49,675 nucleotides of DNA from Isosphaera sp. Lineage in GTDB: Bacteria; Planctomycetota; Planctomycetia; Gemmatales; Gemmataceae. This document shows positions 1 through 49,675 of this stretch, piece by piece. The translations under genes were made by a program, and so were the position numbers. The notes below the pieces were generated by a model. The model saw nothing but the letters and a program-made list of their open reading frames with translations. It ran no database searches and was not told where the DNA came from. The DNA is taken from NCBI GenBank assembly GCA_013822345.1, contig PNKH01000056.1:1-49675 (forward strand), read 5' to 3'. Every line of letters begins with the position of its first letter. Position 1 is the stretch's first letter.

Positions 1-8
1 GGGCCTGA

Positions 9-1028
9 CTAGACCGAGATGCGCTCGACGACGTTCCGGGTCACCCTTTTCTGCCGACGGTCGTACAGCCGGGTGGTCCGCGGGTCGGCGTGACCGGCCA
101 GGTACTGGACCTCCTCCAGCGACACCCCCTGGCCCAGCAGGTCGGTGATCGTGGCGACCCGGAACGAGTGCGGGGAGAGGTGGCCCGGTAGCTGGGCGTC
201 TCGCAGCCGCCGTTTCACCAACCGGCCCATGTCCGCCGCCGCCAGCGGCCGGTCGGTTAGCCGCCCGGTGCGGCCTGCGGCGGAGCGGAAGAACGGCCCC
301 GACCCGCCGGCCTGCGCACCGGCCGCGGCCAGGTAGTCGAACAGGATGCCCTCCAGGTCGTGCCGGACCGGGATTTCCCTCGACTTCCCCCCCTTCTCGG
401 CGAACCGCAGGGACCACTGGGTGCCGTCGTGTCGCAGGTCCCGGAGGGCGAGCCGCGCGACCGCGCCGACCCGCACGGCGGTGTAGATAAGCACGGCCAC
501 AACGGCCCGGTCGCGGAGGCCGACGACGTGCTCGGTGTCGATCGCCGCGAGCAGGGCGCGGGCCTGGAGGACGGCGATCTCCGGCGTCTTGCCCTCGACG
601 ACCTGGTATCGCTCCGCCCGGACGGACAGCGCCGGGTTGAGGACGACGGCGTGCCGCACGACCAGCCGGTCGAAGAACCGACGGACGGCGGCCAAGTGGA
701 GCTTCTTTGTCGGGACGCTCCCGGCGTGGTGGGCGAAGTAGTCTCCGACGTGGCCAGGGGTGATGTCGCGCAGGGCGAGGCCGGCCGCCTCGCACCAGCC
801 CAGGAACCGGCGGGCGGCCCGGGCGTAGGCAGCTCGGGTGTGCGGGTTGGCCAGCTCGCCGGCGAAGAACTCGTCCCAGGCGAACCGTGCCGCGGGTCCG
901 GCTGCGGCCACTGCCGCCGGAACGTCGCCCACGGTACGGCCCGCGGCGAGGGCGTTGTGAATCACCACAAGGTCGGTGCTGGAATCGTGTGCGTCTGCCA
1001 TCCTCCTCCGGTCGCGGATAGTGCTCAA
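9..1028 (-). CDS. Tyrosine recombinase/integrase
   Basis: Site-specific recombinase of the phage-integrase (XerC/D-like) family, 339 residues. The N-terminal SAM-like core-binding domain spans about residues 45-135. The catalytic domain holds a full set of active-site residues: Arg186 (in TAVRVGA), Lys215 (EKGGKS), His287 and Arg290 (PHSFR), His313 (LAGHADPRTT) and nucleophile Tyr322 (RLYDR). The frame opens at a TTG (1028) preceded by AAGGA at good spacing; an ATG at 1001 directly behind GGAGGAGG would give 330 residues, and I cannot decide between them. It probably integrates the element whose right att site is the tRNA-Pro fragment at 7462-7503, although it lies 6.4 kb from that site and is presumably closer to the unseen left end. 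Confidence 0.93.
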   Translation of the reverse strand: MSTIRDRRRMADAHDSSTDLVVIHNALAAGRTVGDVPAAVAAAGPAARFAWDEFFAGELANPHTRAAYARAARRFLGWCEAAGLALRDITPGHVGDYFAHHAGSVPTKKLHLAAVRRFFDRLVVRHAVVLNPALSVRAERYQVVEGKTPEIAVLQARALLAAIDTEHVVGLRDRAVVAVLIYTAVRVGAVARLALRDLRHDGTQWSLRFAEKGGKSREIPVRHDLEGILFDYLAAAGAQAGGSGPFFRSAAGRTGRLTDRPLAAADMGRLVKRRLRDAQLPGHLSPHSFRVATITDLLGQGVSLEEVQYLAGHADPRTTRLYDRRQKRVTRNVVERISV

Positions 1029-1153
1029 TAACGTCCTTTATCTAGCACGACTTGGCGGCGCGGCGGAACGATCTTTTCGGCGGCATCCGCCTGCCGGAAT
1101 TGTCACGGGGATGGGTGTTGATTACCGTGGGGTGGGTCCACCCCGGCGTCGGC

Positions 1154-1270
1154 CTACCGCCGCAGCCACGCCCGCAGGACAAGGTAGCCGGCGTAGGCGG
1201 CCAGCACCCGGGCCGTCACGTCCGGGTAGCCGACGGCGAGGGTGCCGAGGATCAGAAAGAGCGGGTGCAT
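1154..1270 (-). CDS. Possible 38-residue single-span membrane peptide
   Basis: A short ATG-to-TAG reading frame in the gap between the recombinase and the next gene. The predicted peptide begins MHPLFLILGTLAVGYP and ends YLVLRAWLRR: a mostly hydrophobic stretch with a positively charged C-terminus, as in small inner-membrane peptides of mobile elements. No strong ribosome-binding site is visible upstream, and I know of no family for it. It could be chance in GC-rich DNA. The remaining non-coding sequence around it (1029-1153 and 1271-1353) shows nothing else I can support. Confidence 0.3.
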   Translation of the reverse strand: MHPLFLILGTLAVGYPDVTARVLAAYAGYLVLRAWLRR

Positions 1271-1353
1271 GCGCGTCTTGCCCACAATAATCAGTGTGCG
1301 AGAGGGCCGGTGGTGCGTGCGTGAACCTCTCGCGGAAAGCCGAAACCGGGCGG

Positions 1354-1614
1354 TTACTTGTCCCCGCCGGCGTTACCGTGCTCGTAGATCCAGGTGTGAG
1401 CCAAGTCGGCCACCTTCATCACCAGGAACAGGTCGTCCCGGCCGAAGCTGGTCGAGTCCCGCCACTCCTCCCCGTCCTTGTAGATCCGGGTGAGGGTGAC
1501 GTTGTGACGGAGCTTGCCGTCGTCCGTCTTGTTGGCCCAGATCGCGGCCCGGATGCGGCCCAGCCGCACCTCGTGGACGGGCCGTACCTTCGCGGCCTCT
1601 TTGCTCTTCGCCAT
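1354..1614 (-). CDS. Small conserved mobile-element protein, 86 aa
   Basis: The protein starts MAKSKEAAKVRPVHEVRLG and ends YEHGNAGGDK. I chose the ATG at 1614 over the longer open frame because the upstream part is low-complexity Arg/Ser sequence typical of a non-coding frame. The body (RLGRIRAAIWAN, then NVTLTRIYKDGEEW, then SFGRDDLFLVMKVADLAH) looks like the small single-domain proteins found widely in planctomycete accessory regions. From recollection of similar sequences, not a search, these have no assigned function. It lies 52 nt downstream of the DUF932 gene on the same strand, which suggests co-transcription and a role in element maintenance or DNA processing. That role is inference. 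Confidence 0.75.
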   Translation of the reverse strand: MAKSKEAAKVRPVHEVRLGRIRAAIWANKTDDGKLRHNVTLTRIYKDGEEWRDSTSFGRDDLFLVMKVADLAHTWIYEHGNAGGDK

Positions 1615-1666
1615 GACAGTTCCACGGGTAAGGGTAAGGTCAGGGGAACAGGACAACCGAATCGAA

Positions 1667-2698
1667 CTACGCGGCCAAGGCCAGCAGCCTCGCCGCCTTG
1701 GCGTCCGCCTCCGCGCGGTCCCCGGCGTTGGCGATCCGCCCGGCCAGCCGGGTGAGAGCATCGACGAGGGCGAAGATCGTAAACCTCCCCTGTTGGCGGG
1801 CGATCTCGATCGCCTCGTTGGCCAGCGCCCGGGTGAACCCGGCCTTGCCGAGTTGCTTGAGCGTCTCGTCGGCGTCCGCCCCGAGCGTGGTCTGCATGGC
1901 CTTACGGATGACCGCCGCAAACCCATCCCGGCGGGCGTCCCGACGGGCGACCAGCGCCTCGATCCGCCGGCGGATCTCGGCCACCGCGTCGTGGACGTTG
2001 GCCGTGTGCTTGCGGGCGAACTCCTCGACCTCGACGGCGTCCCAGACGATGTGGTTCTGGCAGACGGCCTGCCACCAGAACGTCTGGAGGCCGACCGACC
2101 GCTTGCCGACCTCCGAGTTCCAGAGGAAGAACCCGGGGGCGAACGCCTCCCCGTCGATCTCCGCCCAGCCGGCGGGGTCGATCAGGAAGCAGAACATGTC
2201 CTGCTCCCCGCAGTACAGCCCGGTCCCGCCGTCGAGGCCGGGCTGCGGGGGCCGGAAGTCCACCGCGAACTCGCGGAGGACGGCGACGAGGTCGGCGTTG
2301 TACAGCCGGGTGTAGCTCGCCGCGTGGACTGACCGGACGGCGTCGCCCCGGGTGAGCACTTGGAGCGGCTTGGTGCCGGCCGGCAGGGTCTCCCGGAACA
2401 CGGCGGCGGCCGTGCCGGGGGTGAGGCGGTTGACCGTCTCCTTGCTGACCTTGGCCAGGTGGCAGAGTTGGCCGAAGCTCCAGTCGTTCATCTCGAACGC
2501 CCCGTCCGTCCCGACGGCGAGCCGGAGCCGGGCGTCGTCCGGGTCGGGAGCCAGCGACCGGGGCGGGTGCCAGCGATCGCGGGACTCGGACTTGTCCTTG
2601 AGGCAGTGGTCCCCGAGCGCCTGCAAGTCCGGGAACCGCTCGTCGGGGGCGCGGCGGAACAGCTCGTCCCGCGCGCCGGTCAGGTGGGCCTTCGCCAT
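1667..2698 (-). CDS. DUF932 domain-containing protein
   Basis: A 343-residue protein of the DUF932 (phage/plasmid-like protein) type. Recognisable parts are an N-terminal region with LAVGTDGAFEMNDWSFGQL, a central segment with YTRLYNADLVAVLREF, then GLYCGEQDMFCFLIDP and FFLWNSEVGKRSVGLQTFWW, which matches the way DUF932 proteins describe a conserved beta-rich core, and a helical C-terminal tail. The ATG at 2698 is preceded by GGGAG at about 5 nt. DUF932 genes are typical cargo of plasmids, phages and integrative elements, and the biochemical role is not established. Its place next to a recombinase and a methylase/ATPase/nuclease operon supports an integrated element. Confidence 0.82.
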   Translation of the reverse strand: MAKAHLTGARDELFRRAPDERFPDLQALGDHCLKDKSESRDRWHPPRSLAPDPDDARLRLAVGTDGAFEMNDWSFGQLCHLAKVSKETVNRLTPGTAAAVFRETLPAGTKPLQVLTRGDAVRSVHAASYTRLYNADLVAVLREFAVDFRPPQPGLDGGTGLYCGEQDMFCFLIDPAGWAEIDGEAFAPGFFLWNSEVGKRSVGLQTFWWQAVCQNHIVWDAVEVEEFARKHTANVHDAVAEIRRRIEALVARRDARRDGFAAVIRKAMQTTLGADADETLKQLGKAGFTRALANEAIEIARQQGRFTIFALVDALTRLAGRIANAGDRAEADAKAARLLALAA

Positions 2699-3209
2699 CG
2701 CGTCTCCCTGGTGTGGGTGAAGCGGAACAGAAACCGAAGTGAGTGACCTGATGTTGCACCACCGGCCCCTCGGCAGCGCACAGGCGGTGTACTGCGGAAG
2801 GTCCGGGCAGAGTCTCTACCGGAGCGAAGCGCGTGAAAGGAGCGGTCCCGGAATCGGAGCCGGGAGTCAATAACTACCACGACCCTCGGCCGCTGGGCAA
2901 AGTTCTCTGTGCTCTCCCCAGATTGATTTCGCCCCTGGTGCATTGCTGTCGCCGTTCTGCCGTCGTCCTCGGTCGCCGTCGGGGGTTCACATGCCGGGGC
3001 CCCCGACGGCGACCGAGGACGACGGCAGAACGGCACACGCCGGGTGCAAGTCCCTAAGTCCGCCCCCACACTGCCAGAATCCGAGGGAGCTTGAGGGGGT
3101 TCGTCGCCCGGTTGCAGCCGCCGGTCGTCCTTCGATCGCGTCTGGGCGTTACGGGCGTTCGATTTTTCGGCTTTCGGCCGGTGTGGAGAAGCGCGGCGTG
3201 CGACCGAGT
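2699..3209. other. 511-bp gene-free stretch in the element, with one long hairpin
   Basis: No convincing gene on either strand. Open frames here are short, lack coding character and change frame within the hairpin. The stretch holds the 35-bp-stem inverted repeat at 2951-3034 and one copy of the octamer GGGCAGAG (2805-2812) that is repeated next to the att site. It also contains the upstream region of the minus-strand DUF932 gene. Confidence 0.6.
2951..3034. repeat. Perfect 35-bp inverted repeat (hairpin)
   Basis: Arms 2951-2985 and 3000-3034 are perfectly complementary over 35 bp with a 14-nt loop. The arms begin GCCGTTCTGCCGTCGTCC. No T-run follows on either strand, so a simple terminator is not obvious. 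Perfect arms of this length imply recent origin, mobility or selection on structure. This is the longest perfect stem I found in the window and its sequence differs from the chromosomal hairpin families further right. Confidence 0.85.
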
Positions 3210-3485
3210 TTAGAAAGGTCGTGTTCGGCCGCGGACTGGGTCGCTCGGCAGGATCGGCCCCGCCTGGGTCGCGACCCGGTCGAGGAGAAGCAGAGCGATC
3301 TCGCGGTTGCCGTGTTCGAGATGGCGTTCGACCTCGGCCGCCGCGGTGTCCGGGAGGACGGCCCAGTAGCAGACCGCCTTTCGGCGGCGGGCCCGTTCGA
3401 CCAGCGCGCGGACGGTTCGCCCCCGCTCAGGGAGGAAGGCTTCGAGGCCGCTGGGTGATGCGATTCCGACGTAAGACTTGAGCAT
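3210..3485 (-). CDS. Hypothetical protein, 91 aa
   Basis: Starting at the ATG at 3485 gives MLKSYVGIASPSGLEAFLPE followed by a basic helix (RALVERARRRKAV), then CYWAVLPDTAAAEVERHLEHG. The alternation of charged and hydrophobic residues looks coding, and the opening resembles small planctomycete hypothetical proteins I have seen, but I cannot assign a family. A longer frame opens at a GTG at 3596; its extra 37 residues run through an AT-rich stretch and look like leader sequence, so I prefer the internal ATG. It lies downstream of the HNH gene on the same strand and may be the last gene of that operon. Confidence 0.5.
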   Translation of the reverse strand: MLKSYVGIASPSGLEAFLPERGRTVRALVERARRRKAVCYWAVLPDTAAAEVERHLEHGNREIALLLLDRVATQAGPILPSDPVRGRTRPF

Positions 3486-3738
3486 GCGGCAACCGTACCA
3501 CGCCTGCCGAGTCGGAGTAAAGCGGCCCAACGAGTAGACGTAGACAATTTTTTTGAACCGCCCTGGGGTGGCCGTCACACCGGGGTAATCACGCACCCTT
3601 CGTCAATGCAGACTCGAAGACGGCCGCCAGTTCGGCGGTGGATTCGTCACGCACCGCGTGTCGAATCTCGGGGTCGTCCAACCGCGGACATCCGGTAGCA
3701 ACCGGCGGGAACGACTCAAGGGACGAGGTTCTGGGGCA
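3486..3738. other. Gap after the HNH gene with an in-frame continuation
   Basis: No confident gene. On the minus strand the HNH frame, after its TGA at 3741-3739, stays open for 49 more codons to a TGA at 3591-3589. The last 30 or so codons look coding (LDDPEIRHAVRDESTAELAA) but have no ATG or GTG start that fits. It may be a remnant or a short TTG-started ORF (3681-3589). An AT-rich patch around 3540-3556 could belong to a promoter for the 91-residue gene. Confidence 0.35.
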
Positions 3739-4395
3739 TCACCTCCTGCCGCGGGGCTTCTGTGGTTTGGGGGGCACCGCGTAAGGCATGACCGTCTTGA
3801 TCCGGGTCACCAAGTCCTGCTTCTCCAGTTCCCTCGCCACGAACGGGGCCTTGCGCTTGAGGAACTCGAAGCTGATGTCGCTCTCGCAGTAGGCCCGGAC
3901 GTAATGTTCCCGCCCGTGCAAGCACGTCCCGTCGTCGTTGAGCCGCAACCGGTCGATCGTCGCTCGGACTTTTTGGGCCGCGGCCGGGGTCAGGCCGGCT
4001 GTGGGCTTCACCAATAGCGACGGGAAGTGGATCGTGAACATGTCGTCGTCGATGGCGAACGGGTCGAGGACATCCTCGAAGTCCTTCTTCCGCCCGTTGA
4101 GCGTCCCGCACATCAGGCGGAAGTTGGCCCACTCGTAAGCGAGTTTCGGGAACTTCGACTTGGGTTTGAAGTGCTCGATCGTGATCGACCCGGTGTCGCG
4201 GGGAATCCAGTGGCATGAGAAGTGACAGATGCCGCCGTAAGCGGCATACATGTCCGGAATCACCTTGGTCCAGTAGGCGTGCGCCCTCCACTCCTTCGCG
4301 GACGGGCGCGATACCTTGGCCAGGAATCGCTTGCCCGGGGTTTCGACGTCGGCGACGAAGTGGGCGGGCTGGGGCTGCGGGGCGACCCGGATCAT
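3739..4395 (-). CDS. HNH endonuclease, PtuB-like (Septu-type effector)
   Basis: A 218-residue protein whose centre matches the HNH fold of Septu PtuB and retron-associated HNH proteins: CHFSC (Cys57, Cys61), then ITIEHFKPKS (Glu74, His75), then AYEWANFRLMCGTLNGRKK (Asn91, Cys96, Asn100). The EHxxPK...YEWxN...N..K pattern is characteristic of this group. The ATG at 4395 overlaps the TGA of the upstream ATPase by 4 nt (ATGA), so the two are translationally coupled. In Septu the ATPase PtuA and the nuclease PtuB act together against phage; the same ATPase-then-HNH order is seen here. The upstream methyltransferase is an addition to the classic two-gene system. Confidence 0.8.
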   Translation of the reverse strand: MIRVAPQPQPAHFVADVETPGKRFLAKVSRPSAKEWRAHAYWTKVIPDMYAAYGGICHFSCHWIPRDTGSITIEHFKPKSKFPKLAYEWANFRLMCGTLNGRKKDFEDVLDPFAIDDDMFTIHFPSLLVKPTAGLTPAAAQKVRATIDRLRLNDDGTCLHGREHYVRAYCESDISFEFLKRKAPFVARELEKQDLVTRIKTVMPYAVPPKPQKPRGRR

Positions 4396-6290
4396 TCCTC
4401 GACTCCGTTCGCCTCCGCGAAGAACCGCCACCGGGGCCAGAACTCGTCGTCCGGGGCCAACGCCTCGACCAGGCGGGCGTTGACCTCCCGTACCCGCACC
4501 GGGTCGGGGGTGTCCTGGGCTTGCAGCGCCTTGGCGTCCTCGATCGCCTGCTCGGCCGGCACCGACCGGGCCTGCCGCAACTCGAACACGTCGGACACCA
4601 GCCACTGGTCCACCGTCCCACGCTTGACGAACGGCAGCTCCTCCATCGTCACGTCCGACCCGGTCAGTTGCAGGTGGTGGAGCCGGTCCCGTTTGCCGTT
4701 GAAGATCGTCTCGGTCGAGGCCATGACCATCGCCGAGTGGGTGGCGAGGTGAATTTGGGGGGTGATCTCCTCGGACAGGATGGCGATGACCTTGTTCAGG
4801 GCCGGCACGATCACCCGCTGCCACCGGGGGTGCAGGTGAGCCTCGGCCTCGTCGATCAGGAACACCAGCCGCCGCTGCGGCTGCGCCCGCAGGGCCTCGC
4901 TCCTGGCCAGGTGCTCGAACCACGCCCACACCAGGACGTAGGCGATGCCGACGACCCGCTGCACGCCGGCCGACGCGAGCTGGACCGGGATCGGCCCGTA
5001 CGGCATTTGCAGGGTCGGGGCCTCGCGGGCGTCCATCGGGAACCACCGCCGGGGGTCGCCCGGGCGGAGAGGCTCCTCGCGGGACGGGGACAATGCCTCC
5101 AGGCAGGCGGTCAGGGCGGCGAACTGGTCCCGGTAGCGGTCGCCGCCGACCTGCCACTGCACCCAGTCCCGCAGCAGCCCATTGCAGACCCACTCCTCGC
5201 CCAGCCGGGACCGGACGGACACCCCGTTCCACAGGCCGTTCTTGTCGAGCAGCACCCACGGCTTGGTGTCGGTCGGCACCGTCTTCGCCAGCCGCAGCTT
5301 GGCCGGGTCCCACACCGCGAACGACCCGTCGTGGCGGGCGTAGATGACCAGCCCGGGCAGCACCTTGCGGTCCTTCGGGACGGTCCAGTCGCGGACGTGC
5401 CAGTCGAACTTCGAGGCGTGCTTCTGCGGCGTCCCGTCGGACGTCTTGATCCCGAAAGTGATGGACGGCCGTTTGCTTTCGACATCGGATTTTGGGAACG
5501 CCGGCCGCTCCAGCCACTCCCCGGTGAGCGCCCACCAGGCGCACTCCAGCAGGAACGTCTTGCCGAGGCTGTTGTCGCCGGTGATGATGTTGAGCCGCTC
5601 GGCCGGGTCGTAGTCGAGCCGGTCGGCCGGGCCGACCGCCCGCAGGACGAGGGACTCCAGCGCCGCCCCCTCCTCGGGCGCGGCCCCCGGCGGGTAGCCG
5701 ATCACCCGCAGCAACTGCCGCTCGGTCACCGGGTTCTTCGTCACCCACGGGTCGGCCACGTCCGGGACCGCGGCGTCGAACAACTGCTCCAGGTCGGTGC
5801 CGGCGATGTTGAAGTCGCCGAGCAGTTTCTTGGGCAGGTCGGCCGGCTGCACCTGGGACGGCCACTCGTGCCCACGGAACAGCCACACGGCCATGTCGAA
5901 CGCGGGGAGGCGGGAGCCATCGAGCCGCTTCTTCAAGCCTTTGACGTAGTCCTTCGCCCACCCCCACTGCTTCGACTTCTTCGGGTGGATGGTCACGTCG
6001 GCGAACGTGTCGGCCGTGATCCGCTGGAGCGTCGTGTGGTTGTAGTCCGCCTTCACCCACCGGCCCTTGACCGTGGGCGGCTGGAACGGGTTGTAATACC
6101 CGTCGTACCCCGCGCTCGCCTTATAGTGGGCGGCGAGGAACTCGGCGGCGAGGCCGCCGAAGTTGATCGTCACGGTGTCCCCGACGGGGACGCCCTCCCG
6201 GCAGAAGATGAGGAACGACATCCCGAAGAACGGGTGGACCTGTTCCAGCCGGCCGAGCGACTTCTCGATCTGTAGAAGGGAGACGAACAT
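4392..6290 (-). CDS. AAA/ABC-type ATPase, PtuA-like, with extra N-terminal domain
   Basis: A 632-residue protein. From about residue 205 it is an SMC/ABC-like AAA_21-type ATPase: Walker A GDNSLGKT (residues 238-245), the core fold interrupted by a long insertion, an ABC-signature-like LASAGVQRVVGIAY, Walker B LVFLIDEAEAHLHP (about 475-485) and an ATHSAMVM H-loop. This is the arrangement of defence ATPases such as PtuA and OLD-like proteins. The first roughly 180 residues (including YYNPFQPPTVKGRWVKADYN and LPAFDMAVWLFRGHEWP) form an additional domain I do not recognise; it may give target recognition. The ATG at 6290 follows the methyltransferase stop with no gap, and the 3' end overlaps the HNH gene, so all three are one operon. 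Confidence 0.85.
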   Translation of the reverse strand: MFVSLLQIEKSLGRLEQVHPFFGMSFLIFCREGVPVGDTVTINFGGLAAEFLAAHYKASAGYDGYYNPFQPPTVKGRWVKADYNHTTLQRITADTFADVTIHPKKSKQWGWAKDYVKGLKKRLDGSRLPAFDMAVWLFRGHEWPSQVQPADLPKKLLGDFNIAGTDLEQLFDAAVPDVADPWVTKNPVTERQLLRVIGYPPGAAPEEGAALESLVLRAVGPADRLDYDPAERLNIITGDNSLGKTFLLECAWWALTGEWLERPAFPKSDVESKRPSITFGIKTSDGTPQKHASKFDWHVRDWTVPKDRKVLPGLVIYARHDGSFAVWDPAKLRLAKTVPTDTKPWVLLDKNGLWNGVSVRSRLGEEWVCNGLLRDWVQWQVGGDRYRDQFAALTACLEALSPSREEPLRPGDPRRWFPMDAREAPTLQMPYGPIPVQLASAGVQRVVGIAYVLVWAWFEHLARSEALRAQPQRRLVFLIDEAEAHLHPRWQRVIVPALNKVIAILSEEITPQIHLATHSAMVMASTETIFNGKRDRLHHLQLTGSDVTMEELPFVKRGTVDQWLVSDVFELRQARSVPAEQAIEDAKALQAQDTPDPVRVREVNARLVEALAPDDEFWPRWRFFAEANGVEE

Positions 6291-7178
6291 CTACTGCTTC
6301 TGGAGGCTCTCGGCCGCCACCTCGCAGAACTTCTCGCTCAGGTCGATCCCGACCGCCGGGCGGCCGCTGGTGAGCGCTGCCCGGAGCGTGGTCCCCGTGC
6401 CGGCGAATGGGTCGAGTACCCGGCCGCCGGGCTTGCACCCGACGTTCAGGCACCGCCGGACCAGGGCTTCGGGGAAGAATGCCGTGAGCGTCTTGTTGGT
6501 GTTCTTCGACTGGGTGTGGATGACCCAGATGTCCTCCTGCCCCTCCAGCGCCCCACGGTCGAAGTAGTAAGTCGGCGTCTTGCTGAACATGAACACCATC
6601 TCGTACGTCCGCCACGGTCGGTCCTTGGCGGTCGGCTCGGGCTGGCTGGCCTTCCGCCGCCAGACGATCGGGCTGCGGAGCGTCCAGCCGCGGCTGATCA
6701 TTTCGAGCGCGACCCGCCAGGGCATGCCGATCGCCGTCTTGCGGGGAACACCGAGTCCCTTGACATCGACCGCCCGGCGGCCGAACCGCCGGGCCCAATT
6801 CTTCTTGTCGCCGCCCTTCGGCTCGCCCTTCCTGGAGTAGTACGTATCCCCGAGGTTGAGGAACAGGAGGCCGTCCTTCGCCAACACGCGGTACACCTGG
6901 TCCATCACCCCGGCCATCGCCTCGACGTAGCCGTCGATTGTCGGTTCCAGCCCGATCTGGTCGTCCTCCTCGTAGTCGCGCTGCCAGTAGTACGGCGGGG
7001 AGGTGACGACGCAGTTGAAGTGCCCCTCGGGGAACAGCGGCAGGACGTGCCGGACGTCCCCGCTGTAGAGGGCCCAGGCGGGACCCGACTTGCCCGCCCC
7101 GTCGGCGAAGGCGTAGTCGGCCAGGGACCGCACTAGTCGGGCGTGACCGTTCGTTCCTGCCACGCCGTTCCTGTGCAT
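6291..7178 (-). CDS. DNA methyltransferase (beta-class, N4-cytosine or N6-adenine)
   Basis: S-adenosylmethionine-dependent DNA methylase of 295 residues. The catalytic motif IV TSPPYY is at residues 59-64 and the SAM-binding motif I DPFAGTGTT at 256-264; catalytic motif before SAM motif is the beta-class order. TSPPY is most often seen in N4-cytosine enzymes, but some adenine enzymes share it. The C-terminal RPAVGIDLSEKFCEVA is typical. It is the first gene of a tight three-gene operon with an ATPase and an HNH nuclease, so it plausibly marks self DNA for that module. A target-recognition region probably lies in the middle (about 75-240). It could also be a solitary methylase that happens to be co-transcribed. 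Confidence 0.9.
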   Translation of the reverse strand: MHRNGVAGTNGHARLVRSLADYAFADGAGKSGPAWALYSGDVRHVLPLFPEGHFNCVVTSPPYYWQRDYEEDDQIGLEPTIDGYVEAMAGVMDQVYRVLAKDGLLFLNLGDTYYSRKGEPKGGDKKNWARRFGRRAVDVKGLGVPRKTAIGMPWRVALEMISRGWTLRSPIVWRRKASQPEPTAKDRPWRTYEMVFMFSKTPTYYFDRGALEGQEDIWVIHTQSKNTNKTLTAFFPEALVRRCLNVGCKPGGRVLDPFAGTGTTLRAALTSGRPAVGIDLSEKFCEVAAESLQKQ

Positions 7179-7461
7179 CGGTTCCGCCTCCTCCCCGTCG
7201 TATCGTCATCTGGTCTCCGCTCACTACACCGGAAGTCGAACCGGACGGCCAGGTTAGTCGAACGGGATTGCCACAACCCCGTCGGCTGAGAACTCGCAGC
7301 GACCCTCCGCTCGGGCGGGCAGAGTTGGGCAGAGAAGTCCATGCGAACGGTGCCACTTGGGCTAGCGTCTCTGCCCGGGCAGAGTAGAATGTGTGAGGTG
7401 TGCGATCCTTAACCACGGAAGTGATTTACTTTTGCAACTTCCCGGCCCTTGAGCACCCCGT
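7179..7461. other. Gene-free stretch between methylase start and att site
   Basis: No supported gene. It carries the upstream region of the minus-strand methylase operon, a cluster of GGGCAGAG octamers (7317-7384), and an AT-richer segment (about 7385-7440) just before the tRNA fragment. The last positions before 7462 do not pair with the tRNA anticodon stem, which marks the edge of tRNA identity. Confidence 0.55.
7317..7384. repeat. Clustered GGGCAGAG octamers including a 16-bp palindrome
   Basis: GGGCAGAG occurs at 7317-7324, 7327-7334 and 7377-7384, and its complement CTCTGCCC at 7369-7376, so that 7369-7384 reads as the perfect palindrome CTCTGCCCGGGCAGAG. The first two copies are exactly 10 bp apart (one helical turn). 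A further copy lies at 2805-2812. Short repeats close to an att site resemble recombinase or excisionase arm-type sites; that role is inferred. They could alternatively be an operator for the methylase operon, whose start is at 7178. Confidence 0.55.
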
Positions 7462-7503
7462 TTCGGGACCAAGAGGTCGCAGGTTCGAATCCTGTCAGCC
7501 CGA
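7462..7503 (+). tRNA. 3' half of tRNA-Pro(CGG), probable attachment site
   Basis: The sequence reads as a tRNA from the anticodon loop to the discriminator base: loop TTCGGGA (7462-7468, anticodon CGG, G37 as in tRNA-Pro), 3' anticodon stem CCAAG (7469-7473), variable loop AGGTC, T-arm GCAGG-TTCGAAT-CCTGT (7479-7495), acceptor CAGCCCG (7496-7502) and A73 (7503), with no encoded CCA. The five bases upstream do not pair with CCAAG, and no D-arm or 5' acceptor strand is present, so it is not functional. It is best explained as the tRNA segment left behind by an integrative element. Confidence 0.85.
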
Positions 7504-7510
7504 CTCCGTG

Positions 7511-7540
7511 ACCCCCGGTGGCACCCGTGCCACCGGGGGT
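7511..7540 (+). terminator. Hairpin terminator of the original tRNA-Pro gene
   Basis: Arms 7511-7524 and 7527-7540 are perfectly complementary (ACCCCCGGTGGCAC and its complement), followed by CTTTCGTT. It sits 8 nt after the tRNA fragment, where a tRNA terminator is expected, and probably belonged to the tRNA before integration. Confidence 0.65.
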
Positions 7541-7586
7541 CTTTCGTTGCCACCACCCGCGAGACTGGTTTCGGCGGGCCGCGTGC

Positions 7587-7615
7587 TTGACGCGTCCGCC
7601 CGTTCGCTGAACAAT
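7587..7615 (+). promoter_or_regulatory. Sigma70-type promoter for the DUF1326 gene
   Basis: TTGACG (7587-7592), a 17-nt spacer and AACAAT (7610-7615), 47 nt before the ATG at 7663. The -35 is close to consensus and the -10 is fair. It is also the first chromosomal signal to the right of the att site. Confidence 0.5.
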
Positions 7616-7662
7616 GGTTCCACGTCCGCGCTCCCGCCCGCCACCCCTGCCGGAGGCGATCC

Positions 7663-8307
7663 ATGACCGCCCTGCTCCTCTCTACCCTGCTCGCGACCGA
7701 CTCCTCCGCCACCGTCCGCGGCCAGTACGTCGAGGCCCGCACCTGCGACGTGTTCACCGGCTCCTGCTTCGCCAACGCCGACACCGGCCTGACCGGCAAG
7801 AACGCCGTCCTCGCCTGGAAGGTCGACGCCGGCGCCGTCGCCGGCGTCCGGGTCGACGGGCTCGGCGTCGCCGCCGTCCTGTCCGCCGCCGACACCCTCG
7901 GCCTCAAGCAGAGCGCCCCCGGCCGGTCGGTGCTGATCGTGGACGCCCGTGCCACGTCCGCCCAGCGGGACGCCCTGGTCGCGTTCGCCCGGGCCCAGGC
8001 CGGGAAGCTGCTCGGCGAGGTCGTCGCGGTCCGCGCGGCCGCGTTCGACCTGGACGTCTGCCCGTGCGCCGGCGAGACCTGCGCCACCCTGAAGGCCGGC
8101 CCGGTCGCGGTCAAGACCCGCTGCCTGGACGCCGCCCACGACAAGGCGTGCGGGAACGAGGAGACGCTCTACCCGCCGCTGGTCGAGGGCGTGACGGCGC
8201 ACGCCGCGCTGGCGGTCGAGCACAGCTTCACCGGCAAGGAGCTGAAGGAGACCTGGAACGACGCCGGCCGCCGCGGGGCGTTCGTCGGCACCTTCCTCGC
8301 CCGCTGA
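7663..8307 (+). CDS. DUF1326 domain-containing protein
   Basis: A 214-residue protein. After a short hydrophobic N-terminus (MTALLLSTLLATDSSA) it shows the DUF1326 opening VRGQYVEARTCDVFTGSCF, then NAVLAWKVDAGAVAGVRVDG, and a C-terminal region with LDVCPCAG and AALAVEHSFTGKELKETW. DUF1326 proteins are common in planctomycetes and have no proven function; the conserved Cys residues (CDVFTGSC, CPC, ETC) hint at metal binding or disulfides. It is the first intact gene outside the integrative element and has its own promoter. Confidence 0.85.
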   Translation: MTALLLSTLLATDSSATVRGQYVEARTCDVFTGSCFANADTGLTGKNAVLAWKVDAGAVAGVRVDGLGVAAVLSAADTLGLKQSAPGRSVLIVDARATSAQRDALVAFARAQAGKLLGEVVAVRAAAFDLDVCPCAGETCATLKAGPVAVKTRCLDAAHDKACGNEETLYPPLVEGVTAHAALAVEHSFTGKELKETWNDAGRRGAFVGTFLAR

Positions 8308-8329
8308 CCCGCTGAGATGGTGTCACCCC

Positions 8330-8383
8330 GGGTGGGGCAGACATTCCTGTCTGCCCCGGCAGGCAAGAATGCCTGCCCCACCC
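8330..8383. repeat. Intergenic hairpin with two nested mini-hairpins
   Basis: Arms 8330-8355 and 8358-8383 match with 3 differences over 26 bp. Each arm is itself an inverted repeat: GGCAGACA-TTCC-TGTCTGCC and GGCAGGCA-AGAA-TGCCTGCC. The unit therefore can fold as one long stem or as two tandem hairpins. GGGTGGGGCAGACATTCC-type repeats are, to my knowledge, widespread in Gemmata-like genomes. It lies between two co-directional genes. Confidence 0.8.
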
Positions 8384-8444
8384 AGAAACCACCCTCGGCC
8401 GCCACGGCACACGGGGTGTGCCTGCTGCTTTCCGGAGGCCCCGC

Positions 8445-9125
8445 ATGCTCCCCCGCCTGCTCACCGCCGCCGGGCTGCTTGCCCTGATCGGGTCCGCGGC
8501 CGCGGACGAGACCAAGTGGACCGTGAAGGCCGAGAAGGCGGAGCCGCCGAAGGAGCTGGCCGACCCGGTCCGCAAGGCGCTCGACGACCGGGCGATGACC
8601 GTCCTCGACGACAAGGGAAAGCCGGTCTGCACCGTCTGGCCGGCGAAGGGGCTCGACACCAAGGCGACGGCCGCGCAGGCGAAGGCGGGGCTGAAGTACA
8701 CGCACGTCGAGGAGACCACCGTCGTCGGGGCGGTGCGGTTCGACCAGGAGTGGCGCGACTACCGCAAGCAGAAGGTCAAGCCGGGGGTCTACACCCTCCG
8801 GCTCGCGGTGCAGCTCATGGACGGCGACCACATGGGGACCGCCCCGTACAACGAGTTCGCCCTGCTCAGCCCGGCCGACGCGGACAAGTCGGCGGACCTG
8901 CTGGAGGTGAAGGAGCTGTTCGAGCTGAGCGGCAAGACCGCCGGCCGGAAGCACCCGAGCGTCATGCTCCTGTTCCCGAACAAGGCGCCGGGCGAGGCCC
9001 CGGCCGTCGAGGCGAAGCCGAAGGAGCACGTGGTCCTGAGCTACCGGGTGCCGGCCGCGGCGGGTGGGGAGAAGGCGGCGCTCGGGTTCAGCCTCGTCGT
9101 GTCCGGGGTCACGATGGCGGAGTAG
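8445..9125 (+). CDS. Secreted hypothetical protein, 226 aa
   Basis: The ATG at 8445 has GGAGG at 8434-8438 and opens a clean signal peptide (MLPRLLTAAGLLALIGSAAA, cleavage near ADE). I preferred it to the 27-nt-longer upstream frame, which runs into the non-coding gap. The mature protein has a middle block (TTVVGAVRFDQEWRDYRKQ, then VKPGVYTLRLAVQLMDGDHM, then YNEFALLSP) that reads as a beta-rich periplasmic domain. I recall similar secreted planctomycete proteins but cannot name a family. It is followed by xdhC 2 nt later and may be co-transcribed with it. Confidence 0.8.
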   Translation: MLPRLLTAAGLLALIGSAAADETKWTVKAEKAEPPKELADPVRKALDDRAMTVLDDKGKPVCTVWPAKGLDTKATAAQAKAGLKYTHVEETTVVGAVRFDQEWRDYRKQKVKPGVYTLRLAVQLMDGDHMGTAPYNEFALLSPADADKSADLLEVKELFELSGKTAGRKHPSVMLLFPNKAPGEAPAVEAKPKEHVVLSYRVPAAAGGEKAALGFSLVVSGVTMAE

Positions 9126-9127
9126 CC

Positions 9128-10234
9128 ATGCGGGAGCTGCTCGCCGAGCTGAACGCGGCACTCGCCCGGCGCCGGCCGTGCGTCTACTGCGCCGTCGTCG
9201 AGACCCGCGGCAGCACCCCGCAGAAGGCCGGGGCCGCGATGCTCGTCTACCCCGACGGGTCGCAGGCCGGCACCCTCGGCGGCGGGTGCGTCGAGGCCGA
9301 GGTGAAGCGCCGCGCCCTCCGCGGCCTCTCCGACGCCTGCACCCCCGAAGTCCTCACCTTCTGCCTCGACGACGACTACGGCTGGGACGACGGCCTGATC
9401 TGCGGCGGGCGGATGACCGTCCTCGCCCAGCCGCTCGCCGGCGGCCCGGCCCTCGACCTCGCGGCCGACTACTACCGCCACCTCCACGCCCTCGCCGACC
9501 GCGGGGCCGGCTCCACCGAGGCAGTCGTCGTCGGCGACACCCTCGGCCTCCCGGTCGGCGACCGCTACCTGTTCGACGCGGCCGGCTCCCCGGTCGCCCA
9601 CCTGGCCGCCCGGCCCGCGTGGGAGGTCGTCGCGGCCCACCTCCAACCGCTCCCCGACCGCCCGAAGCCGGCCACCCGGCACGGCGTCGCGTTCCTGCCG
9701 GCGCCGCCGCGCGTCACCGTGCTTCTGGTCGGCGGCGGGCACGTCGGCCAGGCGGTGGCGAAGCTCGCGGCGGAGGTCGGGTTCGACATCTGGGTGCTCG
9801 ACGACCGCGACCGGTACGTCAGCCCGGAGCGGTTCCCGGCCGCCGCCCGCCGGCTCTGCGGCGACATCGGCACCACCCTCCGCGACCTCGCCGCGGCCCT
9901 CACCCCGCACACCTTCGCCGTCATCCTCACCCGCGGCCACAACCACGACGAGGAGGCGCTGTACCACCTCGCCCGCACCGCCTGCGGGTACGTCGGGATG
10001 ATCGGCAGCAAGCGGAAGATCCGGATGATCTTCGAAGACCTGGTGGCCAAGGGCGTCCCGGCCGACGCCCTGGAACGCGTCCACGCCCCGCTCGGGTACA
10101 ACATCGGGTCGCAGACGGTGCCGGAGATCGCGGTGAGCGTCGTCGCCGAACTGATCGCGTGTCGCAACCTCGGCGGCACCGACGCGGCCCGGTGGAGCTG
10201 GACGCCGGCCCGGCCCGGCGGGGGCGGGCGGTGA
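9128..10234 (+). CDS. xdhC: XdhC/CoxI family molybdenum-enzyme accessory protein
   Basis: A 368-residue protein of the XdhC type. The N-terminal XdhC_CoxI domain carries VVETRGSTPQKAGAAMLV and GTLGGGCVEAEVKRR; the C-terminal Rossmann domain starts VTVLLVGGGHVGQAVAKLA and has GMIGSKRKIR. XdhC proteins bind molybdenum cofactor and insert it, usually after sulfuration, into xanthine dehydrogenase-type enzymes. The likely clients are the three subunits encoded at 12992-17031. The ATG at 9128 follows the previous stop by 2 nt, and the stop overlaps the next gene's GTG (GTGA). Confidence 0.92.
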   Translation: MRELLAELNAALARRRPCVYCAVVETRGSTPQKAGAAMLVYPDGSQAGTLGGGCVEAEVKRRALRGLSDACTPEVLTFCLDDDYGWDDGLICGGRMTVLAQPLAGGPALDLAADYYRHLHALADRGAGSTEAVVVGDTLGLPVGDRYLFDAAGSPVAHLAARPAWEVVAAHLQPLPDRPKPATRHGVAFLPAPPRVTVLLVGGGHVGQAVAKLAAEVGFDIWVLDDRDRYVSPERFPAAARRLCGDIGTTLRDLAAALTPHTFAVILTRGHNHDEEALYHLARTACGYVGMIGSKRKIRMIFEDLVAKGVPADALERVHAPLGYNIGSQTVPEIAVSVVAELIACRNLGGTDAARWSWTPARPGGGGR

Positions 10235-10863
10235 TCGCCGCGGTCGTCCCGGCGGCCGGGCACAGCACCCGGATGGGCCGGCCGAAGCTGTCGCTCCCGC
10301 TCGGCGGCCGGACCGTCCTGGAGCACGTCGTCGCGGCACTGCGGGCGGGCGGTGCGGACCACGTGGTCGTGGTGGTCGGCCCGCACGTCCCCGAACTCGT
10401 CCCGCTCGCCGAGGCCGCCGGGGCGCACGTCTGCCACCTGGCCGAACCCACCCCCGACATGCGGGCGACGGTCGGGCACGGGCTGCGGTGGATCGAGGAC
10501 CACCTCCGCCCCGGGCCGGCCGACGCCTGGCTCCTCGCCCCGGCCGACCACCCCGCGCTCGACCCCGGCACCGTCCGCGTGCTGTGCGAGGCGTTCCGCC
10601 GCGACCCGTCGCGGTCGATCCTCGTGCCGGTGTCCGCCGGCCGGCGCGGCCACCCGGCGCTGGTGGCTTGGCGGCACGCAGCCGGCGTCCGATCGCTGCC
10701 GCCCGATCGCGGCATCAACGCGTACTTCCGCGAGCACGCCGCCGAGGTGGGCGAGGTGCCGGTCGCCACCGGCGGGGCCTTCGTCGATCTGGACACGCCG
10801 GACGATTACGAGCGGTTGCGCGCCGCCTGGCCGAACGAGACGGACGTGGACGGGCGTGGTTGA
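10231..10863 (+). CDS. MocA-like molybdenum cofactor cytidylyltransferase
   Basis: A 210-residue nucleotidyltransferase starting at GTG 10231, which overlaps the xdhC stop by 4 nt. Its opening VVPAAGHSTRMGRPKLSLPL is the GxSxRMGxxK signature of MobA/MocA-type enzymes; WLLAPADHPALDP and RRGHPALV match the metal and product-binding loops, and DLDTPDDYERL is the usual C-terminus. MocA makes molybdopterin cytosine dinucleotide, the cofactor of xanthine dehydrogenase-family enzymes, which fits coupling to XdhC and the hydroxylase downstream. A guanylyl- or other NTP-transferase is possible, but the context favours CTP. Confidence 0.85.
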   Translation: MIAAVVPAAGHSTRMGRPKLSLPLGGRTVLEHVVAALRAGGADHVVVVVGPHVPELVPLAEAAGAHVCHLAEPTPDMRATVGHGLRWIEDHLRPGPADAWLLAPADHPALDPGTVRVLCEAFRRDPSRSILVPVSAGRRGHPALVAWRHAAGVRSLPPDRGINAYFREHAAEVGEVPVATGGAFVDLDTPDDYERLRAAWPNETDVDGRG

Positions 10864-10951
10864 GGACCGGTGCGGATCCGCGTCGACTGTGGTCTGCCGC
10901 GCCGGTCGGCGGGGTTGTGGAGGCGGTGACCGACATCCGGACGAGGACGCC

Positions 10952-11848
10952 ATGATGCCCGGGAACGCGATCCGTGTGGCGGCCGTGGCCGCCGGGCTGC
11001 TGGCCGCCGCCGCGGCCGCGGCCGACGACCCGAAGGTGCGGGTGGTCGTCATCGACGGCCAGCACAACCACAACTGGCGCGCGACCACGCCGTACCTCAA
11101 GAAGGTCCTCGAGCACTCCGGCCGCTTCACCGTGGACGTCTCGTCGAACCTCAAGAAGGGCGACAAGCCCGGCACCGTCCCCGCGGTCGACTTCCCGCCG
11201 GACCTGTCCAAGTACGACGTGGTCGTCAGCAACTACAACGGGGCCGCGTGGCCGCCGGAGTTCCGCACGGCGTTCGAGGAGCGGGTCGGCGGCGGGAAGG
11301 TCGGGTTCGTGCTGTTCCACGCGGCGAACAATTGCTTCGCCGACTGGCCGGAGTACAACCGCATGGTCGGCCTGGCCTGGCGGAACAACAAGGCCGGCGA
11401 CCGGCTCTACTTCGACCCGGACGGCAAGCTGGTCCGGGTGCCCAAGGGCGAGGGGTCGGGCACCGGCGAGACGTACCACCCGTTCCCGGTCAACCTCCGG
11501 GACCCGGACCACCCGATCGTGAAGGGGATGCCGGCCCGGTGGATGCACGCCCGGGACCAGCTCATGCACGACCTCCGCGGCCCGGCCGAGGGGGTGACCG
11601 TGCTGGCGTCGTCCCCCTGCCCGAAGACCAAGGTCGACGAGCCGATCCTGTGGACCGTGGCCTACGGGAAGGGGCGGGTGGTCCACACCCCGATGGGCCA
11701 CGACGTGGCGGCCATGAGCTGCGTCGGGTTCGCCGCCACGATGCAGCGCTCCGCCGAGTGGGCCGCCACCGGCAAGGTCACGATCCCGCTCCCGAAGGAC
11801 TTCCCGGACGCCGACACCACCCGCACCACCCCCGACGACAAGAAGTAG
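10952..11848 (+). CDS. Secreted ThuA domain-containing protein (copy 1)
   Basis: 298 residues with a signal peptide (hydrophobic run to AAAAAADD). The ThuA domain (class I glutamine amidotransferase-like fold) shows VVVIDGQHNHNWRATTPYLK at its start, YDVVVSNYNGAAWPPEF, VGFVLFHAANN and WTVAYGKGRVVHTPMGHDV. ThuA proteins are linked to trehalose and other sugar metabolism; in planctomycetes many are secreted and of unknown substrate. ATG 10952 is followed by a second ATG at 10955; GAGGAC lies upstream. It is paired with a close paralogue 11 nt downstream. Confidence 0.9.
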   Translation: MMPGNAIRVAAVAAGLLAAAAAAADDPKVRVVVIDGQHNHNWRATTPYLKKVLEHSGRFTVDVSSNLKKGDKPGTVPAVDFPPDLSKYDVVVSNYNGAAWPPEFRTAFEERVGGGKVGFVLFHAANNCFADWPEYNRMVGLAWRNNKAGDRLYFDPDGKLVRVPKGEGSGTGETYHPFPVNLRDPDHPIVKGMPARWMHARDQLMHDLRGPAEGVTVLASSPCPKTKVDEPILWTVAYGKGRVVHTPMGHDVAAMSCVGFAATMQRSAEWAATGKVTIPLPKDFPDADTTRTTPDDKK

Positions 11849-11859
11849 GAGGAACGACC

Positions 11860-12747
11860 GTGCGCGCCCTGACCCTGTTCGCCCTGGCGGTGCTGGTCGC
11901 GGGCCGGCCCGCGGCCGGCGCCCGGCCGGACGCCCCGAAGTTGAAGGTGGTCCTGGTCGACGGGCAGAACAACCACAACTGGCGGGCCACCACCCCCGTC
12001 CTGAAGAAGATCCTCGAAGACAGCGGCCGGTTCACCGTGGACGTGAGCAGCAACCTGAAGGCCGGCGACAAGCCGGGGGCGGTCGAGAAGACGGTCCCGT
12101 TCCCGCCCGACCTGTCGAAGTACGACGTGCTGCTGAGCAACTACAACGGGGCGGCGTGGCCGAAGGAGTTCGAGGCGGGCCTTGAGGAGCGGCTGAGGGA
12201 CGGGAAGCTCGGGCTGGTGATCGTCCACGCCGCGAACAACGCGTTCGGGTCGTGGAAGGAGTACAACCTGATGATCGGGATGGGGTGGCGGGACGCGAAG
12301 TTCGGCGAGCGGCTGAAGCTGGACGACGCCGGGAAGGAGGTCCGGGTGCCGAAGGGCGAGGACCTCGGGTCCGGGCACCGGACCACCGGGAAGTGGCCGG
12401 TCGTCGTCCGGGACGCCGAGCACCCGGTCACCAAGGGGATGCCGCGGGAGTGGATGCACAACAACGACGAGCTGTACGACAACATGCGGGGGCCGATCCA
12501 GAACGTGAAGGTGCTGGCCACCGCGTTCTCGAAGGGGACGATGGCCCACGAGCCGATGATCTGGACGGTCGACTACGGCAAGGGGCGGGTGTTCCACACC
12601 CCGATGGGGCACGACGTGAACGCGATGCAGTGCCTCGGGTTCGCGGCCACCGTCGCCCGCGGCACCGAGTGGGCCGCCACCGGGAAGGTGACCCTGCCGC
12701 TGCCGAGGGACTTCCCCACCGCGACCGAGGTCCGGCTGACCAAGTAG
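11860..12747 (+). CDS. Secreted ThuA domain-containing protein (copy 2)
   Basis: 295 residues from GTG 11860, which is preceded by a strong AGGAGG at 11847-11852 that overlaps the stop codon of copy 1. Signal peptide (MRALTLFALAVLVAGRPAAG-like when read with Met) then VVLVDGQNNHNWRATTPVLK, FTVDVSSNLKAGDKPG, YDVLLSNYNGAAWPKEF and WTVDYGKGRVFHTPMGHDV. Long blocks are the same as in the upstream gene, so this is a tandem duplication that has diverged, for example the loop after GEG/GED. The two are translated from one mRNA. Confidence 0.9.
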   Translation: MRALTLFALAVLVAGRPAAGARPDAPKLKVVLVDGQNNHNWRATTPVLKKILEDSGRFTVDVSSNLKAGDKPGAVEKTVPFPPDLSKYDVLLSNYNGAAWPKEFEAGLEERLRDGKLGLVIVHAANNAFGSWKEYNLMIGMGWRDAKFGERLKLDDAGKEVRVPKGEDLGSGHRTTGKWPVVVRDAEHPVTKGMPREWMHNNDELYDNMRGPIQNVKVLATAFSKGTMAHEPMIWTVDYGKGRVFHTPMGHDVNAMQCLGFAATVARGTEWAATGKVTLPLPRDFPTATEVRLTK

Positions 12748-12816
12748 CCCGCCCGGCCACGCCGGCGGCCGGACCCGCCTGGTCCGCCCGCGGGCGGGGT
12801 TTCCGACTCGGACGGC

Positions 12817-12873
12817 GGCGCGGCTCTGGTCTTCACCTCCCCGCCCTGGGGAGGTGAAGACCAGAGCCGCGCC
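12817..12873. repeat. Perfect 26-bp inverted repeat
   Basis: Arms 12817-12842 and 12848-12873 are perfectly complementary with a 5-nt loop (GCCCT). It is located between the ThuA pair and the promoter of the molybdenum hydroxylase operon. A stem this stable might end ThuA transcription, although no T-run follows. Confidence 0.8.
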
Positions 12874-12918
12874 CGACGACCCGGTTCCTCCCGTTCCGAC
12901 ATCTCGCGAATCAGGCGC

Positions 12919-12947
12919 TTGCTCCGCCCGCCGCCCCCGCTTAGAAT
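12919..12947 (+). promoter_or_regulatory. Promoter of the molybdenum hydroxylase operon
   Basis: TTGCTC (12919-12924), a 17-nt spacer and TAGAAT (12942-12947), 44 nt before the GTG at 12992. Good match to a sigma70-type promoter and located right after the hairpin that separates the operon from the ThuA genes. Confidence 0.55.
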
Positions 12948-12991
12948 CGCGACCGCCCCCTACCCTTCACCACCTCCGAGGGTCGAGCGTC

Positions 12992-13606
12992 GTGAACGAC
13001 TCCACCGGAGAAGCCCGGAGCGGCCCGTCCCGCCGCGGCTTCCTCACCGGGACCGGCGCCGCCGCGGCGGCCGCCGCCGGCCTCCGCGGCGAACTCGCCC
13101 CCGCCGCCCAGCCCAACCCCGCGGCCCCGGCCCACGGCCCCGGCCCGGTCCTCGTCGAGCTGACCGTCAACGGCAACAAGCTGTCCACCACCGTCGAGCC
13201 GCGCGTCACCCTGCTCGACGCCCTCCGGAACCACCTCGACGTCACCGGCTGCAAGCGGGTGTGCGACCGCGGCACCTGCGGCGCCTGCACCGTGATCGTC
13301 GACGGCCGCACCGTCTACTCCTGCACGATGCTCGCCGTCGAGGCCCGCGGGGCCGACGTCAAGACGGCCGAGGCGCTCGGCGGCGACCGGCTCGACCCGG
13401 TCCCGGCCGCGTTCGCCGACTGCGACGCCCAGCAGTGCGGGTTCTGCACCCCGGGGTTCGTCGTCTCGATCCGCGCCGCCCTGGACAAGAACCCGAAGGC
13501 GACGCCCGAGCAGGTCGAGGCGGCGCTGACCGGGAACATCTGCCGGTGCGGCACCTACGAGCAGATGCGGCACGCCATCGTCCAACTGTGCAGGAAGGGG
13601 GGCTGA
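12992..13606 (+). CDS. (2Fe-2S)-binding subunit of a xanthine dehydrogenase-family enzyme, Tat-exported
   Basis: 204 residues from GTG 12992; the longer upstream frame reads through the hairpin and is unlikely. The N-terminus SRRGFLTGTGAAAAAAAG is a twin-arginine signal, so the enzyme probably works outside the cytoplasm. The plant-type ferredoxin domain has Cys91, Cys96, Cys99 and Cys111 (CDRGTCGACT...C), and the second cluster domain has Cys149, Cys152, Cys184 and Cys186 (CGFC...CRC). This matches small subunits of CO dehydrogenase/isoquinoline oxidoreductase-type enzymes. The partner subunits lack clear signals and could be exported with it as a complex. Confidence 0.93.
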   Translation: MNDSTGEARSGPSRRGFLTGTGAAAAAAAGLRGELAPAAQPNPAAPAHGPGPVLVELTVNGNKLSTTVEPRVTLLDALRNHLDVTGCKRVCDRGTCGACTVIVDGRTVYSCTMLAVEARGADVKTAEALGGDRLDPVPAAFADCDAQQCGFCTPGFVVSIRAALDKNPKATPEQVEAALTGNICRCGTYEQMRHAIVQLCRKGG

Positions 13607-13609
13607 GTC

Positions 13610-16030
13610 ATGGCAGAGGGCTGGCCCAAGAAGCGCCGCCTGCTCGGCACCAAGGTGAAGCGGCTCGACGGCCCGGACAAGGCCACCGGCCGGGCGAAGT
13701 ACAGCTACGACGTGAACCGCCCGGGCATGCTCCACGGGGTGATGCTCCGCTGCCCGCACGCCCACGCCAAGATCAAGAGCATCGACACCGCCGCCGCCCG
13801 GAAGACGCCCGGGTTCAAGGCCCTCGTCCTCGTCCTCCCGGCCAAGGACTGGATCGTGGTCAAGGCCGGGGGTGACGCGCTCGAACTCCGGAGCGTGCCG
13901 AACAAGAAGAAAAAGGAGAAGGAGGAGCAGCGGACGGTCAAGGTGACCCCGGGCGTCACCATCCTCCGCAAGAACAAGGTCGTCGCCGTCGCCGACCTGA
14001 AGCCGGACGACGTGGTGCAGGTCGAGGTGCCGGACGACGCGGTCGGCCGCGAGCTGTTCTTCGCCGGGGACGAGGTCGCCGCGGTCGCCGCCGACACCGA
14101 GGAGCACGCCGAGGACGCGCTGCGGGCCATCAAGGTCGAGTACGAGGTGCTCGACCACCTCGTCGTCGAAGAAGAGGTCATCAAGAACCCGAAGAAGAAG
14201 ACGACGCCCGGCGCGCTGGAGGGGAACTACGACACCACCATCAAGGACGCGACCAAGGGCGATGTCGAGGCCGGGTTCAAGGAGGCCGAGGCAACGGTGG
14301 AAGGCACCTACGGGGTGCCGGTCATCTCCCACCAGTGCCTCGAAACCCACGGCCTGGTCGCCGAGTGGGACGCGGACGGCGGGCTGACGGTCTGGGCGTC
14401 CACCCAGGCCACGGTCGCCACCGCCGCCGCCCTGGCCGGCCGGTTCGGGCTGCCGCCGGCGAAGGTGAAGTGCGTCACCCACTACATGGGCGGCGGGTTC
14501 GGGAGCAAGTTCGGGCCGGACGTGCAGGGGTTCGCGGCCGCCGACCTCGCCCGCCGGGCCGGCGCCCCGGTCAAGATCATGCTCGACCGGGAGGAGGAAA
14601 TCATCGCCGCCGGGAACCGGCCGAGCGCCACCGGGACGGTGAAGATCGGCGGGAAGAAGGACGGCACCATCACCGCGTTCGCGGTCGACTGCTACGGCTC
14701 CCCGGGGTACACCGGCGGGGCCACCATCAACCTGAACCTGATGCCGTACGTGTACGGGGACGCGGTCGCGAACATGGCGCGGTCGCACAAGGTCGTGTAC
14801 ACCAACGCCGGCGTCGCCCGGGCGATGCGCGCCCCCGGCCACCCGCAGAACTGCGTCCTCACCGAGTTCGCGGTGGACGACCTCGCGGCGAAGCTCGGGA
14901 TCGACCCGCTCGTCATCCGCCGCAAGAACCTCCCGCCGAACAACCCGAAGGCGGACAAGGTCTCGTGGGCCGGCCGGCGGCACGACATCTACACCGAGCA
15001 ACTCGACCTGGCGGTGAAGCTGTCCGGGTGGAACGAGAAGTGGCACCCGCCGGGGAAGGGGAAGCCCGGGGCCGTCCGGCACGGGATCGGGATGGCGCTG
15101 CACACCTGGGGCGGGTTCGCCTCCGGCAGCACCACCCCGAACGAGTGCAGTGTCTTCATCTCGAAGGACGGCACCCCGACCGCCGAGACCTCGACCCAGG
15201 ACCTCGGCACCGCCCAGCGGACGGTCACCGCGATCGTCGTCGCCGAGGTTCTCGGGTTGATGCCGACCGACGTGCTGGTGAAGCTCGGCGAGAGCGTCTA
15301 CGGGTTCTCCAGCGGCTCCGGCGGGAGCACCACCTGCCCGTCGCAGGCGCCGGCGGCGCTGCTCGCGGCCCAGGCGGCCCGGGACGACCTGTTCAAGAAG
15401 GTCGCGCCGAAGGTCGGGGCCGACCCGAAGGACCTGGCCGTCGAGGCCGGCAAGGTCGTGGACGCGAAGAACAAGAAGGAGTGGGGCTGGAAGGAGTTCT
15501 GCGGCCGGCTCGGGATGGACGAGGCGAAGGGCCGGGGCGAGTGGAGCCTGGCCATCTCGAACGAGCCGGAGAACGCGAACATCTCCAGCGGGCAGGTCGG
15601 CGGGGTGCAGACCGCCGAGGTGCTGGTGGACAGCGAGACCGGGGTGGTCCGGGTCACCCACATGGTGGCCGTCCAGGACTGCGGGCTGGTGGTGAACAAG
15701 TTGGCGTGCGAGTCGCAGGTCGCCGGCGGGGTCATCATGGGGCTGAACTACGCCCTGTTCGAGGAGAACATCTTCGACAAGCACACCGGCCGGCAGGTGA
15801 ACCCGGACATGGAGTTCTACAAGCTCGGCGGGCTGCGCGACATGCCGAAGATCACGGTCCACATGCAGGACATGCCGGAGCGCGGGGTGATCGGGATCGG
15901 CGAGCCGCCGACCATCTCGACCGCGGCCGCGATCGGGAACGCGGTGTTCAACGCCCTCGGGGTGCGGGTCCCGTTCCTGCCGCTGTCGCCCCGGCGGGTC
16001 CTCGACGCCCTGGCGAAGGGGGGTAAGTAG
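13610..16030 (+). CDS. Xanthine dehydrogenase-family molybdopterin-binding subunit
   Basis: 806-residue large subunit. The N-terminal Ald_Xan_dh_C domain starts with RLDGPDKATGRAKYSYDVN, and the molybdopterin domains show YMGGGFGSKFG, QCLETHGLVAEW and ARAMRAPGHPQN. Near the C-terminus GVIGIGEPP carries the catalytic glutamate. Substrate cannot be told from sequence. The N-terminal domain has an unusual Lys/Glu-rich insertion (about residues 85-142, including NKKKKEKEEQR and DLKPDDVVQVEVPDD) between GFKALVLV and ELFFAGDEVAAVAA, where relatives are shorter. Starts 3 nt after the Fe-S subunit gene and is followed by the FAD subunit gene 2 nt later. Confidence 0.93.
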   Translation: MAEGWPKKRRLLGTKVKRLDGPDKATGRAKYSYDVNRPGMLHGVMLRCPHAHAKIKSIDTAAARKTPGFKALVLVLPAKDWIVVKAGGDALELRSVPNKKKKEKEEQRTVKVTPGVTILRKNKVVAVADLKPDDVVQVEVPDDAVGRELFFAGDEVAAVAADTEEHAEDALRAIKVEYEVLDHLVVEEEVIKNPKKKTTPGALEGNYDTTIKDATKGDVEAGFKEAEATVEGTYGVPVISHQCLETHGLVAEWDADGGLTVWASTQATVATAAALAGRFGLPPAKVKCVTHYMGGGFGSKFGPDVQGFAAADLARRAGAPVKIMLDREEEIIAAGNRPSATGTVKIGGKKDGTITAFAVDCYGSPGYTGGATINLNLMPYVYGDAVANMARSHKVVYTNAGVARAMRAPGHPQNCVLTEFAVDDLAAKLGIDPLVIRRKNLPPNNPKADKVSWAGRRHDIYTEQLDLAVKLSGWNEKWHPPGKGKPGAVRHGIGMALHTWGGFASGSTTPNECSVFISKDGTPTAETSTQDLGTAQRTVTAIVVAEVLGLMPTDVLVKLGESVYGFSSGSGGSTTCPSQAPAALLAAQAARDDLFKKVAPKVGADPKDLAVEAGKVVDAKNKKEWGWKEFCGRLGMDEAKGRGEWSLAISNEPENANISSGQVGGVQTAEVLVDSETGVVRVTHMVAVQDCGLVVNKLACESQVAGGVIMGLNYALFEENIFDKHTGRQVNPDMEFYKLGGLRDMPKITVHMQDMPERGVIGIGEPPTISTAAAIGNAVFNALGVRVPFLPLSPRRVLDALAKGGK

Positions 16031-16032
16031 CG

Positions 16033-17031
16033 ATGAAGAACTTCACCTACCACCGGCCGGCCACGGTCGCCGCCGCCCTCCCGCTGCTCGACGCGGAGTG
16101 GGGCAAGACCGAGCTGCTGGCCGGCGGGACCGACCTGCTCGACCGGCAGAAGGAGTACGTCTCCCAGCCGGACAAGGTGGTGAGCCTGACCGGGATCGGC
16201 GGGGCGTTCAAGCAGATCGCCGCCGCCGGGGACGCCGTCACCATCGGGGCCGGGGTCAAGCTCGCCGACATCGCCGAGAGCAAGGAGTTGGCGGCATTCC
16301 CCGCGCTCACCGGGGCGGCGGGCGAGATCGCCGGGCCGCAGATCCGGAACATGGGCACCCTCGGCGGGAGCCTGTGCCAGCGGAACCGGTGCTGGTACTT
16401 CCGCGACGAGCACGTCCCCTGCCTGCTCAAGGGCGGGAAGAAGTGCTTCGCCCTGGACGGCGAGAACGAGTACCACGCGGTCTTCACGCAGGGCCACCCG
16501 TGCGTGATCGTCCACCCGTCGACCCTCGCCCCGCCGCTGATCGCGCTCGGGGCGACGGCCGAGGTGGTCGGGCCGAAGGGGACGCGGACCGTCCCGCTTG
16601 AGAAGCTGTTCCAGGCGCCCGCGAAGGAGACGCAGCGGGAACACACGCTGGCCCCGAACGAGGTGCTGGTGGCGGTCAAGATCCCGGCCAAGGAGCCGCC
16701 CCGGAACGCCAGCTACGAGGTGAAGCAGCGGGAGACGAGCGAGTGGCCGCTGGTGCAGGCGGCGGTCGCGTTCCGGCCGTTCGTCAAGGTGGCCCGGGAC
16801 GTGCGGGTGGTGCTCGGCCACGTCGCCCCGACGCCGCTGGTGAGCGAGGCGGCGGCGAAGGCGCTGGAGGGGAAGGAAGTGACGGACGCGACCGCGACGG
16901 CCGCCGGCGAGGCGGCGGCCGCGGGGGCGAAGCCGCTGAGCGGGAACGGGTACAAGGTGGCGTTGGTGAAGACGGTGGTGAAGCGGGCGGCGCTGCTCGC
17001 CGCCGGGGCCAGGCCGTACTGGGAGGGCTGA
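16033..17031 (+). CDS. FAD-binding subunit of the xanthine dehydrogenase-family enzyme
   Basis: 332-residue medium subunit. FAD-binding motifs LLAGGTDLLDRQ and the second-loop MGTLGGSLCQRN are clear, then a CO dehydrogenase flavoprotein C-terminal domain. After GGSL there is a Cys-containing insertion: NRCWYF, VPCLLKGG, KKCFALDGENEY and, further on, HPCVIV. In 4-hydroxybenzoyl-CoA reductase HcrB four cysteines in an insertion at this place bind an extra [4Fe-4S] cluster; the four here could do the same, which is inference. Completes the S-L-M subunit set. Confidence 0.92.
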   Translation: MKNFTYHRPATVAAALPLLDAEWGKTELLAGGTDLLDRQKEYVSQPDKVVSLTGIGGAFKQIAAAGDAVTIGAGVKLADIAESKELAAFPALTGAAGEIAGPQIRNMGTLGGSLCQRNRCWYFRDEHVPCLLKGGKKCFALDGENEYHAVFTQGHPCVIVHPSTLAPPLIALGATAEVVGPKGTRTVPLEKLFQAPAKETQREHTLAPNEVLVAVKIPAKEPPRNASYEVKQRETSEWPLVQAAVAFRPFVKVARDVRVVLGHVAPTPLVSEAAAKALEGKEVTDATATAAGEAAAAGAKPLSGNGYKVALVKTVVKRAALLAAGARPYWEG

Positions 17032-17034
17032 CCG

Positions 17035-17250
17035 ATGGAGCTTCCGCAAGTCCCGGCCCCGCGGTGTACCCACCTCCAGTCGAAGGCGATGGCCGTGCAC
17101 GGGGAGGGGTTCGAGGGCGACACCGACCTGCAGGGCGGGGCGGCCGACTTCGCCTGCGGCCGGACCGGCCGGGCGCTCGGCCCGGACGATGGGACGGTCG
17201 GCCTGGCCCGGTGCTGTGACCCCGACCGCGGGTGCTACGAGGAGTATTGA
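17035..17250 (+). CDS. Small Cys-containing protein at the end of the hydroxylase operon, 71 aa
   Basis: Starts 3 nt after the FAD subunit stop, so co-transcription is nearly certain. The protein opens MELPQVPAPRCTHLQSKAMA and ends LARCCDPDRGCYEEY; it has five cysteines and no membrane span. I do not recognise a family. The tight spacing and Cys pattern suggest an accessory or small electron-transfer or metal-binding role in the enzyme complex, but nothing in the sequence proves it. Confidence 0.65.
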   Translation: MELPQVPAPRCTHLQSKAMAVHGEGFEGDTDLQGGAADFACGRTGRALGPDDGTVGLARCCDPDRGCYEEY

Positions 17251-17258
17251 CGCCCGCC

Positions 17259-17325
17259 CGGGAGGGCGAGACTCCCGCCGAGCCGCCGACCACGAAGACG
17301 GCTCGGCGGGAGCCTCGCCCTCCCG
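17259..17325. repeat. Family-A hairpin (GGGAGGGCGAGRCTCC type), copy 1
   Basis: Arms 17259-17285 and 17299-17325, 27 bp with one mismatch, loop 13 nt. The arm consensus is CGGGAGGGCGAGGCTCC followed by C/T and GCCGAGCCG. It sits between convergent genes and could act as a two-way terminator. The same family recurs at 22317, 30881, 31824 and 36911. Confidence 0.88.
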
Positions 17326-17338
17326 ACCACGGCCCGCC

Positions 17339-18628
17339 TCAGAACGCCTCGGCCACCGGCTTCGCGTCCCGGCCGAGGAACGTCATCGGCCGACCCTCCC
17401 GCGACACGTACTCCTTGTGGTAGTCGACGCCGAGGGCCCGGCACATCGTCGCCAGGAAGTCCTGGGCGCTCACCGGGCGGTCGGTCACCTCGCCGCCCTT
17501 CGCGTCCACCTTCCCGACCACCGTCCCGCCGCGGACCCCGCACCCGGCCAGCCACGTCGTCCACGCCTTCGCGTAGTGCCCGGCCCCGAGCGTCTGGTTG
17601 TACCCGCTGTCCGCCAGCTGCGGGGTGCGGCCGAACTCGCTCATGAACACGACCAGGGTGGTGTCGAACAGCCCGCGGGCCTTCAGGTCGTCGAGGAGCC
17701 GGGAGATGGTCGGGTCGAGGTACTCGGCCCGCCGCCTGATGTTCTTCGCCGCCCCGCCGTGGTCGTCCCACCCGTCCAAGGTGACCTCCACGAACGGCAC
17801 CCCGGCCTCCACCAGCCGGCGGGCGAGCAGGAGCGACTTGCCGAACTGCGTCTTCCCGTACCCGTCGCGCGTCCGGGCCGGCTCGGCGTCGAGGTCGAAC
17901 GCCCTCATCTTGTCGGACCGGAGGAGTTGCAGCGCCTTCCGGTAGTTCGCCTGGTGGGCCGCGGCCGCCGCCGACGCCCGCCCCGCCCGGCCGGCCTCGA
18001 ACCCGGCGAGCAGGTCGGCGGCCTCGTCGAACTCGGCCGCGGCGACCGCCGTCCGGAGGTTCTCGATCCCCTTCGCCGGGTCGCTCACCGGGACCGGGGC
18101 GTGCCTCGGCCCGAGGTACGCCGGGGGGTTGCGGTGGGGCGGGCCGCTGCCGAGGCCGTCGGCCCCCGCGTACACGCTGACGAAGTTCGGCAGCTCGGCG
18201 TCCGCCGCCCCCAGCTCGCACGAAGCCACGTTCCCGACCGACGGGTAGGCGACCGTCCCGTTCGGGTTGTACCCGGTGTGCATCAGGACCCGGGCCCGCT
18301 CGTGGACGCTGTTCCCGGTGCTCATCCCGCGGACCAGGCAGAGGTCGCTCATCCGCGCCGCGAGCTTCGGGAAGTACTCGCAGAACTTCACGCCGGGGAC
18401 GGCGGTGTCGACCTGCGCGTTCTCCGCCTTGTACTCGGGGACGGTGAACGTGTGGTGCTGGCTGACGCCGCCCTGCATGTGGAGCATGACGCACGCCCGC
18501 GGGCGGGTCGCCCTCCCCTCCGCGGCGTGGGCCACGCGCGGGAGGAGCCACCCGGACGGGGACGTGCCGACGACGCCGGCGGCGGCCAGCTTCAGGAGGT
18601 CGCGGCGGAGGACGGACGGGCGGGGCAT
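17339..18628 (-). CDS. DUF1501 domain-containing protein, Tat-exported
   Basis: 429 residues. N-terminal twin-arginine signal (RRDLLKLAAAGVVG), then the DUF1501 core with RACVMLHMQGGVSQHHTF, CLVRGMSTGNSVHE, VEVTLDGWDDHGG, TTLVVFMSEFGRTPQ and the YHKEYVSREGRPM ending. DUF1501 proteins belong to the alkaline-phosphatase/sulfatase-like superfamily and are greatly expanded in planctomycetes, nearly always beside a DUF1549/DUF1553 partner, as here. Substrate unknown; a role in extracellular polymer breakdown is commonly suggested. It is the second gene of the pair. Confidence 0.93.
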   Translation of the reverse strand: MPRPSVLRRDLLKLAAAGVVGTSPSGWLLPRVAHAAEGRATRPRACVMLHMQGGVSQHHTFTVPEYKAENAQVDTAVPGVKFCEYFPKLAARMSDLCLVRGMSTGNSVHERARVLMHTGYNPNGTVAYPSVGNVASCELGAADAELPNFVSVYAGADGLGSGPPHRNPPAYLGPRHAPVPVSDPAKGIENLRTAVAAAEFDEAADLLAGFEAGRAGRASAAAAAHQANYRKALQLLRSDKMRAFDLDAEPARTRDGYGKTQFGKSLLLARRLVEAGVPFVEVTLDGWDDHGGAAKNIRRRAEYLDPTISRLLDDLKARGLFDTTLVVFMSEFGRTPQLADSGYNQTLGAGHYAKAWTTWLAGCGVRGGTVVGKVDAKGGEVTDRPVSAQDFLATMCRALGVDYHKEYVSREGRPMTFLGRDAKPVAEAF

Positions 18629-18640
18629 CGGCGGCTCCTT

Positions 18641-18699
18641 CCGAGCCGGACGCGGGAGCGACGGCCGCCGTCGGCCCGTTGCTCACGCGTCCGGCTCGG
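18641..18699. repeat. Family-C hairpin (CCGAGCCGGANGCG type), copy 1
   Basis: Arms 18641-18659 and 18681-18699, 19 bp with one mismatch. The arm sequence CCGAGCCGGACGCG is a variant of the 26-bp arm at 40213. It lies inside the DUF1549/DUF1501 operon, between the two genes. Confidence 0.8.
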
Positions 18700-18720
18700 T
18701 GGGTGATCCGTTCGGGGGGG

Positions 18721-20658
18721 TCAGTTGTTCAGCATGAACTCGCTGCTGTTGAGCAGCACCCAGACGACGCGGCAGAAGGCGTCGCGCGGCGACTTCTGCT
18801 TCCCGACGAAGGCGACGAACTTCGCCCGCTCCTCGGCCGCCGGGGCGCGGGACAGCACGGCGAGGAACAGCGCGTCCACCGCGTCGGCCGGCGACTTGGC
18901 GGCGGCCAGCACCCGGTCGACGACCTTCCCGCCGGTGTTGAAGTTCGCCTCGTTCATCAGCCTCAGGGCGTGCGGCACCCCGAGCTTCATCTCCGCCGGC
19001 TCGTCGGCCTCCCCCGGCCCGCGGAAGAACGCCGCGAACACCGTCCGCGGGGGCGGCGGGGGCGGGAGCTTCGGGTTCGGCTTCTTCTTCGGGTCCGCCG
19101 GCGGGGCGATCTCGTCCACCTCGAGGGCCGTGCACAGGGCGTCGTAGAGCTGCTCCGGGGTCAGCACCTTCGGGGCCATCCGGGCGAACAGGGCCTCGGC
19201 CTCCGGCCCCTCGTTCCCGGGGACGGCCCGCCCGGTCCGCCCGTAGGCGTCGCTCAGGCAGACGCACCGGACCAGGTGCCTCACGTCGAACCCGGAGGCG
19301 GCGAACTCGCCGGCGAGGGCGTCGAGCAGGTCGGGGTGCGACGGGGCGTTGTGGTCGCCGAAGTCGTTCAGCGGGTTGACGAACCCGCGGCCGAAGAAGT
19401 GGGCCCAGAAGCGGTTCACGGCCGCCCGGGCGAACGTCCGGTTGTCCCGGGCGGTCAGCCAGTCCGCGAACGGGGTCCGGTGGCTCTTGGCCGGGTCCCC
19501 GGCGACCGGCGCCCCGCCCGGGACGGCGGCCGGGACCTTCTTTCCGCCGTTGCGGGCCTCGCCGTCGTTGGGGATGCTGATCCCGATCCCCTTGGGCACG
19601 TCCACCTTCTTCCCCGGCTTCACGTCCAGGTGCCGCTCGGACACGCCCGGGGTGTTCTTGTTCTCGACCCGCTCCATCCGGCTGAGCTGTCCGAAGTACG
19701 CGGCCACCCCCCAGAAGTCGGCTTGCTTCCAGTCGGCGAACGGGTGGTCGTGGCACTCGGCGCACTGGAGCTGGACCCCGAGGTACACCTGCCCGATGTT
19801 CCCGGCCAGGATCTTCGGGGCGAACTGCCCGTTCATGTCGCCGTTGTAGTAGAAGAACAGGCCCTGCGGGGCGTCGGCGACCGGCCCGGTCGCGGTCAGG
19901 ACGTCGCGGGTGACCGCGTCCCACCCCCGGCCGTCGTTCAGCGCCTTCGCCAGCCACGCCTTGAACGGCTCCGGGTCGTGCGGCCGCTGGTTCACCGTGG
20001 CCAGGTAGAAGACGTTCACCCACCGCTCGCCGAGGTGCCGGCCGTAATCCGGCGAGGCGAGCAACTCGTCGACCAGCTTCGCCCGCTTGTCCGGGTCCTT
20101 GCTGTCGAGGAACGCGGCCGCCCGCCCGGCGGTCGGCGGCCGGCCGGCGATGTCGAGGGAGGCGCGCCGGAGAAACTCGGCGTCGTCGGCGCGCGGGGAG
20201 GCGGGGACCTTCGCGGCGGCGAGCCGGGACCCGACCTCGCGGTCGATCAACCTGGCCACCTCGGCGGGCGTCCGGGCGGGGCCGGCCGCGACGGCGTCCG
20301 CCTTCCGCTCGACCCCCTTCGCCCCGCCGGCGATCCACTCGCGGATCAGCTTCTTGTTCGCGTCCGAGACCTTGTTGTCGGTCTTCGGCATCTCGTCCGC
20401 CGCGAGCTTCTTCCACAGGAGGCTGTCGTCCGGCTTGCCGGGGACGACGGCCTCCCCGGACTGACCGCCCTTGAGGACGGCGGGGAGGGTCCGCAGGTCG
20501 AGGCCGTTCCGCTGGTGGACGCCGCCGTGGCACTGGAGGCAGTGGGCGTTCAGCACCGGCAGCACGTCGCCCTCGAACGTCGGCACCTTCGGGGCGTCGG
20601 CGGCCGCGGCGAGGCCGGGGGCGGTGACGAGGAAGAGGGCGGTCAGGAGGCGGGGCAT
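18721..20658 (-). CDS. PSCyt1-DUF1549-DUF1553 protein (planctomycete-type cytochrome c domain)
   Basis: 645 residues from ATG 20658, chosen because it opens a signal peptide (MPRLLTALFLVTAPGLAAAA); a 17-residue upstream extension has no such character. After the signal is a PSCyt1 domain with the haem-binding motif CLQCHGG and ADEMPKTDNKVS. DUF1549 follows (around EVARLIDREVGSRL and AEFLRRASLDIAGRPPTAG) with a second CAECHDHPF haem motif. DUF1553 is C-terminal (NRTFARAAVNRFWAHFFGRGF, and NSSEFMLNN at the end). Standard partner of DUF1501 proteins. Confidence 0.94.
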   Translation of the reverse strand: MPRLLTALFLVTAPGLAAAADAPKVPTFEGDVLPVLNAHCLQCHGGVHQRNGLDLRTLPAVLKGGQSGEAVVPGKPDDSLLWKKLAADEMPKTDNKVSDANKKLIREWIAGGAKGVERKADAVAAGPARTPAEVARLIDREVGSRLAAAKVPASPRADDAEFLRRASLDIAGRPPTAGRAAAFLDSKDPDKRAKLVDELLASPDYGRHLGERWVNVFYLATVNQRPHDPEPFKAWLAKALNDGRGWDAVTRDVLTATGPVADAPQGLFFYYNGDMNGQFAPKILAGNIGQVYLGVQLQCAECHDHPFADWKQADFWGVAAYFGQLSRMERVENKNTPGVSERHLDVKPGKKVDVPKGIGISIPNDGEARNGGKKVPAAVPGGAPVAGDPAKSHRTPFADWLTARDNRTFARAAVNRFWAHFFGRGFVNPLNDFGDHNAPSHPDLLDALAGEFAASGFDVRHLVRCVCLSDAYGRTGRAVPGNEGPEAEALFARMAPKVLTPEQLYDALCTALEVDEIAPPADPKKKPNPKLPPPPPPRTVFAAFFRGPGEADEPAEMKLGVPHALRLMNEANFNTGGKVVDRVLAAAKSPADAVDALFLAVLSRAPAAEERAKFVAFVGKQKSPRDAFCRVVWVLLNSSEFMLNN

Positions 20659-20855
20659 GGGGGCGGGCTCCGCGGGCGGGTCGGCAACAGAACCCCGCCC
20701 GCGGGCCACGCAGACGGGTCAACCGGGGAGGAAGTCCAGCCCTTCCACCCTCCCGCCTCACGGACCGCGACATCCGCCATCCGCCGGGCCGACGTGTCCG
20801 GCACCGGGGTGACGGATATTCTGACGTGATGGCCGGCGCCCGGGAGGAGACCCCC

Positions 20856-22313
20856 GTGTCCGACGCGGACCGCTGCGACAACTTCATCGACGGGCGGTTC
20901 GTGCCGCCGGCCGGCGGGTCCTACCTGCCGGTCTGGGAGCCGGCGACCGGCCGGGTGTACGCGGAGGTGGCGGCGTCCGGCCGGGCGGACGTGGACGCGG
21001 CCTGCCAGGCGGCCGAGCGGGCCTTCCCGTCGTGGCGCGAGCTGCCGACCGAGCGGCGCGCCGCGGTCCTGAACGCCCTTGCGGACCGGCTGGAAGCCCA
21101 GCTCGAACGGTTCGCCGCCGCGGAGTCGAAGGACACCGGCAAGCCGATCACCCTGGCCCGCGCCGTGGACATCCCGCGGGCCGTGTCGAACCTGCGGTTC
21201 TTCGCCGCCGCTGCCCAGCACTTCGCCACCGAGTGTCATCCGACATCGGCCGACGTGCTGAACTACACGCTGCGCCAGCCGCTCGGTGTCGTGGCCGGCA
21301 TCTCGCCGTGGAACCTGCCGCTGTACCTGTTCACCTGGAAGGTGGCGCCGGCGCTCGCGGCCGGGAACTGCGTCGTCGGCAAGCCGTCCGAGCTGACCCC
21401 CCGCACCGCCACGCTGTTCGCCGGCTTGTGCGGCGAAGCCGGCCTCCCACCGGGCGTGCTGAACGTCGTCCACGGCAGCGGCCCGGATGCCGGCGAGCCG
21501 ATCTGCGCCCACCCGTCGGTCCGGGCGGTCTCGTTCACCGGCGGGACGAAGACCGGCGCCCGGATCGCCGGCGTCGCCGGGCCGCTGTTCAAGAAGCTGT
21601 CGCTGGAGCTGGGCGGCAAGAACCCGGTGCTCGTCTTCGACGACTGCGACTTCGAGGCGGCGGTCGCGACCACGCTCCGCTCGTCGTTCTCGAACCAGGG
21701 GGAGATCTGCCTGTGCGGCTCGCGGGTCTTCGTCCAGGACGCGCTCTACGACCGGTTCCGGGACGAGCTCGTCGCCCGCGCCGCCCGGCTCGTGGTCGGC
21801 GACCCGGCGGACCCGGCCACCGACCAGGGGGCGCTCATCTCGACCGAGCACCACGCGAAGGTGCGCGGCTACCTCGACCTGGCCCGACGCGAGGGTGGGA
21901 CGATCCTGTGCGGCGGGCAACCGGTCTCGCTCCCGGGCCGGTGCGCGGGCGGCTGGTTCCTGTCGCCGGCGGTGGTCGAGGGACTGGCGCCGGACTGCCG
22001 CACCAGTCAGGAGGAAATCTTCGGCCCGGTGGTGTCGCTGTACCGCTTCCGGACCGAGGAGGAGGCCGTCCGCCTGGCCAACGGCACCGCGTACGGGCTG
22101 GCGTCGGTAGTGTGGACCGGGTCGCTCGACCGCGCCCACCGGGCGGTCCGCGACCTCCAGGCCGGCATCACCTGGGTGAACTGCTGGATGCTGCGGGATT
22201 TGCGGACCCCGTTCGGCGGCGTAAAACAGTCGGGGGTAGGGCGCGAGGGCGGCTGGGAGGCGCTCCGCTTCTTCACCGAGGCGAAGAACGTCTGCCTCAA
22301 GTTGTCGTCGTGA
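20856..22313 (+). CDS. Aldehyde dehydrogenase, probable 2-aminomuconate-6-semialdehyde dehydrogenase
   Basis: 485 residues from GTG 20856, preceded by GGGAGGAG 5-6 nt upstream; an in-frame ATG at 20829 would add 9 residues but has no such site. NAD-dependent ALDH motifs: SFTGGTKTGARIAG, catalytic base Glu251 in LELGGKNP, and nucleophile Cys285 in NQGEICLCGSR, with a second Cys at 287 as in 2-aminomuconate semialdehyde dehydrogenases. Being first in a run of kynurenine-pathway genes, it most likely oxidises 2-aminomuconate semialdehyde to 2-aminomuconate after the decarboxylase at 23451. The preceding 197 nt hold divergent promoters that I could not define well. Confidence 0.88.
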   Translation: MSDADRCDNFIDGRFVPPAGGSYLPVWEPATGRVYAEVAASGRADVDAACQAAERAFPSWRELPTERRAAVLNALADRLEAQLERFAAAESKDTGKPITLARAVDIPRAVSNLRFFAAAAQHFATECHPTSADVLNYTLRQPLGVVAGISPWNLPLYLFTWKVAPALAAGNCVVGKPSELTPRTATLFAGLCGEAGLPPGVLNVVHGSGPDAGEPICAHPSVRAVSFTGGTKTGARIAGVAGPLFKKLSLELGGKNPVLVFDDCDFEAAVATTLRSSFSNQGEICLCGSRVFVQDALYDRFRDELVARAARLVVGDPADPATDQGALISTEHHAKVRGYLDLARREGGTILCGGQPVSLPGRCAGGWFLSPAVVEGLAPDCRTSQEEIFGPVVSLYRFRTEEEAVRLANGTAYGLASVVWTGSLDRAHRAVRDLQAGITWVNCWMLRDLRTPFGGVKQSGVGREGGWEALRFFTEAKNVCLKLSS

Positions 22314-22316
22314 CGA

Positions 22317-22396
22317 CCGGGAGGGCGAGGCTCCTGCCGAGCCGAGCGACGCGGACCATCCGGTAGCCCGGCTCGGCAGGAGCCTCGCCCTCCCGG
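22317..22396. repeat. Family-A hairpin, copy 2, inside the kynurenine operon
   Basis: Arms 22317-22344 and 22369-22396 are perfectly complementary over 28 bp with a 24-nt loop. It starts 3 nt after the aldehyde dehydrogenase stop and ends 9 nt before the next start, so it fills the only sizeable gap in this part of the operon. Confidence 0.88.
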
Positions 22397-22405
22397 AGAA
22401 CCCAA

Positions 22406-22831
22406 ATGGGCGTCATCCACCGGAAGATCGTGTCGGAGCGGGCCGCGGAGCCGGTCGGGGCGTACCCGCACGCCCGCCAGGTCGGCCACCTCCTGTTCCT
22501 GTCCGGCATCGGGCCGCGCGAGCGCGGCAGCCGGACGATCCCCGGCGTCCGCACCGACGACGCGGGGAACGTGACCGACTACGACATCGCCGAGGAGGCC
22601 CGGTCCGTCTTCCGCAACGTCCGGTACATCCTCGAGGACGCCGGCTCGGCCTGGGAGAACATCGTCGACGTGACGGTCTTCCTCACCTCCATCGCGCGCG
22701 ACTTCACGCGGTTCAACGAGGTGTACCGCGAGCACTTCGGGGCGGTCGAGCCGTGCCGCACGACGGTGGAGGTGAACCGCCTGCCGACGCCGATCCACGT
22801 CGAACTCAAGGTGATCGCCACGATCGGCTGA
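22406..22831 (+). CDS. RidA-family protein, probable 2-aminomuconate deaminase
   Basis: 141-residue YjgF/YER057c/UK114 (RidA) protein: AYPHARQVGHLLFLSGIGP, NVRYILEDAGSAWENIVDVT and the C-terminal RLPTPIHVELKVIATIG. RidA proteins hydrolyse enamines and imines; the aminomuconate-deaminase branch converts 2-aminomuconate to 4-oxalocrotonate. The N-terminal VSERAAEPVGAYPHAR and the neighbours (semialdehyde dehydrogenase, 3-hydroxyanthranilate dioxygenase) support that branch over general RidA. Confidence 0.85.
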   Translation: MGVIHRKIVSERAAEPVGAYPHARQVGHLLFLSGIGPRERGSRTIPGVRTDDAGNVTDYDIAEEARSVFRNVRYILEDAGSAWENIVDVTVFLTSIARDFTRFNEVYREHFGAVEPCRTTVEVNRLPTPIHVELKVIATIG

Positions 22832-22848
22832 CCCGCAGGAGGGCGCCC

Positions 22849-23367
22849 ATGCTCCGCCGCACGCCGCTGAACTTCAAGCGTTGGATCGACGAGCACCGCG
22901 ACCTCTTCAGGCCGCCGGTCGGCAACAAGATGGTCTGGGAGGACGGCGAGTTCATCGTCATGGTGGTCGGGTCGAACACCCGGAAGGACTACCACGTCAA
23001 CGAGGGCGAGGAGTTCTTCTACCAGGTCGAAGGCGACATGACCCTGAAGGTGCAGGACGACGGCAAGATCGTGGACATCCCGATCCGCGAGGGCGAGATC
23101 TTCCTCCTGCCGGCCCGGGTGCCGCACTCGCCGCGGCGGCCGGACGGCACCATCGGCCTGGTGGTCGAGAAGAAGCGCGACCCCGGCCAGATGGACGGCT
23201 TCCAGTGGTACTGCGAGGGGTGCGGGGCGAAGCTGCACGAGGAGTTCGTCCACGTCACGAACATCGTCACGCAGCTGCCGCCGCTCTTCCAGCGGTTCTA
23301 CGGCGACGAGTCGAAGCGCGTCTGCAAGTCGTGCGGCGCCCGGTTCACCGACCCCAAGAAGGCGTAG
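22849..23367 (+). CDS. nbaC: 3-hydroxyanthranilate 3,4-dioxygenase
   Basis: 172-residue cupin enzyme that opens the ring of 3-hydroxyanthranilate to 2-amino-3-carboxymuconate semialdehyde. Iron ligands His49 and Glu55 (DYHVNEGEEFFYQ) and His93 (RVPHSPRRP) are present. The C-terminal rubredoxin-like site of bacterial members is intact: Cys122, Cys125 (YCEGC), Cys159, Cys162 (VCKSC). Length is usual for bacterial enzymes. ATG 22849 has GGAG nearby (CAGGAGGGCGCCC). Confidence 0.95.
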   Translation: MLRRTPLNFKRWIDEHRDLFRPPVGNKMVWEDGEFIVMVVGSNTRKDYHVNEGEEFFYQVEGDMTLKVQDDGKIVDIPIREGEIFLLPARVPHSPRRPDGTIGLVVEKKRDPGQMDGFQWYCEGCGAKLHEEFVHVTNIVTQLPPLFQRFYGDESKRVCKSCGARFTDPKKA

Positions 23368-23372
23368 CGGAG

Positions 23373-23439
23373 CGGGCCGCCACGGAGGGCGGCCCCACCC
23401 AATCGATGACGGGTAGGGGCCGCCCTCGGTGGCGGCCCG
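23373..23439. repeat. Inverted repeat inside the kynurenine operon
   Basis: Arms 23373-23396 and 23416-23439, 24 bp with one mismatch, loop 19 nt with a further ACCC/GGGT pairing across a bulge. It lies between the dioxygenase stop (23367) and the decarboxylase start (23451) and belongs to a different sequence family from the copy at 22317. Confidence 0.8.
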
Positions 23440-23450
23440 TGAAAGCGGCC

Positions 23451-24461
23451 ATGCTCACCGTCGACATCCACACCCACATCCTGCCGCGGGAACTGCCGCG
23501 CTGGGCCGACCGGTTCGGCTACGGCGGGTTCGTCGAGCTGGCGCACGACCGGCCGGGCTGCGCCCGCATGATGATCGACGGCCGGTCGTTCCGCGAGGTC
23601 GGCGAGAACTGCTGGAGCGCGGCGCGGCGGGTCGAGGAGTGCGACGCGGCCGGCGTCCGGGTGCAGGTGCTCTCGACCGTCCCGGTGATGTTCAGTTACT
23701 GGTCCCGGCCGGAGCACGGCCACGAGGTGGCGCGGTTCCTGAACGACGACATCGCCGAGACGGTGCGGAAACACCGGAAGCGGTTCGTCGGCCTCGGGAC
23801 GTTGCCGCTGCAAGCCCCGGACCTGGCCGTCCGCGAGCTGGACCGGTGCGTCCGGGAACTGGGCCTCCGCGGCGTGCAGATCGGCTCGCACGTCAACGAC
23901 TGGAACCTGAACGCCGAGGCGCTGTTCCCGGTCTTCCGGCGGGCCGCGGAGCTCGGCGCGGCCGTGTTCGTCCACCCGTGGGACATGCTCGGCCAGAAGG
24001 AGCTGCAGCAGTACTGGATGCAGTGGCTGGTCGGGATGCCGGCGGAGACGACGCGGGCGATCGTGTCGCTGATCTTCGGCGGCGTGCTGGAGAAGCTGCC
24101 GGGGTTGCGGGTCGCGTTCGCGCACGGCGGCGGCTCATTCCCGGCGACGATCGGCCGGATCGAACAGGGCTTCCGCTGCCGGCCCGACCTGTGCGCGATC
24201 GACAACGCGGTGAACCCCCGCGACTACCTGCGCCGCATCACCGTCGACGCCCTCGTCCACGACCCGCTGGCCCTGCAACTTCTGCTCGACCAGATGGGCT
24301 CCGACCGGGTCGCGCTCGGCACCGACTACCCGTTCCCGCTCGGGGAGGAGCGGCCCGGCGCGCTGATCCGCTCCCTGCGGCTGCCGCGGCCGGTCGAGGA
24401 GGACCTGTTCTTCCGGACCGCCTGCACCTGGCTCGGCGTCGCCCCGGAGCAGTTCGAATGA
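23451..24461 (+). CDS. Amidohydrolase, probable 2-amino-3-carboxymuconate-6-semialdehyde decarboxylase
   Basis: 336 residues, the usual length for ACMSD. Zinc ligands of the amidohydrolase_2 fold: DIHTHILP (His7, His9), a His in AVFVHPWDMLGQKELQQYWM, a His in VAFAHGGGSFP, and the Asp of LGTDYPFPLG. The block YWMQWLVGMPAETT is typical of ACMSD. It decarboxylates the dioxygenase product to 2-aminomuconate semialdehyde, diverting it from quinolinate. A GTG at 23439 would add 4 residues at the edge of the hairpin; I chose the ATG. The stop overlaps the next start (ATGA). Confidence 0.9.
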   Translation: MLTVDIHTHILPRELPRWADRFGYGGFVELAHDRPGCARMMIDGRSFREVGENCWSAARRVEECDAAGVRVQVLSTVPVMFSYWSRPEHGHEVARFLNDDIAETVRKHRKRFVGLGTLPLQAPDLAVRELDRCVRELGLRGVQIGSHVNDWNLNAEALFPVFRRAAELGAAVFVHPWDMLGQKELQQYWMQWLVGMPAETTRAIVSLIFGGVLEKLPGLRVAFAHGGGSFPATIGRIEQGFRCRPDLCAIDNAVNPRDYLRRITVDALVHDPLALQLLLDQMGSDRVALGTDYPFPLGEERPGALIRSLRLPRPVEEDLFFRTACTWLGVAPEQFE

Positions 24462-25228
24462 CTGCGGTACGGGTCACCATCGGCGGACGGGCATACCGCC
24501 TCGGTCGCGCGACCGACCTTTCAATCCCGCTCGACCCCCACGGACCGCAACCGAACGCCTTCGGCGCGCCCCCGGCGACGGCCCGACCCTACTCCGGCGA
24601 CGGCTTCACCCTCGACACCCGGTCCGGCGGGTCGTGCAACTGCGAGGTGATCGAGTTCACCCCGCACTGCAACGGAACGCACACCGAGAGCGTCGGCCAC
24701 CTGACGGCGGAGCGCGTCCCACTCTCGGCTGTCCTGCCGGATACGTTCCTGGCCTGCTCGGTCGTCTCGGTCGAGCCGCACGGCCGGGAGATCACCGCCG
24801 AAACCGTCGAGCGGGCAGCGGCCGGCCTCGCCCCCGACTTCCTGGACGCGCTCATCGTCCGCACCCTGCCGAACCCCGCGGACAAGGCGACGCGGCGCTG
24901 GGAGGACGCGACGACGCCGTACCTCACCCCGGAGGCGATGGGCGTCGTGCGGCGGATCGGCGTGACTCACCTGCTGGTCGACCTGCCGTCCCTCGACCCG
25001 CTCCGCGACGGTGGCCGGCTCGCCGCCCACCGGGTGTTCTGGGACCTCGCCCCGGGTTCGATCGCCGTGCCGGCCGGCGTGGCCCGGCGACGGACGGTCA
25101 CGGAGATGGTCTTCGTCCCCGACGACGCGCCCGACGGCCGCTACCTGCTGACGATCCAGGTCCCCCGCCTCGTCTCGGACGCGGCGCCGTCCCGCCCGCT
25201 CCTGTTCGCACTCGACGAGGCGTCATGA
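24458..25228 (+). CDS. kynB: Cyclase-family protein, probable kynurenine formamidase
   Basis: 256 residues, overlapping the decarboxylase by 4 nt at its start and kynureninase by 4 nt at its end. The metal motif of the cyclase/KynB family is recognisable but divergent: EFTPHCNGTHTESVGHL in place of the usual HxGTHxDAPxH. It is somewhat longer than classic KynB proteins. In this operon hydrolysis of N-formylkynurenine to kynurenine is the missing activity, so the call rests on weak motif similarity plus strong context. Another cyclase-family hydrolase cannot be excluded. Confidence 0.72.
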   Translation: MTAVRVTIGGRAYRLGRATDLSIPLDPHGPQPNAFGAPPATARPYSGDGFTLDTRSGGSCNCEVIEFTPHCNGTHTESVGHLTAERVPLSAVLPDTFLACSVVSVEPHGREITAETVERAAAGLAPDFLDALIVRTLPNPADKATRRWEDATTPYLTPEAMGVVRRIGVTHLLVDLPSLDPLRDGGRLAAHRVFWDLAPGSIAVPAGVARRRTVTEMVFVPDDAPDGRYLLTIQVPRLVSDAAPSRPLLFALDEAS

Positions 25229-26508
25229 CGCTCGATCGGTTCCGCGACCTGGCCGCCGAACTCGACCGGAGCGACCCGCTCGCGGGGTACCGGGAGCGAT
25301 TCCACGTCCCGCGCGCGGCCGACGGCGGCGAGGCCGCTTACCTGTGCGGCAACTCGCTCGGGCTGGCGCCGCGCACCGCCCGCGAGGCCGTGGACCGCGA
25401 ACTGCGCGCGTGGCAGGAACTGGGCGTCGAGGGTCACTTCAAGAATGAGCGGCCGTGGGTCTCGTTCCACGAGTTGTTGACCGACCACCTGTGCCGCGTC
25501 GTCGGCGCGCGGCCGAACGAGGTGGTGGCGATGAACACGCTCACGGTGAACCTCCACCTCATGCTGGCGAGCTTCTACCGCCCCGAGCCGCGGCGGTTCC
25601 GGGTGCTGGTGGGGCACGCCGCGTTCCCGTCGGACCGCTACGCGCTCCGCTCGCAGATCGCCCTGCGCGGCCACTCGCCCGACGACGCCCTCCTCGTCGC
25701 CGCCCCCCGCCCGGGCGAGGCCACCCTCCGCACCGACGACCTGGTCGGGCTGATCGAGCGGCACCGCGACGAGCTGGCACTCGTGCTGATGGACGGCGTC
25801 AACTACTACACGGGCGAGTTCGTCGACATCCCGGCGGTCACCGCCGCCGCGCACCGGCACGGGGTCGTCGCCGGGTTCGACCTGGCCCACGCGGCCGGGA
25901 ACGTGCCGCTCGCCCTGCACGACTGGGGCGTCGATTGCGCCGTGTGGTGCTCCTACAAGTACCTCAACGGCGGGCCGGGGTGCGTGGCCGGGTGCTTCGT
26001 CCACGAGCGGCACGGCCTGCGCGCCGACCCGGTCCCGCGACTGGCCGGCTGGTGGGGGCACGACAAGGCGACGCGGTTCGCGATGGGACCGGACTTCGTG
26101 CCGATCCCCGGGGCCGAGGGGTGGCAGTTGAGCAACCCGCCGCTGTTCTCGTTGGCGGCACTCCTGGCCTCGCTCGAACTGTTCTCCGAGGCGGGAATGG
26201 ACCGCCTCCGGGCCAAGAGCGAGGCGCTGACGGGCTTTCTGGACCGGGGGCTGCGCGAACTCTTCCCGGGGTCGGTGGACGTGCTCACGCCCGCTGACCC
26301 GGCGCGGCGCGGGTGTCAGTTGTCGGTCCGCGTGCGATGGGAGGCCCGGAAGACGCACGCCGCGCTGCTGGCGCGGGGCGTCGTCTGCGACTGGCGCGAG
26401 CCGGACGTGATCCGCCTGGCGCCGGTGCCGTTCTACAACCGGTTCGCGGACGTCATGCGGTGTCTGGACGTGTTCGACCAACACCACCGGGGGTCTGGCG
26501 ATGGCTGA
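25225..26508 (+). CDS. kynU: Kynureninase
   Basis: 427-residue PLP enzyme of the aminotransferase class V fold. YLCGNSLGLAPR (residues 39-50) is the substrate-binding opening; Asp219 in GFDLAHAAGN and the PLP-binding Lys245 in CSYKYLNGGPG are present; GWWGHDKATRFAM follows. It cleaves kynurenine or 3-hydroxykynurenine to anthranilate or 3-hydroxyanthranilate; with KMO and 3-HAO alongside the second is meant. Start overlaps the formamidase stop and the stop overlaps the KMO start by 8 nt. Confidence 0.95.
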   Translation: MTLDRFRDLAAELDRSDPLAGYRERFHVPRAADGGEAAYLCGNSLGLAPRTAREAVDRELRAWQELGVEGHFKNERPWVSFHELLTDHLCRVVGARPNEVVAMNTLTVNLHLMLASFYRPEPRRFRVLVGHAAFPSDRYALRSQIALRGHSPDDALLVAAPRPGEATLRTDDLVGLIERHRDELALVLMDGVNYYTGEFVDIPAVTAAAHRHGVVAGFDLAHAAGNVPLALHDWGVDCAVWCSYKYLNGGPGCVAGCFVHERHGLRADPVPRLAGWWGHDKATRFAMGPDFVPIPGAEGWQLSNPPLFSLAALLASLELFSEAGMDRLRAKSEALTGFLDRGLRELFPGSVDVLTPADPARRGCQLSVRVRWEARKTHAALLARGVVCDWREPDVIRLAPVPFYNRFADVMRCLDVFDQHHRGSGDG

Positions 26509-27838
26509 GGTGACCCTGGTCGGCGGTGGTCTGTCCGGGGCGCTGCTGGCGCTGATGCTGGCCCGGAAGGGCGTGCGGGTCACCGTGTACGAGCGCCGCG
26601 CCGACGTCCGGTCCGACCGGTTCGAGGAGGGCCGGTCGATCAACCTCGCGCTCTCGGCCCGCGGGATCCACGCCCTCCGGCTCGTCGGCCTCGACGAGGA
26701 CGTGCTGGCGCGGGCGATCCCGATGCGCGGCCGGTCCATCCACCCGGTCGCCGGGACCGGCTCGCTCATCCCGTACGGGCGGAAGCCCGACGAGGTGATC
26801 CACTCCGTCAGCCGGCGCGGCCTCAACGCCCAACTCCTCGACGCCCTGGCGCGCGAGACGGGCGTCGCGGTCCACTTCCAGCACCGCTGCACCGGCTACA
26901 ACCTCCGCACCCGCACCCTCACCCTCCGGGACGAGGCGGCCGGCCGGGATTTCACCGTCGACTCCCCGGTCGTCATCGGCACCGACGGGGCGGCGTCGGC
27001 GGTGCGGGCGGCGCTGATGCAGGCGACGCGGATGAACTACTCCCAGGAGTACCTGGAGCACGGGTACAAGGAGCTGACCATCCCGCCCGCGGCCGACGGC
27101 TCGTTCCGCCTGGACCAGAACGCCCTGCACGTCTGGCCGCGCGGCGGGTTCATGATGATCGCGCTGCCGAACCCGGACCGGACGTTCACCTGCACCCTCT
27201 TCCTCCGTCACCACGGCACCCCGGGCTTCGACCAGCTCGCTACGCCGCGGGACGTGGCCGAGTTCTTCGGCTCCACGTTCCCCGATGCCGTCCCACTGCT
27301 CCCGGAGCTGGCGGACGAATTCTTCCGCAACCCGACCGGCGGGCTGGTGACGGTGCGCTGCGCCCCGTGGCACCACGGCGGCCAGGTCCTGCTGCTGGGC
27401 GACGCGGCGCACGCCATCGTCCCGTTCTTCGGCCAGGGGATGAACTGCGCGTTCGAGGACTGCGAGGTACTCCTCGGGCTGTTCGACGCGTGCGGCGGCC
27501 GGTGGGAGGAGATCGGCCCCCGCTTCTTCGCGGAACGGAAACCGAACGCGGACGCAATCGCGCAGCTGGCCCTGGACAACTTCGTCGAGATGCGCGACAC
27601 CTCGGCCGACCCGCACTTCGCCGTGAAGCGCCAGTTGGAGCACCGGCTCGAGGAGCGCTACCCGGGACAGTTCTTCTCGAAGTACGCGATGGTGTCGTTC
27701 CACCGCGTCCCCTACCGCGAGGCCCTGGAGCGCGGGAGGGTGCAGGACCGGATCCTGATGGAGGTGTGCTCGCGCGTCACCTCGCTCGCGGAGGTCGACG
27801 TGGACGCGACGTTCGCCCGGCTCCGGGCCGCGTCGTGA
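26501..27838 (+). CDS. kmo: Kynurenine 3-monooxygenase
   Basis: 445-residue FAD-dependent hydroxylase. N-terminal dinucleotide fold VTLVGGGLSGALLALMLARK, then GRSINLALSARG, and the KMO-type FAD/substrate motif GDAAHAIVPFFGQGMN at about residue 298. C-terminal residues are typical of the soluble core, without the long membrane helices of mitochondrial KMO. Hydroxylates kynurenine at C3 using NADPH and O2. Last pathway gene of the operon; the next gene is 37 nt away and unrelated. Confidence 0.95.
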   Translation: MAEVTLVGGGLSGALLALMLARKGVRVTVYERRADVRSDRFEEGRSINLALSARGIHALRLVGLDEDVLARAIPMRGRSIHPVAGTGSLIPYGRKPDEVIHSVSRRGLNAQLLDALARETGVAVHFQHRCTGYNLRTRTLTLRDEAAGRDFTVDSPVVIGTDGAASAVRAALMQATRMNYSQEYLEHGYKELTIPPAADGSFRLDQNALHVWPRGGFMMIALPNPDRTFTCTLFLRHHGTPGFDQLATPRDVAEFFGSTFPDAVPLLPELADEFFRNPTGGLVTVRCAPWHHGGQVLLLGDAAHAIVPFFGQGMNCAFEDCEVLLGLFDACGGRWEEIGPRFFAERKPNADAIAQLALDNFVEMRDTSADPHFAVKRQLEHRLEERYPGQFFSKYAMVSFHRVPYREALERGRVQDRILMEVCSRVTSLAEVDVDATFARLRAAS

Positions 27839-27875
27839 CGGGCGACCCCTCTCCCCTACGCCCCGGAGGACCGAC

Positions 27876-28880
27876 ATGACCTCGCGTCCGCTCGCCGTCG
27901 CCGCCCTCGTGCTGTCGGCCTGGCCCGGCGGAACCGCCGCGGCCGAGGAGCCGACCGCCCGCGAGGTCGCGTTCCACGGCTACACCAAGGCGGTCGAGCT
28001 GAAGCTCGGCACGGCGCGGGCGGTGCTCTGCCCGCAGGCCGGCGGCCGCGTGCTGGAGTTTTCGGCCGGCGGCACCGACGCGCTGTGGCTCGACCCCGCC
28101 GAGAAGGGGTGGAAGCCGGGCGCGGCGGGGCCGATCACCGCCGGCCGGTTCGACTACGGCCCGGAGCTGACCGCCCCCCGGCACCCGAAGGCGTGGGCCG
28201 GCGAGTGGGCGGCCGAGGTCACGCCGGCGAACACGGTCAAGCTCACCAGCCCGGCCGACGACCCCGGCGGCGTCCGGCTGGTGCGGGAGTTCCGGCTGGT
28301 CCCGCACGGCGGGCGGGTGGGCCTCTCGTGCACCCAGACGATGACGAACGCCTCGAAGGAGACCCGGGAGGTGTGCCACTGGGGGCGGTCGTTCTCGCCC
28401 GGCGGCGGCGTCTGCGTGATCCCCCTCGGCGACCGCCCGAGCCGGTTCCCCTCGAAGTACGCGATGTACGAGGAGGGTGCGGTGATCAACGTGAAGGCGG
28501 CGGACGAGAACATCCGGGAGCGGGACGGGTTCCTCGAGATCCTGGCCCCGCCGCGGAAGCCGAAGCTCGGGTTCGACACCTACGCCGGGTGGCTCGCCTA
28601 CGTGATGCCGAACAACACCGCGTTCGTGAAGCGGTTCAAGACGTACCCGGACCGGGTGTACAACGAGGCGGCCGGCCTCACCCTGTCGGTCTGGTACCCG
28701 ACCGGCCCGCGGATCGAGTTGGAGCCGATCGGCCCGCGGGAGCGGCTCAGGCCCGGGGAGTCGGCGTCGTTCACCGAGGACTGGTGGCTCGTCCCGCACC
28801 CGTTCCCGAAGGCGGGGCAGCGGATCGACCTGAAGGCCCTCGCCGATCAAGTCGAGAAGGAGACGGCCGTCACCCGCTGA
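27876..28880 (+). CDS. Secreted hypothetical protein (DUF4380-like), 334 aa
   Basis: Signal peptide (MTSRPLAVAALVLSAWPGGTAAAE), then a beta-rich domain: AVLCPQAGGRVLEFSAGG, GGRVGLSCTQTMTNASKETR, VCHWGRSFSPGGG, LGFDTYAGWLAYVMPNNTAF and ESASFTEDWWLVPHPFP. These resemble DUF4380/galactose-mutarotase-like proteins of planctomycetes; that link is from memory and tentative. ATG 27876 has GGAGGA upstream. It follows kmo by 37 nt and could be read through, but a pathway role is not evident. Its last 11 nt overlap the convergent gene that follows. Confidence 0.8.
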   Translation: MTSRPLAVAALVLSAWPGGTAAAEEPTAREVAFHGYTKAVELKLGTARAVLCPQAGGRVLEFSAGGTDALWLDPAEKGWKPGAAGPITAGRFDYGPELTAPRHPKAWAGEWAAEVTPANTVKLTSPADDPGGVRLVREFRLVPHGGRVGLSCTQTMTNASKETREVCHWGRSFSPGGGVCVIPLGDRPSRFPSKYAMYEEGAVINVKAADENIRERDGFLEILAPPRKPKLGFDTYAGWLAYVMPNNTAFVKRFKTYPDRVYNEAAGLTLSVWYPTGPRIELEPIGPRERLRPGESASFTEDWWLVPHPFPKAGQRIDLKALADQVEKETAVTR

Positions 28881-29826
28881 CCGCGCCCCCCGCCCGGAGC
28901 CACGGCCGGGACAGGTAGCGGTCCCACGAGTCGGCGAGCAGCGCCACGACCGGGCCGGCGCACCCGCCGGCGGCCACCCGCAGCGCCGCCGCGACCGCCG
29001 TCCCGGACGACCCGCCGACCAGCAGCCCCTCCTCCCGGATCAGCCGGCGGGTCGTCTCGAACGACTCGTCGTCGGACACCCGCTCGGCGGCGTCGATCAC
29101 GGCGGGGTCGCACGCGGCCGGCATCACGCTGCCGCCGATCCCCTCGACCTGGTAGGCCGCGTCGTGGTCCGGGTGGGCCGGGTCCACCAGGTGCGCGAGG
29201 CGCGAGCCGACCGGGTCGGCGAGGACCACCCGCACCCCGGGGCAGCGGGCCTTGAGGAACCGCCCGGCCCCGGTGATCGTCCCGCCGGTCCCGACCCCGC
29301 AGACGAACGCCCCGACCCGCCCGCCGCACTGGGCGAGGACCTCCGGCCCGGTCGTCGCCTCGTGAACCCGGGGGTTCGCCGGGTGGGCGAACTGTTCGGT
29401 CGGGAACCAGCCGTGCTCGGCCGCCAGCCGCCGGGCGACGTTCTGGAAGTTCTCGGGCGACGACGGCGCGGCGTTCGGGACCACGACCACCTCCGCCCCG
29501 ACGGCGGCCAGGGCCGCCCGCTTGTCGGCCGACATCTTCTCGGGCAGGACGCAAACGAGCCGGTACCCGCGGGCGGCCGCCACCAGCGCGAGGCCGACCC
29601 CGGTGTTCCCCGCCGTCGCCTCGACCAGCGTCGCCCCCGGCCGGAGCAACCCCTTCGCCTCGGCGTCGTCGAGGATGGCGAGCGCGATCCGGTCCTTGAC
29701 GCTCCCGCCGGGGTTCAGGAACTCGCACTTGCCGAGTACGGGGACCGGCAGCCCGGCCGCGACCCGCGAGAGGCGGACCATCGGGGTGTTCCCGACGCGG
29801 TCGAGGATCGACGGGGACGGCTGCAT
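28870..29826 (-). CDS. PLP-dependent cysteine synthase-family protein
   Basis: 318 residues from ATG 29826; longer frames upstream run through the promoter of the divergent gene. Fold-type II PLP motifs: NTPMVRLSRV, PLP lysine in LNPGGSVKDRIAL, phosphate loop ATAGNTGVGLAL, GVGTGGTITGAG and GGSSGTAVAAAL. It most resembles cysteine synthase or cystathionine beta-synthase-like enzymes; the acceptor is not settled because no sulfur-assimilation neighbour is present. The 3' end overlaps the convergent gene by 11 nt. Confidence 0.88.
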   Translation of the reverse strand: MQPSPSILDRVGNTPMVRLSRVAAGLPVPVLGKCEFLNPGGSVKDRIALAILDDAEAKGLLRPGATLVEATAGNTGVGLALVAAARGYRLVCVLPEKMSADKRAALAAVGAEVVVVPNAAPSSPENFQNVARRLAAEHGWFPTEQFAHPANPRVHEATTGPEVLAQCGGRVGAFVCGVGTGGTITGAGRFLKARCPGVRVVLADPVGSRLAHLVDPAHPDHDAAYQVEGIGGSVMPAACDPAVIDAAERVSDDESFETTRRLIREEGLLVGGSSGTAVAAALRVAAGGCAGPVVALLADSWDRYLSRPWLRAGGAVSG

Positions 29827-29896
29827 CCCGGCATTCTCCCGCCCGCGCCGCCGGCGGCAACCGGGAAGCCTACTCTGTCCGGGGAGGGACCACGCC

Positions 29897-30871
29897 ATGC
29901 CGCACGCCGTCCGCCTGTACGAGACCGGCGGCCCCGACGTCCTCCGGTGGGAGGAGGTCGGGGTCGGGACGCCCGGCCCGGGCCAGGCCCGGGTCCGCCA
30001 GACCGCCGTCGGGGTGAACTTCGTCGACACCTACCACCGGTCCGGCCTGTACCCGCTGCCGCTGCCCTCCGGGCTCGGGAGTGAGGCGGCGGGGGTGGTG
30101 GAGGCGGTCGGCCCCGGGGTCACGGTCGTCCGGGCCGGTGACCGGGTGGCCTACGCCGGCGGGCCGCCGGGGTCGTACGCCGAGGCCCGGGTGATGCCCG
30201 CCGACCGCCTGGTCAAGATCCCCGACGGCGTCACCGACCGCCAGGCCGCGGCGGTGATGCTCAAGGGGATGACGGTCCAGTACCTGATCCGGCGGACGTA
30301 CCCGGTGAAGCCGGGCGAGACGGTCCTGTTCCACGCCGCGGCCGGCGGGGTCGGGCTGATCGCCTGCCAGTGGCTGAAGGCGCTCGGGGCGACCGTGATC
30401 GGCACCGTCGGGTCGGACGAGAAGGCGGCGCTGGCGAAGGCCCACGGGTGCGACCACCCGATCGTTTACACCCGGGAGGACTTCCCGGCGCGGGTCCGGG
30501 AGCTGACCGGCGGGGCGGGGGTGCCGGTCGTCTACGACTCGGTCGGGGCGAGCACCTTCCCGGCGTCGCTCGACTGCCTCCGGCCGCTCGGCCTGTTCGT
30601 CAGCTTCGGGAACGCGTCCGGCCCGGTGCCGCCGTTCCCGCTGAGCCTTCTGACCCAGAAGGGGTCGCTGTTCGCCACCCGGCCGACGCTCGCCACGTAC
30701 ACCGCCACCCGCGCCGACCTGGAGGCGACGGCCCGGGAGCTGTTCGACGTGGTCCTGTCCGGGACGGTGAAGGTCGAGATCAACCACACGTACCCGCTGA
30801 AGGACGCCGCGCAGGTCCACCGCGACCTGGAGGGCCGGAAGACCACCGGGTCGGTCGTGATGCTCCCGTGA
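29897..30871 (+). CDS. Quinone oxidoreductase (zinc-free alcohol dehydrogenase family)
   Basis: 324-residue NADPH:quinone reductase-type MDR protein. GroES-like part with GVNFVDTYHRSGLYPLPLPS and LGSEAAGVVEAVG, the Rossmann fold with LFHAAAGGVGLIACQWLKA, and IVYTREDFPARV. The structural and catalytic zinc cysteines of alcohol dehydrogenases are absent. ATG 29897 has GGGAGG upstream. It is divergent from the cysteine synthase-type gene with a 70-bp gap. Confidence 0.9.
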   Translation: MPHAVRLYETGGPDVLRWEEVGVGTPGPGQARVRQTAVGVNFVDTYHRSGLYPLPLPSGLGSEAAGVVEAVGPGVTVVRAGDRVAYAGGPPGSYAEARVMPADRLVKIPDGVTDRQAAAVMLKGMTVQYLIRRTYPVKPGETVLFHAAAGGVGLIACQWLKALGATVIGTVGSDEKAALAKAHGCDHPIVYTREDFPARVRELTGGAGVPVVYDSVGASTFPASLDCLRPLGLFVSFGNASGPVPPFPLSLLTQKGSLFATRPTLATYTATRADLEATARELFDVVLSGTVKVEINHTYPLKDAAQVHRDLEGRKTTGSVVMLP

Positions 30872-30880
30872 AACGTATTT

Positions 30881-30945
30881 TCCGGGAGGGCGAGGCTCCC
30901 GCCGAGCCGCTGCCTTCGGCTCGGCGGGAGCCTCGCCCTCCCGGA
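30881..30945. repeat. Family-A hairpin, copy 3
   Basis: Arms 30881-30909 and 30917-30945 are perfectly complementary over 29 bp with a 7-nt loop: the tightest copy of this family. It fills the gap between two co-directional oxidoreductase genes. Confidence 0.9.
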
Positions 30946-30961
30946 AGTACCGGAGGACCCG

Positions 30962-31810
30962 ATGCCCAACGACACGCTCACCATCGACGGGGTCTCGGTC
31001 CCCCGGTTGCTGTACGGGACCGCCTGGAAGGAGGACGAGACGGAGCGGCTGACCGGCCTCGCCCTCCGGCACGGGTTCCGCGGGATCGACACCGCGAACC
31101 AGCGGAAGCACTACCACGAGGCGGCCGTCGGCCGGGCGGTCGCGGCGGCGGTCGCGGCCGGCCTGGTCGCCCGCGCGGACCTGTTCCTCCAGACCAAGTT
31201 CACCTTCCGCGGCGGGCAGGACCACCGCCTGCCGTACGACCCGGCCGCCCCGGTCGCGGCACAGGTCGAACAGTCGCTCGCCAGCTCCCTGGGGCACCTC
31301 GGGACGGACGTGATCGACTCGTTCGTGCTGCACGGCCCGACCCGGCGGGACGGGCTGGCCGCGGCCGACTGGGAGGCGTGGCGGGCGATGGAGCAGATCC
31401 ACGAGGGCGGCCGGGCGCGGCTCCTCGGGGTCAGCAACGTCACCGCGGGCCAGCTCCGGGCGGTGTGCGACGGGGCGCGCGTCCGGCCGCGGCTCGTCCA
31501 GAACCGGTGCTACACGTCGGCCGGCTGGGACCGCGAGGTGCGGGCGGTCTGCACCGCGTACGGGGTGACCTACCAGGGGTTCTCGCTGCTGACCGCGAAC
31601 CGGGCGGCGCTCGCCGGCCCCGACCTGGCGCGGATCGCCCGGCGGCACGGCCGTTCGCCCGCGCAGGTGGTGTTCCGCTTCGCCCTGGAGGCCGGGATGG
31701 TCGCACTCACCGGCACGACCGACCCCAACCACATGCGCGACGACCTCGCAGTGTTCGACTTCCGGCTCGACCCCGACGAAGTCGCGGCGATCGAGCGCGT
31801 GGGTGGTTAA
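30962..31810 (+). CDS. Aldo/keto reductase
   Basis: 282 residues, slightly short for the family. YGTAWKEDETERL opens the barrel, FRGIDTANQRKHYHEAAVG holds the catalytic Asp and usual Tyr-region (here the motif reads HYHEAAVGRAV), LQTKFTFRGGQDHR carries the Lys, and LGVSNVTAGQLR and ALTGTTDPNHMRDDLAV form the NADP site. GGAGG precedes ATG 30962. Substrate unknown. Confidence 0.9.
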   Translation: MPNDTLTIDGVSVPRLLYGTAWKEDETERLTGLALRHGFRGIDTANQRKHYHEAAVGRAVAAAVAAGLVARADLFLQTKFTFRGGQDHRLPYDPAAPVAAQVEQSLASSLGHLGTDVIDSFVLHGPTRRDGLAAADWEAWRAMEQIHEGGRARLLGVSNVTAGQLRAVCDGARVRPRLVQNRCYTSAGWDREVRAVCTAYGVTYQGFSLLTANRAALAGPDLARIARRHGRSPAQVVFRFALEAGMVALTGTTDPNHMRDDLAVFDFRLDPDEVAAIERVGG

Positions 31811-31823
31811 ACGTTGGTGGTGT

Positions 31824-31934
31824 GGGAGGGCGAGGCTCCCGCCGAGCCGCTGCCGTCTGCCGAGCCGCGTCGCCCGGGAAAGCGAGGCTCCTGCCGAGCC
31901 GAGGCTCAGGCTCGGCAGGAGCCTCGCCCTCCCG
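31824..31934. repeat. Composite family-A repeat: a half copy next to a full hairpin (copy 4)
   Basis: 31824-31849 is one arm of the family (GGGAGGGCGAGGCTCCC...) without its own partner. A full but decayed hairpin follows: arms 31875-31900 and 31909-31934, 26 bp with two mismatches (AA for GG in the left arm). The arrangement suggests insertion of one copy into or beside another, followed by partial deletion. It lies between convergent genes. Confidence 0.8.
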
Positions 31935-31987
31935 CCATCACCCTCCGGCCCCGCCTCGCGCCTGGCGCCGGTCGCTCTCGGCCGACT

Positions 31988-33709
31988 TCACTTCCCCTTC
32001 TTCTCGATCTTGGCCCAGGTGTCCCGCAGCGTCACGGCCCGGTTGAACACGAGCTTCCCGGTTGTCGAGTCGCAGTCCACGCAGAAGTACCCGAGCCGCT
32101 CGAACTGGAACGTCGTGCCGGCCGCCGCGCCGGCGACCGACGGCTCCAGCTTGCACCCGGTCAGCACCTCCAGCGACTTCGGGTTCAGGTTCGCGAGGAA
32201 CGTCTGCCCCTCCGGCGCCTCGTCCGGGTCCGGCTTGTTGAACAGGTGGTCGTACAGCCGGACCTCGGCGTCCACCGCGGCCGCGGCGTCCACCCAGTGG
32301 ATCGTCCCCTTCACCTTCCGGCCGTCGGGCGGAGCGTCCCCGCCCCGCGTGGCCGGGTCATAGGTGCAGCGGAGTTCGACCACGTTCCCGGCAGCGTCCT
32401 TGACCGCGCCGACGCACTTGACGTAGTACGCGTACCGGAACCGCACCTCCTTGCCGGGGGCGAGCCGGAAGAAGTCCTTCGGCGGGTCCTCGCGGAAGTC
32501 GTCCTGCTCGACGTACAGCACCTTCGAGAACGGCACCTTCCGGGTCCCGGCCGACGCGTCCTCCGGGTTGTTGACCGCGGTCATTTCCTCGACCTGGCCG
32601 TCGGGGTAGTTCTCGATCACGACCTTCAGCGGCCGGAGGACGCCCATCACCCGCGGGGCCTTCTTGTTCAGGTCCTCGCGGAGGGCGTCCTCGAGCCACG
32701 CCACGTCGATCAGGGCGTCGTACTTCGAGACGCCGATCCGCTCGCAGAACTTGCGGAGCGCCTCCGGGGTGTACCCGCGGCGGCGGACGCCGCAGATGGT
32801 CGGCATCCGCGGGTCGTCCCACCCGCGGACGTGCCCGTCCCGGACCAACTGGATCAGCTTCCGCTTCGACAGGACCGTGTAGGTCAGGTTCAGCCGGGCG
32901 AACTCGATCTGCTGCGGGGCGTAGATGCCGATCGCCTTGACGTACCAGTCGTAGAGCGGGCGGTGGATCTCGAACTCGAGCGTGCAGATCGAGTGCGTGA
33001 TCCCCTCGATCGAGTCCGACTCGCCGTGGGCATAGTCGTACATCGGGTAGATGCACCACCGGTCGCCGGTGCGGTGGTGCGTCGCGTGCAGGATCCGGTA
33101 CATGACCGGGTCGCGGAGGTGGAAGTTCGGGTGGCCCATGTCGATCTTCGCCCGCAGGGTGCGGCTCCCGTCGGGGAACTCGCCGGCCTTCATCCGGCGG
33201 AACAGGTCGAGGTTCTCCTCCGCCGGGCGGTCGCGGTACGGGCTGTCCTTGCCGCCCTTGATGTCGCCGCGGTACTCCGCGATCTTCTCGGCCGGCAGGT
33301 CGTCGACGTACGCCTTCCCCTCGCGGATCAGTTGCTCGGCCCAGTCGTAGAGTTGGTCGAAGTAGTCGGACGCGTAGAACTCGCGGCCCTCCCAGTCGGC
33401 CCCGAGCCAGCGGACGTCGTCGCGGATCGAGTCGACGTACTCCTGCTCCTCGGTGGTCGGGTTGGTGTCGTCGTACCGGAGGTTGAACTTCCCGCCGTAC
33501 TTGACGGCGAGGCCGTAGTTCAGGCAGACGGACTTGGCGTGCCCGATGTGCAGGTAGCCGTTCGGCTCTGGCGGGAACCGGGTGTGGACACGGCCGCCGA
33601 ACCGCCCGTTGGCGTTATGCTCCTCGATGATGTCCTGGATGAAGTTCAGCCCCGGCGCGTCGGGCTTGTCGCCGGGGGTCTTCGCGGCGGGGTCGGTGGG
33701 CTTGGCCAT
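31988..33709 (-). CDS. glnS: Glutaminyl-tRNA synthetase
   Basis: 573-residue class I aminoacyl-tRNA synthetase. HIGH motif in [41 protein letters not shown]-equivalent [29 protein letters not shown], and a C-terminal beta-barrel anticodon-binding domain ([20 protein letters not shown]). Charges tRNA-Gln directly. It is 48 nt downstream of gltX in the same direction. Confidence 0.97.
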
Positions 33710-33757
33710 GACGGTCTCGACGGATGATGAGTCGGAGAGGACTTCGTTGCGGGGCGG

Positions 33758-35338
33758 TCACGGGGCGGCCAGACCGGTGTGCTTCAACGCCCGGTCGATG
33801 CGGGCGAGGCAGCGGTCGCGGCCGAGCACGGCGAGCGTGTCGTACGCGCTGAACCCGACCTCCCGGCCGGTCGCGGCGACCCGCAGCACCTGGCTCAGCG
33901 GCCCGGCCTTCGCCCCCTCGGCCTGCGCCAGTGCCTCCGTCCCGGCCTTCAGCACGTCGTGCGTGAACGGCTCGGCGGCCGCGACCACGGCCCGCAGCTT
34001 CGCCATCGCATCGGCCAGTGACGGCGCCTTGTCACTCCCCTTGAACGCCGCCCCGAGGTGTTTCGCCGCGACCGCCGGGTCGGACACGATCCGGTCGTCC
34101 GGCAGGAACAGGTAGTCGTACTCGAGGATGTCGCCGGCGACGGCCAGCCGCGGGCCGGCCGCCTCCACCACCCGCGTCACGAAGTCGCGGTCGGCCGGCA
34201 GCCCCGCCCGCGCGAGGAACGGCAGCACCATCTCGACCTTCTCCGCGACCGGCAGCGCCTGCATGTACCGGGCCTGGATCGCGAACAGCTTCTTCACGTC
34301 CAGGCTCGCCGGCTCCGGCTTGACGCGGTCCAGCGAGAACGCCGCCGTCATCTCCGCGAGGGTGAACTCTTCCCGGCTGTCCTCGAGCCCCCACCCGTAC
34401 AGCACGAGGGCGTTCAGTACCGCCGCGGGGAGGTAACCGACCTGCTCGTAGAACGCCACCAGGACCGGGTTGAACGACTCCGGCGCCGCGGCCACGCCGA
34501 CCCGGTCGGCGATCGCCTTCGCGTGGTCGTAGACCTTCTTGAAGTCGGCGTTCTTGAGGTACTTCGGGATCTCGCGCTTGCTCAGCTTCCGCTTGCTCCC
34601 CGGCTCGGCGACGAACGGGACGTGCGCGTACTCCGGCCGCGGGTAGCCGAGCCCCTCCAGCATGAAGATCTGCCGCGGCGTGTTCGACAGGTGCTCCTCA
34701 GCCCGGATCACGTGCGTGATCCTCATGTCGGAGTCGTCGACCACGTTCGCCAGGTTGTACAGCGCCGTCCCGTCCGGCCGGGTGACGTAGTGGTCCTGCT
34801 CGGTCACCCACTCGACCGCCACGTCACGGCGGACGTGGTCGAAGAACCGGCAGGTGCCCTCCCGCGGCATCTTCAGCCGGACCGCCCCGGTGCGGCCCTC
34901 GGCCTCGAACCGCCTGCGGTCCGCGTCGGTCTCGGCCATCCACCGGCGGCTGTAGATGTTCGGCCGGTCGGCCGCCTTGGCCGCCTCCTTCTCCGCGGCC
35001 AGCTCCTCCTTCGTGGCGTAGTCCCAGTACGCCAGCCCCTTGTCCAGCAGCTGCCGCACCGCCGCCTGATACCGGTCGAGCCGCTGCGACTGGTAGTACG
35101 GCTCGTACGGCCCGCCCACCTCCGCCCCCTCGTCCCAGTCGAGGCCGAGCCACCGGAACCCGTCGAGGATCGGCCGGAGCGACTCGGCCACGTTCCGCTG
35201 GGCGTCGGTGTCGTCGATGCGGAGGACGAACTGGCCGCCGTGCTTGCGGGCGTAGAGCCAGTTGAACAGGGCCGTGCGGACGCCGCCGATGTGGAGGTAG
35301 CCGGTCGGGCTGGGGGCGAATCGGGTGCGGACCGTCAT
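33758..35338 (-). CDS. gltX: Glutamyl-tRNA synthetase
   Basis: 526-residue class I synthetase. HIGH motif FAPSPTGYLHIGGVRTALF, RIDDTDAQRNVAESL, VIRAEEHLSNTPRQI, and the KMSKS-equivalent KRKLSKREIPKYLK, followed by an all-helical anticodon-binding domain. The presence of both GluRS and GlnRS indicates that the organism does not depend only on the transamidation route for Gln-tRNA. Confidence 0.96.
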   Translation of the reverse strand: MTVRTRFAPSPTGYLHIGGVRTALFNWLYARKHGGQFVLRIDDTDAQRNVAESLRPILDGFRWLGLDWDEGAEVGGPYEPYYQSQRLDRYQAAVRQLLDKGLAYWDYATKEELAAEKEAAKAADRPNIYSRRWMAETDADRRRFEAEGRTGAVRLKMPREGTCRFFDHVRRDVAVEWVTEQDHYVTRPDGTALYNLANVVDDSDMRITHVIRAEEHLSNTPRQIFMLEGLGYPRPEYAHVPFVAEPGSKRKLSKREIPKYLKNADFKKVYDHAKAIADRVGVAAAPESFNPVLVAFYEQVGYLPAAVLNALVLYGWGLEDSREEFTLAEMTAAFSLDRVKPEPASLDVKKLFAIQARYMQALPVAEKVEMVLPFLARAGLPADRDFVTRVVEAAGPRLAVAGDILEYDYLFLPDDRIVSDPAVAAKHLGAAFKGSDKAPSLADAMAKLRAVVAAAEPFTHDVLKAGTEALAQAEGAKAGPLSQVLRVAATGREVGFSAYDTLAVLGRDRCLARIDRALKHTGLAAP

Positions 35339-35404
35339 CCGTCGTGTTCCTTCGGGCCGGGGGTCGGGCGTCGCGGAACGGCCCGGGTTCAGTTTACAGC
35401 GTCC

Positions 35405-36316
35405 TCACCCGCCCGACACGCCGTCGCCGAGCAGCCGGTGCAGGTGGAGGTGGAACGGGCCGAGCTTGCCGCCGTAGTTCCCGGCGGTGACCCGCACCAC
35501 CCCCGGCCGGCACGCGGCCCGCACCCCGACCCGCGTCGCCTCCTCCACCGCCGCCAGGTCGAGGCCGTCGAACACCACCTCGTAGACCGCGTTCGCCTGG
35601 GCCGGCAGCGCCGACTCGACCAGCCCGCGGAGGGTCGGGCAGTACGCGTCGTTGGTGCTCGCCTTCAGCCCCTTGTACTTGCTCCCGACCTTACTCCCGC
35701 TCCGCACCACCCCGCCGGGAAACGGTGTGATCACCCCCGGCACCCGGCGGACCGCCGCCACCGCCGCCTCCGTCGCCGCCAGCGCCGCCGCCTGGGTCTC
35801 CCCGAGCACCAGGAAGTTCCCGCCGGCCACCCCCTTCACCGTCCCGAACACGTCCTCGCACAGGAACTCCCCGTCCATCGTCGGCATCCGCCAGTACCGC
35901 CGGCCGGCGAGCAGCTTGCTGATCTGCCACCCGTCCCCGAAGTACCGCAGGTTCCCGCCGACCTTGATGGTCTTCCCCGGGTCGCCGGCCAGGCCGTTGT
36001 AGCAGGCGGTGGTGGCGCACGTCAGGACGCACTGGGCGACCCGGTTCGCGACCGCCTTCTGGAGGGCGTCCCGGCTGAACGCGAAGAACAGCAGCGCCAC
36101 CCCCGGCCGGCCGTCGGGCGTCTCGTCCGCGGTGAGTTCGCGCTCGATGCCGGCCTCGGCGTCGCACCCGATGACGGACGAGGCGTACCCGGTCGCGGTC
36201 TGGCCGGCGGTCCGGGCCCAGCCGGCCGTCTCGGCGGTGACCACCACCCGGGCGGCAGTCATCGGGAACGCCTCGGCGAACGTGTCCTCGACCGGGACGG
36301 AGTTGACGGTGAGCAC
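35405..36316 (-). CDS. ftr: Formylmethanofuran:tetrahydromethanopterin formyltransferase
   Basis: 303 residues from GTG 36316; family members begin just like this (NSVPVEDTFAEAFPMTAARV), which fixes the start although the nearest GGAG is about 11 nt away. Further landmarks are CATTACYNGL, KTIKVGGNLRYFGDGWQ, FPGGVVRSGSKVGSKYKGLKA and the C-terminal GNYGGKLGPFHLHLH. The enzyme transfers the formyl group between methanofuran and tetrahydromethanopterin in C1 metabolism. It is divergent from the formylmethanofuran dehydrogenase genes at 36557-41090, with which it forms one functional cluster. Confidence 0.94.
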   Translation of the reverse strand: MLTVNSVPVEDTFAEAFPMTAARVVVTAETAGWARTAGQTATGYASSVIGCDAEAGIERELTADETPDGRPGVALLFFAFSRDALQKAVANRVAQCVLTCATTACYNGLAGDPGKTIKVGGNLRYFGDGWQISKLLAGRRYWRMPTMDGEFLCEDVFGTVKGVAGGNFLVLGETQAAALAATEAAVAAVRRVPGVITPFPGGVVRSGSKVGSKYKGLKASTNDAYCPTLRGLVESALPAQANAVYEVVFDGLDLAAVEEATRVGVRAACRPGVVRVTAGNYGGKLGPFHLHLHRLLGDGVSGG

Positions 36317-36384
36317 GGCGGGGCGGTCTCCGGACGGGGGTGTGGTAACCCGAGGGACGTGTCGGTCACCGGGGTGGGTCGGCA

Positions 36385-36448
36385 CACCCGCTCCCTGACG
36401 GTCGCGGTTCGCCCGGCACGGCGAACCGCGACCGTCAGGGAGCGGGTG
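36385..36448. repeat. Perfect 29-bp inverted repeat in the divergent ftr/fmd promoter region
   Basis: Arms 36385-36413 and 36420-36448 are perfectly complementary over 29 bp with a 6-nt loop (CGGCAC). Arm sequence begins CACCCGCTCCCTGACGGTCG. It lies between the divergent starts of ftr (36316) and the D subunit gene (36557). Confidence 0.88.
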
Positions 36449-36499
36449 CGACCCCGCCCCGACAAGCCACCCGGCCCTGACAGTAACCCGTGTATCCCG

Positions 36500-36527
36500 T
36501 TGTAGCCGCCCCCGCAACTGGTAATAT
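36500..36527 (+). promoter_or_regulatory. Probable promoter of the formylmethanofuran dehydrogenase operon
   Basis: TTGTAG (36500-36505), a 16-nt spacer and TAATAT (36522-36527), 29 nt before ATG 36557. The -10 is strong for such GC-rich surroundings. Confidence 0.5.
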
Positions 36528-36556
36528 GACCCCTCCCCGGCCCGCGGAGACCGACG

Positions 36557-36892
36557 ATGGCGGGCGCCCGGTTCCTCCTGATCCCCGGCCGGACGAGCAA
36601 GCAGGGCCAGCAGATCAACGTCGGCAAGGACCACGCCGCGTACCAGGCGATCGTGTCCACGCTGACGATGCACGCCGACGACATGAAGGAACTGGGGGTA
36701 TCGGCCGGGGCGTCGGTGCGGGTGCGGAACGAGACCGGCGAGGCGACGTTCGTGTGCCAGCCGGGGAACGTCCCGCGGGGGCTACTGTTCGTGCCGTACG
36801 GCCCGCCGACCTGCCGGCTGATGGGCGGGGAGACCGACGGCACCGGGATGCCGACGTCGAAGGGCTGGGACGTGGAGGTCGAGCCCGCGTAG
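36557..36892 (+). CDS. Formylmethanofuran dehydrogenase subunit D-like (molybdopterin dinucleotide-binding domain)
   Basis: 111 residues that correspond to the C-terminal pterin-binding domain of molybdopterin oxidoreductases as a separate protein, as in archaeal FwdD/FmdD: LIPGRTSKQGQQINVGKDH, SAGASVRVRNETGE, GNVPRGLLFVPYGPPTCRLM and GETDGTGMPTSKGWDVEV. It supplies the part of the cofactor pocket missing from the B subunit. GGAG at about 8 nt precedes ATG 36557. First gene of the plus-strand operon. Confidence 0.88.
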   Translation: MAGARFLLIPGRTSKQGQQINVGKDHAAYQAIVSTLTMHADDMKELGVSAGASVRVRNETGEATFVCQPGNVPRGLLFVPYGPPTCRLMGGETDGTGMPTSKGWDVEVEPA

Positions 36893-36910
36893 AGGTGGTT
36901 TCGGGCGGCC

Positions 36911-36974
36911 GGTGGGAGGGCGAGGCTCCTGCCGACCCTGAGCCTCGGCTCGGCAGGAGCCTCGCCCTCCCACC
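36911..36974. repeat. Family-A hairpin, copy 5, inside the fmd operon
   Basis: Arms 36911-36935 and 36950-36974 are perfectly complementary over 25 bp, loop 14 nt. It lies 18 nt after the D subunit stop and about 45 nt before a small ORF. Confidence 0.88.
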
Positions 36975-37018
36975 CCGCCGCCCACCGCCCCGGGACTGCG
37001 ACCCATCCGGAGACCGAT

Positions 37019-37168
37019 ATGACGACCGACGACCAGGCCGGCGACGCCCAGGAGCGCGCCGAACCGAAGCCCGACGCGGCCGATGTCCGCGGGTGGGAGG
37101 AGATCGAGCCGGGGCGGTTCCTGCCGCGGCGGACCCGCGGCAGCTTCCGCGGCGGCAAGCTCGGGTGA
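37019..37168 (+). CDS. Small protein between fmd subunits, 49 aa
   Basis: ATG 37019 with GGAGA about 6 nt upstream and a TGA at 37166. The peptide starts MTTDDQAGDAQERAEPK (acidic, disordered) and ends in a basic, Gly/Arg-rich tail (GWEEIEPGRFLPRRTRGSF, then RGGKLG). The contrast between the halves, the good ribosome-binding site and the position between the D and B subunit genes make it a plausible real gene, maybe an assembly or accessory peptide. I do not know a family. The 72 nt between it and the B subunit hold nothing else visible. Confidence 0.55.
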   Translation: MTTDDQAGDAQERAEPKPDAADVRGWEEIEPGRFLPRRTRGSFRGGKLG

Positions 37169-37240
37169 GCGTTCGTCGCCCCGTCCGGTCCGGACGGCAC
37201 CACCCGTAACTGAGCCGCTTGCGGCGTAGCGGAGCGAATC

Positions 37241-38554
37241 ATGAACCTGACGGTTGTGAAGAACGCGACCTGCACGTTCTGCGGGTGCGTGTGCGACGAC
37301 ATCGAGTTGCACGCCGACGGCGAGCGGATCACCGAGACGAAAGGCGCCTGCATCCTCGGCCAGGCGTGGTTCAAGAACCACACCGCCGAGCGCCTCTACC
37401 CGGACGCCCTGATCGACGGCCGCGAGGCGACGGTCGATGAGGCGGTCGAGGCCGCCGCCGAGTTCCTCCACGCCGCCGACATGCCGCTCGTGTACGGGCT
37501 GAGCAACGTCACCTGCGAGGCCCAGCGGCAGGCGGTGTACCTCGCCGAGCTGATCGGCGGCGTCATCGACAGCCACACGTCGCTTTGACACGGCCCCACC
37601 GAGATCGCCGCTCAGTTGAGCGGTAAGGTGTCCTGTACGCTGGGCGAAGTGAAAAATCGCGCCGACCTCATCATCTACTGGGGCGGGAACCCGGCCGAGT
37701 GCCACCCGCGGCACTTCACGAAGTACACCATCATGCAGAAGGGGAAGTACGTCCCCAACGGCCGCAAGGGCCGGACGATGGTGCTGGTGGACATCCGCGA
37801 GACGCCGAGCGCCAAGGCCGCCGACCTGTTCCTCCAGGTCCGCCCGGCGAAGGACTTCGAGACCCTCACCATCCTCCGGGCGCTCATCAAGGGTCGGCGG
37901 GTGGACGCCGCCGCGGTGGCCGAGACGGGGCTGACGCTGGAGCAGTTGGAAGACCTGGCCCACCGGATGAAGACGTGCCGGTTCGGGGTGCTGTTCTTCG
38001 GCATGGGCCTGTCGATGACGCGCGGCAAGCACATGAACTCGGCGGCCGCGCTGACGCTGGCGGCGGAGCTGAACGCGTTCACCAAGTTCGTGACGATGCC
38101 GATGCGCGGGCACGGGAACGTGACCGGGGCGGACGTGGTGATGCGGTACACGACCGCGTACCCGTTCGGGGTGAGCCTGAGCCGCGGCTACCCGCGGTTC
38201 AACCCGGGCGAGTTCTCGACGATCGACTTGTTGGTCCGCGGCGACGTGGACGCGACGCTGGTGCTCGGGGCGGACCCCGGGGCGACGATGCCGCAGCCGG
38301 CGATCGACCACCTGGCCCGGACGCCGACGATCGTGCTCGACCCGAAGGTGACGCACAGCAGCCGGCTGGCGCGGGTGCACATCACGACGGCGGCGACCGG
38401 GATCACGGCGCCGGGGACGGTGTACCGGATGGACGAGGTGCCGCTGCCGCTGCGGCCGCCGCTGTCCGGGCCGTACCCGAGTGACGAGGACGTGCTCAAG
38501 CGGATCGTCGCGGCGGTGAAGCGGAAGCCGGCCTGGGAGCCGGCCGGGGTGTGA
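37241..38554 (+). CDS. Formylmethanofuran dehydrogenase subunit B, selenocysteine-containing
   Basis: Read as one 437-residue protein across an in-frame TGA at 37586-37588 (codon 116). Before it lie the [4Fe-4S] motif CTFCGCVCDD...GACILGQAWF and LVYGLSNVTCEAQRQ; the sequence around the TGA is IDSHTSL-U-HGPTEIAAQL. In archaeal FwdB/FmdB the residue before HGP is the Cys or Sec that binds Mo or W, so the TGA falls exactly at the catalytic ligand. After it the same frame continues with full homology: TCTLGEVKNRADLIIYWGGN, PAECHPRHF, RGHGNVTGADVVMRYTTAYP and LGADPGATMPQ. ATG 37241 has GGAG at 6 nt. Without recoding it would be two ORFs (37241-37588 and the rest), neither functional. Confidence 0.9.
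37586..37632 (+). promoter_or_regulatory. Bacterial SECIS-like element just after the Sec TGA
   Basis: Immediately downstream of TGA 37586-37588 the mRNA can form an apical hairpin CCGCTC-AGTT-GAGCGG (37608-37623), with a possible lower stem CACC (37597-37600)/GGTG (37627-37630), or alternatively GACAC (37587-37591)/GTGTC (37628-37632). The apical loop begins 25 nt after the TGA and has G as its second base; both agree with the published bacterial SECIS description (loop about 16-37 nt downstream, G within the first two loop positions). Binding by SelB is inferred. Confidence 0.7.
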
Positions 38555-38566
38555 GGTGGAGCCGGC

Positions 38567-40195
38567 ATGCTTCGGATCACCGGCGGCAAGGTGTACGACC
38601 CGGCGAACAACATCAACGGCGAGGTCCGTGATGTGTGTATCTCCGGCGGGCGGGTCGTGGCCGCCGTAGAAGACGCGCGGACCATCGACGCGACCGGCAT
38701 GGTCGTGTTCCCCGGCGGGGTGGATGTCCACACGCACGTCGCCGGGGCGGCCCTCAACTTCGCCCGCGGGCTGATCCCCGAGCAGCACCGCCAGGCCGCC
38801 CCGATCATCCACTCGCGGCTCCGCCGGGCCGGCCTCGGCGGCAGCACCCCGACCACCTTCGCCACCGGCTACCTGTACGCCGGCATGGGCTGGACGACCG
38901 TCAACGAAGCGGCCGTCCCGATCCTGTCGGCGAAGCACACCCACGAGGAACTGCACGACACGCCGATCGTCGACAAGACGTGTTGCGTCCTGATGGCGAA
39001 CAACGAGATCCTGTTGGACCTGATGGAGGCCGGGGAGTGGGAGCGGGCCCGGCACGTGATGGCGTGGCAGGTGTGGGCGGCGAAGGCGTACGGGGTGAAG
39101 GCGGTGAACCCCGGCGGGGTGGCGGCGTGGAAGTGGGGCAAGGACGCCAAGCAGTTGTCCGACCCGATCGCCGGGTACAGCAACATCACCCCCGGCCAGA
39201 TCGTCGCCGGCCTCGCCCGCCTCGTGGACGAGTTGAAGTTGCCGCACCCGCTGCACCTCCACTGCAACAACCTCGGCGCCCCCGGAAACGTCACCACCAC
39301 GCTCGAGACGATGAAGACGCTGGAGGGGAACCGGGCGCACCTGGCCCACCTCCAGTATCACGCTTATGGCGGAGACGACTGGAGCAACATCAGTTCCGCA
39401 TCAACGACACTCGCCGACGCCTTCAACGCCTGCCCCAACCTCACGACCGACGCCGGGGCCGTGCTGTTCGGCAACACCGTCACCGTCACCGCCGACGGCC
39501 CGTGGCAGCACCTCCTGTACCAGCTCACCGGCAAGAAGTGGGCGAACCTCGACGTCGAGAACGAGACGGGGTGCGGGGTCGTCCCGTACGCCTACAAGCC
39601 GGGCAGCCCGGCGAACGCCGTGCAGTGGGCGGTCGGCCTGGAGTTGCTGCTGCTCATCACCGACCCGTGGCGGGTCTTCCTCACCACCGACCACCCGAAC
39701 GGGGCCGCGTTCTGGCGGTACCCCGAGGTGATCCGGCTGCTCATGGACCTCGACTTCCGCCGCGAGCAGTTGAAGGCGATCCCGGACAAGGTGCTGAAGC
39801 GGATCATCCTCCCCGAACTGACCAGGCAGTACACGCTGTCCGAGATCGCGGTCATCACGTCGGCCGGGCCGGCCCGGGCGCTCGGACTCTCACACAAAGG
39901 CCATCTCGGGGTCGGCGCCGACGCCGACGTGGCGGTGTACAACGAGAGCGCCGACGTGGCACACATGTTCTCGTACCCGCGGTACGTCATCAAGGGCGGC
40001 GAGGTGGTGATCGAGGAGGGCGAGCTGCGGAACGTGGTCGAGGGCCGCGGGTTCGTGGTCAAGCCCGCCTACGACGAGACGGTCGAGGGCTACCTGCGGC
40101 CGCTGTTCCAGCAGCACTACACGATGTCGTTCGACAACTACCCCGTCGCCCCGGAGCGCGTCCACGGGCTGCAGGTGGTCGAGCCCGCGCCCTGA
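38567..40195 (+). CDS. fhcA: Formylmethanofuran dehydrogenase subunit A (amidohydrolase subunit)
   Basis: 542 residues of the FwdA/FhcA type, a dihydroorotase-like amidohydrolase that forms or hydrolyses N-formylmethanofuran. Metal ligands His55 and His57 in GVDVHTHVAGAALNFARG; further blocks are AYGVKAVNPGGVAAWKWG, LHLHCNNLGAPGN, ENETGCGVVPYAYKPGS and LTTDHPNGAAFWRYPEVI. Length is normal for the family. Starts 12 nt after the B subunit stop. Confidence 0.94.
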   Translation: MLRITGGKVYDPANNINGEVRDVCISGGRVVAAVEDARTIDATGMVVFPGGVDVHTHVAGAALNFARGLIPEQHRQAAPIIHSRLRRAGLGGSTPTTFATGYLYAGMGWTTVNEAAVPILSAKHTHEELHDTPIVDKTCCVLMANNEILLDLMEAGEWERARHVMAWQVWAAKAYGVKAVNPGGVAAWKWGKDAKQLSDPIAGYSNITPGQIVAGLARLVDELKLPHPLHLHCNNLGAPGNVTTTLETMKTLEGNRAHLAHLQYHAYGGDDWSNISSASTTLADAFNACPNLTTDAGAVLFGNTVTVTADGPWQHLLYQLTGKKWANLDVENETGCGVVPYAYKPGSPANAVQWAVGLELLLLITDPWRVFLTTDHPNGAAFWRYPEVIRLLMDLDFRREQLKAIPDKVLKRIILPELTRQYTLSEIAVITSAGPARALGLSHKGHLGVGADADVAVYNESADVAHMFSYPRYVIKGGEVVIEEGELRNVVEGRGFVVKPAYDETVEGYLRPLFQQHYTMSFDNYPVAPERVHGLQVVEPAP

Positions 40196-40212
40196 CGTAA
40201 TCCCCCGCCCCC

Positions 40213-40274
40213 GTCCGAGCCGGAAGCGTGAGCGACGGGGCCGCGCCGCCGTCGCTCACGCTTCCGGCTCGGAC
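40213..40274. repeat. Family-C hairpin, copy 2, inside the fmd operon
   Basis: Arms 40213-40238 and 40249-40274 are perfectly complementary over 26 bp with a 10-nt loop. The arm GTCCGAGCCGGAAGCGTGAG is the fuller form of the repeat at 18641. It lies between the A and C subunit genes and ends 6 nt before the C subunit start, so it could affect translation of that gene. Confidence 0.9.
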
Positions 40275-40280
40275 CGAACC

Positions 40281-41090
40281 ATGCTCACCCTCACCCTGAA
40301 GGAATCGCCGCACGTCCCGCTGGAGGCGGAGGTCATCTCTCCGGATGTCGTGGCGAACCTCACCCCCGGCGAGGTCCGTGCGCTGCCCGTGCTGCTCGGC
40401 AAGCGGCGGTGCCGGCTCGACGACTGGTTCGACGTGGACGGGGACGCCGGGGACGAGATCGAGGTGCGCGGGGACGCGTCGAAGGTGAAGTGGATCGGCC
40501 GCGGCATGACCCGCGGGCGGGTCACCGTCGTCGGGAACGCCGGGACGCACCTCGGGGCGTACATGACCGGCGGGTCGGTCGAGGTGACCGGGAGTGCCGG
40601 GGACTGGGTCGGCGGCGAGATGGGGGGCGGGACGATCCGGGTCCGCGGAGACGCCGGCGGGCAGCTCGGGGCGGCGTACCGCGGCAGCCCGTCCGGGATG
40701 AGCGGCGGGACGATCCTGGTCGGCGGGTCGGCCGGGATCGAGCTCGGGATGCGGATGAAGCGCGGGCTGATCGCCGTCGGCGGGAAGGTGCGGGACTTCG
40801 CCGGGCTGCAGATGAAGGGCGGGACGATCGTCCTGACGGGCGGGGCCGAGATCCGCACCGGGGCGTGGATGGCCCGCGGCACCATCGTCTCGCTCGTGCC
40901 GCTGCGGCTCCTGCCGACGTTCGCGGCCGCCGGCCCGTACCACCCGACGTTCCTCCGGCTGTACGCCCGCCACCTCCGGCCGCTCGGGTTCGCCCTGCCG
41001 TGCGAGCCGCACGAGGGCGCCTACCGCCGGTACACCGGCGATGCCGCCGTCCCCGGCAAGGGCGAGGTGCTCGTCTGGCAGCCGGCGTGA
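40281..41090 (+). CDS. fhcC: Formylmethanofuran dehydrogenase subunit C
   Basis: 269 residues. Most of the protein is the GXXGXXXG-type repeat beta-helix shared by FwdC and the C-terminal domain of glutamate synthase: GNAGTHLGAYMTGGSVEV, GSAGDWVGGEMGGGTIRV, GDAGGQLGAAYRGS, GGSAGIELGMRMKRGLIAV and GGAEIRTGAWMARGTIVSL. In the archaeal complex this subunit is structural and anchors the others. The stop is 12 nt from the convergent phosphoesterase gene. Confidence 0.92.
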   Translation: MLTLTLKESPHVPLEAEVISPDVVANLTPGEVRALPVLLGKRRCRLDDWFDVDGDAGDEIEVRGDASKVKWIGRGMTRGRVTVVGNAGTHLGAYMTGGSVEVTGSAGDWVGGEMGGGTIRVRGDAGGQLGAAYRGSPSGMSGGTILVGGSAGIELGMRMKRGLIAVGGKVRDFAGLQMKGGTIVLTGGAEIRTGAWMARGTIVSLVPLRLLPTFAAAGPYHPTFLRLYARHLRPLGFALPCEPHEGAYRRYTGDAAVPGKGEVLVWQPA

Positions 41091-41101
41091 CGGCCGACCG
41101 G

Positions 41102-41848
41102 TCAGGCCACGGCCGCCGGCGGCAGGGCCGGCGCGGGGGCCGGGACCGGCACCCCCTCCGGGGCCGGCTCGGCGTACTCGACCAGCTCGACCACCCCGTC
41201 CTTGAGCGTCAGGTAGTGGCACGGCTTCTCGGTCCAGCACCCGCTGTTGAAGTAATGGACCGGGCCGGCCGTGTTCGCCGCCGGCAGGTGGGTGTGCCCG
41301 CAGCAGACCGCCTGGCACCCCATCCGCTCCGCGTACCGGACCGACGCCGCCTCGATCTTCTGGGCGCACCGGAGGAACGTCTTGCTGTTCCGCTTCGCCA
41401 GCTTCGCGAAGTAGTGCGACTGGTCGACCTTCTGGAGGAAGTGGTACAGCCGGTCGGCGACCCAGGTGACGAGCGGGTAGCGGGTGATGAACTCGTCGAA
41501 CCGGTGGCCGTGGAGGAACAGGACCCGCCTCCCGCCGCTCTCGACCACGTACTCGTCTGCGCATGCCACGCCCAGGAGGTGCGAGACGATCTCGGCCGGC
41601 CCGTCGTGGTTGCCGTTGATCCAGACCACCTCCAGCTCGTCCGACAGCTTGCGGATCTCCGACAGGATCCCCCAGTGGTGCTTCTTCAGCCGGCGGAAGT
41701 CGATCGAGTCGAACACGTCGCCGTTGAGGATCAGCCGGCGGGCGGCGGCCGGGCCGCGGCGGACCGACGCGAGGAACCGGACGAGCGCCTTCGCCTGGCA
41801 GTTGTCGCTGCCGAGGTGGATGTCCGAGATGATCACGGCGTCGTACAC
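41102..41848 (-). CDS. Metallophosphoesterase (UDP-2,3-diacylglucosamine hydrolase-like)
   Basis: 248 residues from GTG 41848, with GGAG 5 nt upstream; this start puts the first metal motif near the N-terminus, as usual, whereas the longer upstream frame adds non-conserved sequence. Calcineurin-like motifs in order: SDIHLGSDN, LNGDVFDSIDFRR, WINGNHDG, LHGHRFDEF and CCGHTHLPA. It resembles LpxH-like and related planctomycete phosphoesterases; whether the substrate is UDP-diacylglucosamine cannot be settled here. The Pro/Ala-rich C-terminal tail is probably disordered. Confidence 0.9.
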   Translation of the reverse strand: MYDAVIISDIHLGSDNCQAKALVRFLASVRRGPAAARRLILNGDVFDSIDFRRLKKHHWGILSEIRKLSDELEVVWINGNHDGPAEIVSHLLGVACADEYVVESGGRRVLFLHGHRFDEFITRYPLVTWVADRLYHFLQKVDQSHYFAKLAKRNSKTFLRCAQKIEAASVRYAERMGCQAVCCGHTHLPAANTAGPVHYFNSGCWTEKPCHYLTLKDGVVELVEYAEPAPEGVPVPAPAPALPPAAVA

Positions 41849-42127
41849 GGCGGCTCCGGCGCGGGGGCGCGGGGAGGTCAACCGGTCTGTTGATAAGCAA
41901 CGGCCTTTCAGAAACGGTGTGGGCCGTGTGAAGACGGGCCGAATCCCGGCTTCGGGTTCTGGCGCAACCCGGTCGATCGTCAAACTCACCCGAGACGGTC
42001 GTCTGTCGGGAGAGGGGACCCCGTCGATTGTTCGACTGTGCCCTCAGATTTGTACTCTGGTTGAAAATGCACAGTGTCAGGTTCTAGGGCGCGCCGATAA
42101 ATTCCGGAGAAAAATCGGGCGCTTCAG

Positions 42128-42156
42128 TTGCCCGCTGAAGAACGGGAGGCTACTAT
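42128..42156 (+). promoter_or_regulatory. Promoter upstream of the mcrB operon leader
   Basis: TTGCCC (42128-42133), a 17-nt spacer and TACTAT (42151-42156). The expected start site is about 42163, at the very base of the following hairpin. Confidence 0.55.
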
Positions 42157-42161
42157 TCTGG

Positions 42162-42228
42162 TGTCCCGCCGGGTGGTAGTTGCGGTGAATGGGCGACGCC
42201 GCAGCAGCCTCCGGCGGGACATTTTTTT
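42162..42228 (+). terminator. Intrinsic terminator or small leader RNA before mcrB
   Basis: TGTCCCGCCGG (42162-42172) pairs perfectly with 42211-42221 and is followed by seven T residues (42222-42228): a classic intrinsic terminator with a 38-nt inner segment that can fold further. No plus-strand gene ends here. Because a promoter lies right upstream, most transcripts would be about 65-nt RNAs. It could be an attenuator for the mcrBC-like operon or a small non-coding RNA; function is inferred. Confidence 0.6.
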
Positions 42229-42366
42229 CTACCTCCTCCCGCGGGGCCACTTCGCAACGTCTCTTCCTACCCACCTTTTCGACTCGATTCACCCAGACTT
42301 TTTCCCCTCCGTCTGCTACCATCGGTCCGGTTGCGGCGCCCGCATCGGTCGTACCGGCACCGGCTC

Positions 42367-44943
42367 ATGGCGAAAACGTCTTTCGCGACACGGTCCCTGC
42401 CGCTCGGGCCGCTCCTCGCCGCGTTCCGACCGTCCGCCGCCGACCCGGCCGCACCACCCCCTGTCGAACTTCTCGACACCCCCGACGACCCCCTCGCCGC
42501 GGGACTCGAACGGTTCGCCGCCGCCTGGTTGCCGGTCGTCTTCCACCCGGGCGTCTTCCGCCGCGAGGCCCGCTTCCTCCGCCACGCCCTCGCCCACCTG
42601 GTCCGCGGACACGACCCCCTCCCCGACCGCCTCGCCCGCTGCGTCACGCCCGGCGAGGTGTACCATGTGCCGGGACTCGGACAGGCGTTCTGGGCGGCCG
42701 CGGCCCACGCCGCCGACCCCGCCGCGGTGCCGATCTGGTCTCCGGCTGTCGAGCGCGGCCTGGCCGTCCTCGGGCTCCTCACCGCGAGCGCCGGGCGGGT
42801 CGCGGCCGTGCTCGACGGGTGCGCCGCGGTCCGCCGGGCGGCCCCCGACCTGACCCCCGCCCAGGTGTCCGAGTTCCTCGCCCGGGTGGCCCGGGTGACC
42901 GGCCGCGAGCTGCCGCCGGCGGACGCGCACCCGTTCGCGTTCGCCGCGACCCCGGACGACGTTCGCCGGGCGGTCCGCGAGGTCCGCACCCGCACCCCGC
43001 TGCGGACCCGGCTCCGCGAGGCGAGCCCGGACCTGGTCGCGGCGGTCGGCTGCTTCCGGGCCGCGGCCGACGCCGGCGACCACGAGGCCGCACTCGCCGC
43101 CTTGCGCGACGCGTTCCCCGACCCGGCGTGGGAACGGGCCCTGCCGTCCGTCGACGACGCGTGGTCCGCGTCCCTGCCGCCTGCCGACCAGGCCCGCCTC
43201 TGGTGCGAAGTGGCCTCGGTACTCCACGACACGTTCCGCGTCCACCCGCTCGAACTCGCCGACGTCGTGGTCGCGGCGGCCCAGCCGGCCGCCGCCCCGA
43301 CCCGCGACGGGTTCGGCGGGTTCTGCTCGGACACGTTCGCGTTCCTCGGCGAGTTGGCCGCCGCGAACAGCCGCGACTGGATGGCCGCCCGCCGCGACCG
43401 CTACCGGTTCGTCCTCCGCGAGCCGCTGGTCGAGCTGTGCGCCGCGGTCGCCGACCGGTACGTCCGCCCGGTGCTGAACCGCGAGCACGGGTGGGACCTG
43501 GAGTGCGACGCCCGGCCCGGCCGGGCCTTGACGAGCATCTGCAAGAACGACTTCGGCCGGGGCGGGCCGTACCAGCCGGTGCAGTGGGTGACGTTCTACC
43601 GCCGGAGCCGGGCGACGAAGCGGGCCGACGCCCAGTTCTTCGTCCGCGTCGCCCCGGACGGGGTGCGGTACGGGTTCCACCTCGGCCGCACCGCCCGCGA
43701 CGCCGGCCGGCAGTTCCGCCAGGCGGTGCAGGAGCACGCCGACGCCGTATTCCGTGCGTTGTCCCCCGGCCGGCTCCTCGGCGGCTGCCGGTTCTGGGCC
43801 GGCGACGAGTTGGAGGCCGAGGTGCCGGTGCGGTCGGCGGCCGACCTGCGGGCGTGGGCCGGGCACAAGACGGTCGCCGCCGGCGTCCACCGCCCGCCGT
43901 CCGACCCTGCGCTGCGCGGCGACGACCTCCCGGGCGAGGTGCTCCTCACCTTCGACCGCCTCCTGCCGCTGTTCGCCTGCGCCGCCGACGCCGACCCGCT
44001 GCCGCTCCTCGCCCGCCGCGGCGGCGCCCCGGACGCCCCGCCGCCCTACGACCCGGCCGCGTTCCACGGCGAGACGTACCTGTCGGAGGTGTGGCTCGAC
44101 CGCGTTCTCGGGCTGCTCCGCATGAAGCGGCAGCTCGTGCTGCAGGGCGTACCCGGGACCGGCAAGACGCACGTCGCCCGCTGCCTGGCCCGGCTCCTCA
44201 CCCACGACCGACCGGACTGCGTTCGCCTCGTCCAGTTCCACCCGGCGTACAGCTACGAGGAGTTCGTCGAGGGGATCCGGGTGCGGAGCGTCGAGACGGC
44301 GGGGCGGACGGAGGTGGCGTACCCGGTCGAGCCGGGGGTGCTGTGCGCGTTCGCGGAGCAGGCCGCCGCCCGCCCGGCCGAGCCGCACGTCCTGATCGTC
44401 GACGAACTGAACCGCGGCAACCTCCCCCGCATCTTCGGCGAGTTGCTGTTCCTCCTGGAGTACCGCGACCAGGCGGTGACGCTGCCGTACTCGAAGCGGC
44501 CGTTCCGGCTTCCGGACAACCTGTACCTCCTGGCGACGATGAACGGGCTGGACCGGTCGGCGGGGGCGCTCGACCAGGCCCTGCGGCGGCGGTTCTCGTT
44601 CGTGGACATGCCGGCGGACGCGGCGGTGCTGGCGTCGTGGCTGGAGGAGCACCCGCCGGCGGAGCCGGGGGACGAGACGTTCGGGCCGCGGGTGGTGCGG
44701 GCGTTCGAGGAGCTGAACCGCCGGCTGGCCCGCGACCTCGGGGCGGACAAGCAGGTGGGGCACAGCTTCTTCATGGTGCCGGGGCTCGACGGGGCGAAGC
44801 TGACGGCGGTGTGGGACCACCACGTCCGGCCGCTCTTGCTCGACTACCTCGGCGGCCGGTCGGACCGGCTGCGGGAGTACACCCCGGACCGGCTGCTGGG
44901 GGAGCGGGTCGTGAAGCGGCCGAGGCCGGTGACCGGGTCCTGA
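42367..44943 (+). CDS. McrB-like AAA+ protein with a DUF2461-like domain
   Basis: 858 residues from ATG 42367 (a TTG at 42331 is possible; neither has a strong ribosome-binding site). Residues 1-310 are an Ala/Arg-rich helical region I do not recognise. About 314-465 resemble DUF2461 (FCSDTFAFLGELAAANSRDW, then RYRFVLREPLVEL, FYRRSRATKRADAQFFVR, GFHLGRTARDAG). The C-terminal part is an McrB-type AAA+ motor: Walker A LQGVPGTGKTHVAR (near 595), Walker B LIVDELNRGNLPRIFGELLF (near 676) with the McrB-signature NRGN, and sensor/arginine region LLATMNGLDRSAGALD...RRRF. McrB is a GTPase that translocates DNA and drives the McrC nuclease. Confidence 0.87.
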   Translation: MAKTSFATRSLPLGPLLAAFRPSAADPAAPPPVELLDTPDDPLAAGLERFAAAWLPVVFHPGVFRREARFLRHALAHLVRGHDPLPDRLARCVTPGEVYHVPGLGQAFWAAAAHAADPAAVPIWSPAVERGLAVLGLLTASAGRVAAVLDGCAAVRRAAPDLTPAQVSEFLARVARVTGRELPPADAHPFAFAATPDDVRRAVREVRTRTPLRTRLREASPDLVAAVGCFRAAADAGDHEAALAALRDAFPDPAWERALPSVDDAWSASLPPADQARLWCEVASVLHDTFRVHPLELADVVVAAAQPAAAPTRDGFGGFCSDTFAFLGELAAANSRDWMAARRDRYRFVLREPLVELCAAVADRYVRPVLNREHGWDLECDARPGRALTSICKNDFGRGGPYQPVQWVTFYRRSRATKRADAQFFVRVAPDGVRYGFHLGRTARDAGRQFRQAVQEHADAVFRALSPGRLLGGCRFWAGDELEAEVPVRSAADLRAWAGHKTVAAGVHRPPSDPALRGDDLPGEVLLTFDRLLPLFACAADADPLPLLARRGGAPDAPPPYDPAAFHGETYLSEVWLDRVLGLLRMKRQLVLQGVPGTGKTHVARCLARLLTHDRPDCVRLVQFHPAYSYEEFVEGIRVRSVETAGRTEVAYPVEPGVLCAFAEQAAARPAEPHVLIVDELNRGNLPRIFGELLFLLEYRDQAVTLPYSKRPFRLPDNLYLLATMNGLDRSAGALDQALRRRFSFVDMPADAAVLASWLEEHPPAEPGDETFGPRVVRAFEELNRRLARDLGADKQVGHSFFMVPGLDGAKLTAVWDHHVRPLLLDYLGGRSDRLREYTPDRLLGERVVKRPRPVTGS

Positions 44944-44955
44944 CGGGGTTCGCCC

Positions 44956-46353
44956 ATGCTGACGCGGCGGAAGAGCTGGCTCCGGCGGACGGCCGTCGCG
45001 GTCGTCGTCTCCCTCCTGGTGACGACCGTCTGGCTGGTCGGGAAGCGGGAGTGGCACCGGCGGGCGGGGAACCGCGACTACGCGGCGGCGGTGGCCGAAA
45101 CCGAGGCGACCGACCCGGCGTGGCGGTGGGACGACATCCGGGCGGCCCGCAAGGCGCTTCCTCCAGAGCGGAACAGTGCGACTGTAATCGCGGCGGTCGC
45201 CGACCTGGCCAGACTCCCGCCCGCCGGCAGGGAGGGGTCGCTGCCGGACACCCCGGAGACCCCTGCGAACGTCCGCCACCCCGCCGGCGTGGTCGCCGCC
45301 GCGCGGCAAGCGCTGGCGAAGCACCGCCCAGCCGTCGACCTCGCTATGACCGTCAAGGACTACCCGGTCGGGTCCACCACGGTCGAGCTGACCCCCGACA
45401 TCATCAGCACCAAGATCCCGCACGTCGACGCCGCCCGCCGTGCCCAGGAACTGCTGACGTGGGAGGCCGCCCTCGCCCTGGAGGACGCCGACTCCGGCCG
45501 GGCGGCGACGGCCGTCGCCGCCCTCATGAACACCTCCCGGTCGATCGGCGACGACCCGTTCCTGATCTGCCAGCTCTTCCGGATGAGCGCCCGGGTGACC
45601 GCGACGCGGGCGCTGGAACGGTTGCAGGCGCAGGCCGAGCCGACCGACCCGATGCTCGCCCCGCTCCAGGCCGCGTGGGCCGCCGACGCCGAGGAACCGC
45701 TGCTCCTCCTGGGCCTTCGCGGGGAGCGGGCGGTGACGGACGTGACCGTCGCGAACCTGGCGGACGGGACGGCCGCGGCCGGGCCGGAGGGGCAGCCTGG
45801 CGGGATGTTCGAGCGGTACGGGTCGTGGTTGTGGCGCGGCGGGCTGACCCGGGACCGGGCGTTCCTCCACCGCTACCTCACGCAGGCCGTCGCCGTCGCC
45901 CGCCTGCCGCCGCACGAGCAGCCGGCGGCGATCGCCGCCCTCCCCCCGACCCGCGACCCGGACATGCCGGTCGCCGGGCTGCTCGCCCCACCGGTCGAGA
46001 AGTGCGCGACCGCCTTCCGGCGGACGACCGCCGAGATGCGGTGCGCCGCGGCCGCCGTCGCCTGCGAGCGGTTCCGGATCAAGCACGGGCGGTGGCCGGA
46101 CGCACTCGCCGATCTGTGCCCCGCGTTCCTCGCCGCCGTCCCGCTCGACCCGTTCGACGGCGAGCCGCTGCGGTACACGAAGGTCGGGGACGGCGTCGTG
46201 GTCCACTCGGCCGCCCGGAGCGTGCTGCCACCGGCCCCGCCGCACCCCGGGCTGACCGACGGCGTGGAGATCGGGTTCCGGCTGTGGAACCCGGACGCCC
46301 GCCGCCGGCCCCCGCCACCCGACCCGCAGCCCGACGACGAGAAGCAGCCGTGA
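44956..46353 (+). CDS. Membrane-anchored protein of unknown function between mcrB and mcrC
   Basis: 465 residues. Basic N-terminus followed by one transmembrane segment (RRTAVAVVVSLLVTTVWLVG), then WRWDDIRAARKALPPERNSA, a helical middle (TWEAALALEDADSGRAATAVA) and a C-terminal FRIKHGRWPDALADLCPAFL...VPLDPFDGEPLRYTKVGDG block like those of planctomycete lineage-specific proteins. Pro-rich tail. No known domain recognised. It starts 12 nt after mcrB and its stop region overlaps the mcrC GTG by 4 nt, so it is embedded in the operon. Either a new component of the system or an unrelated gene captured by it. Confidence 0.85.
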   Translation: MLTRRKSWLRRTAVAVVVSLLVTTVWLVGKREWHRRAGNRDYAAAVAETEATDPAWRWDDIRAARKALPPERNSATVIAAVADLARLPPAGREGSLPDTPETPANVRHPAGVVAAARQALAKHRPAVDLAMTVKDYPVGSTTVELTPDIISTKIPHVDAARRAQELLTWEAALALEDADSGRAATAVAALMNTSRSIGDDPFLICQLFRMSARVTATRALERLQAQAEPTDPMLAPLQAAWAADAEEPLLLLGLRGERAVTDVTVANLADGTAAAGPEGQPGGMFERYGSWLWRGGLTRDRAFLHRYLTQAVAVARLPPHEQPAAIAALPPTRDPDMPVAGLLAPPVEKCATAFRRTTAEMRCAAAAVACERFRIKHGRWPDALADLCPAFLAAVPLDPFDGEPLRYTKVGDGVVVHSAARSVLPPAPPHPGLTDGVEIGFRLWNPDARRRPPPPDPQPDDEKQP

Positions 46354-47528
46354 CCCGGCCGGTGGTCCGGCTGGTCGAGCGCCGCACCCGGGAGGTCAGA
46401 CTCCCGGCGCGGGAGGTCGCGTTCCTGCTCGCCCACGCCCGCCACCTCGTCGATGTCGTCCCGGCGTTCCGCCGCGGCCGCTACCGCCTCACCCCGCGCG
46501 AGCACGTCGGGTGGTTCGACGGCCCGACCGTCCGGTACGCCGTCCGCCCGAAGCTGCCGTGGCCGAACGTCCGGATGCTCCTCGGCCTCGGCCCCGGCGA
46601 CCCGCTCGAAGCCGACCCCGGCACCGACCTGCTCGACCTGCTGGCCCGCGAGTTCGCCGACCGGCTGCGCGAGGTGGCGCGGGTCGGCCTGGTCTCGGGT
46701 TACCACGACCACGACACCGACGGCACCTTCCTCCGCGGCAAGCTCCGGCCGGCCGACCAGCTCCGCGACGCGGCCGCCCGCGCCTTCCCCGATCGCTTCT
46801 TCCTGACCGAATCCCTCCTCGACCTCGACACCCCGTGGAACCGCGTCGTCCGGGCGGCCGGCGACCGGCTGCTCGCCGCCCCGGGGCTCGCGGCCGCGGC
46901 CCGCGCCGCCGTCGCCGACGCCCTCGTCCAGCTCGGCGAGGTCACGGCCGCCGCCACCGACGCCGACCTCCCCGCCGCGGACGCCGAGCCGCGCGCCGCC
47001 CACTACCGGCCGCTTCTGGACGTGTGCCGGCTGCTCCGCGACGGGCTGTCGGCGGCCCGCCTGCCGGGCGGCGGCGGGGCATTCCTCGTCGACCTGTCGC
47101 GGGCGTTCGAGCGGTACCTGGCCGAGGCGCTGGCCGCGGCGTTCGCCGCCCGGCCGGGGTGGACGGTCGAAGCCCACCCGCGGTTCCCGGTCGGCCCGAC
47201 CGACCTCGTGCCGGACCTCCTGGTCCGCCGCCGCGGCGAACCGTGGGCGGTCCTCGACGCGAAGTGGAAGGCCGCCGGCCGCGGCCCGGACCCGGCCGAC
47301 CTGCACCAGGTCCTGGCGTACGCGGCCGTCACCGGGGCGCGGCACGTCGGGCTGGTGTACCCCGGCCGGCGGTCGGGCCGCCGCACCGACGCGGCCCCCG
47401 GCGGGGTAGCGGTGTCGCGGGTCCGGCTGCGGGTGGTCGGGACGGCGGCCGAGTGCGACCGTGCGGCGCGGGTGTTCGCCCGATTCGTCAGGTGTGCCGG
47501 GGGTGCCGGACCTGCGGGGTCGGCGTGA
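46350..47528 (+). CDS. mcrC: McrC-like restriction endonuclease subunit
   Basis: 392 residues from GTG 46350, overlapping the preceding gene by GTGA. The McrC N-terminal part includes VGWFDGPTVRYAVRPKLPW, then SGYHDHDTDGTFLRGKLRPA and LTESLLDLDTPWNRVV. The PD-(D/E)xK nuclease centre is intact: FERYLAEALAAAF, then TDLVPDLLVRRRGEPWAVLD and AKWK, giving the D...D-x-K pattern; LHQVLAYAAVTGARHVGLVY follows. In type IV systems McrC cuts modified DNA when bound to McrB. The presence of catalytic residues argues for an active system. Confidence 0.9.
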   Translation: MTRPVVRLVERRTREVRLPAREVAFLLAHARHLVDVVPAFRRGRYRLTPREHVGWFDGPTVRYAVRPKLPWPNVRMLLGLGPGDPLEADPGTDLLDLLAREFADRLREVARVGLVSGYHDHDTDGTFLRGKLRPADQLRDAAARAFPDRFFLTESLLDLDTPWNRVVRAAGDRLLAAPGLAAAARAAVADALVQLGEVTAAATDADLPAADAEPRAAHYRPLLDVCRLLRDGLSAARLPGGGGAFLVDLSRAFERYLAEALAAAFAARPGWTVEAHPRFPVGPTDLVPDLLVRRRGEPWAVLDAKWKAAGRGPDPADLHQVLAYAAVTGARHVGLVYPGRRSGRRTDAAPGGVAVSRVRLRVVGTAAECDRAARVFARFVRCAGGAGPAGSA

Positions 47529-47568
47529 AGGCGGGGTGAAGGGGCCGGCGAACCGCGCGCCGGGGGGC

Positions 47569-47598
47569 TTGCGGACGTGAAAAACCTGCCGGTATGAT
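47569..47598 (+). promoter_or_regulatory. Promoter of the HNH gene at 47709
   Basis: TTGCGG (47569-47574), an 18-nt spacer and TATGAT (47593-47598), giving a leader of about 105 nt. It starts 40 nt after the mcrC stop, so the HNH gene is probably a separate unit. Confidence 0.5.
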
Positions 47599-47708
47599 GT
47601 CGGGGTGGACGAACCCGACCACACCCCCGCGCCTCTCTTCCGGACGACGCCCGCGCGGCCGCCCCGGCCGGCGGCCGGCCACCCCCTGATACGAAAGGCC
47701 GCACCCCT

Positions 47709-48344
47709 ATGAATGCCGGCGCTGCCTCGGCCCTGGACGCGAGCGTGCTGGTGCTGAACAAGACGTTCGTCGCCGTCCACATCGTCTCCGTCCGCCGGGC
47801 CTTCTGCATGCTCGCCAAGGACCTGGCCGAGGTGGTGAGCTTGGACGACGGGCAGTTCAACACCTACGACTTCGCGTCCTGGGCCGAGCTGAGCGCGTTC
47901 CGGGCGGCGAACTTCCGGCGGGAGGAGGACGACTGGGTGCGGACCCCGACGGCCGAGATCCAGGCCCCGCGGGTGGTGCGGCTGCTCGGGTACGACAAGC
48001 TGCCGAAGCAGACGGTGAAGTTCAACCGGCGGAACATCTTCGCCCGGGACCACAACCAGTGCCAGTACTGCGGGCGGAAGTTCCCCACCTCGGAGCTGAG
48101 CCTGGACCACGTGACCCCGCGGAGCCAGGGCGGCGGGACGACGTGGGACAACATCGTGTGCGCGTGCGTGGACTGCAACGTCCGGAAGGGCGGGCGGACC
48201 CCGCGGCAGGCGAACATGACGCTGATCCGGAAGCCGGAGAAGCCGCGGCGGAGCCCGATGCTGAACCTGAAACTGACGCAGCAGAAGTACCGGTCGTGGC
48301 AGTCGTTCATCGACAACGCGTACTGGAACGTCGAACTGAAGTGA
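47709..48344 (+). CDS. HNH endonuclease
   Basis: 211 residues. N-terminal part with VLVLNKTFVAVHIVSVRRAF and LAKDLAEVVSLDDGQFNTYD; the HNH centre is CQYCGRKFPTSELSLDHVTP, then RSQGGGTTWDNIVCACVDCN and VRKGGRTP, with zinc cysteines (CxxC...CxxC) and the catalytic His in LDHV. Proteins of this type are common chromosomal genes in planctomycetes and many other bacteria and are not obviously part of defence operons. It has its own promoter and terminator, so linkage to mcrBC may be accidental. Confidence 0.9.
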   Translation: MNAGAASALDASVLVLNKTFVAVHIVSVRRAFCMLAKDLAEVVSLDDGQFNTYDFASWAELSAFRAANFRREEDDWVRTPTAEIQAPRVVRLLGYDKLPKQTVKFNRRNIFARDHNQCQYCGRKFPTSELSLDHVTPRSQGGGTTWDNIVCACVDCNVRKGGRTPRQANMTLIRKPEKPRRSPMLNLKLTQQKYRSWQSFIDNAYWNVELK

Positions 48345-48368
48345 GCCGCCGGTGACGCCCGGTTGTCA

Positions 48369-48399
48369 GGACGCCCGCCCGGATTCCGGGCGGGCGTCC
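48369..48399. terminator. Bidirectional terminator between convergent genes
   Basis: GGACGCCCGCCCGGA (48369-48383) is fully complementary to 48385-48399; with a realistic loop the stem is about 13 bp. It lies between the HNH gene (plus) and the antitoxin-like gene (minus), in the right place to end both transcripts, although T-runs are short. Confidence 0.6.
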
Positions 48400-48404
48400 G
48401 CGTT

Positions 48405-48662
48405 TCACGCGGGGTCCGGGGCCACGACGATGACCCGCGACCGCTCGGGGAACTTTACCGCGGGGTCGAGCAGGCGGACCACCCCGTTCTCGACAACCCC
48501 CGCCACCGCGACCGGCCGCCGGCGCGGCCGGAGGTACGCCTCCAGCGGCTTGGCCTGGTCGCCCGGGCCGGGTTCGGGGATCGGCAGGGGCAGCTCGGCG
48601 GCGAGTTGTTCGTCCAGCGCCTTGCGGCTTTCGGGTCGGGTGTCGGGCTGCGGCGTCGGCAT
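48405..48662 (-). CDS. Small protein with antitoxin-like C-terminus, 85 aa
   Basis: ATG 48662, 11 nt after the BrnT-like gene. N-terminal Pro-rich part (MPTPQPDTRPESRKALDEQL), then RPVAVAGVVENGVVRLLDP and AVKFPERSRVIVVA. The pattern (V.G.VENGVVRLLDP.....P..SRVIV) matches small beta-strand antitoxins of the DUF104/AF2212 kind. With the preceding gene it would form a toxin-first pair. The family link is from pattern memory and unverified. Confidence 0.65.
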   Translation of the reverse strand: MPTPQPDTRPESRKALDEQLAAELPLPIPEPGPGDQAKPLEAYLRPRRRPVAVAGVVENGVVRLLDPAVKFPERSRVIVVAPDPA

Positions 48663-48673
48663 CGGTGTCCCAC

Positions 48674-48931
48674 TCAGTAGGCGGTGACGACGAAGATCGG
48701 CGCGTCCTCGACCTCGCCGAACACGTCGGGAACTTCGTCGGGGTCTCGGTCGTACCGCCAGATCACCCAGATGCGGCGGCCGGACGGGACCTCGGCCAGC
48801 ATCCGGAACGAGCCGTCGTCCCGCTCGTCGAGTTGCAAGACGCGGTCGAAGGCGGCTTCGACCTCTTCGGCGGACAGGGAGTGGGCGGCGATCTTGCCGA
48901 GGTTCCACTCGATCCACTTGAACCGCCTCAT
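48674..48931 (-). CDS. BrnT-like small protein, possible toxin, 85 aa
   Basis: MRRFKWIEWNLGKIAAHSLS at the start, then AEEVEAAFDRVLQLDERDDG, RRIWVIWRYDRDPDE and the ending DAPIFVVTAY. The order EWN..KI..H.vs.eEvE.aF, then a strand with RxxWVIW and a C-terminal IFVVTA, is like BrnT/RelE-fold toxins, with a central insertion. ATG 48931 overlaps the stop of the upstream 59-residue ORF (ATGA). Ribonuclease activity is an inference from fold resemblance. Confidence 0.65.
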   Translation of the reverse strand: MRRFKWIEWNLGKIAAHSLSAEEVEAAFDRVLQLDERDDGSFRMLAEVPSGRRIWVIWRYDRDPDEVPDVFGEVEDAPIFVVTAY

Positions 48932-49107
48932 GCCGCCAGCATAGCCGCCTGAGACCGTGCCATCCAGTCGAATAGGTACTCCCCGAGCGTGGCGGGGTTG
49001 ACCCGGTTGAGCCGCTCAACGCGTACCGCCGCGGAGTCGAGCCACGCTTCTGTGTCGGGTTGTACGGGATCGTTATTGGATGGGTGTGAGGGGACATCCC
49101 CAGCCAC
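48928..49107 (-). CDS. Short ORF upstream of the toxin-like gene, 59 aa
   Basis: Reading frame from GTG 49107 to TGA 48928-48930; its stop overlaps the next ATG by 4 nt, which is a good sign of real translation in an operon. The second half (AAVRVERLNRVNPATLGEYL, then FDWMARSQAAML) looks coding. There is no visible ribosome-binding site at the GTG, so the true start may differ or the gene may be 5'-truncated. No family recognised. Confidence 0.5.
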   Translation of the reverse strand: MAGDVPSHPSNNDPVQPDTEAWLDSAAVRVERLNRVNPATLGEYLFDWMARSQAAMLAA

Positions 49108-49127
49108 TACGGTGAAGTGAACTGCTG

Positions 49128-49655
49128 TTAGGGAAGTATCGATGAAAAATCTCGTTGCTTCACACCCGGCACTGTGAAGGCCAACAACAGGTATTCTTCA
49201 ACAAGAAGACGGTCCACACCATCGGCCACGCGCCACACCTGATTCTCACATACGCAAGGTATTAAGAAAGCCTTCTGCGAGGAGTTGCCCGGATAGTCCG
49301 GTAACAACACTTCACCGAGACCTCGTAGCTTTCCTTCGTAGCTATAAATGAGATTCGTCGACCGCCGGCACTCCACAACCTTGAAGTTTGAGAATCGAAA
49401 CCTGCAATGTACAAGATTATTGTTGTACCAAGCCCTTCGAGTGAAGTGGCCGGGTGTGGTCCAATTCTTCTCGGCCGTTTCCGCCCAGTAACGCTCTAGT
49501 TGCTCTGCGTGTCGCTGTAGATTCTTGAGTTCTTTTGCATCTTGCCGCGACTCCTTGTCGGCGGACTCATCGCCTGTCTTGATCGTTTTTTCGGTTTTAC
49601 TGTTGCAGCCGGCTATACAAACGAGGAAGGCCAACAAATTGGCCCGTGCGGTCAC
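49128..49655 (-). CDS. Putative lipoprotein, 175 aa, AT-richer than neighbours
   Basis: Starts at GTG 49655. Signal with lipobox NLLAFLVCIAGCNS, so Cys17 is probably lipid-modified. Then a charged coiled-coil-like segment (KESRQDAKELKNLQRHAEQL), an aromatic-rich middle (RRAWYNNNLVHCRFRFSNFK) and a C-terminal beta-like region (CVCENQVWRVADGVDRLLVE). Base composition is clearly lower in GC than the rest of the window and codon use differs, which suggests recent acquisition. No family recognised. The gene ends 20 nt before the small ORF at 49107. Confidence 0.75.
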   Translation of the reverse strand: MTARANLLAFLVCIAGCNSKTEKTIKTGDESADKESRQDAKELKNLQRHAEQLERYWAETAEKNWTTPGHFTRRAWYNNNLVHCRFRFSNFKVVECRRSTNLIYSYEGKLRGLGEVLLPDYPGNSSQKAFLIPCVCENQVWRVADGVDRLLVEEYLLLAFTVPGVKQRDFSSILP

Positions 49656-49675
49656 GGTGGGAACACGATCACGAA

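Follow-up and report, generated by a model that had tools for sequence, protein, structure and literature searches.

An in-frame TGA in a gene of Isosphaera sp. raises the question whether a planctomycete inserts selenocysteine (Sec) into the B subunit of a formylmethanofuran dehydrogenase-type complex. The gene lies in the window, as the whole stretch of 49,675 nucleotides that was analysed (contig PNKH01000056.1) is called here. Translation of the frame yields 437 residues, and the only stop inside it is the TGA at residue 116 (...SHTSL*HGPTEIA...), exactly as first described. We consider it very probable that fwdB encodes the B (catalytic) subunit of such a complex and is a selenoprotein, with Sec insertion and a mechanism as proposed below. 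Table 1 gives the coordinates of the features discussed.

Table 1. Features of the fwdB region, with positions in the window
Feature	Position	Strand	Basis
ftr/fhcD, formylmethanofuran:H4MPT formyltransferase, divergent from fwdD	35405..36325	-	TIGR03119, 444.8 bits
fwdD, molybdopterin-dinucleotide-binding subunit	36557..36892	+	PF01568, 41.9 bits (cut-off 26.8)
fwdB/fmdB, formylmethanofuran dehydrogenase catalytic subunit	37241..38554	+	TIGR03129, translation, stop check
TGA, predicted Sec codon, residue 116 = predicted Mo/W ligand	37586..37588	+	alignment, conservation
SECIS-like hairpin: stem 37607-37613 with 37618-37624, loop AGTT 37614-37617	37607..37624	+	begins 19 nt after TGA
fwdA, amidohydrolase subunit	38567..40195	+	TIGR03121, 683 bits (cut-off 393)
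fwdC, GXGXG subunit	40281..41090	+	TIGR03122, 259 bits (cut-off 131)

The fwdB frame and its neighbours in the window

If the TGA is translated as an amino acid, the product fits the FwdB profile TIGR03129 with 483 bits (cut-off 328), residues 8-425 corresponding to positions 1-420 of the 421 in the profile, while a Pfam search with the fwdB protein gave no match at E 0.001. The UHxP motif around the ligand position is common to the window FwdB and archaeal FwdB/FmdB and is listed for FwdB in the pertinent part of a review (PMC13188914). Gene callers that take TGA as a stop will split fwdB in the genomes carrying the TGA form.

The partner subunits A, C and D are all encoded next to fwdB. FwdD passes the Pfam cut-off and reaches 73.2 bits with the FwdD profile NF042908, below its curated cut-off of 175. 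For ftr, the profile match covers residues 128-414 of a longer open frame reaching 36673, and the start in Table 1 is the one we infer. No ferredoxin subunit FwdF/FwdG was recognised among the scanned subset of window frames.

Other parts of the window hold an open frame of 1779 aa (42189-47528) in which similarity to McrC is confined to a domain at the C-terminal end (residues 1480-1725); it may be a large fusion protein of restriction/defence. Molybdenum and FAD subunits resembling xanthine dehydrogenase/aldehyde oxidase are found at 13610-17031, with scores that do not reach the specific cut-offs set for the named families, and a VioC-like FAD monooxygenase, well under its curated cut-off, at 26501-27838.

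Conservation of the TGA and of a hairpin behind it

Among 59 genomes, 19 have exactly one TGA in the fwdB orthologue, namely the window's genome and 18 others whose proteins are 79-85% identical, and in 19/19 it occupies the identical codon; in one of them, G004, the match reaches only to residue 402. All 19 belong to the window's own family f1, which comprises 37 of the genomes. The search returned 30 loci with TGA (19), the Cys codons TGC/TGT (8), Gly (2) or Asn (1) at residue 116, and eight further paralogues carry Cys (4), Gly (3) or Thr (1). Pooled, these are 19 TGA, 12 Cys, 5 Gly, 1 Asn and 1 Thr, i.e. an in-frame UGA where homologues have Cys. The check first proposed, whether relatives have Cys in this column, thus gave Cys in 8 of the 11 non-TGA loci and 4 of the 8 paralogues.

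In a scan of named genomes all 80 loci kept have TGA at residue 116; they are the best-scoring 80 of 553 confirmed relatives, a selection that favours close relatives and gives no measure of how frequent Cys forms are, and some are contigs already present in the set of 59 genomes. The nearest named relatives among these best 80 of 553 are Gemmataceae; the titles of six records name Acidobacteria (4), Phycisphaeraceae (1) and Candidatus Kuenenia (1), though metagenome bins may carry wrong titles. Of 392 genomes drawn evenly from the phylum, 42 had a match at E 1e-60, and the TGA form was found in ten of these (the window's included) from six families, the codon being confirmed in 10/10. TGA-encoded FwdB thus recurs in several families of Planctomycetota and is not a single oddity.

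The gene order around the TGA loci was followed by tblastn with the window proteins (E 1e-8, best match only). For the best 80 of 553, a FwdD-like match lies upstream on the same strand in 74, and FwdA and FwdC lie downstream on the same strand in 63 and 57, respectively; FwdA is found upstream instead in two. Ftr lies upstream in 30 (16 on the same strand, 14 on the opposite one). In five of the six loci lacking FwdD, fwdB lies within 600 bases of the locus start, so that contig ends probably account for most of these misses; the sixth, L143, has 5 kb upstream of fwdB with no FwdD match. The distance from the fwdB start to the best FwdA match varies from 1.3 to 3.4 kb, so that in some relatives (L070, L091, L093 and others) fwdB and fwdA seem to be separated by an additional 1-2 kb, partial matches being another possible cause.

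The 108 TGA loci reduce to 92 distinct sequences, all with the same TGA and with no other stop upstream of it in the stretch taken. These data bear on the trivial explanation that fwdB is a pseudogene whose TGA arose by nonsense mutation or through an assembly error. The genome of the window (7.47 Mb, 95% complete) is a draft of 226 contigs, which leaves room for such an error. Against it stand the recurrence of the TGA in 92 distinct sequences, the query match continuing beyond the TGA to residue 402-437 in the best 80 of 553 loci, and constraint on the codons after the TGA past the amino-acid level, as described below. We regard a pseudogene as extremely unlikely, in keeping with the original argument that a random nonsense mutation would hardly hit this very codon.

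We take 5t5i and 8rja to be archaeal FwdB/FmdB structures. In the structure alignment residue 116 falls on Cys118 of 5t5i and on an X of 9sfi_Q, which we read as a modified or Sec residue. The proposal that the TGA marks the archaeal-type Cys-or-Sec ligand of Mo/W agrees with this alignment and with PMC11656701, where, in the section concerned, the metal-ligating Cys of the B subunit is said to be replaceable by Sec, recognisable by an internal stop codon.

Behind the TGA a hairpin pairs G19-C25 with G30-U36 (counted in nt after the TGA) around the loop AGUU, and RNAalifold on the 92 distinct sequences returned the same seven stem pairs. All seven are present in 78 of 87 distinct Sec-form contexts and six in the other nine; the outermost pair is broken in 7/87 rows. 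By comparison, the 20 Cys forms retain 2-6 of these pairs and the 19 Gly, Thr or other forms 0-5. The mean minimum free energy of nt 16-39 is -13.5 kcal/mol for the 87 Sec contexts, versus -3.7 for the 20 Cys and -5.2 for the 19 other forms. Standard pairs fill 98.5% of 609 cells, versus 29-57% after the partner has been shifted by 1-3 columns.

Covariation is weak, since the stem varies mostly on one side of a pair (G-C vs G-U): the 87 distinct rows contain one double-sided change, and 39/500 shuffles score as well. That change is the window's own, U-A for the usual C-G, together with Ser at residue 127 where the others have Gly. The single-sequence fold around the TGA is ordinary (z -0.77; 41/200 shuffles fold as well), and an Rfam scan of the window gave no match. 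The argument therefore draws on frozen codons and on the comparison with Cys and Gly forms. Codons 125 (CAG) and 126 (TTG), which encode the loop and the closing pair, are each identical in 92/92 sequences and are the two most conserved of 215 testable columns; TTG accounts for 712 of the 3432 Leu codons in these genes. Mean codon conservation is 0.50 for the testable columns in 122-129 (n=7) versus 0.08 for the other 208 (p 0.005), a range that was picked after the hairpin had been seen and in which codons 127-129 alone are unremarkable. According to PMC1088965, in the part that describes it, the bacterial SECIS lies immediately after the UGA and has a small apical loop containing G. The hairpin lies just downstream of the UGA and has a G in its small loop, and so fits this description.

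Sec decoding, proposed function and a second FwdB

The Sec-decoding genes on which the original prediction depended are all present, on four separate contigs of the window's genome: selA (553.7 bits, contig C2), selB (365 bits, contig C152; the winged-helix domain also matched), selD (384 bits, contig C92) and tRNA-SeC (selC) with anticodon tca (UCA), found by ARAGORN on contig C15. SelB was searched with PF09107 and TIGR00475; RF01852 was left out of the counts across genomes because its scan also catches tRNA-Ser. Over the 19 genomes with TGA-fwdB, selB exceeds the cut-off in 17, the remaining two being 65% and 75% complete. selA likewise does so in 17, with only a fragment in G018 and no match in G034, a genome that is 95% complete. 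As selB also exceeds the cut-off in 22 of 40 relatives without TGA-fwdB, co-occurrence of the two genes alone is not diagnostic, and selB presumably serves further proteins besides FwdB. A formate dehydrogenase search of the window's genome gave nine matches, of which only the window fwdB has an internal stop. The best match (G000:C20, 19531-21560; L174, L177) is a molybdopterin oxidoreductase whose split between two frames suggests a frameshift or an assembly error; by motif it looks like a Cys-type enzyme resembling assimilatory nitrate reductase.

The decoding genes also argue against the reading that the TGA has been reassigned, or is read through as another amino acid such as Trp or Cys, without Sec machinery. 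One TGA per gene would suffice for this. The complete set of tRNA-Sec and SelA/B/D, and the placement of the TGA in the Cys/Sec metal-ligand column, speak against it, as does the fact that TGA terminates 11 of the 13 window genes examined for this, hand-picked from those with family matches; fwdB itself is among the 11 (38552-38554). We rate such readthrough as very unlikely. Sec insertion at residue 116, as originally predicted, is supported by the conserved TGA, the decoding genes, the Cys relatives and the conserved hairpin.

In the mechanism that we propose, the ribosome would meet the UGA at codon 116, and the hairpin 19-36 nt downstream would recruit SelB and Sec-tRNA-Sec (UCA), which would insert Sec instead of allowing termination. 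Sec116 would then coordinate the Mo or W of a bis-pterin cofactor that FwdD would also hold, and the complex would interconvert CO2 and a formyl group on a methanofuran-like carrier. FwdA would carry out the formyl-carrier chemistry and Ftr would transfer the formyl group to or from H4MPT. Here we infer the actual insertion of Sec, the identity of the metal, the carrier and the electron partner. Oxidation of C1 units is our guess for the direction; mch is also present in the genome (contig C78).

A redox function was weighed against the reading that FwdB is a scaffold of the FhcB type, in which residue 116 would be unimportant. FhcB belongs to a formyltransferase/hydrolase complex and, according to a table in PMC10100899, has no Mo/W cofactor, and forms with Gly, Ala or Ser exist in planctomycete relatives. 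The window FwdB does not show this loss of the ligand residue, since it has TGA/Sec in place of Gly, Ala or Ser. Judged by alignment, it also has the active-site His and the four N-terminal Cys that are presumed to be Fe-S ligands and are kept in 76/76 rows of the tree described below. His291 is the counterpart in the alignment of M. wolfei His290, which PMC11656701 places around the metal in the relevant passage. It is kept in 39/39 Sec rows, 13/17 Cys rows and 1/2 Thr rows and missing from all 11 Gly rows. Together with the FwdD neighbour, these residues make a scaffold role for the window FwdB highly improbable.

The genome of the window contains a second fwdB, of the Gly form, on contig C12 adjoining gatB and ABC-transporter genes, and a second FwdA (750 bits) on contig C4; relatives of the window's FwdC and Ftr were not found in 12 kb around this FwdA or in 19 kb around the Gly-form fwdB. 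On account of the residues and the table in PMC10100899, we read the genome as holding two putative systems, a Sec-dependent dehydrogenase and, probably, a hydrolytic set of the Fhc type in which the B subunit would be a scaffold. Sec and Gly forms in one genome would offer a natural comparison of a redox complex with a probable scaffold. In another genome (G029), a fwdB of the Cys-type group on its contig C12 (L037) has Asn at the ligand position, Tyr next to it and Pro for His291, and is apparently an inactivated copy.

Evolution and comparison with known systems

A quick tree of 76 rows places the 39 Sec rows on one side of a branch (SH-aLRT 89). The tree is unrooted, has SH-aLRT support only and contains no archaeal rows. 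Its rows come from 130 after removal of those with fewer than 380 residues or at least 88% identity to a kept row; L011-L028 (18 of the 19 TGA loci of the 59-genome set) and a hand-made list of duplicates (L054-L058, L061-L064, L067, L071, L097, L145, L180, L181) had been left out before this filtering. Beside the Sec rows stand one Cys copy and two Thr copies, all on long branches whose joining is unsure. Two of these three, the Cys copy (in L050) and one Thr copy (in L095), adjoin a Sec gene in tandem. In L050 (2011-4764; same contig as L081) the Sec form is followed by the Cys form. In L095 (3547-6302) and L098 (3619-6302) a Thr form directly precedes the Sec form, the Thr copy of L098 being absent from the tree. 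It is possible that the tandem Cys and Thr copies are selenium-independent backups or non-catalytic copies.

The order of events is unsure because of the quick tree, the long branches and the lack of archaeal rows; the topology would fit a lineage that gained Sec once and acquired the tandem copies later. Tentatively, and without calling it the probable course, we suggest that a single ancestral planctomycete gained Sec together with a new bacterial-type SECIS in the coding region of an Archaea-derived family. The same site would then be served by two decoding signals, whether Sec was gained or kept, and tandem Cys and Thr copies, maybe selenium-independent backups, would have followed. The family is said to come from Archaea (PMC10100899, in the part concerned). 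For the enzyme superfamily as a whole, Sec has been argued to be the ancestral ligand (PMC7331816, likewise), so that it may have been kept, which counts against a gain.

FwdB was taken from the outset to be an established archaeal selenoprotein, and it is indeed listed as an experimentally verified family in two reviews of prokaryotic selenoproteins (PMC13188914, PMC9312934); the word planctomycete is absent from the main text of both. The window FwdB resembles archaeal FwdB/FmdB in its full-length homology, in the Cys/Sec metal-ligand column and in its partners FwdA, FwdC and FwdD. Its hairpin, by contrast, closely follows the UGA within the coding sequence, as in bacteria, whereas archaeal SECIS elements are mostly located in UTRs according to the passage on them in PMC9312934. 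FhcB, which works with FhcA and FhcD (PMC10100899, table), is a related B subunit; unlike FhcB, for which that table gives no Mo/W-bisPGD, the window FwdB has retained both the ligand position and the His of the active site.

A Sec-encoded FmdB was reported in 2016 for the planctomycete P2 (Rhodopirellula) from Porphyra (PMC4807772), and Sec-FwdB in planctomycetes was therefore already known. As described in the relevant sections of that paper, P2 shares with the window's genome the Sec-encoded FmdB, the order fmdD-fmdB-fmdA-fmdC, the complete set of genes for Sec insertion and the occurrence of fmdB in more than one form; unlike the Rhodopirellula P2, the window has Gemmataceae as its nearest named relatives. 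The same paper mentions Gly-containing homologues in three other planctomycetes, including Gemmata obscuriglobus, whereas here one Gemmataceae-like genome carries both the Sec and the Gly form. The spread over families, an analysis of the SECIS and the coexistence of Sec and Gly forms were not found in the parts of the literature consulted. What is added here is this breadth, the conserved SECIS, the Gly paralogue in the same genome and the tandem Cys and Thr copies in relatives. The Sec form of FwdB/FmdB in Methanopyrus kandleri is cited in PMC4807772 and PMC9312934, and the tandem pair of Sec and Cys forms recalls the selenium-regulated pair of that archaeon to which PMC4807772 refers.
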